This document shows, piece after piece, positions 1-43,858 of a stretch of DNA of 43,858 nt. The notes below the pieces were generated by a model. That model made no database searches. It had not been told where the DNA came from and worked only from the letters and a program-made list of their open reading frames with translations. Numbering within the stretch: position 1 is the stretch's first letter; each line of letters begins with the position of its first letter. The stretch is from assembly GCA_902520835.1 (NCBI GenBank), contig CABYPD010000011.1, positions 1 to 43,858 on the forward strand, given 5' to 3'. Source of the DNA: an uncultured Bacteroidota bacterium (lineage in GTDB: Bacteria > Bacteroidota > Bacteroidia > Flavobacteriales > Flavobacteriaceae). Made by a program: the position numbers and the translations under genes.

Positions 1-24
1 ATAATAATATAAAAACATAAAAAA

Positions 25-41
25 AAGCCCAAAAAGGGCTT
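25..41 (-). terminator. Rho-independent terminator after rpmF
   Basis: A perfect 6-bp stem AAGCCC/GGGCTT with a five-A loop is flanked by A-runs on the plus strand, which give a U-tract after the hairpin on the minus strand. It lies about 35 bases past the rpmF stop codon, so it probably ends the DUF177-rpmF transcript. Confidence 0.75.
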
Positions 42-75
42 ATATTTTAAAAAAAAGAATAAAAAATTATGGATT

Positions 76-270
76 TTACTCAGTTTCTTCTACAGAATCG
101 ATTAATACTTTACCACGATAATAAAGTTTACCTTCATACCAATGAGCACGATGATATAAATGATCCTGACCAGTAGTTTTGTCTGTAGCTATTTGAGAAG
201 CAGAAGCTTTATAATGAGTTCTTCTTTTGTCTCTTCTAGTTTTCGATGTTTTTCTCTTTGGATGTGCCAT
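76..270 (-). CDS. rpmF: 50S ribosomal protein L32
   Basis: This is a 64-residue, strongly basic protein. It opens with the bacterial L32 signature ([16 protein letters not shown]), which is enough to identify the family. L32 is a structural protein of the large ribosomal subunit. It sits 3 bases downstream of the DUF177 gene in the same orientation, the classic yceD-rpmF arrangement. The two are probably cotranscribed and end at the hairpin at 25-41. The four-cysteine zinc knuckle seen in some L32 variants is absent, so this is the zinc-independent form. Confidence 0.96.
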
Positions 271-273
271 GAT

Positions 274-795
274 TTACTTTTTTAATTCATTCAATTTATT
301 CCAACGAGGGTCGAAATTAACACTTTTTTCTTTATTAATATCAAATTCTTTCAATCTATTTAAAATTTCTGATTTAAGTGTACCATCCTCAATACCAGGA
401 TGTATCAGTTTAATTGGCACAGATAACACTATCATCTCATAAAAGTATTGATCAAGATCAATTGAGTGAGATCCAAACGGAAGAATTAAAAGCTCGTCAT
501 TTGAATCGTCAAAATATTCACCAAAATTAACAACCAAATCTAAATTAGATACTAAATTGTAATCAAAGGGTTCGTTTGAAATAGAACAATTAACATTTAT
601 TATTGCAGAACTTGAAAATTTTAACTCAAGAATAGTTGGCTTTTTTATTAGCTGAATCTTTATTTTAAAATGTCCAGAATTAAATTCATTATAATTAAAG
701 CTTTTGAAGAAGTCCTCTTTAATAGAATAAGAAAATTCATGTAATCCGTCTTTCAATCCAGAAAATTTTAGAATATGTTTGTCGCTTCGCTTCAT
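274..795 (-). CDS. DUF177 / YceD-like protein
   Basis: A 173-residue acidic cytoplasmic protein. It has the DUF177 layout: an N-terminal beta-rich part, a central acidic stretch (DDSNDELLILPFG near residues 95-108) and a conserved C-terminal region (DPRWNKLNELKK). DUF177 proteins are nearly always encoded directly upstream of rpmF, as here, and have been linked to 23S rRNA accumulation and ribosome assembly. The Cys pairs found in some homologues are missing, which is usual for Bacteroidetes members. No signal peptide or membrane segment is seen. Family assignment is firm; the exact role is inferred. Confidence 0.88.
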   Translation of the reverse strand: MKRSDKHILKFSGLKDGLHEFSYSIKEDFFKSFNYNEFNSGHFKIKIQLIKKPTILELKFSSSAIINVNCSISNEPFDYNLVSNLDLVVNFGEYFDDSNDELLILPFGSHSIDLDQYFYEMIVLSVPIKLIHPGIEDGTLKSEILNRLKEFDINKEKSVNFDPRWNKLNELKK

Positions 796-840
796 TAAAT
801 TAATTGAGCTTGCGAATATAATAAATTAAAAAACTGTAAT

Positions 841-1893
841 TTATTTTTTTAAAGATTTTGAATCGGAAATTTCAAGAGGATTAGAGTTGTCATTGTTGAA
901 TGATATCCTATTCTTAAATATTTTTATAGCAGAATAAATCGCTGATCTAAAAGAAGAAGGGTCTGCTTGGTTTTTTCCTGCAATATCATAACCTGTGCCA
1001 TGGTCTGGTGAAGTTCTTACCACGTCCAAACCAGCAGTAAAATTTACTCCATTTCCAAAAGAAATAGTCTTAAAAGGGATAAGTCCTTGGTCATGATAAA
1101 TTGCTAAAATGGCATCATATAATTTGTATTGGTTTGAGCCAAAAAAACTATCACTTGGGAATGGGCCAAAAAGAAGATTTTCATTATTTGAAACTTCTTT
1201 AAGTGATGGAATTAAAAAATTTTGATCTTCGTCTCCAATTATACCATCATCACCAGCATGCGGGTTAATAGAAAGGACGGCTATTTTAGGGCTGGTGATT
1301 CCAAAGTCTACAGTTAAAGATTTTTTTATCACTGAAAGTTTATTTGATAAAAGTTCTTTTGAAATTTCATTAACCACATTACTAACTGGTATATGTTCAG
1401 TTAGAAGTGCAACTTTTAAATCATCTGAAATCATGAACATCATAGCTTCACCATCAAAAGTTTTATTTAAAAAATCTGTATGACCCATATAATTGAAATC
1501 ACTGTTTTTTATATTTTTTTTATTTATTGGAGCTGTAACTAAAACATCTATTTTATTTTCTTTTAAATATCTAGAAGCCTCTGTCAAAGATGCTCTTGAA
1601 TGATCACCTCCCTCTTTGTTTACTTTACCATAATTTATCTCAAAAGTTTTATTTGTAATCTCTAAGACGTTTAATTTTTTTGAATTAGCCTTCTCAATCT
1701 TGTCAATTTTATTTAAATCAACATCTATATCAAGATGGTTTAATTGATCTTGAATCAAGTTATAATTTGAAAAAATTATTGGTATGCCAAAATAATACAT
1801 TCTCTTATCGCTGTAACATTTTAGAATAACCTCAATACCAATACCATTTGGATCACCAGTTGAAATTCCTATTAATGGCTTTGTTTTTGACAT
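841..1893 (-). CDS. pdxA: 4-hydroxythreonine-4-phosphate dehydrogenase PdxA
   Basis: At 350 residues this is full length for PdxA, which oxidises 4-phospho-hydroxy-L-threonine with NAD in the DXP-dependent pyridoxal phosphate pathway. It carries the family hallmarks: ISTGDPNGIG at the N-terminus, the metal-binding histidine in GHTDFL, INPHAGDDGIIGDED in the middle, and YHDQGLIPFKT and TSPDHGTGYDIAGK near the C-terminus. The protein is cytoplasmic. It is transcribed divergently from ribE, and the two start codons are only about 50 bases apart, so promoters are shared or interleaved. In many Flavobacteria pdxA lies next to ribE and the DUF177-rpmF pair, as seen here. Confidence 0.95.
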   Translation of the reverse strand: MSKTKPLIGISTGDPNGIGIEVILKCYSDKRMYYFGIPIIFSNYNLIQDQLNHLDIDVDLNKIDKIEKANSKKLNVLEITNKTFEINYGKVNKEGGDHSRASLTEASRYLKENKIDVLVTAPINKKNIKNSDFNYMGHTDFLNKTFDGEAMMFMISDDLKVALLTEHIPVSNVVNEISKELLSNKLSVIKKSLTVDFGITSPKIAVLSINPHAGDDGIIGDEDQNFLIPSLKEVSNNENLLFGPFPSDSFFGSNQYKLYDAILAIYHDQGLIPFKTISFGNGVNFTAGLDVVRTSPDHGTGYDIAGKNQADPSSFRSAIYSAIKIFKNRISFNNDNSNPLEISDSKSLKK

Positions 1894-1911
1894 GTCTAAT
1901 TTAATATTATG

Positions 1912-1919
1912 TATTTTTG
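1912..1919 (+). promoter_or_regulatory. Candidate -7 promoter box for ribE
   Basis: TATTTTTG matches the Bacteroidetes -7 consensus TAnnTTTG. A TTTTTG at 1884-1889 could serve as the -33 element, with a spacing of 22 bases. The box ends 23 bases before the ribE start codon. The -33 element would overlap the first codons of the divergent pdxA. This is assignment by consensus only, and AT-rich DNA produces such boxes by chance. Confidence 0.4.
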
Positions 1920-1942
1920 AGCAACTAAAGATATAGAAATAA

Positions 1943-2524
1943 ATGTTTACTGGAATTATAGAAAATATCGCATTGGTAAAAGAGATTAAAAAAGATGGAG
2001 ATAATCTAATTTTTACATTTGAATCAGACCTAACCTCAGAGTTAAAAATTGATCAAAGCATTTCACATAATGGAATTTGTCTAACTGTCGTAGATATTTT
2101 TGAAAATAATTACTCTGTAGTTGCCATCAAGGAAACTGTTCTTAAAAGCTCAATTAAAAATTGGAAAATTGGTGATGAAATTAATCTCGAAAGAGCAATG
2201 AAAATTGGTGATCGACTTGATGGACATCTTGTTCAAGGGCATGTTGATCAAATAGCTATTTGCGAAGATATAAAGGAAGAAAAAGGAAGTTGGTATTTTT
2301 CTTTTAAATATAAAAAGTCTGAAAATATTACTATTGAAAAAGGATCTATCTCTGTTAATGGTATTAGCTTAACAGTGGTCAATTCTAAAACGAATAAATT
2401 TTCAGTAGCTATAATACCTTACACATACAATCATACAAATTTTAAAAACTTAAAGGTTGGAGATACTGTTAATTTGGAGTTTGATATAGTTGGAAAATAT
2501 ATTTCAAAATTAGTCAGTCAGTAA
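1943..2524 (+). CDS. ribE: Riboflavin synthase alpha chain
   Basis: A 193-residue protein with the duplicated lumazine-binding fold typical of riboflavin synthase. The N-terminus MFTGIIENIALV is diagnostic. The first barrel has HNGICLTVVD and the second repeats it as VNGISLTVVN; GHLVQGHVDQ lies between them. The enzyme dismutates two molecules of 6,7-dimethyl-8-ribityllumazine to riboflavin in the cytosol. It is divergent from pdxA and is followed after 7 bases by an EamA transporter on the same strand. A plausible promoter box lies at 1912-1919. Confidence 0.95.
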   Translation: MFTGIIENIALVKEIKKDGDNLIFTFESDLTSELKIDQSISHNGICLTVVDIFENNYSVVAIKETVLKSSIKNWKIGDEINLERAMKIGDRLDGHLVQGHVDQIAICEDIKEEKGSWYFSFKYKKSENITIEKGSISVNGISLTVVNSKTNKFSVAIIPYTYNHTNFKNLKVGDTVNLEFDIVGKYISKLVSQ

Positions 2525-2531
2525 TTGTACA

Positions 2532-3419
2532 ATGCAAAGAAAGATTTTCGCTCTTGGTGCTGCTACCTTAGCAACCACTATTTATGGAATTAATCATACT
2601 GTAGCTAAATCAGTAATGCCTATTTACATAGGTTCACTTGGATTTGTATTATTAAGAGTGCTGGGTGCAACCATTTTATTTTGGGTTATTAGTCTATTAT
2701 TTGATTCTAAACAAATAGAAAAAAAGGATAGATTAACAATTCTCAAATGTGGTCTTTTTGGAATGGGTATAAACATTGCTACTTTCATTGCAGGATTAGA
2801 CTATTCAACACCTATAAACAGCTCAATATTAATAATTATCACACCTATTTTTGTTGTTATTTTATCTTACTTTATATTTAAGAATAAAATTAATTCATCT
2901 AAAATTATTGGAATTTTTCTTGGTTTTATAGGAGCAATGATATTAATTATCAATGCAGATATGACAAGTTCAATAGGCAGAAATATTCCCCTTGGAAATT
3001 TTTTATTTATAATAAATAGTATAAGCTATGCGTATTACTTAATAATTGTAAAACCTATGGCAGAAAAATATGATTTAATAACTCTTTTCAAATGGCTTTT
3101 TTTAATTGGATTAATATTTAATTTTCCATTAGGAATTAACCAATTCATACTCGTTGAATGGACTAATTTACCATTATATGATGCCATATTGCCAATGTTG
3201 TATGTAGTTATTTGTACAACATTTATGACTTATTTCTTAAATGGATATGCGTTAACTAGATTAAAGTCAAGTGAAGTTGCTGTTTTTGTATATTTACAAC
3301 CAGTGATCGGTGTAGCATATGCTATATACTCTAAGTCTGACGCTTTAAGTGCTACAATAATAGTTGCATCAATATTAATTTTTACAGGTTTATATTTAAC
3401 TACAAAAAAAAATAACTAA
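2532..3419 (+). CDS. EamA/DMT-family transporter
   Basis: A 295-residue integral membrane protein with about ten hydrophobic helices arranged as two EamA-like halves, the DMT superfamily layout. Family features include the early AATLATTIYGINHTVAK segment, the YSTPINSSILIIITPIFVV helix and the C-terminal SSEVAVFVYLQPVIGVAYA segment. DMT proteins export or import small metabolites such as amino acids or purines across the inner membrane; the substrate cannot be read from sequence. It begins 7 bases after the ribE stop, so it is probably cotranscribed with ribE. Confidence 0.88.
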   Translation: MQRKIFALGAATLATTIYGINHTVAKSVMPIYIGSLGFVLLRVLGATILFWVISLLFDSKQIEKKDRLTILKCGLFGMGINIATFIAGLDYSTPINSSILIIITPIFVVILSYFIFKNKINSSKIIGIFLGFIGAMILIINADMTSSIGRNIPLGNFLFIINSISYAYYLIIVKPMAEKYDLITLFKWLFLIGLIFNFPLGINQFILVEWTNLPLYDAILPMLYVVICTTFMTYFLNGYALTRLKSSEVAVFVYLQPVIGVAYAIYSKSDALSATIIVASILIFTGLYLTTKKNN

Positions 3420-3508
3420 TCTATGGTTTCTATTTTTCCCGCTAGTAAAAAATTGATTTTATATTATTAAAGTTAATTTATTTTTGTAAAAACTTAGAGT
3501 TATAAAAA

Positions 3509-4294
3509 TTAAATAGAAATTTCTTCAACTGAATAAGTTTTAGCCTTACCCAAAATCAATACTCTATCATCTAAATTTTTACATATTAGCTGACCTCCCT
3601 CCTTTGAAAGTTGTTTAGCAATCATTTCATTTTTTTTAAGAACCGAACTCCAGTATGGTATTAATGAACAATGAGAAGATCCTGTTACAGGGTCTTCAAA
3701 ATAAGTAGACTGAGGAGTAAAATATCTGGAAATAAAATCGCAATCGTTTCCTAATGAAGTCAAAATAACTCCACCTGGGTCAATATTTATTTTATCAAAA
3801 ATTTCTCTATCAATTTTTATATTTATTACATCCTCAATATTATTATAAACCAAAACATAATCTCTTGATTTTAAGACTTTATCAGGCTTGATATTTAATG
3901 AATTATAAATTTCTTTAGGCAATATGCATTCAACAGGTTCTCGCTTTGGGAAATCCAATTGATATAATTCATTTACAATTTTAACGGATAATTCTCCGCT
4001 TTTTGAATCAAAAAATAATTTATTAGAATTCAAATTTAAGTGATAGCTCAAGCAATGAGCTGTAGCTAAAGTTGCATGTCCACATAAGTCCATTTCAATA
4101 TCTGGTGTAAACCATCTCAAATGAAATTTTGATTTTTTTTTTATAAAAAAAGCTGTTTCAGAAACATTATTTATTTTGGCAATTTTAAGTAGTTTATCAT
4201 CAGACAACCAGCTTTCTAGAGGAATTACGCAAGCTGGATTACCTAATAAATTGTGAGAGTTAAATGCATTTATTCTGTAGTTTTTAAGAATCAT
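3509..4294 (-). CDS. PhzF-family isomerase/epimerase-like protein
   Basis: A 261-residue protein of the PhzF/diaminopimelate-epimerase fold. Visible family motifs are NNVSETAFF, which carries the catalytic glutamate, then DLCGHATLATAH, and near the C-terminus DPVTGSSHCSLIPYW. PhzF enzymes catalyse isomerisations on small acids; most homologues outside phenazine clusters have no assigned substrate, and no phenazine genes are nearby. It has no signal peptide. It converges on the EamA gene and stands alone between two plus-strand genes. Confidence 0.9.
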   Translation of the reverse strand: MILKNYRINAFNSHNLLGNPACVIPLESWLSDDKLLKIAKINNVSETAFFIKKKSKFHLRWFTPDIEMDLCGHATLATAHCLSYHLNLNSNKLFFDSKSGELSVKIVNELYQLDFPKREPVECILPKEIYNSLNIKPDKVLKSRDYVLVYNNIEDVINIKIDREIFDKINIDPGGVILTSLGNDCDFISRYFTPQSTYFEDPVTGSSHCSLIPYWSSVLKKNEMIAKQLSKEGGQLICKNLDDRVLILGKAKTYSVEEISI

Positions 4295-4421
4295 AACATT
4301 TATAAAATTAAACTATTGATTAAAATTTCTTTAATTATGAAAATAAATTTTTAAAAACTTAAAAACATAGTTCCCAAGTTTTTTCTAAATTGAATTTGGA
4401 TATTCATAAAAGTGTTTCTTT

Positions 4422-5165
4422 ATGTCTTTTGATAAGTATATTTTATTGTGGATTATCATTGGTTTATTGACTTTTTCTATTCTAATTGTAAGTAAAGTAA
4501 GAGCACCATATGGAAGACATTCATCAGATGGATGGGGTTTTATGATTAATAATTCTTGGGGATGGTTTTGGATGGAACTTCCTGCATTACTATTGATGCC
4601 TTTGATTAGTATTTTTGGAAAAAATGAATTGAATTCCTTGTCAATACTACTTATAAGTTTATGGTTTATACACTATTTCAATAGAGTCATTATTTTTCCG
4701 TTGAGAATTAAAACTAAGAATAAGAAGATGCCAATATCCATTGCTATTAGTGCATTTGTGTTCAATTGTATAAATGGCTTATTGAACGGTATATATGTCG
4801 GATATTTTCTAGATTCCGATATAAATATTAATACAATTTTTATAATTGGAGTATTCTTATTTATAGCTGGAATGTTAATTAATATTCAATCTGATAATAA
4901 ACTTATTTCACTAAGAAAAGATAGTGATGGATACAAAATTCCTAATGGAGGCATGTTTAGATTAATTTCATGTCCAAATCATTTTGGAGAAATAATCGAA
5001 TGGATAGGTTATTTCTTCATTGCATTTAATTTTGCTGCACTTAGTTTTGCACTTTGGACTTTTTTTAATTTAGTACCAAGAGCATTAAATCATCATGAAT
5101 GGTATAATGAGCACTTTGACAATTATCCAAAGAAAAGAAAAGCTGTTTTGCCATATATATTATAA
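4422..5165 (+). CDS. Steroid 5-alpha-reductase-like membrane protein
   Basis: A 247-residue protein with about six membrane segments. The C-terminal third carries the 3-oxo-5-alpha-steroid 4-dehydrogenase family pattern: GGMFRLISCPNHFGEIIEWIG around residues 175-195, then ALNHHEWYNEHFDNYPKKRKAVLPYIL at the very end. The N-terminal GRHSSDGWGFMINNSWGWFWMELP also fits. Family members reduce carbon-carbon double bonds of lipids with NADPH in the membrane; bacterial substrates are mostly unknown. The next gene follows after 22 bases on the same strand, so the two may be cotranscribed. Confidence 0.85.
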   Translation: MSFDKYILLWIIIGLLTFSILIVSKVRAPYGRHSSDGWGFMINNSWGWFWMELPALLLMPLISIFGKNELNSLSILLISLWFIHYFNRVIIFPLRIKTKNKKMPISIAISAFVFNCINGLLNGIYVGYFLDSDININTIFIIGVFLFIAGMLINIQSDNKLISLRKDSDGYKIPNGGMFRLISCPNHFGEIIEWIGYFFIAFNFAALSFALWTFFNLVPRALNHHEWYNEHFDNYPKKRKAVLPYIL

Positions 5166-5187
5166 GTGTTAATTTTAAAAGAAAAAT

Positions 5188-5535
5188 ATGAATTCATCTA
5201 AAGCAAATCTTTTAAATTCAATTATACTTATAGCTGTTGGAAGTTGGGGTTATTTTGATGGTGACGGTAAGTCAATAACTGCATTAATTCCTGTAATCTT
5301 TGGTGTTATTTTACTTTTATGTACTAATGGTGTAAAAAATCAGAATAAAATAATTGCTCATGTAGCGGTCTTAATAACCTTTATTTGTCTGATTGGTCTA
5401 TTTATGCCACTAAATGGTGCAATCGAAAGAGGAAACGATATTGCAATTGGTAGAGTATCAGCAATGATTATATCCTCTGTCATAGCATTAATTTTTTTCA
5501 TTAAAAGCTTTATAGAAGCTAGAAGAAAAAGTTAA
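5188..5535 (+). CDS. Small four-helix membrane protein
   Basis: A 115-residue hydrophobic protein with four predicted membrane helices (about residues 8-22, 31-46, 56-74 and 89-107) and a short basic tail (EARRKS). Similar small proteins are common in Bacteroidetes, but I do not recognise a named function. It lies 22 bases after the steroid-reductase-like gene. Its stop codon overlaps the stop of the small minus-strand gene at 5532-5699 by four bases. Confidence 0.7.
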   Translation: MNSSKANLLNSIILIAVGSWGYFDGDGKSITALIPVIFGVILLLCTNGVKNQNKIIAHVAVLITFICLIGLFMPLNGAIERGNDIAIGRVSAMIISSVIALIFFIKSFIEARRKS

Positions 5536-5699
5536 TTTTTTTGCGGGAACCTACCATAGTTTCCCATACCGTCATAATCTACTTCATTCGATTTATCAAT
5601 GTCGCTGTATTTATCCTTTTCTTCTGAATTAATTAAAAAAATACTAGCTATAACCAAGCATGTAACTAAAAATCCTACGAAAAATAAATAGATCTCCAT
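5532..5699 (-). CDS. 55-residue single-pass membrane protein
   Basis: ATG at 5699-5697 opens a 55-codon frame ending TAA at 5534-5532. One membrane helix (about residues 4-23) is followed by a polar acidic tail that contains DYDGMGNYGRFPQK. The clear split between a helix and a charged tail argues that the frame is real. It begins 3 bases past the stop of 5703-5876, so the two form a small operon. No function is recognised. Confidence 0.6.
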   Translation of the reverse strand: MEIYLFFVGFLVTCLVIASIFLINSEEKDKYSDIDKSNEVDYDGMGNYGRFPQKN

Positions 5700-5702
5700 G
5701 TC

Positions 5703-5876
5703 TTACTTGTAATTTTGTTTTATAAATGAACCGAAAGCTAAAATTGAGGGAACCCACAACCCAACATACATTCCTTCATCTTTAAATCCTGAGAACCATA
5801 GGGTTACAGATAATAAAAATGAAATAAAAGCTGCTGATAATAATAATACTGTAGATTTTTTAAAATTTTTAAACAT
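5703..5876 (-). CDS. 57-residue two-helix membrane protein
   Basis: ATG at 5876-5874 opens a 57-codon frame ending TAA at 5705-5703. It encodes a basic N-terminus (MFKNFKKS), then a hydrophobic helix (residues 9-28), a short loop (FSGFKDEG) and a second helix (residues 37-52) before a basic end. This positive-inside layout is typical of a genuine small membrane protein. It is the first gene of a two-gene minus-strand unit with 5532-5699. Function is unknown. Confidence 0.58.
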   Translation of the reverse strand: MFKNFKKSTVLLLSAAFISFLLSVTLWFSGFKDEGMYVGLWVPSILAFGSFIKQNYK

Positions 5877-6006
5877 ATTTTAAAACTTAATTTTCATAAA
5901 TAAAACGCTAGTTAGTTGTTGTTATTTTACAGTAATTATATAAAAAAAAAACTAAACAAAATGAATTTGGAATGTTTTTTGGTCGTTTGTTATTGAAATT
6001 AGCTGA

Positions 6007-6879
6007 ATGAATGCTAAAATTGAAAAACTTTTTTTGAAGGTTTTTTCCGAGAAAAACCTTAAAAAGTTCGAAAAATTTATTTTATTTTTTGCAACTATAG
6101 GTTTTGTAATACACCTCACATTAATACTTTTAAACAATAATGGTGTACTAAATATTTCATTTGGTTCAGATACATTATTACAAAATCCTATTTCAGCTAT
6201 ATATACACCATTTTCATTCATTTTAGTATATGAAGCATTTTTATTGATTTATTATCTGCCTAGATCATTTACAACATCTGTTGGCAAACAATATGAAATA
6301 ATGTCATTAATCTTGATAAGAAAGATTTTTAAAGACATTCCTGAGGTCAATTTAGATGGGAATTGGCTTATTAATCAAAATAATGTTCAACTTATCTATG
6401 ATTTGTCTGGAATTTTACTTGTATTTTTTTTAATACTTATTTTTAGAAAATTAAAAGAAAGGTTGCCTCAACTTTCAGTTAATAAAAATCTTGAAAGATT
6501 CATTAATTATAAACGCATCATAAGTTTAATCTTGGTTCCTGTATTAACAACTTTGTGTTTAATAAGTTTTTTTGATTGGTATAATGGAGTTTTTTCTAAT
6601 CAACCATTTGATGACAATCTAAACTATTTATTTTTTATAGATTTCTTTACAATATTGATATTGGTAGATGTATTTATTCTTTTAATTTCATTTCAATATA
6701 CCGAGAGATATTCACAATTAATTAGAAATACAGGATTTATTATTTCAACAATTTTACTAAGGCTATCATTTAGTGCAATAGGAATAACTAGTATTATCTT
6801 GTTAGTAAGTGGAATTGCATTTGGAATTATAATTTTAGCAATATATAATCAGATGGAAAAAGTACCTAAAATAAATTAA
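6007..6879 (+). CDS. Six-helix integral membrane protein, unknown function
   Basis: A 290-residue membrane protein. A basic, amphipathic N-terminus (residues 1-22) is followed by about six hydrophobic segments (near 24-46, 66-86, 128-148, 172-190, 204-228 and 238-275). The loop after helix 2 contains YLPRSFTTSVGKQYEIMSLILIRKIFKDIPE, a conserved-looking polar and charged stretch. Helix 5 carries internal acidic residues (FIDFFTILILVDV). The charged residues inside or between helices would suit a channel or sensor, but I cannot assign a family. Its end overlaps the tail of the minus-strand lipoprotein gene by four bases. Confidence 0.7.
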   Translation: MNAKIEKLFLKVFSEKNLKKFEKFILFFATIGFVIHLTLILLNNNGVLNISFGSDTLLQNPISAIYTPFSFILVYEAFLLIYYLPRSFTTSVGKQYEIMSLILIRKIFKDIPEVNLDGNWLINQNNVQLIYDLSGILLVFFLILIFRKLKERLPQLSVNKNLERFINYKRIISLILVPVLTTLCLISFFDWYNGVFSNQPFDDNLNYLFFIDFFTILILVDVFILLISFQYTERYSQLIRNTGFIISTILLRLSFSAIGITSIILLVSGIAFGIIILAIYNQMEKVPKIN

Positions 6880-7430
6880 TTACAGGGTCCTTTTTTATAA
6901 TCACTAACTCCATGGCATAAAGCATAAGCTGAATTTGGATAAGTAAATCCATTACATCCACAAACAGGGTCATATATTTCTATAGCAATACAATCATTAA
7001 CAATTTTTGATATATCTACACATTTAGAAAAATATTTTTCAATAAATGAATTAAATTCAGATGAGCCAAAGGTCATTTTTCTAATTTCATTAATAGCCTC
7101 AATCACTAATTCCTCAGGGTTTTCAGTACTTTTTAATTTAAAAGAACTTTTATCCATACTAATTAACTCTGACCTATCACTGTCCAAATCTATAGCTGTA
7201 TAAAAATAGTATCTCAAAACATAACCTAATGTTAGATCAGTATTTCCATATTTTTGATCAAACTGATTTGCTTCAGAAATAGTAGTTTTTAATATTCTGT
7301 AAGGTTGACTAAATGAATTATTAATCCTTAGTGCAGGAAGCTCAATTGATTCATTTAAATCATTTACTTCATTTTTGGATTCACACGAAAAAAGAGTAAT
7401 ATATATTAAAATTAAGAGGATATTTTTCAT
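6876..7430 (-). CDS. Lipoprotein with C-terminal Kazal-like domain
   Basis: I place the start at the internal ATG at 7430-7428, because this gives a clean SPII signal peptide (MKNILLILIYITLFSC, lipidated Cys16) and a 184-residue protein; an upstream in-frame ATG would add nine residues before it. The middle is helical and unassigned. The last 38 residues form a Kazal-type module: PVCGCNGFTYPNSAYALC, then a closing KKGPC, with further cysteines just before. Kazal domains bind and inhibit serine proteases. The likely site is the outer membrane or periplasm. It lies downstream of the pirin gene with overlapping leader space, so it may be the last gene of the YceI operon. Confidence 0.78.
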   Translation of the reverse strand: MKNILLILIYITLFSCESKNEVNDLNESIELPALRINNSFSQPYRILKTTISEANQFDQKYGNTDLTLGYVLRYYFYTAIDLDSDRSELISMDKSSFKLKSTENPEELVIEAINEIRKMTFGSSEFNSFIEKYFSKCVDISKIVNDCIAIEIYDPVCGCNGFTYPNSAYALCHGVSDYKKGPCN

Positions 7431-7443
7431 AACATATAAAAAT

Positions 7444-8193
7444 TTAATTCGACACAAAATAAGTTTTATATTTTGGATATAGGGGAGAAATTATTTCAAA
7501 AACTCTTGCTTTATTTAATGATTGGAACTCAAAATTGTTCTGTTTTTTTACAGTGAAGAAAGTTCCTTTTTGTAAAATATTTTTTTCATATTCTAATTCA
7601 CCATTTAAAATAAAATAAGAATGTATAAAATCTTCATTGATTTCCAATAAATGATTCCCTGACCTAAATAAATATTCATTGATAAAAATTCCTTCACTAT
7701 CCATTTTCATTGGTGAACCATCACCTTTGATTATTTTTTTTAATTTATTATCAGAATTAAGAACCTTAAATTCTTTTGATGAATAATCATCATATGTTGC
7801 TTCTTTTTTTAGAGAATTTGATAGATCAGGATCAAACCATATTTGGAAAATCTCTGATTCTTTATCAATTTCTTCAGCATGAGATATTCCATTACCAGAT
7901 CTAATAATTTGAACATCCCCTTCACTTAGTGGTATCCATTTATTTTGTTTAGTATCAAAGTGATTAATGTTTCCCTTTAATACAAAACTACAAATTTCAA
8001 ATCCCTGATGGGGATGTAAACCAATTGTACTTTTATTTTTTGGAGTCCATGCGTGAGCCCAATAAAATATATTTGAATATGGTTTAAGAATACCATTATC
8101 TTGAGGAAATCCAATAGGTTTTTTCTCTAAAATTTCTCCAGAATTAAAATTACCATCAGCTTGATCTTCTTTTTTAAAAATATTAATTGCCAT
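7444..8193 (-). CDS. Pirin family protein
   Basis: A 249-residue bicupin. The N-terminal cupin holds the pirin metal-binding set: His60 and His62 in GLHPHQGFE, His105 and Glu107 in GISHAEE. The DVQIIRSGNGISHAEE stretch is diagnostic. Pirins bind iron; some are quercetinases and others are redox-responsive regulators. The protein is cytoplasmic. Its start codon lies inside the end of the FMN reductase gene (11-base overlap), so the two are translationally coupled. The neighbours point to a stress or redox role. Confidence 0.92.
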   Translation of the reverse strand: MAINIFKKEDQADGNFNSGEILEKKPIGFPQDNGILKPYSNIFYWAHAWTPKNKSTIGLHPHQGFEICSFVLKGNINHFDTKQNKWIPLSEGDVQIIRSGNGISHAEEIDKESEIFQIWFDPDLSNSLKKEATYDDYSSKEFKVLNSDNKLKKIIKGDGSPMKMDSEGIFINEYLFRSGNHLLEINEDFIHSYFILNGELEYEKNILQKGTFFTVKKQNNFEFQSLNKARVFEIISPLYPKYKTYFVSN

Positions 8194-8728
8194 TATTTAT
8201 GTTATAAATGAAGGTTGATAATGAATTTCTAAAATTTTCATTCAGTTCTTTATTAATGATTCCCTTATCAAACTCAAAATTATGATTAAACTCAGGTAAT
8301 GAAAAAGTAGGAATTGTAAATGGATTTCCTCTTGAAATTCTCGAATGAGCTATTTCTAAGACTAATTTAGCACCATTTTTTCCGGTAGATGTTGATAATA
8401 GAAACATAGGTTTATTACACCAGACAACTTTTTCAACCCTAGAAATCCAATCAAAAATATTTTTAAATGCTGCAGTATATACTCCATTATGCTCGGCAAA
8501 AGAAATCACAATTCCGTCTGAATTTTTTAAAATTTCTTTAAACTTGTATGCGAGCTTTGGTATCCCATGCTCTTTTTCCTTGTCTATGCTGTATATTGGC
8601 ATTTCAAAGTCAATTAAGTTTACATTAATAGTTATTGAATTAGGGACTTGAGATGCGGCATAATTTGCTAATTCTTTATTAATTGACTTAATTGAAGAGC
8701 TAGCTCCAATTGCAACAATTTTTTTCAT
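8183..8728 (-). CDS. NADPH-dependent FMN reductase
   Basis: A 181-residue flavodoxin-fold protein. The N-terminal strand and loop MKKIVAIGASSSIKSINKELANYA matches the FMN phosphate-binding loop of the family, and FAEHNGVYTAAFKNIFDW near residues 78-95 is the conserved PxYNxxxxxxLKNxxDW-like segment. Such enzymes reduce flavins or quinones with NADPH in the cytosol. It starts at the base next to the stop codon of the 28-residue CDGSH-like protein and overlaps the pirin gene by 11 bases, placing it in the middle of a tight operon. Confidence 0.9.
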   Translation of the reverse strand: MKKIVAIGASSSIKSINKELANYAASQVPNSITINVNLIDFEMPIYSIDKEKEHGIPKLAYKFKEILKNSDGIVISFAEHNGVYTAAFKNIFDWISRVEKVVWCNKPMFLLSTSTGKNGAKLVLEIAHSRISRGNPFTIPTFSLPEFNHNFEFDKGIINKELNENFRNSLSTFIYNINNGN

Positions 8729-8815
8729 TTATCTTTTATTATGTGAACCATCACAATATCCATTCGGATTTGATGTATTTCCACACCCACACATTGGTTT
8801 ATCTTTTATAATCAT
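8729..8815 (-). CDS. CDGSH-like iron-sulfur mini-protein (28 residues)
   Basis: ATG at 8815-8813 opens a 28-codon frame ending TAA at 8731-8729. It contains MCGCGNTSNPNGYCDGSH, that is CxC, a Ser/Thr-rich spacer and C-D-G-S-H. These are the ligands (3 Cys and 1 His) that bind a 2Fe-2S cluster in CDGSH (MitoNEET-type) proteins. It is far shorter than a normal CDGSH protein and is essentially the binding loop alone. It fits exactly between YceI (stop at 8818) and the FMN reductase (start at 8728), with 2 and 0 intervening bases, which strongly supports translation. The spacer is longer than the usual pattern, so cluster binding is inferred. Confidence 0.75.
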   Translation of the reverse strand: MIIKDKPMCGCGNTSNPNGYCDGSHNKR

Positions 8816-8817
8816 TT

Positions 8818-9399
8818 TTAGTTTTTTACAAGTGTAACTTCCAGCTTTATATCATCCAAAATTAGTTTATCTCCAAGATTTTCAAAAAATGAACCAGATC
8901 TAAATCTGACATCATATTTGGATCTATCAAATGTTAACTCAGCTTTGTAAGACTGATTATCTTCTGGTTTTAATGTAAATGTTATTGGATGAGTAATATC
9001 CTTAATTGTTAAATCGCCAACCAATTCATAAGATTTTTCATCAAGGGTGATTCTTGAAAATTCAGCTGGGATAACCTCAGTAATTTTTAAGTAGGCATTA
9101 TTATGTTTATCAACTGAAAAAAAATCATCTGATCTTAAATGCCCTTCCAATCGTTCTTTTCCTCTACCTGATAAATCTTGTACATCAAGAGTTGTCATGT
9201 CAACAACAAATTCACCTCCAACTAGTTTTTCATCTTCGTATTCAAGATTGGCTTTAGAAAACTTTAATGCTCCATAATGCTCTTTAGTAGTCAATTCTTT
9301 ACCTGTCCACTTAATATTACTTTTATTCACATTAATTTGCACTTGGGAATTAAGAAAGAAAGAAATTAACAATGTAAAAGTTAGTATTATTTTGTCCAT
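8818..9399 (-). CDS. YceI family secreted protein
   Basis: I choose the ATG at 9399-9397, because it starts directly with a signal peptide (MDKIILTFTLLISFFLNSQ); the upstream in-frame codon adds 14 charged residues. The mature part is a YceI lipocalin-like barrel: KSNIKWTGKELTTKEHYGAL, FVVDMTTLDVQDL, HLRSDDFFSVDKHNNAYLKI, VGDLTIKDITHPITF and FDRSKYDVRFRSGSFF. YceI proteins bind polyisoprenoid or ubiquinone-like lipids in the periplasm and are often induced by acid or oxidative stress. It heads the operon with the CDGSH mini-protein, FMN reductase and pirin. Confidence 0.92.
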   Translation of the reverse strand: MDKIILTFTLLISFFLNSQVQINVNKSNIKWTGKELTTKEHYGALKFSKANLEYEDEKLVGGEFVVDMTTLDVQDLSGRGKERLEGHLRSDDFFSVDKHNNAYLKITEVIPAEFSRITLDEKSYELVGDLTIKDITHPITFTLKPEDNQSYKAELTFDRSKYDVRFRSGSFFENLGDKLILDDIKLEVTLVKN

Positions 9400-9505
9400 A
9401 ATTTCATATTTTTTGAATTGTATCTCCAAAAATCTTACCAAAAAATAAAGATGTGACTTCTTACAATTAGTTTTTGAAGTTATTTATGAATAGATTAAGA
9501 AAATC

Positions 9506-10204
9506 TTATTCCTTATTAAAATAAGATTCAAGTTCCTTCAAAGTTTTTTTACTTGTTTTAATGTCTTTAACTATTTTTCCTTTTTCCAATAAAACAATTC
9601 TTTCAGAAACTTCAGTCACATCCTGTAGATCATGGCTAGAAATTAAAACAGTAACTTCTTTTTCAGCAGACAACTTTTTAATTATTTTTTTGAGCCTTAT
9701 TTGAGTTGTTGGATCCAGATTAGCAAATGGCTCATCTAGAATAACAACAGAAGGGGAACCAATAAGTGCAGCAACTATACCTACTTTTTTTTGATTTCCT
9801 TTAGAAAGATCTCTTATATACTTTTTCCCACCTAATATTTCACCATTAAAAAGATCCTCAAATTGATTAAGAAAATTATCTAATTCCGTTTTACGAACAC
9901 CTCTTAACTCTGCAATGAAATAAAAATACTCCTCAGGCATGAGATACCCTATCAAAAATGATTCGTCAAGATAAGCCGATGAGAACTTTTTCCAGTCCTC
10001 ACTTTTTCTAACTTCAATTTCATTATTTACAACCTCTCCTTTTGTGGGTTTAATTAAGTCTAATAGACAACTAAACAATGTTGTTTTACCAGCTCCATTA
10101 TTCCCAACCAAACCAAATGCTTGACCTTTAGGAATTTCTAATAAGTCTATATCTAATACGATATTTTTTGAATAAGATTTTTTTAATTTTTTGAATGTAA
10201 TCAT
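9506..10204 (-). CDS. ABC transporter ATP-binding protein
   Basis: A 232-residue ATPase with Walker A at about residues 34-42 (VGNNGAGKTT), a degenerate signature LSKGNQKKVG (Lys for the second Ser of LSGGQ), Walker B VVILDEPFANLDP and the H-loop ISSHDL. It starts two bases after the DUF5687 permease gene ends, so the two form a two-gene ABC exporter in the inner membrane. The overall type resembles ABC-2 or CcmA-like ATPases. Substrate is unknown. Confidence 0.93.
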   Translation of the reverse strand: MITFKKLKKSYSKNIVLDIDLLEIPKGQAFGLVGNNGAGKTTLFSCLLDLIKPTKGEVVNNEIEVRKSEDWKKFSSAYLDESFLIGYLMPEEYFYFIAELRGVRKTELDNFLNQFEDLFNGEILGGKKYIRDLSKGNQKKVGIVAALIGSPSVVILDEPFANLDPTTQIRLKKIIKKLSAEKEVTVLISSHDLQDVTEVSERIVLLEKGKIVKDIKTSKKTLKELESYFNKE

Positions 10205-10206
10205 AA

Positions 10207-11700
10207 TTAGTTTGTTTGTTTGTAGGCTGAAATTGCAGAGTATTTTTGTGATTTATATGTTTTAAGAATTATTTTGAAAATCATATTCCTAAGAAAAATT
10301 CCAAATATTCCAATAATTCCAACAGCATATGCACCAATAAATTTATCATAGCTATCTGAAACAAAATAAAAAACTACCCAGGGTAATATTAGCTGAGGAA
10401 TGACCAATAATAATGTTTTAGAATTAAATGATTTTTTATCACCGAAGGCGTTTTTATTTGAATCTAAATCAATAGCAGTTCTATTAAAAGCCCCAGACCA
10501 GAGTGTAGTATATGAATTAACTCCAAGATTGTATAATCCTGCGCATACTATAACAACAACATAATAAAATCCAAAATAAGAATAAATTATTAAAGATAAT
10601 AATGTGGTAAAAATAGTACCAACAAAACCTAGATACCACTTTGATTTAATGTAATCTAAATATGTAATATTTTGACACATCATTAAAGGATAATGTTTGC
10701 TATCCCAGCTTGGTACCATACCGCAAAAAGTAAACATGAAGCCTGCTGTTGAAAAAAATAAACCAAAGAACTCCATAGTTTCACCATATAAATCATCAAA
10801 AGCCATGAATATAAAGCCATAAAAAACAAACAATATTCCCATAATTGTTGTTGATCTTGCTCTTTTTGCTCTTGTAATTAGTCTCAAATCATTCTTTAAA
10901 AAAATTGCAGCAGTTCCAAACCTATCAAGCCATTGATAATTAGTCATTTTTGCATCTTTAACCTTCATATTCAAACCAGTATCAATAGATAAGTTTTTTC
11001 TATAAAAATTAAAAACATAATAATAAATATATATAAGTAAAGCTAATGGTGTAATGACCAGTGTTGGAGTATCATACAGTGAATAGAAAACAGATTCTGT
11101 ATACAAAGATATATCCAATAAATTGTTGTATTCAAGAATTTTAATTAAAGTGAGAACTACACCAAATATAATTACTAGTTTATCCTTTTTGTTTAGTAAA
11201 ATATTTAAAAAGTTAGTGAAATAAACTATCAATATAATTGACAAATTCCACATTAGAAGATTTGAACTATTAAAATACCCAGTATCTGGATCTAAATTCA
11301 ACATAATTGAAAATGGGATTAAATAGAAAAAAACTATCAAATTAAAAATCGAAAAAATTGTTTGATGCATAGCATAACGAATAATTTTAGATTTTTTTAA
11401 TGGTGTTAAAAGAAGTGATCGAATATTTAAAATTGGAATCTTTTGAAATAAATATCTTGCAATCATCATATACCCAATAATATAAATCATCTCTTTATTT
11501 AACCAAGAAAATGGATCGCTTATTTTTTCTCCTTCAGGATTTAAAAGACTTGAGCCAGTGCCATGAATTACACCTAATGAAAGACTCATAAGAATAGACC
11601 AAAAAATCCAAAAGAACATCATTATTTTAGAGACAATATTTCCTGCTAAAGATGCTGATCTAAAAAAAGATTTCCACTGTAAGGATATTAACTGAAACAT
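10207..11700 (-). CDS. DUF5687 family ABC transporter permease
   Basis: A 497-residue protein with about twelve hydrophobic segments. The N-terminus MFQLISLQWKSFFRSASLAGNIVSKIMM is the DUF5687 opening, and a cytoplasmic loop in the middle (about residues 240-280, NMKVKDAKMTNYQWLDRFG then FLKNDLRLITRAKRARST) separates two membrane blocks. DUF5687 proteins pair with an ATPase, here the next gene downstream. It probably exports an unidentified substrate. The gene follows a small unknown gene (11716-12054) after 15 bases. Confidence 0.88.
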   Translation of the reverse strand: MFQLISLQWKSFFRSASLAGNIVSKIMMFFWIFWSILMSLSLGVIHGTGSSLLNPEGEKISDPFSWLNKEMIYIIGYMMIARYLFQKIPILNIRSLLLTPLKKSKIIRYAMHQTIFSIFNLIVFFYLIPFSIMLNLDPDTGYFNSSNLLMWNLSIILIVYFTNFLNILLNKKDKLVIIFGVVLTLIKILEYNNLLDISLYTESVFYSLYDTPTLVITPLALLIYIYYYVFNFYRKNLSIDTGLNMKVKDAKMTNYQWLDRFGTAAIFLKNDLRLITRAKRARSTTIMGILFVFYGFIFMAFDDLYGETMEFFGLFFSTAGFMFTFCGMVPSWDSKHYPLMMCQNITYLDYIKSKWYLGFVGTIFTTLLSLIIYSYFGFYYVVVIVCAGLYNLGVNSYTTLWSGAFNRTAIDLDSNKNAFGDKKSFNSKTLLLVIPQLILPWVVFYFVSDSYDKFIGAYAVGIIGIFGIFLRNMIFKIILKTYKSQKYSAISAYKQTN

Positions 11701-11715
11701 TCTACAAAGCTAGGT

Positions 11716-12054
11716 TTAATCTTCATCAAATTCAAACAGATATTTATGATCTACTAAATTCAATTTAAATGCGCTGTTAAAGTTTGACAATTCATCTATT
11801 AATGCTTTCATGATAATTTTATTACATCCCTCGTTCTTTTTAAAATTCAATAAGCTTTCAATTATTTTTTCACTTTTCATATCTCTACTTTGAATAAAAA
11901 TTTTATCAATTTCATCTATGAAAAAATTAAATTGATCAAAATAACATTCTTTAATTAGTTCTAGTGTTTTTAAACTTTTACCTCTCCGTCTAAAATTCTT
12001 AAAATAAAATTTTTTTAGTTCCCTGTTAATAATTTCGGTTAAGGAATCTGACAT
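11716..12054 (-). CDS. Small helical protein of unknown function
   Basis: A 112-residue protein, predicted mostly alpha-helical, with a basic first third (KKFYFKNFRRRGKSLK) and an acidic end (LFEFDED). No signal peptide or membrane segment is seen. I recognise no domain. It is the first gene of the minus-strand unit that continues into the DUF5687 permease and ABC ATPase, so it may be cotranscribed with them. Codon use matches its neighbours, which supports a real gene. Confidence 0.6.
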   Translation of the reverse strand: MSDSLTEIINRELKKFYFKNFRRRGKSLKTLELIKECYFDQFNFFIDEIDKIFIQSRDMKSEKIIESLLNFKKNEGCNKIIMKALIDELSNFNSAFKLNLVDHKYLFEFDED

Positions 12055-12216
12055 ATGACAAATTTACAATACTGATTTTATAATAATTTCTTAATTAAAA
12101 TGTAAAATTCATAATAAATAATAATCAAATTATGAATAATATAATTTAACAATATATTAATTTGAAAAACTAGAAATAATCGATAATTATTTATAGCTTT
12201 TTTTAAAATAATTGAC

Positions 12217-13011
12217 ATGAAAAAAATAATTTATTTATTGCTTTTAGCAATACCTATTTTGAGTCTTAGAGCTCAAGATGACTCACCTTCACCTTACTTA
12301 ATAAGAATGCATGTCTTAGAAGTTGAAGGAAATATTGGAGAATTTATCAAAGCCAATAAGGAATATTATAAACCTCTATCAAAACAAGCTGTAGAAGACG
12401 GTAAGTGGGCTGGATGGGCAATGTTTAGATCATTTTCAAAAAGAAATGTATTTGTATTTTTCCATCACTACAACAGCCCTGAACAATATGCGAAAGGAGG
12501 TAGTTTATGGGGGCCTAATGAAGCAAAAAGGCTTGGTCTTGAAGCACCAGATTCTTCTAAATGGAAATGGAAGTCTTTAAGTGACAATGAATTATGGCAA
12601 GTTAATGGTGCTGTGTTTGATAATGAAAGATCAAATTACTTTGTATTTAATAAATTTAAATTTGCATATCCTGACAAAGAAAAATTCATTAAAAATAATA
12701 TAGCGTGGGGGGAGTTAGTGGTAAAACCACAACTAGAAGAAAATAAAGGATCAAACTGGGCTGTTGCTACTCTTGTTACATCTGGATCTTATTCTGAAGG
12801 AGAATCAACCATAGCTAATGGTATTTCATTTGATGGATATGATTCCTTAGAAGATATTTTAAATAGAAGATCTTATAAAGAAAATGGTGGAATTAGTGAA
12901 AATCCTCATTGGCAAAATTTTAGAAAATATATTGTAGAAAATGATTTAACTGACTTTAATTCAGCTTTTTCAAGCTCAATATACGAGCATTTAGATTCTA
13001 CTTGGGACTAA
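12217..13011 (+). CDS. Secreted protein, probable duplicated ABM-like (ferredoxin-fold) domains, copy A
   Basis: A 264-residue protein with a signal peptide ending LRAQ (cleavage near residue 20). The mature chain looks like two alpha/beta halves: LIRMHVLEVEGNIGEFIKANKEYYKPL opens the first, and NYFVFNKFKFAYPDKEKFIKNN opens the second. Each half has a strand, a helix that begins '(G)xxxxFIK', then a Trp-rich strand (KWAGWAMFRSF; SNWAVATLV). That resembles tandem dimeric alpha/beta-barrel (antibiotic-biosynthesis-monooxygenase-like) modules. Activity is unknown. It heads three tandem genes of the same general design. Confidence 0.72.
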   Translation: MKKIIYLLLLAIPILSLRAQDDSPSPYLIRMHVLEVEGNIGEFIKANKEYYKPLSKQAVEDGKWAGWAMFRSFSKRNVFVFFHHYNSPEQYAKGGSLWGPNEAKRLGLEAPDSSKWKWKSLSDNELWQVNGAVFDNERSNYFVFNKFKFAYPDKEKFIKNNIAWGELVVKPQLEENKGSNWAVATLVTSGSYSEGESTIANGISFDGYDSLEDILNRRSYKENGGISENPHWQNFRKYIVENDLTDFNSAFSSSIYEHLDSTWD

Positions 13012-13029
13012 TCAAATTAAATTTATATT

Positions 13030-13782
13030 ATGAAAAAAATTACACTTATAATATCAATGCTTTTCACATTTATAATTTCTGCACAAAATGGCCCTGAAAT
13101 ATGGATGAGCTATGAGTTAAAACCTAAAAAAGGTATGGAAGATAAATTTATACAGGCAGCGGCTAAAAAAATGAAAAAATACAATTCAACAGCTGAGAAT
13201 GCCATGTTTACTTTTGAAATTATGGATGGTGAAAACCAGGGTATGTATTCAAGAGTAGTGGGCTGGAAAGATTGGAGCTATATGAATTCTCAAGAAGATA
13301 GATCTGAAGAGTTAAAATATTGGAAAGACAATGTTGATCCATTTATAGAAGAATCTACTGGTTGGAAAGTCTGGAGAAGACTTGTTGGAATATCACATAA
13401 CTGGACTCCTACAACTACTTTCAAATATATGTTAGTACAAAGACGTTTCATAAAGCCTGGCCATGATCAAGCAGTTGTTCATTTTTTACAAAGAGCTAAA
13501 ATGGTTTATGAAAAACATAACTACACTGGAATTACAGGAATTTTTAGAGTTATTTCAGGTGGAAACACTAATGAATACATAATTTGTGATGGATTTAATG
13601 AGTATGGTGTAGGAGGTGAATTCCCCGATACTGAAAAAAACATGGAAGAATTGTATAATGAAATGTTTGGGTGGGAAGCATACAGAAAAGATGCTCAAGA
13701 ATATAATGATGCTCTTGAAATGTACAGCAGAACAACCGAAAGACATCATTTTAATGAAAAACTAAGTACTGCTTTAAATTAA
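13030..13782 (+). CDS. Secreted protein, probable duplicated ABM-like domains, copy B
   Basis: A 250-residue protein with a signal peptide ending ISAQ (near residue 18). It follows copy A after 18 bases and precedes copy C after 5 bases. The first half starts EIWMSYELKPKKGMEDKFIQAAAKKM and the second MLVQRRFIKPGHDQAVVHFLQRAKMV; both give the strand then '(K)PG-x-(D/H)' then helix pattern of ABM-like folds. Aromatic-rich strands (WRRLVGISHNW) close the halves. No catalytic motif is recognised. Divergence from copy A is high, so duplication is old if the genes are homologous. Confidence 0.72.
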   Translation: MKKITLIISMLFTFIISAQNGPEIWMSYELKPKKGMEDKFIQAAAKKMKKYNSTAENAMFTFEIMDGENQGMYSRVVGWKDWSYMNSQEDRSEELKYWKDNVDPFIEESTGWKVWRRLVGISHNWTPTTTFKYMLVQRRFIKPGHDQAVVHFLQRAKMVYEKHNYTGITGIFRVISGGNTNEYIICDGFNEYGVGGEFPDTEKNMEELYNEMFGWEAYRKDAQEYNDALEMYSRTTERHHFNEKLSTALN

Positions 13783-13787
13783 ATACT

Positions 13788-14564
13788 ATGAAAAAATTAT
13801 TATCAATATCACTATTACTATTTATAAATTTTTCTATTTCTCAAACGCAGATTTCATATGAAGCAATTTGGCTTAATGAAGGTATGGAAGAGCAATATAT
13901 GGAAGTTGAAAAATTTTGGTCTGAAATTAAAAAAGAAGCTATTTCAAGAGATCTTCAAAACGGCTGGGTAGTTTGGAAAGTTATAAAAGATCCTGAAAAT
14001 GAATCTCATTCAAAAAAACCAGATTATATTGTTATGAATGCATATAAAGATGAAGATCAAAGAAAAAAACAAGTAAACTGGGAAGAGCTAGGAAGAGAAG
14101 CTTACAAAGGAAAATTATCAAAATCTAAGTACAAAAAGGAATTTGGAAAATGGGAAGGAACTAGAAAAAAAACAAGTAGGTTTTTGGTTGAAAGATTAGA
14201 TAATACTGAATGGAAAGTTCCACAGGGTAGTAAAACGAAAGTTTATTTTAATGGTTTTCAAGCACTGAATGATGACTATGAAAATTACGAAATGAAGTAT
14301 TTTAAAAAATGGCATGAAAAAAGAATGGAAGCTGGAGAATTAGGCTGGTGGGAGTTCAATAAAGTAATTAATAGAAGTGAAAATGAAAATCAAGATGTTA
14401 CTCACTTTACGATGGACGTTGCACTTGTTGATGATTACTTTCAAACATATCCAGAAGCATCTGAATTCACTGATCAAATGTTGAGAAAACATGGTGCTGC
14501 CAGTAGAAAAAGGATTATTGGTGATGAACTTGAATTAAAGTTTGTTCAATTCGCCCAAAATTAG
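13788..14564 (+). CDS. Secreted protein, probable duplicated ABM-like domains, copy C
   Basis: A 258-residue protein with a signal peptide ending ISQ (near residue 19). The mature chain begins QISYEAIWLNEGMEEQYMEVEKFW, with the same strand, 'GMEEQ', helix opening as copy B (GMEDKF). The second half opens KVYFNGFQALNDDYENYEMKYFKKWHEKR. The protein is rich in Lys, Glu and Trp. It is the last of the three-gene unit, which ends at the strong terminator at 14572-14597. Function unknown; the export signal and repeated fold suggest a periplasmic or extracellular binding or small-molecule role. Confidence 0.7.
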   Translation: MKKLLSISLLLFINFSISQTQISYEAIWLNEGMEEQYMEVEKFWSEIKKEAISRDLQNGWVVWKVIKDPENESHSKKPDYIVMNAYKDEDQRKKQVNWEELGREAYKGKLSKSKYKKEFGKWEGTRKKTSRFLVERLDNTEWKVPQGSKTKVYFNGFQALNDDYENYEMKYFKKWHEKRMEAGELGWWEFNKVINRSENENQDVTHFTMDVALVDDYFQTYPEASEFTDQMLRKHGAASRKRIIGDELELKFVQFAQN

Positions 14565-14571
14565 TTACAAT

Positions 14572-14597
14572 AAAAACCCCGATTATTCGGGGTTTTT
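14572..14597. terminator. Bidirectional terminator shared by the A-B-C operon and the CPBP gene
   Basis: An 11-bp perfect stem (AAAAACCCCGA/TCGGGGTTTTT) with a TTAT loop, A-rich on one side and T-rich on the other, can end transcription on both strands. On the minus strand the CPBP gene's stop codon (14585-14583) lies in the loop, so the hairpin also encodes the last codons of that protein. Confidence 0.9.
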
Positions 14598-15461
14598 TAT
14601 TTTAAATTTTTTATAATAATTATTTAGAAAATAAATAATTATAACAGTGAAAATTATTGATAAGTAGGAACCCTCAAAACCAAAGTCACCTCCATTTAAA
14701 CTATTTGGTTCTGAAATTTCAAATTCAATCAAAGAATAAGTATCCATACCGCTAACATTAAAACCAAAAATAACTTGAAAGAAATTCCAGCTTAAATGAA
14801 AGGCAAATGGGAACCATAAATTTCTAGTGTAAACATATGAGATACCAAGAGCTATTCCTCCAATAAAAAGCTCGGTCAAAGCCAAATAATTAACGTTGGG
14901 ATTCAAAAAGTGTAGCAATGAAAAAATACCAGATGATATTACTAATGATATAATTGGATTAAATGATTTTAGTAAATTTTTTAAAACATATCCCCTAACA
15001 AAAGTTTCTTCCAAAATAGAGACACCAATAAATAAAATAAACAACCATATTATGCTTGACAAGTCATAGTTAATTTTTAAAAATTGAATTTCTCCTAAAG
15101 AAATCAAAACCAAATAACCCACTGCCATCATAAACAACCCTAAGGTCATTCCTAATATGATATCATTTCTTTTACCTTTAATTTCAAAACCCATATTCAT
15201 AAAAGGTTCTTTATCTATATATTTCATGAATAGCCACAACAGAATAAATATCCCAATCAAGTCAAAATATTGTATAATCGTCATGGCTGGGAGATTACTA
15301 AAAGAATCTAAATCCTGAATAGAAAAATCGAAAAGACCCAAGCCTGATAAAAATGCCGAAGCGCCTACGCCTAATAGCTGAAAAATCACAGCAAAGAAAA
15401 AGAATGCTGGAATTATTATAACAACTCTAAACCAACCTTTTTTTATAATACTTTGACTCAC
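14583..15461 (-). CDS. CPBP family intramembrane metalloprotease
   Basis: A 292-residue membrane protein with about eight helices, starting with GTG. The three CPBP (Abi, CAAX-protease-like) motifs are intact: EETFVRG (Glu151, Glu152, Arg156), FSLLHFLNP (His184) and HLSWN (His222, Asn226). These glutamates and histidines form the metal site in Rce1-type glutamyl proteases. Bacterial members process peptides or lipoproteins in the membrane or give self-immunity to bacteriocins; no bacteriocin gene is evident here. The end of the gene is embedded in the shared terminator. Confidence 0.9.
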   Translation of the reverse strand: MSQSIIKKGWFRVVIIIPAFFFFAVIFQLLGVGASAFLSGLGLFDFSIQDLDSFSNLPAMTIIQYFDLIGIFILLWLFMKYIDKEPFMNMGFEIKGKRNDIILGMTLGLFMMAVGYLVLISLGEIQFLKINYDLSSIIWLFILFIGVSILEETFVRGYVLKNLLKSFNPIISLVISSGIFSLLHFLNPNVNYLALTELFIGGIALGISYVYTRNLWFPFAFHLSWNFFQVIFGFNVSGMDTYSLIEFEISEPNSLNGGDFGFEGSYLSIIFTVIIIYFLNNYYKKFKIKNPE

Positions 15462-15493
15462 AAATTTTTATTTTAAATTTATTATTAAATATA

Positions 15494-15625
15494 ATGCAAT
15501 TAATGAAAAGATATTTAAACAAAAAATATGAGTGGGTTAGGAAAAATCCAATTAAATCGTCTTGGATTGGATTTATTAAAGGAGTTATCTATACTGTTCT
15601 TTTTTATGAATTTGTAATAATGTAA
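15494..15625 (+). CDS. 43-residue basic, single-helix protein
   Basis: ATG at 15494 (or the in-frame ATG at 15503) opens a frame ending TAA at 15623-15625. It encodes a strongly basic, Trp-containing N-terminal half (LNKKYEWVRKNP) and a short hydrophobic C-terminal helix (WIGFIKGVIYTVLFYEFVIM). The layout suits a small membrane-associated protein. It fills the gap between the divergent CPBP gene and the esterase gene, whose ATG follows 10 bases later. No family is recognised. Confidence 0.5.
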   Translation: MQLMKRYLNKKYEWVRKNPIKSSWIGFIKGVIYTVLFYEFVIM

Positions 15626-15635
15626 ATTTATATTG

Positions 15636-16547
15636 ATGTTAAAGAAAATTTCCAAAAAAATAATCACATTTATATTTATCGTATTTATCTATTCCGCTTG
15701 TGAAAAAAATGAGGGAATTACAACTGACACACTACCAGTTCAAACTGGACTTTTCAACAGTGTTGTAAGTCATGATGGTTTATCTAGACAGTTTATAATG
15801 TATGTACCAACAAATTATAATTCTGATATTGAATATCCCCTAATGATTAACTTTCATGGTTTTGGTGGAACAGCATCTGATTTTGTCGAAACAGCTGACA
15901 TGAGAAGTTTAGCTGAAAATGAAAATTTTATTATTGTTTATCCTCAAGGAACTCTCCTAGGTGGGTTTCCACATTGGAACTCTTCTGCGCCATCTAGTGA
16001 CAATAAAAGCTCTGTGGATGATATTGGATTTGTCGAAAAAATGATTGAAAATATATCATCAACATATTCTATTAATGAAAAAAGAGTTTACGCTGCCGGT
16101 TACTCCAATGGTGGATTTCTTTCTTATTATTTAGCATGTAACTCTAAAAAATTTGCTGCAATTGGATCTGTCGCAGGAACAATGATAGATGATAGTTATC
16201 AAAATTGTAATGCACAAGTTCCAACTGCAATGATAAATATTCATGGTACAAATGATGAGGTTGTACTTTATAATGGAGACTCATATGGGAGCACTTCAAT
16301 TGCTGATGTTGTTAGTTGGTGGAAAAATTTTAATTCCTGTTTCAACGAAGACATAATAACTAATCAAAATGGATCAATTGAACAACAGATCTATTATGAC
16401 GACTCAGGTAATGCCTATGTTCAACATATTAAAATTAATAATGGAGGGCACTACTGGAGTGACAAATTAGATTTTAATGGAAAAAATACAAGTGAGTTAA
16501 TTTGGGATTTTGTATCTCAATTTAATATTGATGGCACGATCAATTAA
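15636..16547 (+). CDS. PHB-depolymerase/LpqC-type esterase lipoprotein
   Basis: I use the ATG at 15636 rather than the TTG just before it; the product is 303 residues. A lipoprotein signal ends IYSAC (Cys22). The alpha/beta-hydrolase core has the oxyanion motif FHGFGGTASDF, the nucleophile elbow GYSNGG (Ser157), an acid at Asp207 (HGTNDEV) and His272 (NGGHYW). This is the esterase-PHB depolymerase family, which includes feruloyl and acetylxylan esterases. It is likely an envelope-anchored esterase that removes acyl groups from plant or algal polymers. Its end overlaps the minus-strand gene at 16540 by 8 bases. Confidence 0.9.
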   Translation: MLKKISKKIITFIFIVFIYSACEKNEGITTDTLPVQTGLFNSVVSHDGLSRQFIMYVPTNYNSDIEYPLMINFHGFGGTASDFVETADMRSLAENENFIIVYPQGTLLGGFPHWNSSAPSSDNKSSVDDIGFVEKMIENISSTYSINEKRVYAAGYSNGGFLSYYLACNSKKFAAIGSVAGTMIDDSYQNCNAQVPTAMINIHGTNDEVVLYNGDSYGSTSIADVVSWWKNFNSCFNEDIITNQNGSIEQQIYYDDSGNAYVQHIKINNGGHYWSDKLDFNGKNTSELIWDFVSQFNIDGTIN

Positions 16548-16716
16548 ACTTTTTTGATCTAAAAATTATAATGGATAAGAAAAAAAACAATAAGCCAGAA
16601 AACAAGTAAGGATAATCAATGAAAGAAAGATTATAATACATCATAAAAACAATTATAAAACTCAAAATTGTAATTATGACAAAAACTGAAAAAATAATCC
16701 ATTTTAATACTTTCAT
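16540..16716 (-). CDS. 58-residue two-helix membrane protein
   Basis: The best start is ATG at 16716-16714, which gives a 58-residue protein with a short basic N-terminus (MKVLK) and two hydrophobic helices (about residues 6-27 and 33-51), then RSKKFN. A longer frame to 16818 exists but would overlap the esterase gene upstream. It begins 13 bases past the stop of that esterase gene, so the two are probably cotranscribed. Function unknown. Confidence 0.55.
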   Translation of the reverse strand: MKVLKWIIFSVFVIITILSFIIVFMMYYNLSFIDYPYLFSGLLFFFLSIIIFRSKKFN

Positions 16717-16729
16717 AAAATTATAAAGT

Positions 16730-17662
16730 TTATTTTCTCCAAGAAAGAAGCCATTCAATATGTTTTGGATTTGAGTAAATTTTGTTCCAACCTGAATGAC
16801 CAAAATTTCCGATATCAAAAACTACATTATCATTAATTTTACTCAACTTGCTAAACATGTCTTCTGCAACTGAAAACTTTGAGGTTTTATCATTTGTACT
16901 ATGATGAAGAAAAGTTGGTAAATGTGATACTTTTTCTGCAAGAGATATATAGGAATAAGGTGTATGATGAGGGCTAAGAGGCATAATTGCTGCAAAAGTA
17001 TTTGATAATTCAGAGGCTACTATAAAAGTTCCTCGACCACCCATACTAAGACCAGTTAGATAAACTCTTTTTTTATCAATTTTTAATTGTGAATATATTT
17101 CTGCTATCATATCTTGAATTTTTTTTGCACTCCAATCTATTCCTAATTTAATAGGTGATGCAATTATGTATTGATCATTTTTAGGAATATAAAAACTATT
17201 AACAGTTCGAATTCTTCCATTTAATCGACGAGTATCTGAATTCACTCCTCCATGCAAAAAAATAACTAAAGGATATCTTTTATTCTTTTTAAAATTTTCA
17301 GGAAGTCTTAATACATAAGAATATCCACATTTCCATCTATAATTATCATTTACACATGAATTAAAATTAAGATCAGGTTTTTTATAGCCATCCCCCCACA
17401 CTGGATCTTCAGTCCATGGATCATGACCATCTCTCATCCACCATGATCGCATATTATATCTTTCCCAGTAATCGTCTTGGTCTTGATAAATGATTTTAGT
17501 TAAGGAATTTATTTTAACAATGCTCTTATTTTTGACATCTGGCCATTTAGAATTTACTTTTGTAATTTCCATATTAGGATTGGCAATAATCTCACACGGC
17601 ATACATTCTTGAGAAAAAATTATATAGGGTATAAATAATAATATTGATAATAAATTCTTCAC
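16730..17662 (-). CDS. Secreted alpha/beta-hydrolase (esterase)
   Basis: A 310-residue protein starting with GTG and a signal peptide ending IFSQ (near residue 18). The hydrolase core shows VIFLHGGVNSDTRR, the nucleophile elbow GLSMGG (Ser207), Asp258 (HHSTNDKT) and His289 (NFGHSGW), a full Ser-Asp-His triad. It resembles carboxylesterase/PHB-type enzymes used for glycan deacylation. The N-terminal 100 residues are rich in Trp, Asp and Cys (WWMRDGHDPWTEDPVWGDG) and may be a binding module. It is coded opposite the other esterase (15636-16547), giving two different secreted esterases in 2 kb. Confidence 0.85.
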   Translation of the reverse strand: MKNLLSILLFIPYIIFSQECMPCEIIANPNMEITKVNSKWPDVKNKSIVKINSLTKIIYQDQDDYWERYNMRSWWMRDGHDPWTEDPVWGDGYKKPDLNFNSCVNDNYRWKCGYSYVLRLPENFKKNKRYPLVIFLHGGVNSDTRRLNGRIRTVNSFYIPKNDQYIIASPIKLGIDWSAKKIQDMIAEIYSQLKIDKKRVYLTGLSMGGRGTFIVASELSNTFAAIMPLSPHHTPYSYISLAEKVSHLPTFLHHSTNDKTSKFSVAEDMFSKLSKINDNVVFDIGNFGHSGWNKIYSNPKHIEWLLSWRK

Positions 17663-17696
17663 TATCTAAATATAACTAAAAAGAAAAAAGTGTGAA

Positions 17697-17789
17697 TTAT
17701 TTGCTAATTTCTTTAATGAAGAAATACATTATAATTAAGACTAATATGGATACAAAAAAAGATACAATACCAAAAAATGTAAGATTCAC
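17697..17789 (-). CDS. Possible 30-residue membrane peptide
   Basis: A GTG at 17789-17787 opens a 30-codon frame ending TAA at 17699-17697. The product is one hydrophobic helix followed by a short basic end (FFIKEISK). It lies 38 bases after the stop of the gluconate-dehydrogenase-like subunit gene on the same strand. The start is not ATG and AT-rich DNA easily encodes such strings, so this is a weak call. Confidence 0.28.
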   Translation of the reverse strand: MNLTFFGIVSFFVSILVLIIMYFFIKEISK

Positions 17790-17827
17790 ATTATTTCAGC
17801 TACAACAAATATGCCTAATTAACCATT

Positions 17828-18469
17828 TTATGGTGACCAAGCTCTTCCTCCTGTAGCTTCATCTAAATCCATACAACCAACTTGTCTTCCTGGAATTGGA
17901 TTATAAGCTAAGACATTTTCACCAATTATTTCAGACCACTTAAATGATGTTATAGAAAGTTGTCTAATTGTATTTAGAAATCTATAAGAAAATGCTTCAA
18001 CTGGTCTATTAGATTCATCACCTTTGAATTGTCTATTAAACTTATTGTATTCAGAGTTCCAGACTTTATGTGAATTGATATTATCTTTAAAATAATATTT
18101 TAGTCTTGATTCCAAGTCATCATTACTGATTAGATTTATTTTAGAAATATTAGAAACAGACAAACAATTTTCAACAAAACAATCAAGAGAGATCTTAAAT
18201 AGTTTTTGTTGCTTATCTTCAAACATATTAACAATATATAAATCAATGAACTTTATTAAATTTAATTCTTTAGCACCTGGGACTTTATCATCAGAAGGTA
18301 AAATAAGCTCAGTTAAATTTGTTAATAAGGTAATATGACTCTTACTAAAAAAAACTGGGTTCCAACTTGTTCCATCACTACAACTATGAAGTAAACTTGA
18401 TACAGCTGGAGTAATGGTAATTGCACCAAAACCTAAACCTAAATTTTTTATTAATTGTCTTCTTTTCAT
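17828..18469 (-). CDS. Gluconate 2-dehydrogenase subunit 3 family protein
   Basis: A 213-residue protein with a twin-arginine-like leader (MKRRQLIKNLGLGFGAITI) and a Cys at position 30 in a lipobox-like stretch (SLLHSC). The region HITLLTNLTELILPSDDKVPGAKELNLIKFID matches the gluconate 2-dehydrogenase subunit 3 family. Its partner, the GMC oxidoreductase, ends at the base next to this gene's start, the usual pairing. The small subunit probably carries the folded FAD subunit through the Tat system to the periplasm. A cytochrome subunit is not encoded here. Confidence 0.9.
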   Translation of the reverse strand: MKRRQLIKNLGLGFGAITITPAVSSLLHSCSDGTSWNPVFFSKSHITLLTNLTELILPSDDKVPGAKELNLIKFIDLYIVNMFEDKQQKLFKISLDCFVENCLSVSNISKINLISNDDLESRLKYYFKDNINSHKVWNSEYNKFNRQFKGDESNRPVEAFSYRFLNTIRQLSITSFKWSEIIGENVLAYNPIPGRQVGCMDLDEATGGRAWSP

Positions 18470-20161
18470 TTATAAGTTTCTTTTATTTAACTCTTTAACA
18501 GCATGATCTACAGCTCTTGCAGTAAGCGCCATGTAAGTTAAAGACGGATTAACATTACCAGCTGAAGTCATTGCAGCGCCGTCAGTGACAAAAACATTTT
18601 TAACTGAATGAATTTGATTGAACTTATTTAAAACTGAAGTTTTTGGGTCACGTCCCATTCTCGCAGTGCCCATTTCATGTATACCATTTCCAAAATTATA
18701 TTTTTTACCAGTGCCAACAACGTTTTTAAATCCAGCACTTTCTAGCATTTCAATTGCTTGTTGCTGCATATCTTTTCTCATGTTTAATTCATTTTCCTTT
18801 AAAGATGCGTCAAAGGTAACGGTTGGTAAACCCCATTTATCTTTCTTTTCATAGTTCAAATACATTTTATTATCATGATATGGGAGAATTTCTCCAAATC
18901 CAGTAAGACCCATTCTCCAATTTCCAGGAGATAAAATAGCTTCTTTCAATTCTTTACCGTAAGCTAATTCAGCTACTTGTTTAGTCCAATCTCCTCTGCT
19001 TGCTCCACCTTGATAACCATAGCCTCTCAAGAAATCTTTTCTATTTGTTTTACCTCCGATATTTCTAAATTTTGGAATATATACACCAGTAGGCCTATTG
19101 CCATAATAATATTTGTCTTCAAGTCCTTCAAACTTACCACTTGCTCCAACTTGAAAATGATGATCCATTAAATTATGCCCTAACTCACCAGAATCATTAC
19201 CCATACCATTTGGAAATCTGTTTGATTTTGATTGCATTAAAATTGATGTTGAACCAATAGCAGAAGCACAAACAAAAATAATTTTTGCTTTAAACTCATA
19301 TGTCATCATGGTTTCAGCATCAATAATTTTTACACCAGTTGCTTTCCCCATGTTCTCATCATATGATATCTCATGAACAACCGAGTTTGGTCTTAACGTC
19401 ATATTTCCTGAATCTTCAGCAGCAGGTAGTGTTGATGAATTGCTACTAAAATATGCTCCATAAGGACACCCTCTTCTACAGCGATTTCTATATTGACAAC
19501 TAACTCTTCCTCTTCCTGGTTTTGTTCCTTCAGTTATGTGAGCTACTCTACCTAATGTTAAAACTCTGTCATCATATTTATTAGCAAGTGATTCTTTTAA
19601 AACTTTTTCAACACAGTTCATCTCCATAGGTTTTAAAAGTTTACCACTTGGATATTGAGGAAGTCCTAAATTTTCACCGCTAACTCCAATATAATCTTCA
19701 ACATAATCATACCAAGGAGCTAAATCTTTATATCTTATTGGCCAATCTACTGCAATACCTTCTTTTGCATTTCCTTCAAAATCAAACTTTGTAAGTCGAT
19801 GGCTTTGCCTTCCCCAGGTTAAAGATCTTCCACCAACATGATATCCTCTTATCCAGTTAAATGGCTTATCCTCATTGTACGGGTGATTTAAATCATCAAC
19901 AAACAGATGTTTTGTTGATTCAGTATTAACATATCCAGTTCTACTTTGTTTAGGTTGCTTTTTCTTAATCTCATTTGTAATTCGATCACCAGATGGGAAA
20001 TCCCAATGATCCATGTTAGCAGTAGTATAATCTTGTGGGTGAATTAACATCCTTCCCCTTTCAAGAACAAGAGTTTTTAAACCTTTTTCACATAGTTCTT
20101 TGGCAGCCCAACCTCCACTAACACCTGTACCAATAACTATAGCATCGTATTCTGTTTTCAT
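18470..20161 (-). CDS. GMC family oxidoreductase (sugar/alcohol dehydrogenase large subunit)
   Basis: A 563-residue FAD enzyme. The dinucleotide fold IVIGTGVSGGWAAKELCEKG lies at residues 9-28 and VLERG follows. A middle segment has WGRQSHRL, and residues near 225-245 hold a cysteine cluster (CQYRNRCRRGCPYGAY). The GMC C-terminal part has GIHEMGTARMG with the active-site His and VNPSLTYMALTARAVDHA. It pairs with the subunit-3 gene directly downstream, so the complex probably oxidises a sugar or polyol in the periplasm and passes electrons to a cytochrome encoded elsewhere. No signal peptide of its own. Confidence 0.92.
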   Translation of the reverse strand: MKTEYDAIVIGTGVSGGWAAKELCEKGLKTLVLERGRMLIHPQDYTTANMDHWDFPSGDRITNEIKKKQPKQSRTGYVNTESTKHLFVDDLNHPYNEDKPFNWIRGYHVGGRSLTWGRQSHRLTKFDFEGNAKEGIAVDWPIRYKDLAPWYDYVEDYIGVSGENLGLPQYPSGKLLKPMEMNCVEKVLKESLANKYDDRVLTLGRVAHITEGTKPGRGRVSCQYRNRCRRGCPYGAYFSSNSSTLPAAEDSGNMTLRPNSVVHEISYDENMGKATGVKIIDAETMMTYEFKAKIIFVCASAIGSTSILMQSKSNRFPNGMGNDSGELGHNLMDHHFQVGASGKFEGLEDKYYYGNRPTGVYIPKFRNIGGKTNRKDFLRGYGYQGGASRGDWTKQVAELAYGKELKEAILSPGNWRMGLTGFGEILPYHDNKMYLNYEKKDKWGLPTVTFDASLKENELNMRKDMQQQAIEMLESAGFKNVVGTGKKYNFGNGIHEMGTARMGRDPKTSVLNKFNQIHSVKNVFVTDGAAMTSAGNVNPSLTYMALTARAVDHAVKELNKRNL

Positions 20162-20370
20162 TTTTCCTTAATTCTCTCTAATTTATGAAATATGAATGAT
20201 TTATTAACACATATTTTAACATGTTGTTGCCACTAACACTTAATTTGTAAATTACATGTAATTAATAAAGAATGAGAATTCTCAAAATAATTAGAAATTT
20301 TGAAAAAATAAATAAGGAATACTACAAGTATGCTTTGATTGCGTTAAGTTAATAAATTAAAGAGACAAGA

Positions 20371-20378
20371 TAATTTTG
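20371..20378 (+). promoter_or_regulatory. Candidate -7 box for the GH16/beta-helix unit
   Basis: TAATTTTG matches TAnnTTTG and lies 38 bases before the GH16 start codon. No convincing TTG at the -33 position is visible, so support is partial. The rest of the 255-base gap between 20162 and 20416, which separates divergent genes, shows no other clear feature. Confidence 0.35.
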
Positions 20379-20416
20379 GTATGTATTATAATTATACTCA
20401 TTAATAACTTTATATA

Positions 20417-21331
20417 ATGATTAACAAGTTCGTAAAATCTGTATTAATATTCATTTTTATTTCATGTAGTGGTGGAGAAAGTGAAGAAGAAGTTATATCT
20501 CCTAATGAGCAAAACAATAATTTAAAATCAGAATATATACCATCAGATTATAATTTAATTTCAAGCGATGAGTTCGATAGTTTTGAAAATAACAATTGGT
20601 CTAAAGGACTTACTCACAGTACTAACTCATCAGTTAGAATGATTTGGAATAAAAATACAGGAGGAGAAAATTTACTCAATAATAATTATGATGGATATCT
20701 TTTGGATGACAATGTTTATGTAAATAATGGTTTACTCTATTTAGAAAATAGAAAACAATCAATTAAAGGAACTGACCCTGTAGGCCAATTTAATTATTCA
20801 ACGGGGTGGGTAAACTCGCTACAAAAAATAAATTTTAACGGTACCAATAAAAACATCTATCTTGAAATTAAAGCTAAATTTCCAAAAGGTGACAAAGTAT
20901 GGCCTGCCATATGGCTAATTGATGATTCTGAAAATAGAAAATGGCCACCTGAAATTGATATTTGGGAATATTTTGGAAATTTTTTTAATACTAATAGAAG
21001 TGATGAAATGTATATGCGTTTTATATATGGTTTATGGAACGATAAAAAGGATCATAGTTATGCGCTTAAAAATTTTCAATCGACATACAATTCTTCATCC
21101 AAGTTTCATGTTTTTGGCTTTAATTGGACTGAAAATGTCATGAAATGGTATATTGATGGAGAATTAGTTCATACTAAAAATAAAGGGAGTGATGTACCTA
21201 TCGAAGACTGGCCAAATAAGACAATGTGTATTGTTATGAATAATGGCCTAATGAGGGTTGTTGATGAAGGCAACACTATTTTCCCTAATTCACTAGTTAT
21301 TGACTATTTGAGAGTTTATGAAAGAAATTAA
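20417..21331 (+). CDS. Glycoside hydrolase family 16 lipoprotein
   Basis: A 304-residue lipoprotein with signal MINKFVKSVLIFIFISC (Cys17) and an acidic linker rich in Glu and Asn. The catalytic domain carries the GH16 signature PPEIDIWEYFG: nucleophile Glu179, Asp181 and acid/base Glu184, with the spacing of the beta-bulge (laminarinase/carrageenase) clan. WPAIWLIDD lies just before, as in other GH16 enzymes, and IDYLRVYER closes the jelly roll. It cuts beta-linked marine polysaccharides such as laminarin, agar or porphyran; the exact substrate cannot be read. A beta-helix lipoprotein gene follows after 22 bases. Confidence 0.93.
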   Translation: MINKFVKSVLIFIFISCSGGESEEEVISPNEQNNNLKSEYIPSDYNLISSDEFDSFENNNWSKGLTHSTNSSVRMIWNKNTGGENLLNNNYDGYLLDDNVYVNNGLLYLENRKQSIKGTDPVGQFNYSTGWVNSLQKINFNGTNKNIYLEIKAKFPKGDKVWPAIWLIDDSENRKWPPEIDIWEYFGNFFNTNRSDEMYMRFIYGLWNDKKDHSYALKNFQSTYNSSSKFHVFGFNWTENVMKWYIDGELVHTKNKGSDVPIEDWPNKTMCIVMNNGLMRVVDEGNTIFPNSLVIDYLRVYERN

Positions 21332-21353
21332 ATTGTCTTAAAATAAAAGATTT

Positions 21354-23081
21354 ATGAGATCAATATTAATAATTTTAGTTTTTTTAACAGTTAGTTTTAG
21401 TTGTAGTAAATCAGATTCAATTGATAATTCAAATGATAATTCAAATGATAATTCAAACAATGATAACAACAGTGATGAAGAAAGAACAACATTTTATTTG
21501 AGTAGTTCCTCAGGAAATGATAATTCAAATGGAAGTCAAAGTAAACCCTGGAAATCTTTATCAAAAATTTCAAATATTGAATTTTCTGAAGGTGACAGCA
21601 TCTTTTTTAAAAAAGGTGATACATTCACTGGCCATTTTAAAATCAATGGTTCAGGGTCACAAGATAAACCGATTGTTATAACATCATTTGGTTCATCTAA
21701 TAATAAACCTATTATAACGGGGAGTGGCAGCAACATAAGTGGTGGTGATTTTCAAGAAGCAATATATGTTAATAATAGTGATAATATAGTATTTGAGGGT
21801 TTAGAGATACAGAACAATAGAACAAATAAGAAAAGTGGGGTTAAAGATTCTGATAGTTTTGGAATTTATATTCACAATTCAAGTGATGACATTATGAATA
21901 ATTTCACTTTTAGAAATATGACTTTTAAAAATATTTATGCTATTACTCAGGTTGATCCATCAAATCAAGAAGCATTCAATCAATTTGAAGTTGCAGGAGT
22001 TAGATTTTTCACTGACTGGGGAAAGGCACATATTAATAATGTATTATTTGAAAATAATTTCTTTACTGATTTACAAAGATTTGGTGTTCATGTAAAACAC
22101 TCAAATGCAAACAATGGACTTGATAATAGACATACTGACTTTGTTTTTAGGAACAATGAATTTAAAGAAATTGGCGGTACTTGTATTTTACCCTCACGTG
22201 CTAGAAATGTTTTAATTGAAGATAATATTTTTAATAAACCGGGGGCAAAAACTAACTCAAGAATGATTGGGAGAGGAAGTGCAGTTTGGAATTGGAATAG
22301 TGTTAATACAATAATTCAAAGAAATAAAGCTGTAGGGATTAGAGGAATACTTGACTCTCATGGTATTCATGTTGATCATAAAAATATAAATACTTTTATT
22401 CAATACAACTACATGGAAGATTGTGAGGGTGGATTTGTTGAAATTTTAGGTGGAAATGAGACTGCTGTGTATAGATTTAATATAAGTGTTAATGATGGAT
22501 GGAGAGATAATCCTAATTGGCGAAACAGTAATCATACAATTTGGTTAAATGATAAAATTGGAGGGGATGAAGGATATGCTTCAAATAATAGTTATATATA
22601 TAATAATACAATTGTAATAAATAGAACAAACAACCCTTATGCTACCGCAATTGATCTTAAAGCAAATAACACAAGGGTTTTTAATAATATTTTTTACTCT
22701 ATTAATGGATCATCGATTGGTACGAAGCAAGTAAATGTAAGGGATGATAATATATCTATGACAAATAATTTATTTTACGGAAATATTGACAGTAGATTTA
22801 TAAATCTAGATTCTGATTCAATTGATAAAAATCCTCATTTTTATAACGAAGAATTAAATAATGAAAAGGGATATCAACTATTAAAAGAGAGTGGAGCTAT
22901 AAACTCGGGTATCCCGTATTCTGGTAGGTTTTCCCATCCTGCAATACCTACTAGTGAATCTGTCATTTTTTCAAATGTTGAATCAATACCTACTACCGAC
23001 TTCTTTGGTCACAAATTAAATATTAACTCAACGCCTAATATTGGCGCAAGTAATGCTAAAAATGGTGAAATAATAAACTGA
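21354..23081 (+). CDS. Right-handed beta-helix lipoprotein (possible polysaccharide lyase)
   Basis: A 575-residue lipoprotein with signal ending TVSFSC (Cys17) and a low-complexity Asn/Asp/Ser linker (residues about 22-45). The rest has the repeat pattern of pectate-lyase-like parallel beta helices (PbH1), for example NIVFEGLEIQNNR, NFTFRNMTFKNI, VLFENNFF, FVFRNNEF and VLIEDNIFNK. The opening FYLSSSSGNDNSNGSQSKPWKSLSKI is the usual start of secreted Bacteroidetes beta-helix enzymes. PL6 alginate lyases and related hydrolases share this fold. It is cotranscribed with the GH16 gene, which points to joint glycan breakdown at the cell surface. Enzyme class not proven. Confidence 0.82.
   Translation: MRSILIILVFLTVSFSCSKSDSIDNSNDNSNDNSNNDNNSDEERTTFYLSSSSGNDNSNGSQSKPWKSLSKISNIEFSEGDSIFFKKGDTFTGHFKINGSGSQDKPIVITSFGSSNNKPIITGSGSNISGGDFQEAIYVNNSDNIVFEGLEIQNNRTNKKSGVKDSDSFGIYIHNSSDDIMNNFTFRNMTFKNIYAITQVDPSNQEAFNQFEVAGVRFFTDWGKAHINNVLFENNFFTDLQRFGVHVKHSNANNGLDNRHTDFVFRNNEFKEIGGTCILPSRARNVLIEDNIFNKPGAKTNSRMIGRGSAVWNWNSVNTIIQRNKAVGIRGILDSHGIHVDHKNINTFIQYNYMEDCEGGFVEILGGNETAVYRFNISVNDGWRDNPNWRNSNHTIWLNDKIGGDEGYASNNSYIYNNTIVINRTNNPYATAIDLKANNTRVFNNIFYSINGSSIGTKQVNVRDDNISMTNNLFYGNIDSRFINLDSDSIDKNPHFYNEELNNEKGYQLLKESGAINSGIPYSGRFSHPAIPTSESVIFSNVESIPTTDFFGHKLNINSTPNIGASNAKNGEIIN
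21423..21458 (+). repeat. Three tandem 12-bp repeats in the linker of the beta-helix gene
   Basis: The unit GATAATTCAAAT occurs three times head to tail (the last copy ends in C instead of T) and encodes Asp-Asn-Ser-Asn steps. It lies just after the lipobox, where length change would only lengthen the tether. A further copy of the core occurs near 21518. Confidence 0.8.
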
Positions 23082-23714
23082 TTAAGGATTGCTTGACAAA
23101 GAGATATCAAGTGGTTTATCTAAGTTTATTTCTCTATATACTATTTTCCAAGTATCATTGAATTTCATTAATTTAAACACATAATTTATGGGAGTTAAAA
23201 TTTCAGTTCTCTTTTTATTATTTGTGGTTAAAAGAATCATATACTGCCTCATGTGAGCATAATTATTTGTTAACTCAATAAAAAAAGAATTTGCCATAAT
23301 ATGTCTTCTTTGCATTTGATTCTCAATAAAATACTGCATTCTTTTCTTTCCATTATTAACTTGTAAATCTGATTTTATATAGTACTGCTCTACATTGCCA
23401 TTAGCATCTACTGTTACGCCTTTTGCCGAATCTGAAAATAATGACAAATAACCTTCAAGATTATTCGAGTCCCAATAAAAACCATAGGCATCAATTACAT
23501 CTTTTATAGCAATCCTATCAGCAGTATTAAAACTTGTACTACCAATATCGGAAGAAGAAAAAAAGTAATCCTTTGGACTACTTTTTTCTACTCTTAAATC
23601 TTTAGCAAGTTGTTCAGCTTGTTGAATAAATTTTTTTAATCCATTTCTTTTTTTCTCGTCCTGACTAAGTAAAATAATGGGAGAAAAAAGTAAAAATAAA
23701 AGAATATTTTTCAC
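23082..23714 (-). CDS. Secreted SnoaL-like (NTF2-fold) protein
   Basis: A 210-residue protein starting with GTG, with a signal peptide ending LLSQ (near residue 17). A Lys-rich segment follows; then from about residue 68 a SnoaL/NTF2-like domain: RIAIKDVIDAYGFYWDSNNLEGYLSLFSDSAKGVT and a C-terminal VFKLMKFNDTWKIVYREINLD. The fold forms a small cavity that binds or converts hydrophobic small molecules. It ends at the base next to the stop of the convergent beta-helix gene and follows the DUF2911 gene after 12 bases, so the two may share a transcript. Confidence 0.82.
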   Translation of the reverse strand: MKNILLFLLFSPIILLSQDEKKRNGLKKFIQQAEQLAKDLRVEKSSPKDYFFSSSDIGSTSFNTADRIAIKDVIDAYGFYWDSNNLEGYLSLFSDSAKGVTVDANGNVEQYYIKSDLQVNNGKKRMQYFIENQMQRRHIMANSFFIELTNNYAHMRQYMILLTTNNKKRTEILTPINYVFKLMKFNDTWKIVYREINLDKPLDISLSSNP

Positions 23715-23726
23715 TTCTTACTTTAA

Positions 23727-24257
23727 TTATAATACATCAAATGGCAATTCAAATCTCACATATTCCCATCCAAAGTGAATTTTAGGTTGATCATTTTCAT
23801 TCGAAAAAGTAATTGAAAGAGCTTCTAGTGACTCATCACTTTTAACTAATGGTACTTTTACTCTAATTACATCTTTTTCAGACTTATAGCTGTAAGCTCC
23901 CCAAATATTTGTAGCGCTATTAATTATAACTGTAACTTGATTTTCTTCAGGGATAGTAAATAGTGTATAAGTTCCTGCAGAAATATTTCTATCATCAATT
24001 ATGATGTCACTGTATAATCTAATTTCTGTCGCTTCATTGGCCCCTGTTCTCCAAACCTTATTTAATGGAACAATGTCCTCAAATGAGCGATTATTTAATT
24101 GTGGCCTGCTATATGTAATGACAGCAACTTTTTCAGTAACTCTATTACTTAAAGGAAATTTTGCTTGGTCCATTGGGCTCTTATCAAGACCACGAAAATT
24201 TTGAGATTGAAGTAAAAAAGGAACAATTAATAGTATGGTTAAAATATATTTTTTCAT
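23727..24257 (-). CDS. DUF2911 family secreted protein
   Basis: A 176-residue protein with signal peptide ending LLQSQ (near residue 19). It shows the DUF2911 pattern: SPMDQAKFPLSNRVTEKVAVITYSRPQ, then FEDIVPLNKVWRTGANEATEI, then ISAGTYTLFTIPEENQVTVIIN and W-G-A-Y. DUF2911 proteins are abundant secreted proteins of Bacteroidetes with unknown function, often near stress or sugar genes. It heads a two-gene minus-strand unit with the SnoaL-like gene. Confidence 0.9.
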   Translation of the reverse strand: MKKYILTILLIVPFLLQSQNFRGLDKSPMDQAKFPLSNRVTEKVAVITYSRPQLNNRSFEDIVPLNKVWRTGANEATEIRLYSDIIIDDRNISAGTYTLFTIPEENQVTVIINSATNIWGAYSYKSEKDVIRVKVPLVKSDESLEALSITFSNENDQPKIHFGWEYVRFELPFDVL

Positions 24258-24378
24258 TATTGATTATTTTATGTATTCAATATAAAAATTAATAAAAAAT
24301 ATTCATGCTTTCAACTTTTAAAGATTTATTAACAAATATTAAGTATTAAAATTATATTTTAGGTTTAAAATTTATAAA

Positions 24379-25065
24379 ATGAAAAAATATATACTACTAT
24401 TTACAATTTTATTCTCATCTTACTCATTTTCCCAATACTGTGCATTTTTTGATTTTAAAGCTGAAGAACCTGAAATGGTTGTTTCAGCTCTAAAAGGTAT
24501 GATGGAAACTGAGTGGGCAAAGAATATTGAAGGATCAAAGTCTTTATTTGCATATCAATTTAACGGTACTAATCAAGCAACTCATTCTGTTCAATTTTGT
24601 TTTCCAAATGAGGCTGCGTTTGCTAACTTTTCAAACTCTTGGTTTACTTCTTCTGTAGCTCAGGTCTTTGGTGAAAAACTAAACCGTTACATAACACCTG
24701 TAAATACAGCTTTAAACACACCTGTTTGGTACAAAAATGACTGGACTCCAGATCAAGTATTTTTTATCTATGAAATGGAAGTATCTGATCCAGCTACTTA
24801 TGTTAAAGAATTTGCAGATTTTTCTCAAAAATTAGCCACATCTCTTGGTTACGAAAACAACTCATATGGTGTTGGCTATCCTATTAGCGGAAAAAAAGCA
24901 GATTTTTCTCATTTTGTATGGGTTGGAGCTCCTAATCTAGAGACTGCTCTATCAAGAACTAAACAAATGTATTCAACTCCAGAATTTGCTAAATATTCTG
25001 CGAAAGTCAGCGGAATTAGAAAAGTTGTTAATACCTATATGATGGTAAGAATAGCTGATTTTTAA
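24379..25065 (+). CDS. Secreted protein, probable duplicated ABM-like domains, copy D
   Basis: A 228-residue protein with signal peptide ending FSQ (near residue 18). As in copies A-C, the mature chain divides into two halves, each opening with a strand then a helix: YCAFFDFKAEEPEMVVSALKGMM and VFFIYEMEVSDPATYVKEFADFSQKL. A Trp-rich joint (WYKNDWTPDQ) lies between them, like the NWTPTT joint of copy B. It stands alone, with its own terminator at 25084-25113. Function unknown; homology to the 12.2-14.6 kb trio is inferred from layout, not from alignment. Confidence 0.7.
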   Translation: MKKYILLFTILFSSYSFSQYCAFFDFKAEEPEMVVSALKGMMETEWAKNIEGSKSLFAYQFNGTNQATHSVQFCFPNEAAFANFSNSWFTSSVAQVFGEKLNRYITPVNTALNTPVWYKNDWTPDQVFFIYEMEVSDPATYVKEFADFSQKLATSLGYENNSYGVGYPISGKKADFSHFVWVGAPNLETALSRTKQMYSTPEFAKYSAKVSGIRKVVNTYMMVRIADF

Positions 25066-25083
25066 TTATGTACTAAACTAAAT

Positions 25084-25113
25084 AAAAAAGCCCTCAATCA
25101 TGAGGGCTTTTTT
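25084..25113. terminator. Bidirectional terminator between copy D and the SnoaL-like lipoprotein
   Basis: A 13-bp perfect stem (AAAAAAGCCCTCA/TGAGGGCTTTTTT) with an ATCA loop. A and T runs on either side make it work in both directions. It lies 18 bases after the plus-strand stop and 16 bases after the end of the minus-strand gene at 25130. Confidence 0.92.
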
Positions 25114-25129
25114 GTTTAAAACAAGAAAA

Positions 25130-25615
25130 TTATTCCTGAGATGCAGCATATGCAGCAGTCTCAGTTGCTTCAGGATATTCGCTAAAGTAAGCCAAAAGCT
25201 CTACTATTTTTCCATCTTCCCATCTATAATCAAAATGACCTCTATTAGAGTATTCTTCACCAGTTGTTTGACCTTCAGCAGTCCATGTAAACCAAGCGTT
25301 TGACCATACTGCACCATCACTAAAATAATTTGTGTGGACATACACATCTTGAATATCAATATTTTCAAATAAAACTTCATGATGTGATTTCCATCCTGTC
25401 ATTAGATCATCACGACCATTAATTACCATGTTATTGATCCTTGATACTACATCTTCAGAGTATTGATCTGAAAAACTAAAATCATTAGCTACATAATTTT
25501 CATATTGAAGCTTAACATTTGCTGTAAGTTCATCATCAGTCTTTATGACAGATTGGTTTGAGGTTGTGCAACTAAATAAAAAAGAGCACAATAAAATTGA
25601 ATATATATATTTCAT
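25130..25615 (-). CDS. SnoaL-like (NTF2-fold) lipoprotein
   Basis: A 161-residue lipoprotein with signal MKYIYSILLCSFLFSC (Cys16). The domain DLMTGWKSHHEVLFENIDIQDVYVHTNYFSDGAVWSNAWFTWTAEG followed by RGHFDYRWEDGKIVELLAYFS is characteristic of SnoaL-like folds. The protein is probably anchored in the outer membrane. Like the 23082-23714 gene it could bind a small hydrophobic compound. It is a single-gene unit between two terminators. Confidence 0.82.
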   Translation of the reverse strand: MKYIYSILLCSFLFSCTTSNQSVIKTDDELTANVKLQYENYVANDFSFSDQYSEDVVSRINNMVINGRDDLMTGWKSHHEVLFENIDIQDVYVHTNYFSDGAVWSNAWFTWTAEGQTTGEEYSNRGHFDYRWEDGKIVELLAYFSEYPEATETAAYAASQE

Positions 25616-25688
25616 AATTAATTGAGTTTAAGTTTCAAATCTATAAAGACCTAAATAAGAATCAAAATTAAATTATTGTTAAAAATAA

Positions 25689-25711
25689 AAAACCTCTCAG
25701 TTGAGAGGTTT
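25689..25711. terminator. Terminator downstream of the 25-codon ORF
   Basis: A perfect AAACCTCTC/GAGAGGTTT stem with a short AGTT loop is flanked by A-rich and T-rich runs on both sides. On the minus strand it lies 6 bases past the stop of the 25-codon ORF. It insulates that unit from the lipoprotein gene that starts at 25615. Confidence 0.88.
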
Positions 25712-25717
25712 CTTTTT

Positions 25718-25795
25718 TTAATTCTCCATTTCTTCAATGAGAGCTTGGAGATGACCTTGATTAGGCTCAAGTGCCATTAATATTTCATCGCTCAT
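25718..25795 (-). CDS. 25-residue acidic peptide ORF
   Basis: ATG at 25795-25793 opens a 25-codon frame ending TAA at 25720-25718. The product is acidic and helix-prone (LMALEPNQGHLQALIEEMEN). It lies just downstream of the GC-rich segment and ends 6 bases before a strong terminator. The composition is protein-like rather than random AT-rich, but at this length coding is unproven. It could be a regulated micropeptide or a leader. Confidence 0.4.
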   Translation of the reverse strand: MSDEILMALEPNQGHLQALIEEMEN

Positions 25796-25803
25796 ATCAA
25801 ATC

Positions 25804-25887
25804 TTATTTAAAAGGTTTAACACATGCAACGATTGTTTCGGATGCGTTCACTCCACCCGCGACTGTATTGTAAAGACCAGTCCACAC
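25804..25887 (-). other. Open frame through the GC-rich segment
   Basis: A GTG at 25887-25885 begins a 27-codon frame (open for 45 codons in all, with no ATG) that ends TAA at 25806-25804. It reads as a protein-like peptide with one Cys (WTGLYNTVAGGVNASETI in its first two thirds, then IVACVKPFK). Codons end mostly in G or C, unlike the neighbours. Either the segment is an RNA whose frame is accidental, or it codes for a short peptide with a non-ATG start. A leaderless start would be needed. Confidence 0.25.
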
Positions 25888-25897
25888 GGTCTTATAG

Positions 25898-25905
25898 CAA
25901 ATATA
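25898..25905 (-). promoter_or_regulatory. Consensus -7 box upstream of the GC-rich segment
   Basis: On the minus strand this reads TATATTTG, an exact match to the Bacteroidetes TAnnTTTG box. It lies 5 bases before the GC-rich segment begins, at the spacing expected of a transcription start. No good TTG at -33 is evident. Confidence 0.5.
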
Positions 25906-25924
25906 TATAATCCAAATTAAATAT

Positions 25925-26056
25925 TTACTCGAATAAAATAATTAGATTAAGAATCAGTATTAATCCAAAAACTACTGTCTTAAAAATTTTTTTTTGTCTC
26001 TTATTTAACTTTGGGATTGAATCATAATCGCCATCACCCATATTAAAATTATCCAT
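25925..26056 (-). CDS. 43-residue single-helix membrane protein
   Basis: ATG at 26056-26054 opens a 43-codon frame ending TAA at 25927-25925. An acidic N-terminus (MDNFNMGDGDYDSIP) leads into a basic patch (KLNKRQKKIFK) and a hydrophobic helix (TVVFGLILILNLIILF). This positive-inside arrangement suggests a real tail-anchored protein. It begins 30 bases after the stop of the thiamine-binding-like gene. No function is recognised. Confidence 0.5.
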   Translation of the reverse strand: MDNFNMGDGDYDSIPKLNKRQKKIFKTVVFGLILILNLIILFE

Positions 26057-26086
26057 TAATTAAATTTATTTTATTCAATATTTTTT

Positions 26087-26347
26087 TTAAAAATCAGCCT
26101 TATAATTAATTCTATAGCCTTTCACAATTTTTAAGTTGATCATTATTCCATCAGCATTCGCAAAAGCAGTTTTAATTTTTTGAACAAGCATTTCCATTAA
26201 TGGACCAAAATCACCGTAAATTTGAGTGCTCAATGGGTTTTCTAAAATTTCAAATCCTTCATTTCTAATTGAAAGTATAAAGCTTTTAATTATCTCTTTA
26301 TAATTATTATTCAAAGGCATTAAAGTAATTTCTATCGAGGTTTTCAT
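26087..26347 (-). CDS. Thiamine-binding-like (YkoF/MTH1187-type) protein
   Basis: An 86-residue protein with one ferredoxin-like domain: strand MKTSIEITLMPLN, helix YKEIIKSFILSIRNEG, strand FEILENPLSTQIYGD, helix FGPLMEMLVQKIKTAFANAD and closing strand GIMINLKIVKGYR. The sequence STQIYGDFGPLMEML fits the YkoF/MTH1187 thiamine-binding family, where the loop after 'GD' contacts ligand. It is cytoplasmic and may bind thiamine or a pyrimidine precursor. Downstream it is followed by the small gene at 25925-26056; upstream the ricin-lectin gene ends 25 bases away. Confidence 0.6.
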   Translation of the reverse strand: MKTSIEITLMPLNNNYKEIIKSFILSIRNEGFEILENPLSTQIYGDFGPLMEMLVQKIKTAFANADGIMINLKIVKGYRINYKADF

Positions 26348-26372
26348 AATTTATTAAATACTATTTTTGATC

Positions 26373-26945
26373 TTAATTTGACGTTCTAGTTCCCCATTTT
26401 TGTCTAGCTGAAAGGTTATCATCACAATTCTCTAAAGTTAAACTTCTAATCAAATGAACAGGGCTACCACCTCCACCTTCACGAAAATTATCAGAAACAG
26501 TAAGGCATAAATTTAAATTAGTTTTTGGTTGTATTTTTCCATCGCTCTGTAAAATAAACTTCTGATTATCATTTTTGTTACAGCTACTCAATTTTAAACT
26601 TGAACCTGCTTTGTTTTCAGTTAACTCCATACATACATTAAAGTGACGAATATTAAATTCTTCATTTTTAATATTAGCTTTAATAAAACCTTGATCTACT
26701 GAAATTTCACCTTGATATGAATAACAAGAATGGGCTTGTAAGGGCCTATTAATATCTCCATTAGTTTTATAACCCATCATATCGATACAATATCCTCTAG
26801 AATCATTTAGAGTATTTAATAAGTAAACTTCAACAGTTTCTGAATTCAATACTTGAACTTGGGCATTAGCTTCATTTTCACTATCAGTACATGAGGAAAT
26901 AAATAAAATGAAATAAAGTATTTTAAATGGAGTTTTTATAAGCAT
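26373..26945 (-). CDS. Lipoprotein with ricin B-type lectin (beta-trefoil) domain
   Basis: A 190-residue lipoprotein with signal ending LFISSC (Cys19). The mature region shows beta-trefoil steps: GYCIDMMGYKTNGDINRPLQAHSCYSYQG, then VCMELTENKAGSSLKLSSCNKNDNQKF, then LCLTVSDNFREGGGGSPVHLIRSLTLENC and RQKW. Q-x-F/W motifs at the ends of two steps and Cys pairs at about 40-residue intervals are typical. Ricin-type domains bind sugars, often galactose or arabinose side chains. The first 23 bases overlap the zinc-ribbon gene upstream. Confidence 0.8.
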   Translation of the reverse strand: MLIKTPFKILYFILFISSCTDSENEANAQVQVLNSETVEVYLLNTLNDSRGYCIDMMGYKTNGDINRPLQAHSCYSYQGEISVDQGFIKANIKNEEFNIRHFNVCMELTENKAGSSLKLSSCNKNDNQKFILQSDGKIQPKTNLNLCLTVSDNFREGGGGSPVHLIRSLTLENCDDNLSARQKWGTRTSN

Positions 26946-27084
26946 TTTCTATAAGTTTTTGTTTGCATTCAAAACATAATCTAGCTTTTGCATTACTGTT
27001 ATATATTCCGCTTGACCAAATAAAGTCGATCTCATTATTACAAGAATAACAAATATGTTTATTTAATGAATTTAGATCTTTCAA
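26923..27084 (-). CDS. 53-residue zinc-ribbon protein with TTG start
   Basis: A TTG at 27084-27082 opens a frame of 53 codons ending TAA at 26925-26923. It has two CxxC pairs, CYSC at residues 12-15 and CFEC at 37-40, separated by about 21 residues, which would bind one zinc ion. There is no in-frame ATG upstream (a stop lies 4 codons before), so a TTG start is required. It starts 2 bases after the upstream lipoprotein stop, and its end overlaps the ricin-lectin gene by 23 bases. Its cytosolic nature amid lipoproteins is odd. Confidence 0.6.
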   Translation of the reverse strand: MKDLNSLNKHICYSCNNEIDFIWSSGIYNSNAKARLCFECKQKLIENAYKNSI

Positions 27085-27086
27085 AT

Positions 27087-27749
27087 TTAATCTGTACTCT
27101 TATTTCCTTTCATTAATTCAGATGCTAGCAAAGGCTTAATTTCATTTACTTTATTTTCACCATTATACCTAAAAGAATCTCTAATTTCAACTTGTCTCCA
27201 ATCAGTGGGGTAATATTTTGGATTAACTTCAGTGAGTGCATTCATTAACCATTTTTCTTTAGACTCATCATATATCAAATTATAAATAAAAGCCATTTTA
27301 TAACTTGGTATTCTATTTTCAGAGCAAAGAAAAACATCTAATAAACCAATATTAACTGATTTTTTAGTTAAAGGAAGATAAGAGAGCTTAGCTAATTTAA
27401 GTTCATTAAAATCATATGGATCACATATAAAAGAGTATGTGTTATTTCTAATATCGTTGTAAACTCCAACTATTTCTGGCAATGAAGAAAGATTTAAGGT
27501 TGGATTTCCAATAATCATTGAAAAGTTTATGTTGAATAATTCGGCCATTTTTTCATTACTCAACTTGTTTTCATTTAGAGTTTTGATGTATTTGTAAAAT
27601 GTATCAAAAGCACCAAGATATTCATTTTCAATTGAGGAATAATTAATGGTTTTTGATTCATTTTTTTTAATACATGAAGTAGACAATAGTGAAAACATTG
27701 TCAATATGATGATTAAATTAATATTAACAATTGATGTTTTTTTTATCAT
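27087..27749 (-). CDS. Lipoprotein of unknown function
   Basis: A 220-residue lipoprotein with signal ending SLLSTSC (Cys26). The mature part is mixed alpha/beta: EYLGAFDTFYKYIKTLNENKLSNEKMAELF near the start, a middle LNLSSLPEIVGVYNDIRNNTYSFICDPYD, and KMAFIYNLIYDESKEKWLMNALTEVNP near the end. That C-terminal pattern (strand, W, strand) resembles NTF2-like proteins but I cannot assign it firmly. Its start overlaps the upstream lipoprotein gene by 4 bases (ATGA), so they are translationally coupled. Confidence 0.68.
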   Translation of the reverse strand: MIKKTSIVNINLIIILTMFSLLSTSCIKKNESKTINYSSIENEYLGAFDTFYKYIKTLNENKLSNEKMAELFNINFSMIIGNPTLNLSSLPEIVGVYNDIRNNTYSFICDPYDFNELKLAKLSYLPLTKKSVNIGLLDVFLCSENRIPSYKMAFIYNLIYDESKEKWLMNALTEVNPKYYPTDWRQVEIRDSFRYNGENKVNEIKPLLASELMKGNKSTD

Positions 27750-28192
27750 AATTTTTGTGTTGTTCCTTCTTTTACTAATTCACCTGGTGTATTAAAACTG
27801 GACCAAAATCCTCTCAATAAATTGTTTTCATCAATTTTATAAAAAACAATTCCAAAGTCGGTTCCATTTGGATAATAATATGTGACAGTAAAATTATTTT
27901 CATCTTTAATTCCAATGCCTACATATTGAGCATTATCATCTCTCTTGTAATGTAAATAATAAACTTTATTGTATTTAAAAATATCTACGACACCATTTTC
28001 ACTTTCACCAGAATAATATTTATAAGTTCCACATAATGGATCATTTTTAGATGATTCCATAAGTTCAGACTTCTTATCAAATGGGTCAATTTTAAATGGA
28101 AAATCATCCATATTTAATGATGGATAAAAAAGAGAGCTTATGTCACAAGAAACAAGTGAAATAAACAAAAAAAGCACAATAATTTTTTTCAT
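27746..28192 (-). CDS. Small lipoprotein of unknown function
   Basis: A 148-residue lipoprotein with signal MKKIIVLFLFISLVSC (Cys16). The mature part is beta-rich: LCGTYKYYSGESENGVVDIFKYNKVYYLHYKR, then YVGIGIKDENNFTVTYYYPNG and RGFWSSFNTPGELVKEGTTQ. It looks like a small barrel or lipocalin-like fold. I recognise no family. It is the first gene of the lipoprotein/zinc-ribbon/ricin operon; the preceding minus-strand feature is the att-like repeat at 28241-28258. Confidence 0.65.
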   Translation of the reverse strand: MKKIIVLFLFISLVSCDISSLFYPSLNMDDFPFKIDPFDKKSELMESSKNDPLCGTYKYYSGESENGVVDIFKYNKVYYLHYKRDDNAQYVGIGIKDENNFTVTYYYPNGTDFGIVFYKIDENNLLRGFWSSFNTPGELVKEGTTQKL

Positions 28193-28240
28193 TGTTATGT
28201 TTTATTTAAATATATATAATAAAAATTAATCTTCAAGGAG

Positions 28241-28258
28241 TTACTTGCCGATACAGAA
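28241..28258 (-). repeat. 18-bp copy of the mnmE 3' end (distal att-like repeat)
   Basis: On the minus strand this reads TTCTGTATCGGCAAGTAA. It differs at one position from the end of mnmE at 29854-29871 (TTTTGTATCGGCAAGTAA). Both encode Phe-Cys-Ile-Gly-Lys-stop. Outside the repeat the sequences diverge. The pattern of a complete target gene at one end and a lone copy of its 3' end at the other is that of attL/attR made by a tyrosine-recombinase element. Confidence 0.65.
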
Positions 28259-28330
28259 AGTATACTTGTTTGCTTTTGATTGACTATTTATATCTTTTGT
28301 TTTACTTTTTAGGGGGTTTTTAAAATTCAT
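28241..28330 (-). CDS. 29-residue ORF ending in the MnmE tail motif
   Basis: ATG at 28330-28328 opens 29 codons that end FCIGK-stop, the last residues of MnmE. The rest is Lys/Ser/Asn-rich and unrelated to MnmE. The stop codon and last five codons are the att-like repeat. It lies 16 bases past the stop of the endonuclease gene in the same direction. The frame may be a chance by-product of the duplication or a real peptide. Confidence 0.3.
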   Translation of the reverse strand: MNFKNPLKSKTKDINSQSKANKYTFCIGK

Positions 28331-28346
28331 TAGTACACTTTTGTAA

Positions 28347-29255
28347 TTATTTTTTATGTTGCCAACAAAATGTGCTTCCACTTGAGGCATTTCTTTTACA
28401 TTGAGCTCCTTTTAGAGTTATTGCAGTACATCTAATAACAATATTTGACTCTGACTTTTTTAAGGTTTTAACTTTATTTTGTTCACTAGATGCTATATCA
28501 TAATTACTGTACTTTTTATAGTTTTTATTTATACCCTTTTGATTGAAATTCCAGCCATAAATATCAATTTCACTTTCTATTCTATCTTCAATTGTATCTT
28601 CTAATTCACTTAAAAAATCAATACCTGTTATATTTTCAATGACATCGACCGTTACAACATAATCAGATAATTCACCTGAGATTTTTGTATTTGGCATCAC
28701 AAACGCAATCACTTTATTTTGATTTGGATCAAAAATTATCTTATAAAATCTTGATGGCACTGTTACATTGTTTGAACCAATATTGATTAAGTTGTTATCA
28801 TTTAAAACTCCTGCGACAGTCACATACAATGTTTTGTATGAACCCCAAGACCTAACCAAATCTTCTAATTTTTTCCATCCCCCTCTATTAAAAGATGCTC
28901 TTTGAGGGGAAATATTACTCATATAAAAAGATTCTGACATCATCGTACTATTAAGCTTCATATCTCCAGCTGGAGCCAGATGCCCTCTATCAAATCCTGA
29001 TTTATAATAATCTGAATTTAATGCAGAGCCTGTTTTTACTTTACTATCCTTTCTAAAATTATCTTTTCTCTTAGTTGATCCATTTATCATTGGAAAACTT
29101 AACTTGTAATGAACCCACTCTGCTTGCTCGTGTTTTTCTGAATATGATAGAGAAAAGTATTTATGACTTATGAACTGACCATTAGATTTAGGTAAAAAGC
29201 CTTGAGAAAAAGAAATAAGTGGAATAAATACTAATAGTAGAATTAGTTTTTTCAC
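28347..29255 (-). CDS. Secreted DNA/RNA non-specific endonuclease with C-terminal zinc-binding tail
   Basis: A 302-residue protein starting with GTG; signal peptide ends ISFSQ (near residue 18). The NUC1/endonuclease G fold is clear: SGFDRGHLAPAGDM with catalytic His92 (DRGH) and NISPQRASFNRGGWKKLE with metal-ligand Asn123. The last 28 residues add a small module, CTAITLKGAQC then FCWQH, of the kind that binds zinc (C-x9-C-x10-C-x2-H). The enzyme degrades nucleic acids outside the cell or in the periplasm. The GTG start overlaps the upstream gene's TGA. It lies inside the att-like segment. Confidence 0.9.
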   Translation of the reverse strand: MKKLILLLVFIPLISFSQGFLPKSNGQFISHKYFSLSYSEKHEQAEWVHYKLSFPMINGSTKRKDNFRKDSKVKTGSALNSDYYKSGFDRGHLAPAGDMKLNSTMMSESFYMSNISPQRASFNRGGWKKLEDLVRSWGSYKTLYVTVAGVLNDNNLINIGSNNVTVPSRFYKIIFDPNQNKVIAFVMPNTKISGELSDYVVTVDVIENITGIDFLSELEDTIEDRIESEIDIYGWNFNQKGINKNYKKYSNYDIASSEQNKVKTLKKSESNIVIRCTAITLKGAQCKRNASSGSTFCWQHKK

Positions 29256-29794
29256 TTATTCTTAATTATATCATTATATTTTTTACTGAATTTTTTATAC
29301 TGCTCTTTACTTATATCTCCTTCATTGTACATATTTTCCAATAACTTAACTCTCTCTTTAGCTTGATTAACAGTCATTAATTCATAATTACTCTGATTGG
29401 AAGAATTTATGGTCTTCTTTACAGATTTTAAATTTTCTTTATCTCTATTTTTTTGATCTTTAGCAAGTTCTTTACTTTTCTTTTTTTCATATTTTTTTCT
29501 ATCTTTTTCTCTCTTTATTCTATCTCTATATGACTTTCGTGAACTTCTAAGTTTAGCAGAATATGCAGCAGCAGAACTATAGCCAAGTCTTTTAGCTTCA
29601 GCTTCTCTTCTCTCATCTCTTTCTTTTGCAATATTTGAAATAGTATTTCCTAATTTTATTACTTCTTCTGCAACAGCCTTTTGGCTCTCAATTAATTTAT
29701 GGTCAATTTCCTTACGAATTTGATATTTTTTTGGGTCTATTTGTGAGTGAGAAATAAACGGAATTAATAATAATATTAAGACTATATTTTTCAT
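29252..29794 (-). CDS. Secreted coiled-coil protein with SHOCT-like end
   Basis: I take the ATG at 29794-29792, because it begins the signal peptide (MKNIVLILLLIPFISHSQ); four residues upstream are dropped. The 180-residue product is mostly charged helix: alternating Lys, Arg and Glu from residue 45 to 130 (RRSRKSYRDRIKREKDRKKYEKKK region), a likely coiled coil. The end (ERVKLLENMYNEGDISKEQYKKFSKKY) resembles a SHOCT oligomerisation motif. It overlaps the endonuclease start by four bases, so the two are coupled. Function unknown; a structural or binding partner of the nuclease is conceivable. Confidence 0.68.
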   Translation of the reverse strand: MKNIVLILLLIPFISHSQIDPKKYQIRKEIDHKLIESQKAVAEEVIKLGNTISNIAKERDERREAEAKRLGYSSAAAYSAKLRSSRKSYRDRIKREKDRKKYEKKKSKELAKDQKNRDKENLKSVKKTINSSNQSNYELMTVNQAKERVKLLENMYNEGDISKEQYKKFSKKYNDIIKNK

Positions 29795-29853
29795 ATTAAT
29801 TATCAAGTTAGAAAAAAAAATTATATTTATATAACTATATGATTATCAATTAC

Positions 29854-29871
29854 TTACTTGCCGATACAAAA
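29854..29871 (-). repeat. 18-bp att-like repeat at the 3' end of mnmE (proximal copy)
   Basis: On the minus strand this reads TTTTGTATCGGCAAGTAA and forms the last six codons of mnmE. As I recall, Salmonella genomic island 1 and relatives use an 18-bp attB at this same place, TTCTGTATTGGTAAGTAA, encoding the same residues. The copy here pairs with 28241-28258, bounding about 1.6 kb. Confidence 0.65.
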
Positions 29872-31236
29872 GTTAGAGAATATATTTCCCAACATTTCAT
29901 CGTTACTAATTTCACCTGTAATTTCACCAACAGAATCAATTACATTCCTTAAATCAACTGAAAGTAAATCTCCAGGGACTTCATTTTCAATTGCCTCTTT
30001 TACTTTTTCAATTGCATTGATTGATTCAGAAAGAGCATTATAATGTCTTAAGTTTGTTACAATAACACCATTATTTGATGAATCACTGCCAAATTCATTT
30101 GATAATTTTTCTCGAACAACACTAACTGAGTCTTTATCAATTGCGGATATTTCTAAAATTGATTTGATATTGTATTTTTTAAAGTTATCTAGATTAATTT
30201 TGATTTTACTCTTTAAATCAATTTTGTTTCTAACTAACATGATTTTTAAATCATTGGTATGAAACTTTTCGAAGTCATTCAAAATCTCCTTTTCATTAGT
30301 ATCGTTGATATCAAATAAATAGATTAAAACTGAAGATTTTAAAATTTTTTCTTTAGTTATCTCAATTCCTTTAATTTCAATTTCATTTGATGTTTCTCTT
30401 AATCCAGCAGTATCAATAAATCTAAATTTAATTCCATTAATAAACATCGTATCTTCAATAGCGTCTCTAGTTGTTCCTGGAATATTTGAAACTATCGCTT
30501 TGTCTTCGTTTAACAAAGAATTTAGTAGAGAGGACTTCCCTGCATTTGGCTTGCCTACAATTGCTACTGGAACTCCATTTTTAATTGCATTTCCAAGTTT
30601 AAAACTATCCTTTAGAGAGATTAATTTCTTTTCAACTTTTTCAACGAGCTTAATTAAATCTTCTTTATTAGCAAATGAAACATCCTCTTCAGAAAAATCT
30701 AACTCTAGCTCAATCATAGATAAAAAATGAAGAAGGTCTGCTCTTAATAGCTTAAGTTCACTCTGAAATCCTCCTCTCATTTGATTAAGAGAAATTTTAT
30801 GCATTGCCTGTGAATCTGAATAAATTAAATCCGAAACAGCCTCAGCCTGAGTCAAATCAAGCTTACCATTCAAGAAAGCTCTCATGGTAAACTCTCCTGG
30901 CTTAGCAAGCCTAATATTATTTTTTAATAAAGTCTCTACAATAGATTTTTGAATAAATGTTGAACCATGGCAAGTTATTTCAACTGACTCATCTCCAGTA
31001 AAAGATTTTCCTTTTTTAAAAATAGACACTAACACTTCATCAATGACATTATCATCTATAACAAACTCTCCAAAGTGAAGAGTGTGAGAATTTTGATTTG
31101 CTAATTTTTTTTTCTTTTTTGAATTAAAAAAAGGTTGAAATTTAGAAATTGTATTAGGGCCAGAGATTCTTATTATTGCTATTGCTCCCATTCCAGGAGA
31201 AGATGAAATTGCAACTATATCATCATTGATTTCCAT
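29854..31236 (-). CDS. mnmE: tRNA uridine-5-carboxymethylaminomethyl modification GTPase MnmE
   Basis: A 460-residue protein of normal length. The N-terminal folate-binding domain starts DDIVAISSSPGMGAIAIIRISGPN and includes GEFTMRAFLNGKLDLTQAEAV. The inserted G domain has the P-loop VGKPNAGKSS (residues 228-236), IPGTTRD, DTAGLRE and RNKIDL. The C-terminus ends FCIGK, where the Cys is required for modification of U34 in certain tRNAs together with MnmG. The ORF ends in the att-like repeat; the gene remains intact. It overlaps no neighbour; the GNAT-like gene ends two bases upstream. Confidence 0.96.
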   Translation of the reverse strand: MEINDDIVAISSSPGMGAIAIIRISGPNTISKFQPFFNSKKKKKLANQNSHTLHFGEFVIDDNVIDEVLVSIFKKGKSFTGDESVEITCHGSTFIQKSIVETLLKNNIRLAKPGEFTMRAFLNGKLDLTQAEAVSDLIYSDSQAMHKISLNQMRGGFQSELKLLRADLLHFLSMIELELDFSEEDVSFANKEDLIKLVEKVEKKLISLKDSFKLGNAIKNGVPVAIVGKPNAGKSSLLNSLLNEDKAIVSNIPGTTRDAIEDTMFINGIKFRFIDTAGLRETSNEIEIKGIEITKEKILKSSVLIYLFDINDTNEKEILNDFEKFHTNDLKIMLVRNKIDLKSKIKINLDNFKKYNIKSILEISAIDKDSVSVVREKLSNEFGSDSSNNGVIVTNLRHYNALSESINAIEKVKEAIENEVPGDLLSVDLRNVIDSVGEITGEISNDEMLGNIFSNFCIGK

Positions 31237-31238
31237 CT

Positions 31239-32366
31239 CTAGATTTTCTTAGTAAATGTTGCTCTTCTTTTATGCAGAGTACTTTCATAGTTTTTCCAAA
31301 ATGCTTGAATAGCTTTGTTTTCAACAAGCTCTGGATTAGTTTCAACTTCAAGAATTCCTCTATTGTTAAATGTTTGCTGTAATTCATTAAAAATAACAGC
31401 TGTAACACCTTTGCTTTGATACTTAGGATCAACACCAATCAAGTACAGTGAAACTCTATTATTAAAATGTTGAGCTTTAAAAAGATGAAAATAGCCCATT
31501 AACCCAATTTTACCATTTATTTTTTTTAATGCTCTGGAAAATGAAGGCATGGTAATTAAAAAAGCGATTAAATTATCATTCTCATCTAAACAGCATTTAA
31601 TAAAATCTGGATGAATGTATTTGATAAATTTCTCTTTGTAAAAATCAATTTGATATTGCTTTATTGTTACATATGTCTGAAGATTAGAATAGGTTACATT
31701 TAATAGCTCAAACATTTTATCTACATAAGGTATAATCTGCTTTGTTGATTTAAAATTTACAACCTTAAGATTATACCTTTGCTGAATTATTTTTGAAAAT
31801 TTCTTAACTTTTTCAGGAGCATCTTCAGCAGAAAAAATTTTGATTTTGTACTCAACCCATTCTGCTAATTGTTTAAGACCTAATTTAATAAGATGTTCCT
31901 TCTGATAAGGATAATGATACCATGTAATCATAGTGTTTAACTCATCATAACCATAAGTCAATAATCCCGCTTTATCCATATTTGAAAAACCAACTGGGCC
32001 TTCAATAAATTCTAATTTTCTTTCTTTACCAAATTCTAATACTTTTTCAATTAACTTCCTGCTCACATCTAGATCATCAATCGTATCATACCACCCAAAC
32101 CTTAATTTATTTTTTTTCTGATCTTTTATTTCTACCCAATTAACAATAGCTGCAATTCTTCCAACAATATTTTCTTTTTCATCAAAAGCAAGATAAAACT
32201 CTGCTTCTGCATTTTTAAATACTGGATTTTTACTAGTATCCATTGCCTCAATTTCCTCTTTAATTATAGGTGGAACCCAATATTCACAGTCTTTATATAG
32301 TTTAAATGGAAACATTACAAAGTCTTTAATTTGTTTTTGGGTTTTAACAGTAATAATCTTAATCAT
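31239..32366 (-). CDS. GNAT-like acyltransferase family protein
   Basis: A 375-residue cytoplasmic protein. It opens MIKIITVKTQKQIKDFVMFPFKLYKD, then has AEAEFYLAFDEKENIVGRIAAIVN, a beta-strand and turn typical of GNAT folds, and a second such half (CCLDENDNLIAFLITMPSFSRAL) with LIGVDPKYQSKGVTAVIFNEL, the acetyl-CoA loop with Q/R-x-x-G. Homologues in Bacteroidetes are usually annotated as hypothetical. Its substrate is unknown. It starts by a one-base overlap (TAATG) with the outer-membrane gene and ends two bases before mnmE, so all three may be cotranscribed. Confidence 0.72.
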   Translation of the reverse strand: MIKIITVKTQKQIKDFVMFPFKLYKDCEYWVPPIIKEEIEAMDTSKNPVFKNAEAEFYLAFDEKENIVGRIAAIVNWVEIKDQKKNKLRFGWYDTIDDLDVSRKLIEKVLEFGKERKLEFIEGPVGFSNMDKAGLLTYGYDELNTMITWYHYPYQKEHLIKLGLKQLAEWVEYKIKIFSAEDAPEKVKKFSKIIQQRYNLKVVNFKSTKQIIPYVDKMFELLNVTYSNLQTYVTIKQYQIDFYKEKFIKYIHPDFIKCCLDENDNLIAFLITMPSFSRALKKINGKIGLMGYFHLFKAQHFNNRVSLYLIGVDPKYQSKGVTAVIFNELQQTFNNRGILEVETNPELVENKAIQAFWKNYESTLHKRRATFTKKI

Positions 32367-33457
32367 TAGAATATTAAAAATTTCTTTTTATTAGGCTTAC
32401 TAGATTTTTTTAATTGTTTTTTTTCTTGCCTAGATTGTTTTTTATTTTGTTTTCCAACATTTTTAGAATCTTTTCTATTGCTTTTTTCTGTTTTCTTTTC
32501 TTGTTTCTTCTTATCTCTAAACTCTTTTAATTTCTTTCTATCAATTGGGAGTTTATCCCTATGCCAATCAAATCGTTTTGAAAAACCTAAGTCAATATAA
32601 CTTTTTGAAGGCGTATCTTTAAAGCTACCCCCAAAATTTAAATCTACTTGTAAATTTTTTGAGATTAGATTAGCTATTCCAAATTTAAAAAAGTTGTCTG
32701 AATATATATCGTTTTCTATAATTTGATATTCTGCAAAAATGCTCCATTTTGGATTACTCAAATTATGAATTAAAGTGAAAATGTAATTTAACTTTCCATA
32801 ATCTGATCCTATATTTTCTAATGATAAATTATTGACAATAACCCATTTTCCTAAAAAATGATTTTGAGTTGCAATACCAAAAAAAGGAGATAAAGTTTTC
32901 TGATCTTCATATCCAAAACTTTCTTTTTTTAAGTTAAAATATGGATCATCATATTGAATGTTATCACTAAATATATAATCAGTCCCTATAAAAACTGAAA
33001 TAGCAGGAATTAAATCAATCCATCTAATTTTTTTATTTGAATTCCAGCTATATAAATCTTGGCTATACCATTTTTTATTTTTGAAAGGGTCAAAGATTAA
33101 ATACTTTAAACCCAAGGAATGTTCTGCTAAAAATTTTTGAGTTTTACTGGAATAAGTTTTATAATTATCAATAATATCACTATAATTATAACTGCCCTTT
33201 AAAAATATTTCTAGATTTTCTAAGTACAGTCCATACCTAACATTATAAGACGAACTTAACCCATTAATTTTTGAATTATTTAAGTTTGAATGAGTTAGAG
33301 AATAGTTTTTTAATCCAACTTCGAATTGCAAAACATCTCTTCCAACAGAGAATGCACCATGTGAGGTGCCCGGTCTATTTGAATTAATCGTTTCTGTATA
33401 TTGTGAAAATAAACATGTTGAACAAAATAAGATGATTACAAATAATTTATTTTTCAT
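32366..33457 (-). CDS. Outer-membrane transporter-like beta-barrel with Lys-rich tail
   Basis: A 363-residue protein with signal ending CLFSQ (near residue 19). It has the pattern of the phenol-degradation-type transporter family (PF13557): TINSNRPGTSHGAFSVGRDVLQFEVGL, then alternating amphipathic strands and YIDLGFSKRFDWH at the end of the barrel. It is likely an outer-membrane channel. After about residue 300 the chain becomes a 60-residue Lys/Arg/Gln-rich tail (KKQEKKTEKSNRKDSKN and similar), unusual for a barrel. The start codon gap to the divergent DUF4834 gene is about 65 bases. Confidence 0.78.
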   Translation of the reverse strand: MKNKLFVIILFCSTCLFSQYTETINSNRPGTSHGAFSVGRDVLQFEVGLKNYSLTHSNLNNSKINGLSSSYNVRYGLYLENLEIFLKGSYNYSDIIDNYKTYSSKTQKFLAEHSLGLKYLIFDPFKNKKWYSQDLYSWNSNKKIRWIDLIPAISVFIGTDYIFSDNIQYDDPYFNLKKESFGYEDQKTLSPFFGIATQNHFLGKWVIVNNLSLENIGSDYGKLNYIFTLIHNLSNPKWSIFAEYQIIENDIYSDNFFKFGIANLISKNLQVDLNFGGSFKDTPSKSYIDLGFSKRFDWHRDKLPIDRKKLKEFRDKKKQEKKTEKSNRKDSKNVGKQNKKQSRQEKKQLKKSSKPNKKKFLIF

Positions 33458-33498
33458 TTAAAATATAATTGAATTTAAAACCATTATTTGATTAATTG

Positions 33499-33506
33499 TA
33501 TTTTTG
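33499..33506 (+). promoter_or_regulatory. Candidate -7 box for the YfhO/glycan operon
   Basis: TATTTTTG matches the TAnnTTTG consensus. It ends 15 bases before the ATG at 33522. This supports that ATG over the TTG at 33504, which overlaps the box. No clear -33 element at the right spacing. Confidence 0.42.
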
Positions 33507-33521
33507 ACATTATTAATTATA

Positions 33522-33734
33522 ATGATTTTTATATACTTTTTATTATTTTTTATTGTTTTTAGCTATCTACTTAAACGTCTTGCTCCATATTTGTTAAGAT
33601 ACATAATCAAAAAAAACTTCGAAAAATTTACCAAAATGGGAGGACAAAACAATCCGTTTCATAAAGCTCCTAAAAAAGAAGAGAAAAAAAAGGAACAGGT
33701 AGGAGAATACATAGATTATGAAGAAATTGATTAA
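33522..33734 (+). CDS. DUF4834 family small membrane protein
   Basis: I use the ATG at 33522 (70 residues); a TTG six codons upstream lies inside a promoter-like box. The protein has one membrane helix (MIFIYFLLFFIVFSYLL) and a basic, then acidic, tail: LLRYIIKKNFEKFTKMGGQNNPFHKAPKKEEKKKEQVGEYIDYEEID, the DUF4834 signature. Function unknown. Its last 17 bases overlap the YfhO gene; in Flavobacteria these two genes are usually adjacent. It heads the surface-glycan operon. Confidence 0.85.
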   Translation: MIFIYFLLFFIVFSYLLKRLAPYLLRYIIKKNFEKFTKMGGQNNPFHKAPKKEEKKKEQVGEYIDYEEID

Positions 33735-36138
33735 TTTTTTTTTCACGCGTAATTCTATTTATCACATAGCAATAACCGCTTTTTTTGCAGTTATCTCTTT
33801 GGCATATTTCAATCCATTACTTTCAGGAAAGGCTCTTTTTCAGTCTGACATAGTTCAGTTTTCAGGAATGGCAAAACAGATTGTTGATCATAGAGAATCT
33901 TTCAATGAAGAGCCTTACTGGCTAGACAATGCATTTATAGGAATGCCTACATTCCAAGTTGCAGTTAAATATCCTTTTGACATACTTGATAAAATTGATA
34001 AAACCCTAAGGTTTCTTCCAAGGCCTGCTGATTATTTATTTATCTATTTATTATCCTTTTACATTCTTTTAATTTCGCTTAAAGTAGAAAAAAAGTTTGC
34101 TGTTATCGGTGCTTTTGCTTTTGCTTTTTCGACATATCTTATTATAATATTAGGTGTTGGACATAATACCAAAGCGCTTGCAATTGGGTATGCTCCTATA
34201 GCCATAGCCGGAGTATATAATTTATTTGAAAAAAAATACTTGATTGGATTCATTTTAGCAACTCTTGGGTTTGGGTTACAGATCAATGCAAATCATTATC
34301 AAATGACTTACTACTTTGTGATGTTATCTGGTCTTTTAGCATTAATTCATTTATTTAACGAAATAAAAAATAAGAATATTGACTATAAAAAATATACTGG
34401 TTTTATTGGAGCAATAGTTCTTGCAATTTCACTAAATTCAACTTCAATCCTTGCAACTAAAGAATATACAGATTTTAGCACTAGAGGTAATTCTGAGCTT
34501 ACAATTAATCCTGACGGATCTAAAAAACAAAACACAGGTGGTTTAACTCGTGAATATATTACAGAATATAGCTATGGAATAACTGAGAGTTTAAACCTAA
34601 TTATTCCCAGATTCACTGGTGGTGGTAGTGGAGATCTAATTGATAAAGATTCTAATTTTTTCAAAAGTCTAAGAAATTACGATTCCGAAAGTGCTAAAAT
34701 AATTTATGAAAATGCTAGACTTTATTGGGGAGATCAACCAATAGTTGAAGCTCCAGCATACATAGGTGTGACAGTATTTTTCTTATTTGTTATTGGTTTA
34801 TTTTTCCTTGGTCGAATAAATTTAATTTGGGTGTTAAGCGCATTTGCATTCACTTTGTTTTTGTCGTGGGGAAAAAACTTTTCTTTTTTAACAGATATAT
34901 TTATAGACTATTTTCCACTCTACAATAAATTCAGAGCAGTATCATCTATACAAGTATTAATTGAATTTTTGGTTCCATTTATTGCTATTCTTGGTCTATA
35001 TAAGTTTTATAAAAAAGGAAGTGAAAAAATAATTACACTTAAGAAATTATTAATAGTTGTATCAGCTTTTGTTTCAGTATTTGGTGTTTTATATTTTTTT
35101 GGCGAAAGTTTATTTGATTTTAAATCCAACTTTGAGCCATTTGATCAATATCCAGAAATACTTAAAATGATTATAGATGAAAGAATTATAGTTTATAAGT
35201 CAGATATTTTAAGAAGTTCTGTTTTTGTAATCCTATGTTTTGGAGTATTATATGCTAGTATTAATAAAAAAATAAAAGAAAATTATAGTTTATTGATTCT
35301 GTTTTTAATCATAGCCTCTGACTTATGGTCTATTGATAAAAAATATGTAAATAAAGATGATTTTGTTGCTAAATCTTCTATCTCTAATCCTTTTAAAGCA
35401 AATATTTTCGATCTTGAAATAAAAAATGACAAAAGTGATTTTAGAGTTTTTGAACCATACAGAGGTTTAACTAACGGTCGTACATCATATTTCCACAAAT
35501 CAATCTCTGGATATAATGCGGCTAGACCACAAAAAATGCAAGACTTATTTGATTTTTATTTATTTAACAGAAATTACAAAGTTCTTGATATGCTTAATGT
35601 GAAGTATATTATCGATGTAAATCAAAACAATGAACTTGAGCTAAAAACTAATGAAAATATTTTAGGTTCTGCATGGTTTGTTGATGAGGTAGTTTCTGTT
35701 GAAAGCTTTGATAAAGAAATATTACAACTAAATAACATAGACTTTGAAAAAACTGCGATATCTCAAAATATAAGTGATAAATCTTATAAAAAAGACCCAC
35801 AAAACTCAATTGTTCTAAAGGAAAAACGAGCAAATAAATTGATTTATGATGTGGATGCAATCTCAGACCAGTTTGCTGTTTTTTCTGAGGCTTATTACAA
35901 TAAAGGTTGGAATGTTATGATCGTTAATAGTGATGATAAATTCATTGATTCAAAACCTTTAAGTCATCAAAGAGTTAATTATTTGCTAAGAGGGATGGAA
36001 GTTCCTGCAGGAAAATATGAATTACATTTTTGGTTTGATCCTCCTGTTATATTAACTGGATCTATTATCTCTATTTTTTCAATTTTGATTTTATTACTTT
36101 CAATAGGGTTTTATATTAAAAAGAGTGTTAATGTATAA
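33718..36138 (+). CDS. YfhO family membrane protein (glycan transfer)
   Basis: An 806-residue protein with about 13 membrane helices in the first two thirds and a soluble C-terminal domain (from about residue 560), plus a final helix. Family features: FNPLLSGKALFQSDIVQFSGMAKQ, ALAIGYAPIAIAGVYNL and LGFGLQINANHYQMTYYF. YfhO proteins are GT-C-like enzymes thought to transfer sugars from lipid carriers to teichoic-type or surface glycans; in Flavobacteria they lie in surface-polysaccharide clusters. It overlaps DUF4834 upstream and the methyltransferase gene downstream. Confidence 0.9.
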   Translation: MKKLINFFFTRNSIYHIAITAFFAVISLAYFNPLLSGKALFQSDIVQFSGMAKQIVDHRESFNEEPYWLDNAFIGMPTFQVAVKYPFDILDKIDKTLRFLPRPADYLFIYLLSFYILLISLKVEKKFAVIGAFAFAFSTYLIIILGVGHNTKALAIGYAPIAIAGVYNLFEKKYLIGFILATLGFGLQINANHYQMTYYFVMLSGLLALIHLFNEIKNKNIDYKKYTGFIGAIVLAISLNSTSILATKEYTDFSTRGNSELTINPDGSKKQNTGGLTREYITEYSYGITESLNLIIPRFTGGGSGDLIDKDSNFFKSLRNYDSESAKIIYENARLYWGDQPIVEAPAYIGVTVFFLFVIGLFFLGRINLIWVLSAFAFTLFLSWGKNFSFLTDIFIDYFPLYNKFRAVSSIQVLIEFLVPFIAILGLYKFYKKGSEKIITLKKLLIVVSAFVSVFGVLYFFGESLFDFKSNFEPFDQYPEILKMIIDERIIVYKSDILRSSVFVILCFGVLYASINKKIKENYSLLILFLIIASDLWSIDKKYVNKDDFVAKSSISNPFKANIFDLEIKNDKSDFRVFEPYRGLTNGRTSYFHKSISGYNAARPQKMQDLFDFYLFNRNYKVLDMLNVKYIIDVNQNNELELKTNENILGSAWFVDEVVSVESFDKEILQLNNIDFEKTAISQNISDKSYKKDPQNSIVLKEKRANKLIYDVDAISDQFAVFSEAYYNKGWNVMIVNSDDKFIDSKPLSHQRVNYLLRGMEVPAGKYELHFWFDPPVILTGSIISIFSILILLLSIGFYIKKSVNV

Positions 36139-36691
36139 TAAAATTCCAAAATACCGATACAAAAAAACTCTAACAATGCTTAAAGGTATTTTACCCATAG
36201 GGGGAGTAATTTATGACCTTGGTGTTAGAAATCCATTTACAGAAATAATGGAAAAAGAAGGTTATAAGGTCATTAATAGTGAAGGTCAGGATTTTGATTT
36301 TGAATATAACATTGAAATACCAAAAGAGGTTGATCTAATTACTGGATTTGAAATACTAGAACATTTAGTTTCTCCATTCCCTCTTTTAAAAAATTTGAAT
36401 TGTAAAAGACTTTTTGTGACAGTTCCATTAAACCTATGGTTTTCTAGTGCTTATAAAAACAAGAATGACGAAAGGGATCGTCATTACCATGAATTTGAGC
36501 CATGGCAATTTGACTGGCTATTGGAAAAATCTGGTTGGGAAGTAAAGAAAAAAGAGTACTGGAAAAACCCTAGTTTTAAATTAGGAATTAGACCATTACT
36601 TAGAAATTTTACAAATAGATATTATGCTGTATATGCTGAAAAGTCTCTTGAAAACTATACTAATTATTATAAGGGCATTTTAAATCTTTAA
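36131..36691 (+). CDS. Class I SAM-dependent methyltransferase (short form)
   Basis: A 186-residue protein; the ATG at 36131 is preferred over the GTG two codons earlier. A Rossmann-like opening GGVIYDLGVRNPFTEIMEKEGYKVIN replaces the usual GxGxG with DLGVRNP. The DLITGFEILEHL segment is the conserved motif II-III region (EVLEH). After that come HYHEFEPWQFDWLLEKSGW, typical of methyltransferase-11-type enzymes. It probably methylates a sugar or lipid-linked intermediate of the surface glycan. It overlaps the YfhO stop codon by 8 bases and is followed by GT4 genes. Confidence 0.75.
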   Translation: MYNKIPKYRYKKTLTMLKGILPIGGVIYDLGVRNPFTEIMEKEGYKVINSEGQDFDFEYNIEIPKEVDLITGFEILEHLVSPFPLLKNLNCKRLFVTVPLNLWFSSAYKNKNDERDRHYHEFEPWQFDWLLEKSGWEVKKKEYWKNPSFKLGIRPLLRNFTNRYYAVYAEKSLENYTNYYKGILNL

Positions 36692-36700
36692 TTTTTTGTT

Positions 36701-37879
36701 ATGAAAATTGGAATGATTCTAGACGCTATTTATCCAAGTGATGCAAGGGTCACAAATGAGTGTGAAGAAATTATTAAAAATGGTCATGAAGTTTATTTGT
36801 TCTGTTTATCATATCAAAAAAAATATATTAAAAGTGAGATAATAAATAATATAAAAGTTAGAAGATATTACTGTTCATCTTTGACGTATAAACTATCTGC
36901 TCTAGCAAATGATTTTCCTCTATACTCAATTTTAATGAAGGCAAAAATTAAAGATTTTGTTCTTAATAACAAGATTGATAGGATGCATATTCATGATATA
37001 CAAATTGCTAAAGCTGCTGTTGATATTTGTAATAAATATAATCTGAAGTACACTCTTGACTTACATGAAAACAGGCATGAGATAATGAAATCTTACAAAC
37101 ATGTAAATAGTTTTTTTGGAAAGCTTTTAATCAGTATTAAAAGATGGAAAAAAGCTGAGGAGGAATATATCTCAAAAGCAGAAAAAGTAATTGTAGTAAC
37201 CCATCAAGCAAAGAAAGAGATAATAGAAAGATGTAAAATTTCAAATGACGATGTTATCGTTTATCCAAATACAGTTAGAAAAAGCTTCTACCAAAATAAA
37301 AAGTATGATGAAAAGTTAAAGAAAAAGTATGCAAAAAATTATGTTTTATTATACATTGGAAATACTTCCAAAAGAAGAGGTTTAGATACAGTTTTAGATT
37401 CAATGATTGCTGTAGCAAAAGAGGTCCCAGAAATTAAACTATTAATTATTGGAAAGAGTTCTTATGACCATAAAATAAAGTCCAAAATTGATAAGCTAAA
37501 AATTTCAAATTTAGTTGACTTTATTGGATGGCAAAAGGAAGAGGATTTATACAAATATTTGTTAATCTCTGATATTGGACTTTCTCCACTTTACAGAAAC
37601 CAACATCACGATACAACTTATGCTAATAAAATTTTTCAATATATTTCATTTAATATTCCTTTATTATGCAGCGACTCAATAGCTCAAGCAGAGCTTGTTA
37701 ATAAATTTAAATGTGGAAAAATATTTAAAGAAAAAAATGTTGAAGATTTTATTTCAAATTTGCTGTTAATGGTTAAAAACAAGGAGCTTTATTCAAAACT
37801 TCAAAACAACTGTCATGATGCTATTTCTAATTTAAACAACAGTGTAGTATCAAAAGATCTGATAAAAATATATGAGTAA
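36701..37879 (+). CDS. Glycosyltransferase family 4 (GT-B), first
   Basis: A 392-residue GT-B enzyme. The N-domain opens MKIGMILDAIYPSDARVTNECEEIIKNGHEVYLF, and the C-domain (from about residue 210) has LLYIGNTSKRRGLDTVLDSM, LLIIGKSSYD and the nucleotide-sugar site DIGLSPLYRNQHHDTTYANKIFQYIS, which fits the E/D-x7-E-like region of GT4. It transfers a sugar to a growing surface glycan on the cytosolic face. The next gene overlaps its end by 8 bases, so the operon continues. Confidence 0.88.
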   Translation: MKIGMILDAIYPSDARVTNECEEIIKNGHEVYLFCLSYQKKYIKSEIINNIKVRRYYCSSLTYKLSALANDFPLYSILMKAKIKDFVLNNKIDRMHIHDIQIAKAAVDICNKYNLKYTLDLHENRHEIMKSYKHVNSFFGKLLISIKRWKKAEEEYISKAEKVIVVTHQAKKEIIERCKISNDDVIVYPNTVRKSFYQNKKYDEKLKKKYAKNYVLLYIGNTSKRRGLDTVLDSMIAVAKEVPEIKLLIIGKSSYDHKIKSKIDKLKISNLVDFIGWQKEEDLYKYLLISDIGLSPLYRNQHHDTTYANKIFQYISFNIPLLCSDSIAQAELVNKFKCGKIFKEKNVEDFISNLLLMVKNKELYSKLQNNCHDAISNLNNSVVSKDLIKIYE

Positions 37880-39146
37880 AAAAATTGGAATATTAACTTA
37901 CTATTGGCCTCCAGCAGGTGGGTCTGGGGTTCAAAGATGGCTCAGATTTTCAAATGAGCTTACGAAGTTAGGTCACGATATTCATGTTTTTACTTTTAAA
38001 AATCCTAAGTATCCAATTGTGGATAATGAATTATTAAAAAACGTTGATTCTAAATTAAAAGTGAATTTTATTTCAGGATTTGAGTTACCAAATTTTCTAA
38101 ATTTAAGAAGCTCCAAGCCAAGTGAAAGTTATGGGCTAACATCAAGTAGGACTGATATAAGTTTAAATTATATTATCTCAAATTTCATACTGATGATTAG
38201 AGAATTTTTTTTCTTTCCTGATGCAAGAAAATATTTGATATCACCATCTATAAAATATATTTCGAACTATAATAAAAAGAACCCATTAGATTGTTTAATA
38301 ACTTCTGGACCACCGCACTCGTTACACTATGTTGGTGAGAGGTTAAAAAAGAATGATGGAATAAAATGGATTTCAGATTTTCGAGATCCATGGTCTAATT
38401 TTTTCCAAAATAAATTATTAAACAAGCTCAAATCAACACAAAAAAAACATAAACAAAAAGAAATAGAAATTGTTAAATATAGTGATGCTGTATTAACAAC
38501 ATCAGAATCTCTAAAAGCTCAATTTAAAAATATAAATAAAAAAAGCTACTGTATACATAGCGGTTATAATAAATTAATTTCTCCTAAACCACACAATAAA
38601 TTCCGAATTCTATATACAGGATCTTTAAAGTCTATTCAAAATCCAAAAAAGCTATGGACAGTTTTAAAAGACTTAATTGATACAGATAATTCATTTAAGG
38701 AATTAGTTGAAATAGTTTTGATCGGTAATATTGACTTTGAAATATTACAAACAAAAGAATTTAAAAATCTTGAAAATCGAAAGATTATTTCTTACATGTC
38801 CCAAAAAGATTTGAATGAAGAAATTTGTATTTCTGAAGTTTTGATTGTTTGTTCGGTAAATATTAAAGGATGTGATGATATTGTTCCTGGAAAGTTCTTT
38901 CATTACTTATCATCTGGAAAAAAAATTCTCGGAATTTCTAATAAAGGAAGTGATCTTGAAAAAATTATATTAGAAACTAAGTCTGGAATGTCATTTAGCT
39001 ATGACAACTATCATGATTTAAAAAATTATATTTATAAATGCTTTAGTGATTATAAAGATGGTAAAGTGAATAATCAAAAAACAAATAATAAATTTTTGTC
39101 TTCAAATATTGCAATTAAAATTGATGAAATTATATCAAAATTATAA
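37872..39146 (+). CDS. Glycosyltransferase family 4 (GT-B), second
   Basis: A 424-residue GT-B enzyme. The N-terminus has the typical flavobacterial signature GILTYYWPPAGGSGVQRWLRFSNELTKLGHDIHVFT, and a middle SDFRDPWSNFF. The C-domain shows ILYTGSLKSIQNPKKLW and VPGKFFHYLSSGKKILGIS, part of the nucleotide-sugar site. It acts in the same surface-glycan assembly line. It overlaps the previous GT gene by 8 bases and the flippase gene by one base (TAATG), so translation is coupled. Confidence 0.9.
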   Translation: MSKKIGILTYYWPPAGGSGVQRWLRFSNELTKLGHDIHVFTFKNPKYPIVDNELLKNVDSKLKVNFISGFELPNFLNLRSSKPSESYGLTSSRTDISLNYIISNFILMIREFFFFPDARKYLISPSIKYISNYNKKNPLDCLITSGPPHSLHYVGERLKKNDGIKWISDFRDPWSNFFQNKLLNKLKSTQKKHKQKEIEIVKYSDAVLTTSESLKAQFKNINKKSYCIHSGYNKLISPKPHNKFRILYTGSLKSIQNPKKLWTVLKDLIDTDNSFKELVEIVLIGNIDFEILQTKEFKNLENRKIISYMSQKDLNEEICISEVLIVCSVNIKGCDDIVPGKFFHYLSSGKKILGISNKGSDLEKIILETKSGMSFSYDNYHDLKNYIYKCFSDYKDGKVNNQKTNNKFLSSNIAIKIDEIISKL

Positions 39147-40615
39147 TGGGTATTGTTTTTAATCAGTCATATAAGAATATTATAATTATAGCTTTTGCAT
39201 TACTTATTGGAGGGATTAATACGCTATATTTTTATCCTGTTTTTTTAAAGGAACAATATTATGGCTTAGTTGTTTTTTTATTAGCTACCTCAAACCTTCT
39301 TCAACCTTTGATTTCTTTTGGAAGTCAACATACCATTATAAAATATTTTAGTTCTTTTAATACTAAAAAGGAAAAAGACATCTTTATGTCTTCTATCATT
39401 TTTCTGCCACTAATTACTATAATTCCAATTACTTTTTTGGTTGTTGAGTTTCATGATATAATTGCGTCGTTCTTATCAATTGAGAATCCTATAATTGAAA
39501 ACTATGTTTGGGTAATCTTTCTTGTTGCCTTTGCTACGTCGTATTTTGAAGTATTTTATTCATGGGCTAGGGTTCAACTAAAATCAGTTTTTGGAAATTT
39601 TTTAAAAGAAATATTTCCAAGATTAGCAGTTTTAACTTTACTCGCTCTAGTTTATCTAAATCAAATAACAAAAGAAAATTTTATATGGTGGCTTACCGGT
39701 CTTTATTATTTAAGACTTATAATCATGATTTTTTACTCTTTCAGTTTGTATTTACCAAAATTCACTTTTTCTATTCCTAAAAACACTAAAAGTATTTTAA
39801 TCTATTCATTGTACATTCTCTTAGCTGGATCTGCTGCAAGCATTTTAATTGATATAGATAAATTTATGATTCCTCAGAAACAAGCAATAAGTCAAACTGC
39901 ATTTTATGCGGTAGCTGTATTCATAGCAACTGTTGTTGAAATTCCTGGGCGTGCTATGTTTCAAATAATTAACCCTTTAGTAGCTAAAGCTCTTAATGAA
40001 AATAATTTTAATGAATTAAGAAAATTATACTCATCTAGTTCAATTAATTTACTCATTGTTGCGGGGTTAATTTTTTTATTAATTAATTCTAGTATTTCAC
40101 CTTTTTACGATTTAATGAGTGAGAAGGATTACGCAAATGGTATTTGGGTTGTTCTAATGATCTCTATAAGTAAATTAATTTTAATGTCTTTTGGCTGTGG
40201 CCCTGCAATTTTAGCAACTTCAAAATTCTACAAAATCACACTGCCTTTTTCTATTCTTATGGCTTTTTCAGTTTATTATTTAAATGATATTTTGATTGAT
40301 ATATATGGTATTAATGGCGCCGCCCTTTCAACACTTATAGTTGTACTCTTTTTTACAGGTTTAAAAATTATTTTTATAAAATATAAATTAAAAATTAGTC
40401 CTTACTCTATCAATAGTTTAAAGGTAATTTTAGTAATTATGGTAATGTTTTTTGCTTTTCAAAATTTCAAAATAACTGACAACAGTATATTGTCTATAAT
40501 TATTCATTCGATTTTAATTTCAATAATTTATACTACAGTAATTTATTTCATGAATGTTTCAAAACCAATTAATAAATTGATTAAAAATATTTTACACGGA
40601 AAGCTTAGGCTTTAA
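39146..40615 (+). CDS. Polysaccharide flippase-like (Wzx/MATE) membrane protein
   Basis: A 489-residue protein with about 12-14 membrane helices. The N-terminal half contains LIGGINTLYFYPVFLKEQYYGL and QPLISFGSQHTIIKYFSSF; the middle has DIDKFMIPQKQAISQTAFYAVAVFIATVVEIPGRAMFQIINPLVAKAL. These are features of oligosaccharide flippases in the MOP superfamily. It would move the lipid-linked product of the upstream transferases across the inner membrane. Its end overlaps that of the convergent uvrA by 24 bases. Confidence 0.87.
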   Translation: MGIVFNQSYKNIIIIAFALLIGGINTLYFYPVFLKEQYYGLVVFLLATSNLLQPLISFGSQHTIIKYFSSFNTKKEKDIFMSSIIFLPLITIIPITFLVVEFHDIIASFLSIENPIIENYVWVIFLVAFATSYFEVFYSWARVQLKSVFGNFLKEIFPRLAVLTLLALVYLNQITKENFIWWLTGLYYLRLIIMIFYSFSLYLPKFTFSIPKNTKSILIYSLYILLAGSAASILIDIDKFMIPQKQAISQTAFYAVAVFIATVVEIPGRAMFQIINPLVAKALNENNFNELRKLYSSSSINLLIVAGLIFLLINSSISPFYDLMSEKDYANGIWVVLMISISKLILMSFGCGPAILATSKFYKITLPFSILMAFSVYYLNDILIDIYGINGAALSTLIVVLFFTGLKIIFIKYKLKISPYSINSLKVILVIMVMFFAFQNFKITDNSILSIIIHSILISIIYTTVIYFMNVSKPINKLIKNILHGKLRL

Positions 40616-43381
40616 GTGATTTACCAATAAAGACTTCCCGTCTTTAATTAATTGTTCAGGGGTACCTTTAAATACTAATTCTCCACCTTTATCTCCACCA
40701 TGCGGACCAAGATCAATAATATAGTCTGATGATTTTATCAAATCTAAGTTATGTTCGACAATAATTACTGAATGTCCAAACTCTATCAATAAATTAAATG
40801 ATTTTATAAGTTTTTTTATATCGTGAAAATGAAGACCAGTAGTTGGTTCATCAAAAATAAAGAGAGTTTTTTCTTTACCATTACCTTTTAACAAAAAAGA
40901 AGCTAACTTAATTCTTTGGGCTTCACCACCCGAAAGAGTAGATGAGGATTGTCCAAGTTTGACATATCCCATACCTACATCAAGTAAAGCTTTGAGTTTA
41001 TTTGTTATTTTATTTTGTTTATTTTCTTGAAAGAAATTATACGCATCTTTAATTGTTAAGTTTAAAATATCGTCAATATTCAATTTTTCAAATTTAACTT
41101 TCAAAACTTCTTTTTTGAATCTCTTTCCTTTACATGTTTCACATTGAAGAATAATATCAGACATAAATTGCATCTCTATTTTTATAGACCCTTCTCCTTT
41201 ACATTCATCACATCTTCCTCCATCAACATTAAATGAAAAGTGTTTAGGCTTATAGCCATAGTGCTTAGATATCTTTTGATTTGCAAATAATGATCTTATA
41301 TCATCATATACTTTTATATAAGTTGCGGGATTAGATCTTGATGATTGACCAATTGGATTTTGATCAATATATTCAATTGAATTAATTTCATCCAAATCAC
41401 CTCTAATATCACTATGCTGCCCAGGTTTTTCTTTAAAAATTCCTTTTTTCTTTAATAATACTGGAAATAAAATATTTTTAACGAGTGTTGTTTTACCACT
41501 TCCAGACAAACCTGTAACACAGACCATCATATTTAAGGGGAAATCAACATTAATATTTTTTAAATTATTTTCTCTGCATCCAAAAAGTGATAGCTTATTT
41601 ATTATTTTTCGACGAGACTTTGGAACTTCAATACTTAATGATTTATTCAAATATTTTGCGGTAAAGGAATTAGATTTAAGAAGGTTTTTTAAATTACCTT
41701 GTGCAACAATATTTCCTCCTTCAGAGCCAGCACCTGGTCCTAGGTCTAATATATGATCTGCTGCTCTAATTATATCTTCATCGTGCTCAACAACTAAGAC
41801 TGAATTTCCTATTTTTTTTAAATTTTTCAGGATTTCAATTAATTTTAAAGTATCCTCAGGGTGAAGACCAACACTGGGTTCGTCAAGAACATAAATAGAT
41901 CCAACTAGAGCGCTTCCTAGAGATGTAGCTAAATTAATTCTTTGAGTTTCCCCACCTGAAAGTGAATTAGATTTTCTATTTAATGTCAAATATCCTAAGC
42001 CAACATTTTTAGCGAATTCTAATCTACTTATAATTTCTTTTAATAATCTCTCACTTTTTTTAACTGACTCACCTGTCAATTTTATTTGATTGAAAAAATC
42101 TAAAAGTTTAGATATAGGCATATCAACAAGATCAGTAATTGATAATCCATTAATCTTTACATAACTGGCTTCTTTTCTTAATCTTTTCCCTTTACAATCC
42201 GAACAAAGTGTTCTTCCCCTGTACCTAGATAACATTACTCTATTTTGAATTTTATACATTTTTTTTTCTAATTTTTTAAAGAAAAAGTGTATTCCATTAA
42301 AGTGCTCATTTCCATTCCAAATTAATTCTTTCTGATCTTTAGATAATTCAAAATATGGTCTGTGTATTGGAAAATCAAATAAGTGAGCATTCTTTACTAA
42401 AAGTTGTTTATATTTTTTAAGTTTTTGACCTCTCCACGGAGCTACACATTCATCATAAACTGATAATGATGTGTTAGGTATTACAAGATCAGGGTCAATT
42501 CCAATTATATCACCATAACCACCACATGTTGAGCAAGCTCCAAATGGATTATTAAAGCTAAATAAATGTTCATTCGGCTCAATATAATTAGTGCCATTTT
42601 CTTGAAATTTTTTTGTGAAATGATGATATGAATTATCATCAAGTCTCTTGATTAATAATGAGCCATTTCCAATATTAAATGCATTTTCAATTGAATCAAT
42701 TGTTCTATTGAGATAATCTTCATTTTTACTGAAAATAGATCTATCAATGACCAAATAAATATTATCAAATTTACTCTCTTCAAAGTCTTCAATTAATAAG
42801 ATCTTATTATTTATTTCAACTCTAGCAAAACCTTGACTCGAATATATAGACAAGAAATCTGTAATATTAAAATCTTGGGGTGGATTAAGTTTACTCATAA
42901 TTATAAACTTATCTCCTTCACTAAATGATCTAATAAAATCTAAAACACTATTAACATTATCTTTTCTTATTTCATTTCCAGTTTTTGGAGATATTGTTTT
43001 ACCTATTCTTGCATATAATAATTTAACATATTCGTATATCTCAGAAGAAGTTCCCACAGTTGACCTTGGATTAGAGTTATTTACCCTTTGTTCAATAGCT
43101 ATAGCGGGTGATAGCCCATCTATTGTTTTAACTTTTGGTTTATTTAGTTTTCCTAAAAACTGTCTGGCATAAGATGAAAGACTTTCAATAAATCTTCTTT
43201 GACCTTCAGCATAAATTGTATCAAAAGCCAAACTAGATTTTCCTGAACCTGACAACCCAGTAATAACTACTAATTGTTTTTTTGGAATTTTAAGATCAAT
43301 TGACTTCAAATTGTGCATCTCTGCACCTTTAATATCAATTGATTTACGAACTTTATTTTTGTCCATTACTTTGCTATCCAT
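40592..43381 (-). CDS. uvrA: Excinuclease ABC subunit A
   Basis: A 929-residue protein of normal UvrA size. The first ATPase has GLSGSGKSSLAFDTIYAEGQ and SYARQFLGKLNKPKV; a zinc module follows (CSTCGGYGD; then CSDCKGKRLRKE), then LSGGETQRINLA. The second ATPase has GLSGSGKTTL, the zinc finger CDECKGEG...CETCKGKR, LSGGEAQRIKLA and LFIFDEPTTGLHFHD. UvrA recognises DNA damage with UvrB in nucleotide excision repair. A second in-frame ATG at 43366 overlaps the upstream stop codon (TAATG) and may be the true start. Confidence 0.97.
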   Translation of the reverse strand: MDSKVMDKNKVRKSIDIKGAEMHNLKSIDLKIPKKQLVVITGLSGSGKSSLAFDTIYAEGQRRFIESLSSYARQFLGKLNKPKVKTIDGLSPAIAIEQRVNNSNPRSTVGTSSEIYEYVKLLYARIGKTISPKTGNEIRKDNVNSVLDFIRSFSEGDKFIIMSKLNPPQDFNITDFLSIYSSQGFARVEINNKILLIEDFEESKFDNIYLVIDRSIFSKNEDYLNRTIDSIENAFNIGNGSLLIKRLDDNSYHHFTKKFQENGTNYIEPNEHLFSFNNPFGACSTCGGYGDIIGIDPDLVIPNTSLSVYDECVAPWRGQKLKKYKQLLVKNAHLFDFPIHRPYFELSKDQKELIWNGNEHFNGIHFFFKKLEKKMYKIQNRVMLSRYRGRTLCSDCKGKRLRKEASYVKINGLSITDLVDMPISKLLDFFNQIKLTGESVKKSERLLKEIISRLEFAKNVGLGYLTLNRKSNSLSGGETQRINLATSLGSALVGSIYVLDEPSVGLHPEDTLKLIEILKNLKKIGNSVLVVEHDEDIIRAADHILDLGPGAGSEGGNIVAQGNLKNLLKSNSFTAKYLNKSLSIEVPKSRRKIINKLSLFGCRENNLKNINVDFPLNMMVCVTGLSGSGKTTLVKNILFPVLLKKKGIFKEKPGQHSDIRGDLDEINSIEYIDQNPIGQSSRSNPATYIKVYDDIRSLFANQKISKHYGYKPKHFSFNVDGGRCDECKGEGSIKIEMQFMSDIILQCETCKGKRFKKEVLKVKFEKLNIDDILNLTIKDAYNFFQENKQNKITNKLKALLDVGMGYVKLGQSSSTLSGGEAQRIKLASFLLKGNGKEKTLFIFDEPTTGLHFHDIKKLIKSFNLLIEFGHSVIIVEHNLDLIKSSDYIIDLGPHGGDKGGELVFKGTPEQLIKDGKSLLVNHLKPKLSV

Positions 43382-43858
43382 AAATAAGGGTCAAGTGCAG
43401 TTGTATTATTAAAAATACTAAACTGCAGGGTTGTTTTTGATTCAGAATTACTGCTAAACACTTCACCTATTATATCAAATGATTCAACATTTTGTCCTTT
43501 ATTAACATAAACTTTTGATAAATTTTTATATACACTAATGTAATTTCCGTGCTGAATCAGAACAGTCAAATTACTACCCTTAAATTTAAGAATAGAAAGT
43601 ACTTTTCCATTAAACACTGATCTAATGTTTGCATTCTTTGTTGTAGCAATTACAATTCCATTACTTTTTATTTTAGTTGTTTTAACAACAGGATGTGATT
43701 GTAAACCAAATTTTTGAATAATTACTCCTCTCTCAACTGGCCAAGGAAGCTTACCTTTATTTTTAGAAAAACTTTCTGCTAAAGCTTTAGCTTCTGGAGT
43801 TAATGAAAATGTTGATAAAGAAGAATTTTTATTTGATTCTTTTATTGCTTCCTTTATT
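43366..43858 (-). CDS. M23/LytM-domain protein, EnvC-like (C-terminal part)
   Basis: The frame is open from the window edge and ends TAA at 43368-43366, so the 5' end is missing; about 163 residues are visible. The end matches a LytM domain: LPWPVERGVIIQKFG, SNGIVIATTKNANIRSVFNGKVLSILKFKGSNLTVLIQHGNYISVYKNLSKVYV. Active M23 enzymes need His and Asp ligands ('H-x-G-x-D' and 'H-G-H'); here those positions read 'S-N-G-I-V' and 'Q-H-G-N', so the domain is probably catalytically dead, as in EnvC-type activators of amidases at division. It overlaps the uvrA start by 16 bases. Confidence 0.85.
   Translation of the reverse strand, partial: IKEAIKESNKNSSLSTFSLTPEAKALAESFSKNKGKLPWPVERGVIIQKFGLQSHPVVKTTKIKSNGIVIATTKNANIRSVFNGKVLSILKFKGSNLTVLIQHGNYISVYKNLSKVYVNKGQNVESFDIIGEVFSSNSESKTTLQFSIFNNTTALDPYLWIAK

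What the first reader, a model, noticed from the sequence alone, without database searches (positions are those of the whole stretch)
28241..29871. att-like duplication of the mnmE 3' end bounding a 1.6-kb segment
The last 18 bases of mnmE (Phe-Cys-Ile-Gly-Lys-stop) recur with one mismatch (TTTTGTATCGGCAAGTAA versus TTCTGTATCGGCAAGTAA) 1.6 kb downstream, and the sequence diverges outside the repeat. From established knowledge, SGI1-type integrative elements use the 3' end of trmE/mnmE as attB, with an 18-bp core encoding the same residues (I recall TTCTGTATTGGTAAGTAA). The segment between carries a secreted nuclease and a coiled-coil protein but no integrase. It could be an integrase-less passenger, a decayed island, or a hotspot that has gained cargo. 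I know of no described flavobacterial element at this site.
Basis: partly seen in the sequence, partly recalled or inferred. Interest (0 to 1): 0.78.

Follow-up and report, generated by a model that had tools for sequence, protein, structure and literature searches.

The report
Integrase-less gene cassettes behind mnmE
A flavobacterium, probably marine, carries a tiny DNA cassette, two genes long and with no recombination enzyme of its own, slotted into the end of a tRNA-modification gene; related bacteria carry the same ends around different genes, so this spot looks like a docking site that borrows its enzyme from elsewhere.

Summary
In detail: the last 18 bases of mnmE (29854-29871, minus strand) recur with one mismatch at 28241-28258. 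It is an integrated element, not chance. Its ends recur in congeners around other cargo. A right end of about 100 bp before the distal core occurs in 6 of 23 genus genomes. A left-end motif behind the mnmE core is exact in 11 of 17 mnmE loci. Two genomes show right end-core-left end, that is, tandem elements. One cargo gene is 98.3-99.5% identical in DNA among three genomes whose mnmE DNA is 70.6-73.6% identical, so DNA at this site moved recently between species. Of 397 family genomes at least 27 have a second core within 60 kb. Twelve hold a tyrosine integrase within 0.9 kb of mnmE (8.5-57 kb islands); eleven hold integrase-less segments of 0.94-10.4 kb. Many ends of both kinds share an 11-bp-period repeat at a fixed distance from the distal core. 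No mnmE integrase was found in the genus. Best reading: non-autonomous cassettes resembling CIMEs (cis-mobilizable elements), moved in trans by a borrowed integrase. Site-specific insertion is well supported; the helper is inferred. SGI1 shares only the target.

The parts
29854..31236 (-). mnmE (trmE, tRNA modification GTPase), whose 3' end is the target site
   Evidence: 460-aa ORF ending FCIGK; MnmE_helical, TrmE_N and MMR_HSR1 in Pfam
29854..29871 (-). proximal 18-bp core (attL core), last six codons of mnmE
   Evidence: pattern search; read again
29824..29848 (-). left-end motif TGATAATCATATAGTTATATAAATA
   Evidence: the 11 hits with 0-1 mismatch in 23 genus genomes lie behind the mnmE core or behind a second core; five further hits have 2 mismatches, one behind mnmE (G022) and four elsewhere; reversed-pattern control 0 in all 23
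29252..29806 (-). cargo gene 1: 184-aa charged protein, coiled-coil by eye, with a signal-peptide-like start; overlaps the nuclease start by 4 bp
   Evidence: no Pfam, NCBIfam or PADLOC match; in a 395-genome family search only two weak partial matches besides itself
28347..29255 (-). cargo gene 2: 302-aa DNA/RNA non-specific endonuclease with a signal-peptide-like start and a C-terminal Cys/His motif (both by eye)
   Evidence: PF01223, E 2.1e-52; no PADLOC match; one NCBIfam match far below its cut-off
28259..28345 (-). right end (RE), conserved in five other congeners around different cargo
   Evidence: (query included the core): G007 96%, G002 94%, G017 94%, G012 92%, G021 89% identity
28329..28338 (-). 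arm-like sequence GTGTACTAAT inside the RE; TGTAC doubled with an 11-bp period in G007, G017 and G021, single in the window and G002, absent in G012
28241..28258 (-). distal 18-bp core (attR core), one mismatch to the proximal copy
27746..28192 (-). 148-aa lipoprotein-like gene just outside the element; no blastp relative among the 20 other mnmE regions compared
   Evidence: no NCBIfam match
27087..27749 (-). 220-aa lipoprotein-like gene outside the element; in G012 it lies directly behind the mnmE core and left end
   Evidence: window +2098 to +3511 matches G012 +51 to +1464 at 97.7%

Best explanation
The segment 28241-29871 is a non-autonomous, site-specifically integrated cassette. SHOWN by sequence: it is bounded by two copies of the mnmE 3' core; it has a left end and a right end that congeners share around other cargo; it carries no integrase; equivalent elements sit in tandem in G007 and G017; and DNA at this site has moved recently between species. 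INFERRED: a tyrosine integrase specific for the mnmE 3' end, brought by a phage or larger integrative island, acts in trans on the ends (arm-type repeats plus core). It recombines the circular cassette with the core at the end of mnmE, re-making an intact mnmE and stacking new cassettes next to the gene. How the cassette travels between cells (in a phage particle, behind a conjugative island, or by DNA uptake) is unknown. The cargo is likely accessory: here a nuclease, probably secreted, with a partner; in other congeners restriction-modification or unknown, probably secreted, proteins.
For: RE in 6 of 23 genus genomes with different cargo. RE identity is 81.0-96.5% over 82-85 bp while mnmE DNA identity is 69.2-91.9%; in 14 of the 15 pairs RE is the more similar, e.g. 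window versus G007 95.3% against 69.9%. Left-end motif TGATWATCA exact in 11 of 17 mnmE loci and within one mismatch in 13, including 3 loci whose first gene points the other way. RE-core-left end junctions in G007 and G017. The 384-aa cargo gene is 98.3-99.5% identical in DNA in G007, G018 and G017 with mnmE at 70.6-73.6%; in G007/G018 the match runs from the core through left end and gene (99.5% over 1271 bp). The first ORF of 60 aa or more behind mnmE belongs to a different blastp cluster in each of 17 loci. Family-wide at least 27 of 397 genomes, the window's included, have a second exact core within 60 kb on the same strand; about 0.2 expected by a rough estimate from the reversed-pattern control. 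Integrases within 0.9 kb behind the mnmE core, catalytic residues in invariant columns. Repeat scoring at least 10 of 14 at 54-60 bp before the distal core: 8 of 14 integrase-associated ends (11 islands, 3 viral contigs), 7 of 12 integrase-less ends outside the genus, 4 of 4 further ends, 0 of 34 mnmE controls, 37 of 5400 random windows.
Against: No mnmE-site integrase was seen in 23 genus genomes: 34 of 37 Phage_integrase hits look like XerC/XerD by score and length, and of the three others two lie beside a tRNA-Asn gene. The genomes are 55-87% complete. No clean empty site for this element was found. The genus right ends carry TGTAC repeats at -90/-79 (one copy in the window and G002, none in G012), not at the -57/-45 of the islands: 0 of 6 pass the fixed-position test, and 6 of 14 integrase-associated ends fail it too. 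Only 6 of the 13 left-end loci have a detected RE; for two of the other seven the contig ends within about 2 kb, for five there are 10-17 kb without one. The left end is missing behind the distal core in the window, G012, G021 and G002. The arm consensus was chosen by eye from these ends, so the test is not independent. No RE was found in viral contigs. Excision was never observed.
Confidence: 0.78

Rival explanations
1. Decayed island: a full integrative element once inserted at mnmE, lost its integrase and transfer genes, and the remnant with attL and attR is now immobile.
For: This is the described origin of CIMEs (PMC5704250, passages seen). Integrase-bearing islands at the same site are common in the family. 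Seven of 13 genus loci keep a left end but have no detected right end.
Against: Ends are conserved at high identity around unrelated cargo in several species, and a cargo gene with 98.3-99.5% DNA identity occurs in genomes whose mnmE DNA is about 26-29% different. Independent decay of islands would hardly leave the same trimmed ends with different genes.
Confidence: 0.15
2. Homologous recombination hotspot: DNA taken up by transformation is exchanged through conserved flanks, and the core repeats are incidental.
For: The region behind mnmE is replaced wholesale between the window and G003. One cargo joint lies at a similar signal-peptide start rather than at a core (G007 versus G018, right side).
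Against: In G007/G018 (mnmE DNA 73.6%) the near-identical stretch begins at the core, where upstream one has mnmE and the other an RE, and the distal core plus RE is a precise boundary. Second cores are far above chance family-wide.
Confidence: 0.08
3. The host XerC/XerD recombinases, the tyrosine recombinases found in these genomes, move the cassettes.
For: 34 of 37 Phage_integrase hits in the 23 genus genomes look like XerC/XerD (by score and length).
Against: The core is the mnmE 3' end used by dedicated integrases in related genera, and four of six genus right ends carry TGTAC repeats or, with the window and G002, at least one copy in five of six, like integrase arm sites. No dif site was looked for.
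Confidence: 0.06
4. Chance similarity or old duplication of the mnmE end.
For: One shuffle in 100 reached two matches with up to 3 mismatches. In other genera one second core lies behind a longer copied mnmE end (G348, by eye) and G030 and G293 lack arm repeats.
Against: Conserved RE and left end in congeners, tandem elements and cross-species cargo.
Confidence: 0.01

Closest known systems
CIME (cis-mobilizable element; definition seen in passages of PMC5704250)
   Same: Flanked by attL and attR; no integrase or transfer genes; sits in tandem with other elements at one site (accretion).
   Different: Small here (0.8-4.2 kb in the five genus elements bounded by two cores on one contig, 0.94 kb in G346), ends conserved across species around unrelated cargo of one to a few genes, and no autonomous partner seen in the genus genomes held. 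It looks like a class of its own rather than a remnant of one ICE.
SGI1-family integrative mobilizable elements (PMC2297512, passages seen)
   Same: Target is the last 18 bp of mnmE/thdF/trmE; tandem arrays at the site.
   Different: SGI1 is far larger (recalled) and uses its own integrase; it was described in Salmonella and other Gammaproteobacteria. The shared core probably reflects the conserved C-terminal Cys-x-Gly-Lys end of MnmE (recalled), not shared descent.
mnmE-site islands and phage-like contigs of Bacteroidota found here (L162, L164, L178, L206; viral L214, L232 and others)
   Same: Same site, same core, and in many an 11-bp-period repeat before the distal core that 7 of 12 integrase-less ends outside the genus share.
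   Different: They carry an integrase within 0.9 kb of mnmE (PF00589 and PF13102 in 5 of 5 tested, arm-binding PF17293 in 3 of 5) and are 8.5-57 kb long. Genus RE repeats lie at another distance.
Integron gene cassettes (recalled)
   Same: Small units of few genes lined up at one fixed site, recombinase supplied in trans.
   Different: No integrase gene beside the array; the site is the 3' end of a housekeeping gene; ends look like linear arm sites plus core rather than attC (folding not tested).
tmRNA-site islands moved by a jumbo phage (PMC12595487, passages seen)
   Same: Islands lacking transfer genes, carrying defence cargo, at a conserved gene end, one of them moved by a helper phage.
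   Different: Those encode their own tyrosine integrase.

Membership tests
CIME | flanked by attL and attR | tested here: met
   two cores plus left and right ends, by sequence only
CIME | no integrase or conjugation genes | tested here: met
   two cargo genes only; no Phage_integrase near
CIME | derived from an ICE or IME by deletion | tested here: inconclusive
   islands exist at the site in other genera, but no ICE/IME with the genus RE was found
CIME | mobilised by accretion with an autonomous element | not testable with these tools
   needs excision and transfer assays
SGI1 family | integrates at the last 18 bp of mnmE | tested here: met
   target described in PMC2297512
SGI1 family | encodes its own integrase | tested here: not met
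   no integrase in the element
SGI1 family | mobilization genes responding to an IncC helper plasmid | tested here: not met
   only a nuclease and a 184-aa protein without a family match are encoded; activator binding sites not searched
Integron cassette | folded attC site and an integron integrase platform | not tested
   attC folding not examined; no integrase gene lies beside the array
Phage satellite | helper-phage dependent packaging with satellite genes | not testable with these tools
   neither cargo gene has a phage-type family match in Pfam, NCBIfam or PADLOC (PHROGs not searched); RE not found in viral contigs

The most novel reading that the evidence does not exclude
The end of mnmE in these flavobacteria is an integron-like docking platform. 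Minimal cassettes of one to a few genes, often secreted proteins or anti-phage systems, are stacked directly behind the gene by an integrase that the host chromosomes do not keep and that phages or visiting islands supply. Across Flavobacteriaceae, integrase-less cassettes down to about 0.9 kb form a separate, self-propagating class of mobile element that parasitises mnmE-specific integrases, with a left end that may also serve as a promoter for the first gene.
Probability: 0.35. Interest if true: 0.85.

Novelty: new variant of a known kind. Interest (0 to 1): 0.66.

Why it matters
If true, a class of cassettes of one to a few genes that need only two short ends and a borrowed integrase would be missed by scans that look for integrases, and would help explain how defence and secreted-protein genes turn over at one fixed site in small-genome flavobacteria. 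It also gives a compact test of whether integrases of phages and islands act in trans on unrelated DNA in nature.

Tried and rejected
Chance duplication was rejected. A helper integrase in the genus was sought with Phage_integrase in 23 genomes: 34 of 37 hits look like XerC/XerD by score and length. The 346-aa integrases of G003 and G017 lie beside a tRNA-Asn gene and, in the roughly 10-kb stretches fetched, have no core within 2 mismatches; the third (G013, 533 aa) has none within 3.

Viral contigs: a 17-base RE piece gave 9 contigs, none with more than a 17-23-base match to the RE. A longer RE pattern gave 0. The left-end motif gave 7 contigs; none has an exact core in the stretch held and none an ORF matching the integrase HMM. 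The 384-aa cargo has no viral relative. The nuclease has three distant ones at 28-45% identity, not examined further.

Partial RE matches in G004 and G018 (where the tool counts 8 of 23 genomes) and in 19 genomes of other genera (24-61 bases) were not counted, because such A-rich stretches give E between 1e-6 and 1e-3 across the family. One search scored only 2 candidates per genome. A signal-peptide DNA stretch alike between genomes was not repeated in the window's own genome.

Genomes with two or more same-strand cores not counted as pairs: G024, G088, G127, G189, G230, G306, G321, G347, G357, G372 (different contigs), G113, G168, G170 (about 0.3-1.5 Mb apart). Genomes with cores on opposite strands were not counted either. 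Four pairs were left undetermined: G411, G106, G036, G104. G348 looks like a longer duplication of the mnmE end, and G030 and G293 lack arm repeats; they are still counted among the integrase-less segments. Integrase-less means no ORF matching an HMM of the mnmE-site integrases; serine recombinases were not sought in the other genera.

The one genome-contig scan used a 27-base RE pattern and gave 5 records, whose contig lengths are those of five genus genomes.

Full report
OBSERVATION. In register the identity stops at both edges of the 18 bases. mnmE is intact and ends FCIGK. Between the copies lie a PF01223 endonuclease (302 aa) and a 184-aa protein without a match in Pfam, NCBIfam or PADLOC, whose genes overlap by 4 bp. 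The assembly (1.41 Mb, 84% complete) has two Phage_integrase hits, both on other contigs. Records with the genus right end carry titles such as uncultured Bacteroidetes assemblies AG-900-K16 and Cryomorphaceae bacterium MED-G14, so the host is an uncultured flavobacterium with a small genome, probably marine (habitat from recalled knowledge of such record sets).

THE ENDS. Oriented along mnmE, 17 of the 23 genus genomes have a full mnmE and some downstream DNA. Behind the core, TGATWATCA within six bases is exact in 11 of 17 and within one mismatch in 13 of 17; 13 of 1620 random windows of 90 bp hold it exactly. A longer form, TGATAATCANNNNGTTATNTAAATA, was scanned over 23 genomes with up to two mismatches. 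Its 11 hits with 0-1 mismatch lie behind the mnmE core or a second core; five hits have two mismatches, four of them elsewhere; the reversed control never hits. Upstream of the second core lies a right end of about 100 bp, found in the window, G007, G002, G017, G021 and G012 at 89-100% identity (two further genomes have partial matches at the level of family background). In G007 and G017 the order is right end, core, left end, as in a tandem. In 5 of the 6 distal cores position 3 is C, while it is T in 4 of the 6 mnmE cores. This fits strand exchange downstream of position 3; for SGI1 at thdF, exchange upstream of position 9 was reported (PMC2297512, passages seen).

MOBILITY. The first ORF of 60 aa or more behind mnmE falls in a different blastp cluster in each of the 17 loci (mechanical ORFs). 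The nearest relative, G003, is 97% identical through mnmE to the last base of the core, and then shows no match until +3854 (window +2736). A 384-aa gene is 99.5% identical in DNA over 1271 bp between G007 (second element) and G018 (first element), the match starting at the core. G017 holds it inverted at 98.3-98.8%. mnmE DNA of these genomes is 70.6-73.6% identical. Among 15 pairs of right ends, identity is 81.0-96.5% over 82-85 bp against mnmE identities of 69.2-91.9%; only the pair window/G012 is the other way round (87.8 against 91.9). I read these as transfers between species at the core.

THE FAMILY. An exact core pattern was found in 255 of 397 genomes drawn from the same family (the window's genome is one of them). 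Genomes with two or more same-strand hits that the listing had cut were queried again (22 genomes). At least 27 have a second core within 60 kb on the same strand. The reversed pattern hit about 24 times in all (my count of the table), which with roughly 1.3 Gb of sequence predicts about 0.2 such pairs. Twelve pairs hold an integrase within 0.9 kb behind mnmE (G152, G269, G310, G292, G353, G183, G335, G128, G118, G116, G158, G076; 8.5-57 kb). Eleven genomes hold 13 segments without an ORF matching the integrase HMM: the window 1.6 kb, G346 0.94, G348 1.5, G030 1.6, G377 1.8, G336 1.8 and 3.4, G322 3.2 and 3.2, G293 1.7, G111 5.3, G114 9.5, G305 10.4 kb. Four are undetermined (G411, G106, G036, G104). 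Fourteen integrases (the twelve, G372 and G026) align with the catalytic residues in invariant columns (R225, K253, H310, R313, H336, Y345; assignment of the roles recalled). Of five tested, all have PF00589 and PF13102 and three have PF17293. In IMG/VR, 80 of 397 relatives were kept. Ten of these 80 carry the exact core: by eye, seven at the end of mnmE and three between arm-like repeats and the integrase, as in a phage attP or a tandem.

ARMS. In many islands the distal core is preceded by TTGTACC-like repeats with an 11-bp period. Scored at 54-60 bp before the core, a score of 10 or more of 14 is reached by 8 of 14 integrase-associated ends (11 islands and 3 viral contigs; G076's far end was not fetched), 7 of 18 integrase-less ends (7 of 12 outside the genus, 0 of 6 inside), 4 of 4 further ends, 0 of 34 sequences upstream of mnmE cores and 37 of 5400 random windows. 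The consensus was picked by eye from these ends, so this is support, not an independent test. In the genus the repeats read GTGTACKAAT and lie at -90 and -79; both are present in G007, G017 and G021, one in the window and G002, none in G012. The genus ends therefore probably answer to a different, undiscovered integrase of the same general kind.

CARGO. Besides the window's nuclease and partner, genus loci carry behind the mnmE core and left end a PADLOC PDC-S02 protein with a type IIG restriction enzyme (G007, bounded by both cores), a type IIG enzyme (G020, no RE seen), a GIY-YIG protein (G022, no RE seen), and proteins with signal-peptide-like starts and no Pfam match (G018, G021, G002, G017). 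Outside the genus, between cores: a Fic protein (G377), an acyltransferase-like protein (G293), an ion channel and a sortilin-like protein (G322).

MECHANISM AND LIMITS. I read the segment as a non-autonomous cassette: attL (core plus left end), cargo, attR (right end plus core), moved by an integrase acting in trans. Insertion at the core and recent movement of DNA at this site are shown by sequence. The helper, the circular form and the mode of transfer are inferred. Against it: no helper in 23 incomplete genus genomes, no clean empty site, no right end detected in 7 of the 13 left-end loci, five of which have 10-17 kb downstream, no left end behind the window's distal core, and no right end in viral contigs.

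KNOWN THINGS. CIMEs are defined as elements that lost integration and transfer genes but kept attL and attR, and that accrete with incoming elements (PMC5704250, passages seen). SGI1 and MGIVchHai6 use trmE (same paper, table passage). Five searches combining mnmE or trmE with Bacteroidetes/Bacteroidota, Flavobacteri, prophage attachment site, SGI1, integrase or hotspot terms listed no paper that, by title or start of abstract, describes an element at mnmE in Bacteroidota. Searches listed 15 of 42 and 10 of 40 papers, only listings and passages were read, and the library lacks most subscription journals. Riemerella islands in print sit at tRNA genes (PMC9745183, PMC6764341, passages seen).

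Noticed in passing
L072 (G012) near its second core: In G012 the thiamine-binding-like gene (intact in the window at 26087-26347) is cut and runs in frame into the right end, giving a chimeric frame that ends FCIGK; the contig ends about 200 bp further on, so an assembly artefact is possible.
   Followed up: partly
28241-28330: The right end is an open frame of 29 codons whose translation ends in the mnmE-like FCIGK; the frame is open in the five congeners too, but an ATG is not conserved.
   Followed up: partly
L179, L180 (G003:C13, G017:C7): Two related 346-aa tyrosine recombinases (57% identical) sit beside a tRNA-Asn gene (ARAGORN) in two congeners; perhaps a second, separate integration site in the genus.
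   Followed up: partly
L170 (G036) and L210 (G106): Genes that look like cobalamin biosynthesis (named by eye, no search) lie between two mnmE-type cores; in G036 the flank behind both cores is also alike, as in a larger duplication.
   Followed up: no
L191, L194, L196 (IMG/VR contigs): The left-end-like motif TGATAATCANNNAGTTATNTAAAT occurs between predicted genes in some phage contigs without a core nearby, so it may double as a promoter-like or regulatory sequence.
   Followed up: partly
26373-26945: Ricin-B-lectin-like gene with a lipoprotein-like start (PF00652) in the variable stretch behind the element.
   Followed up: no
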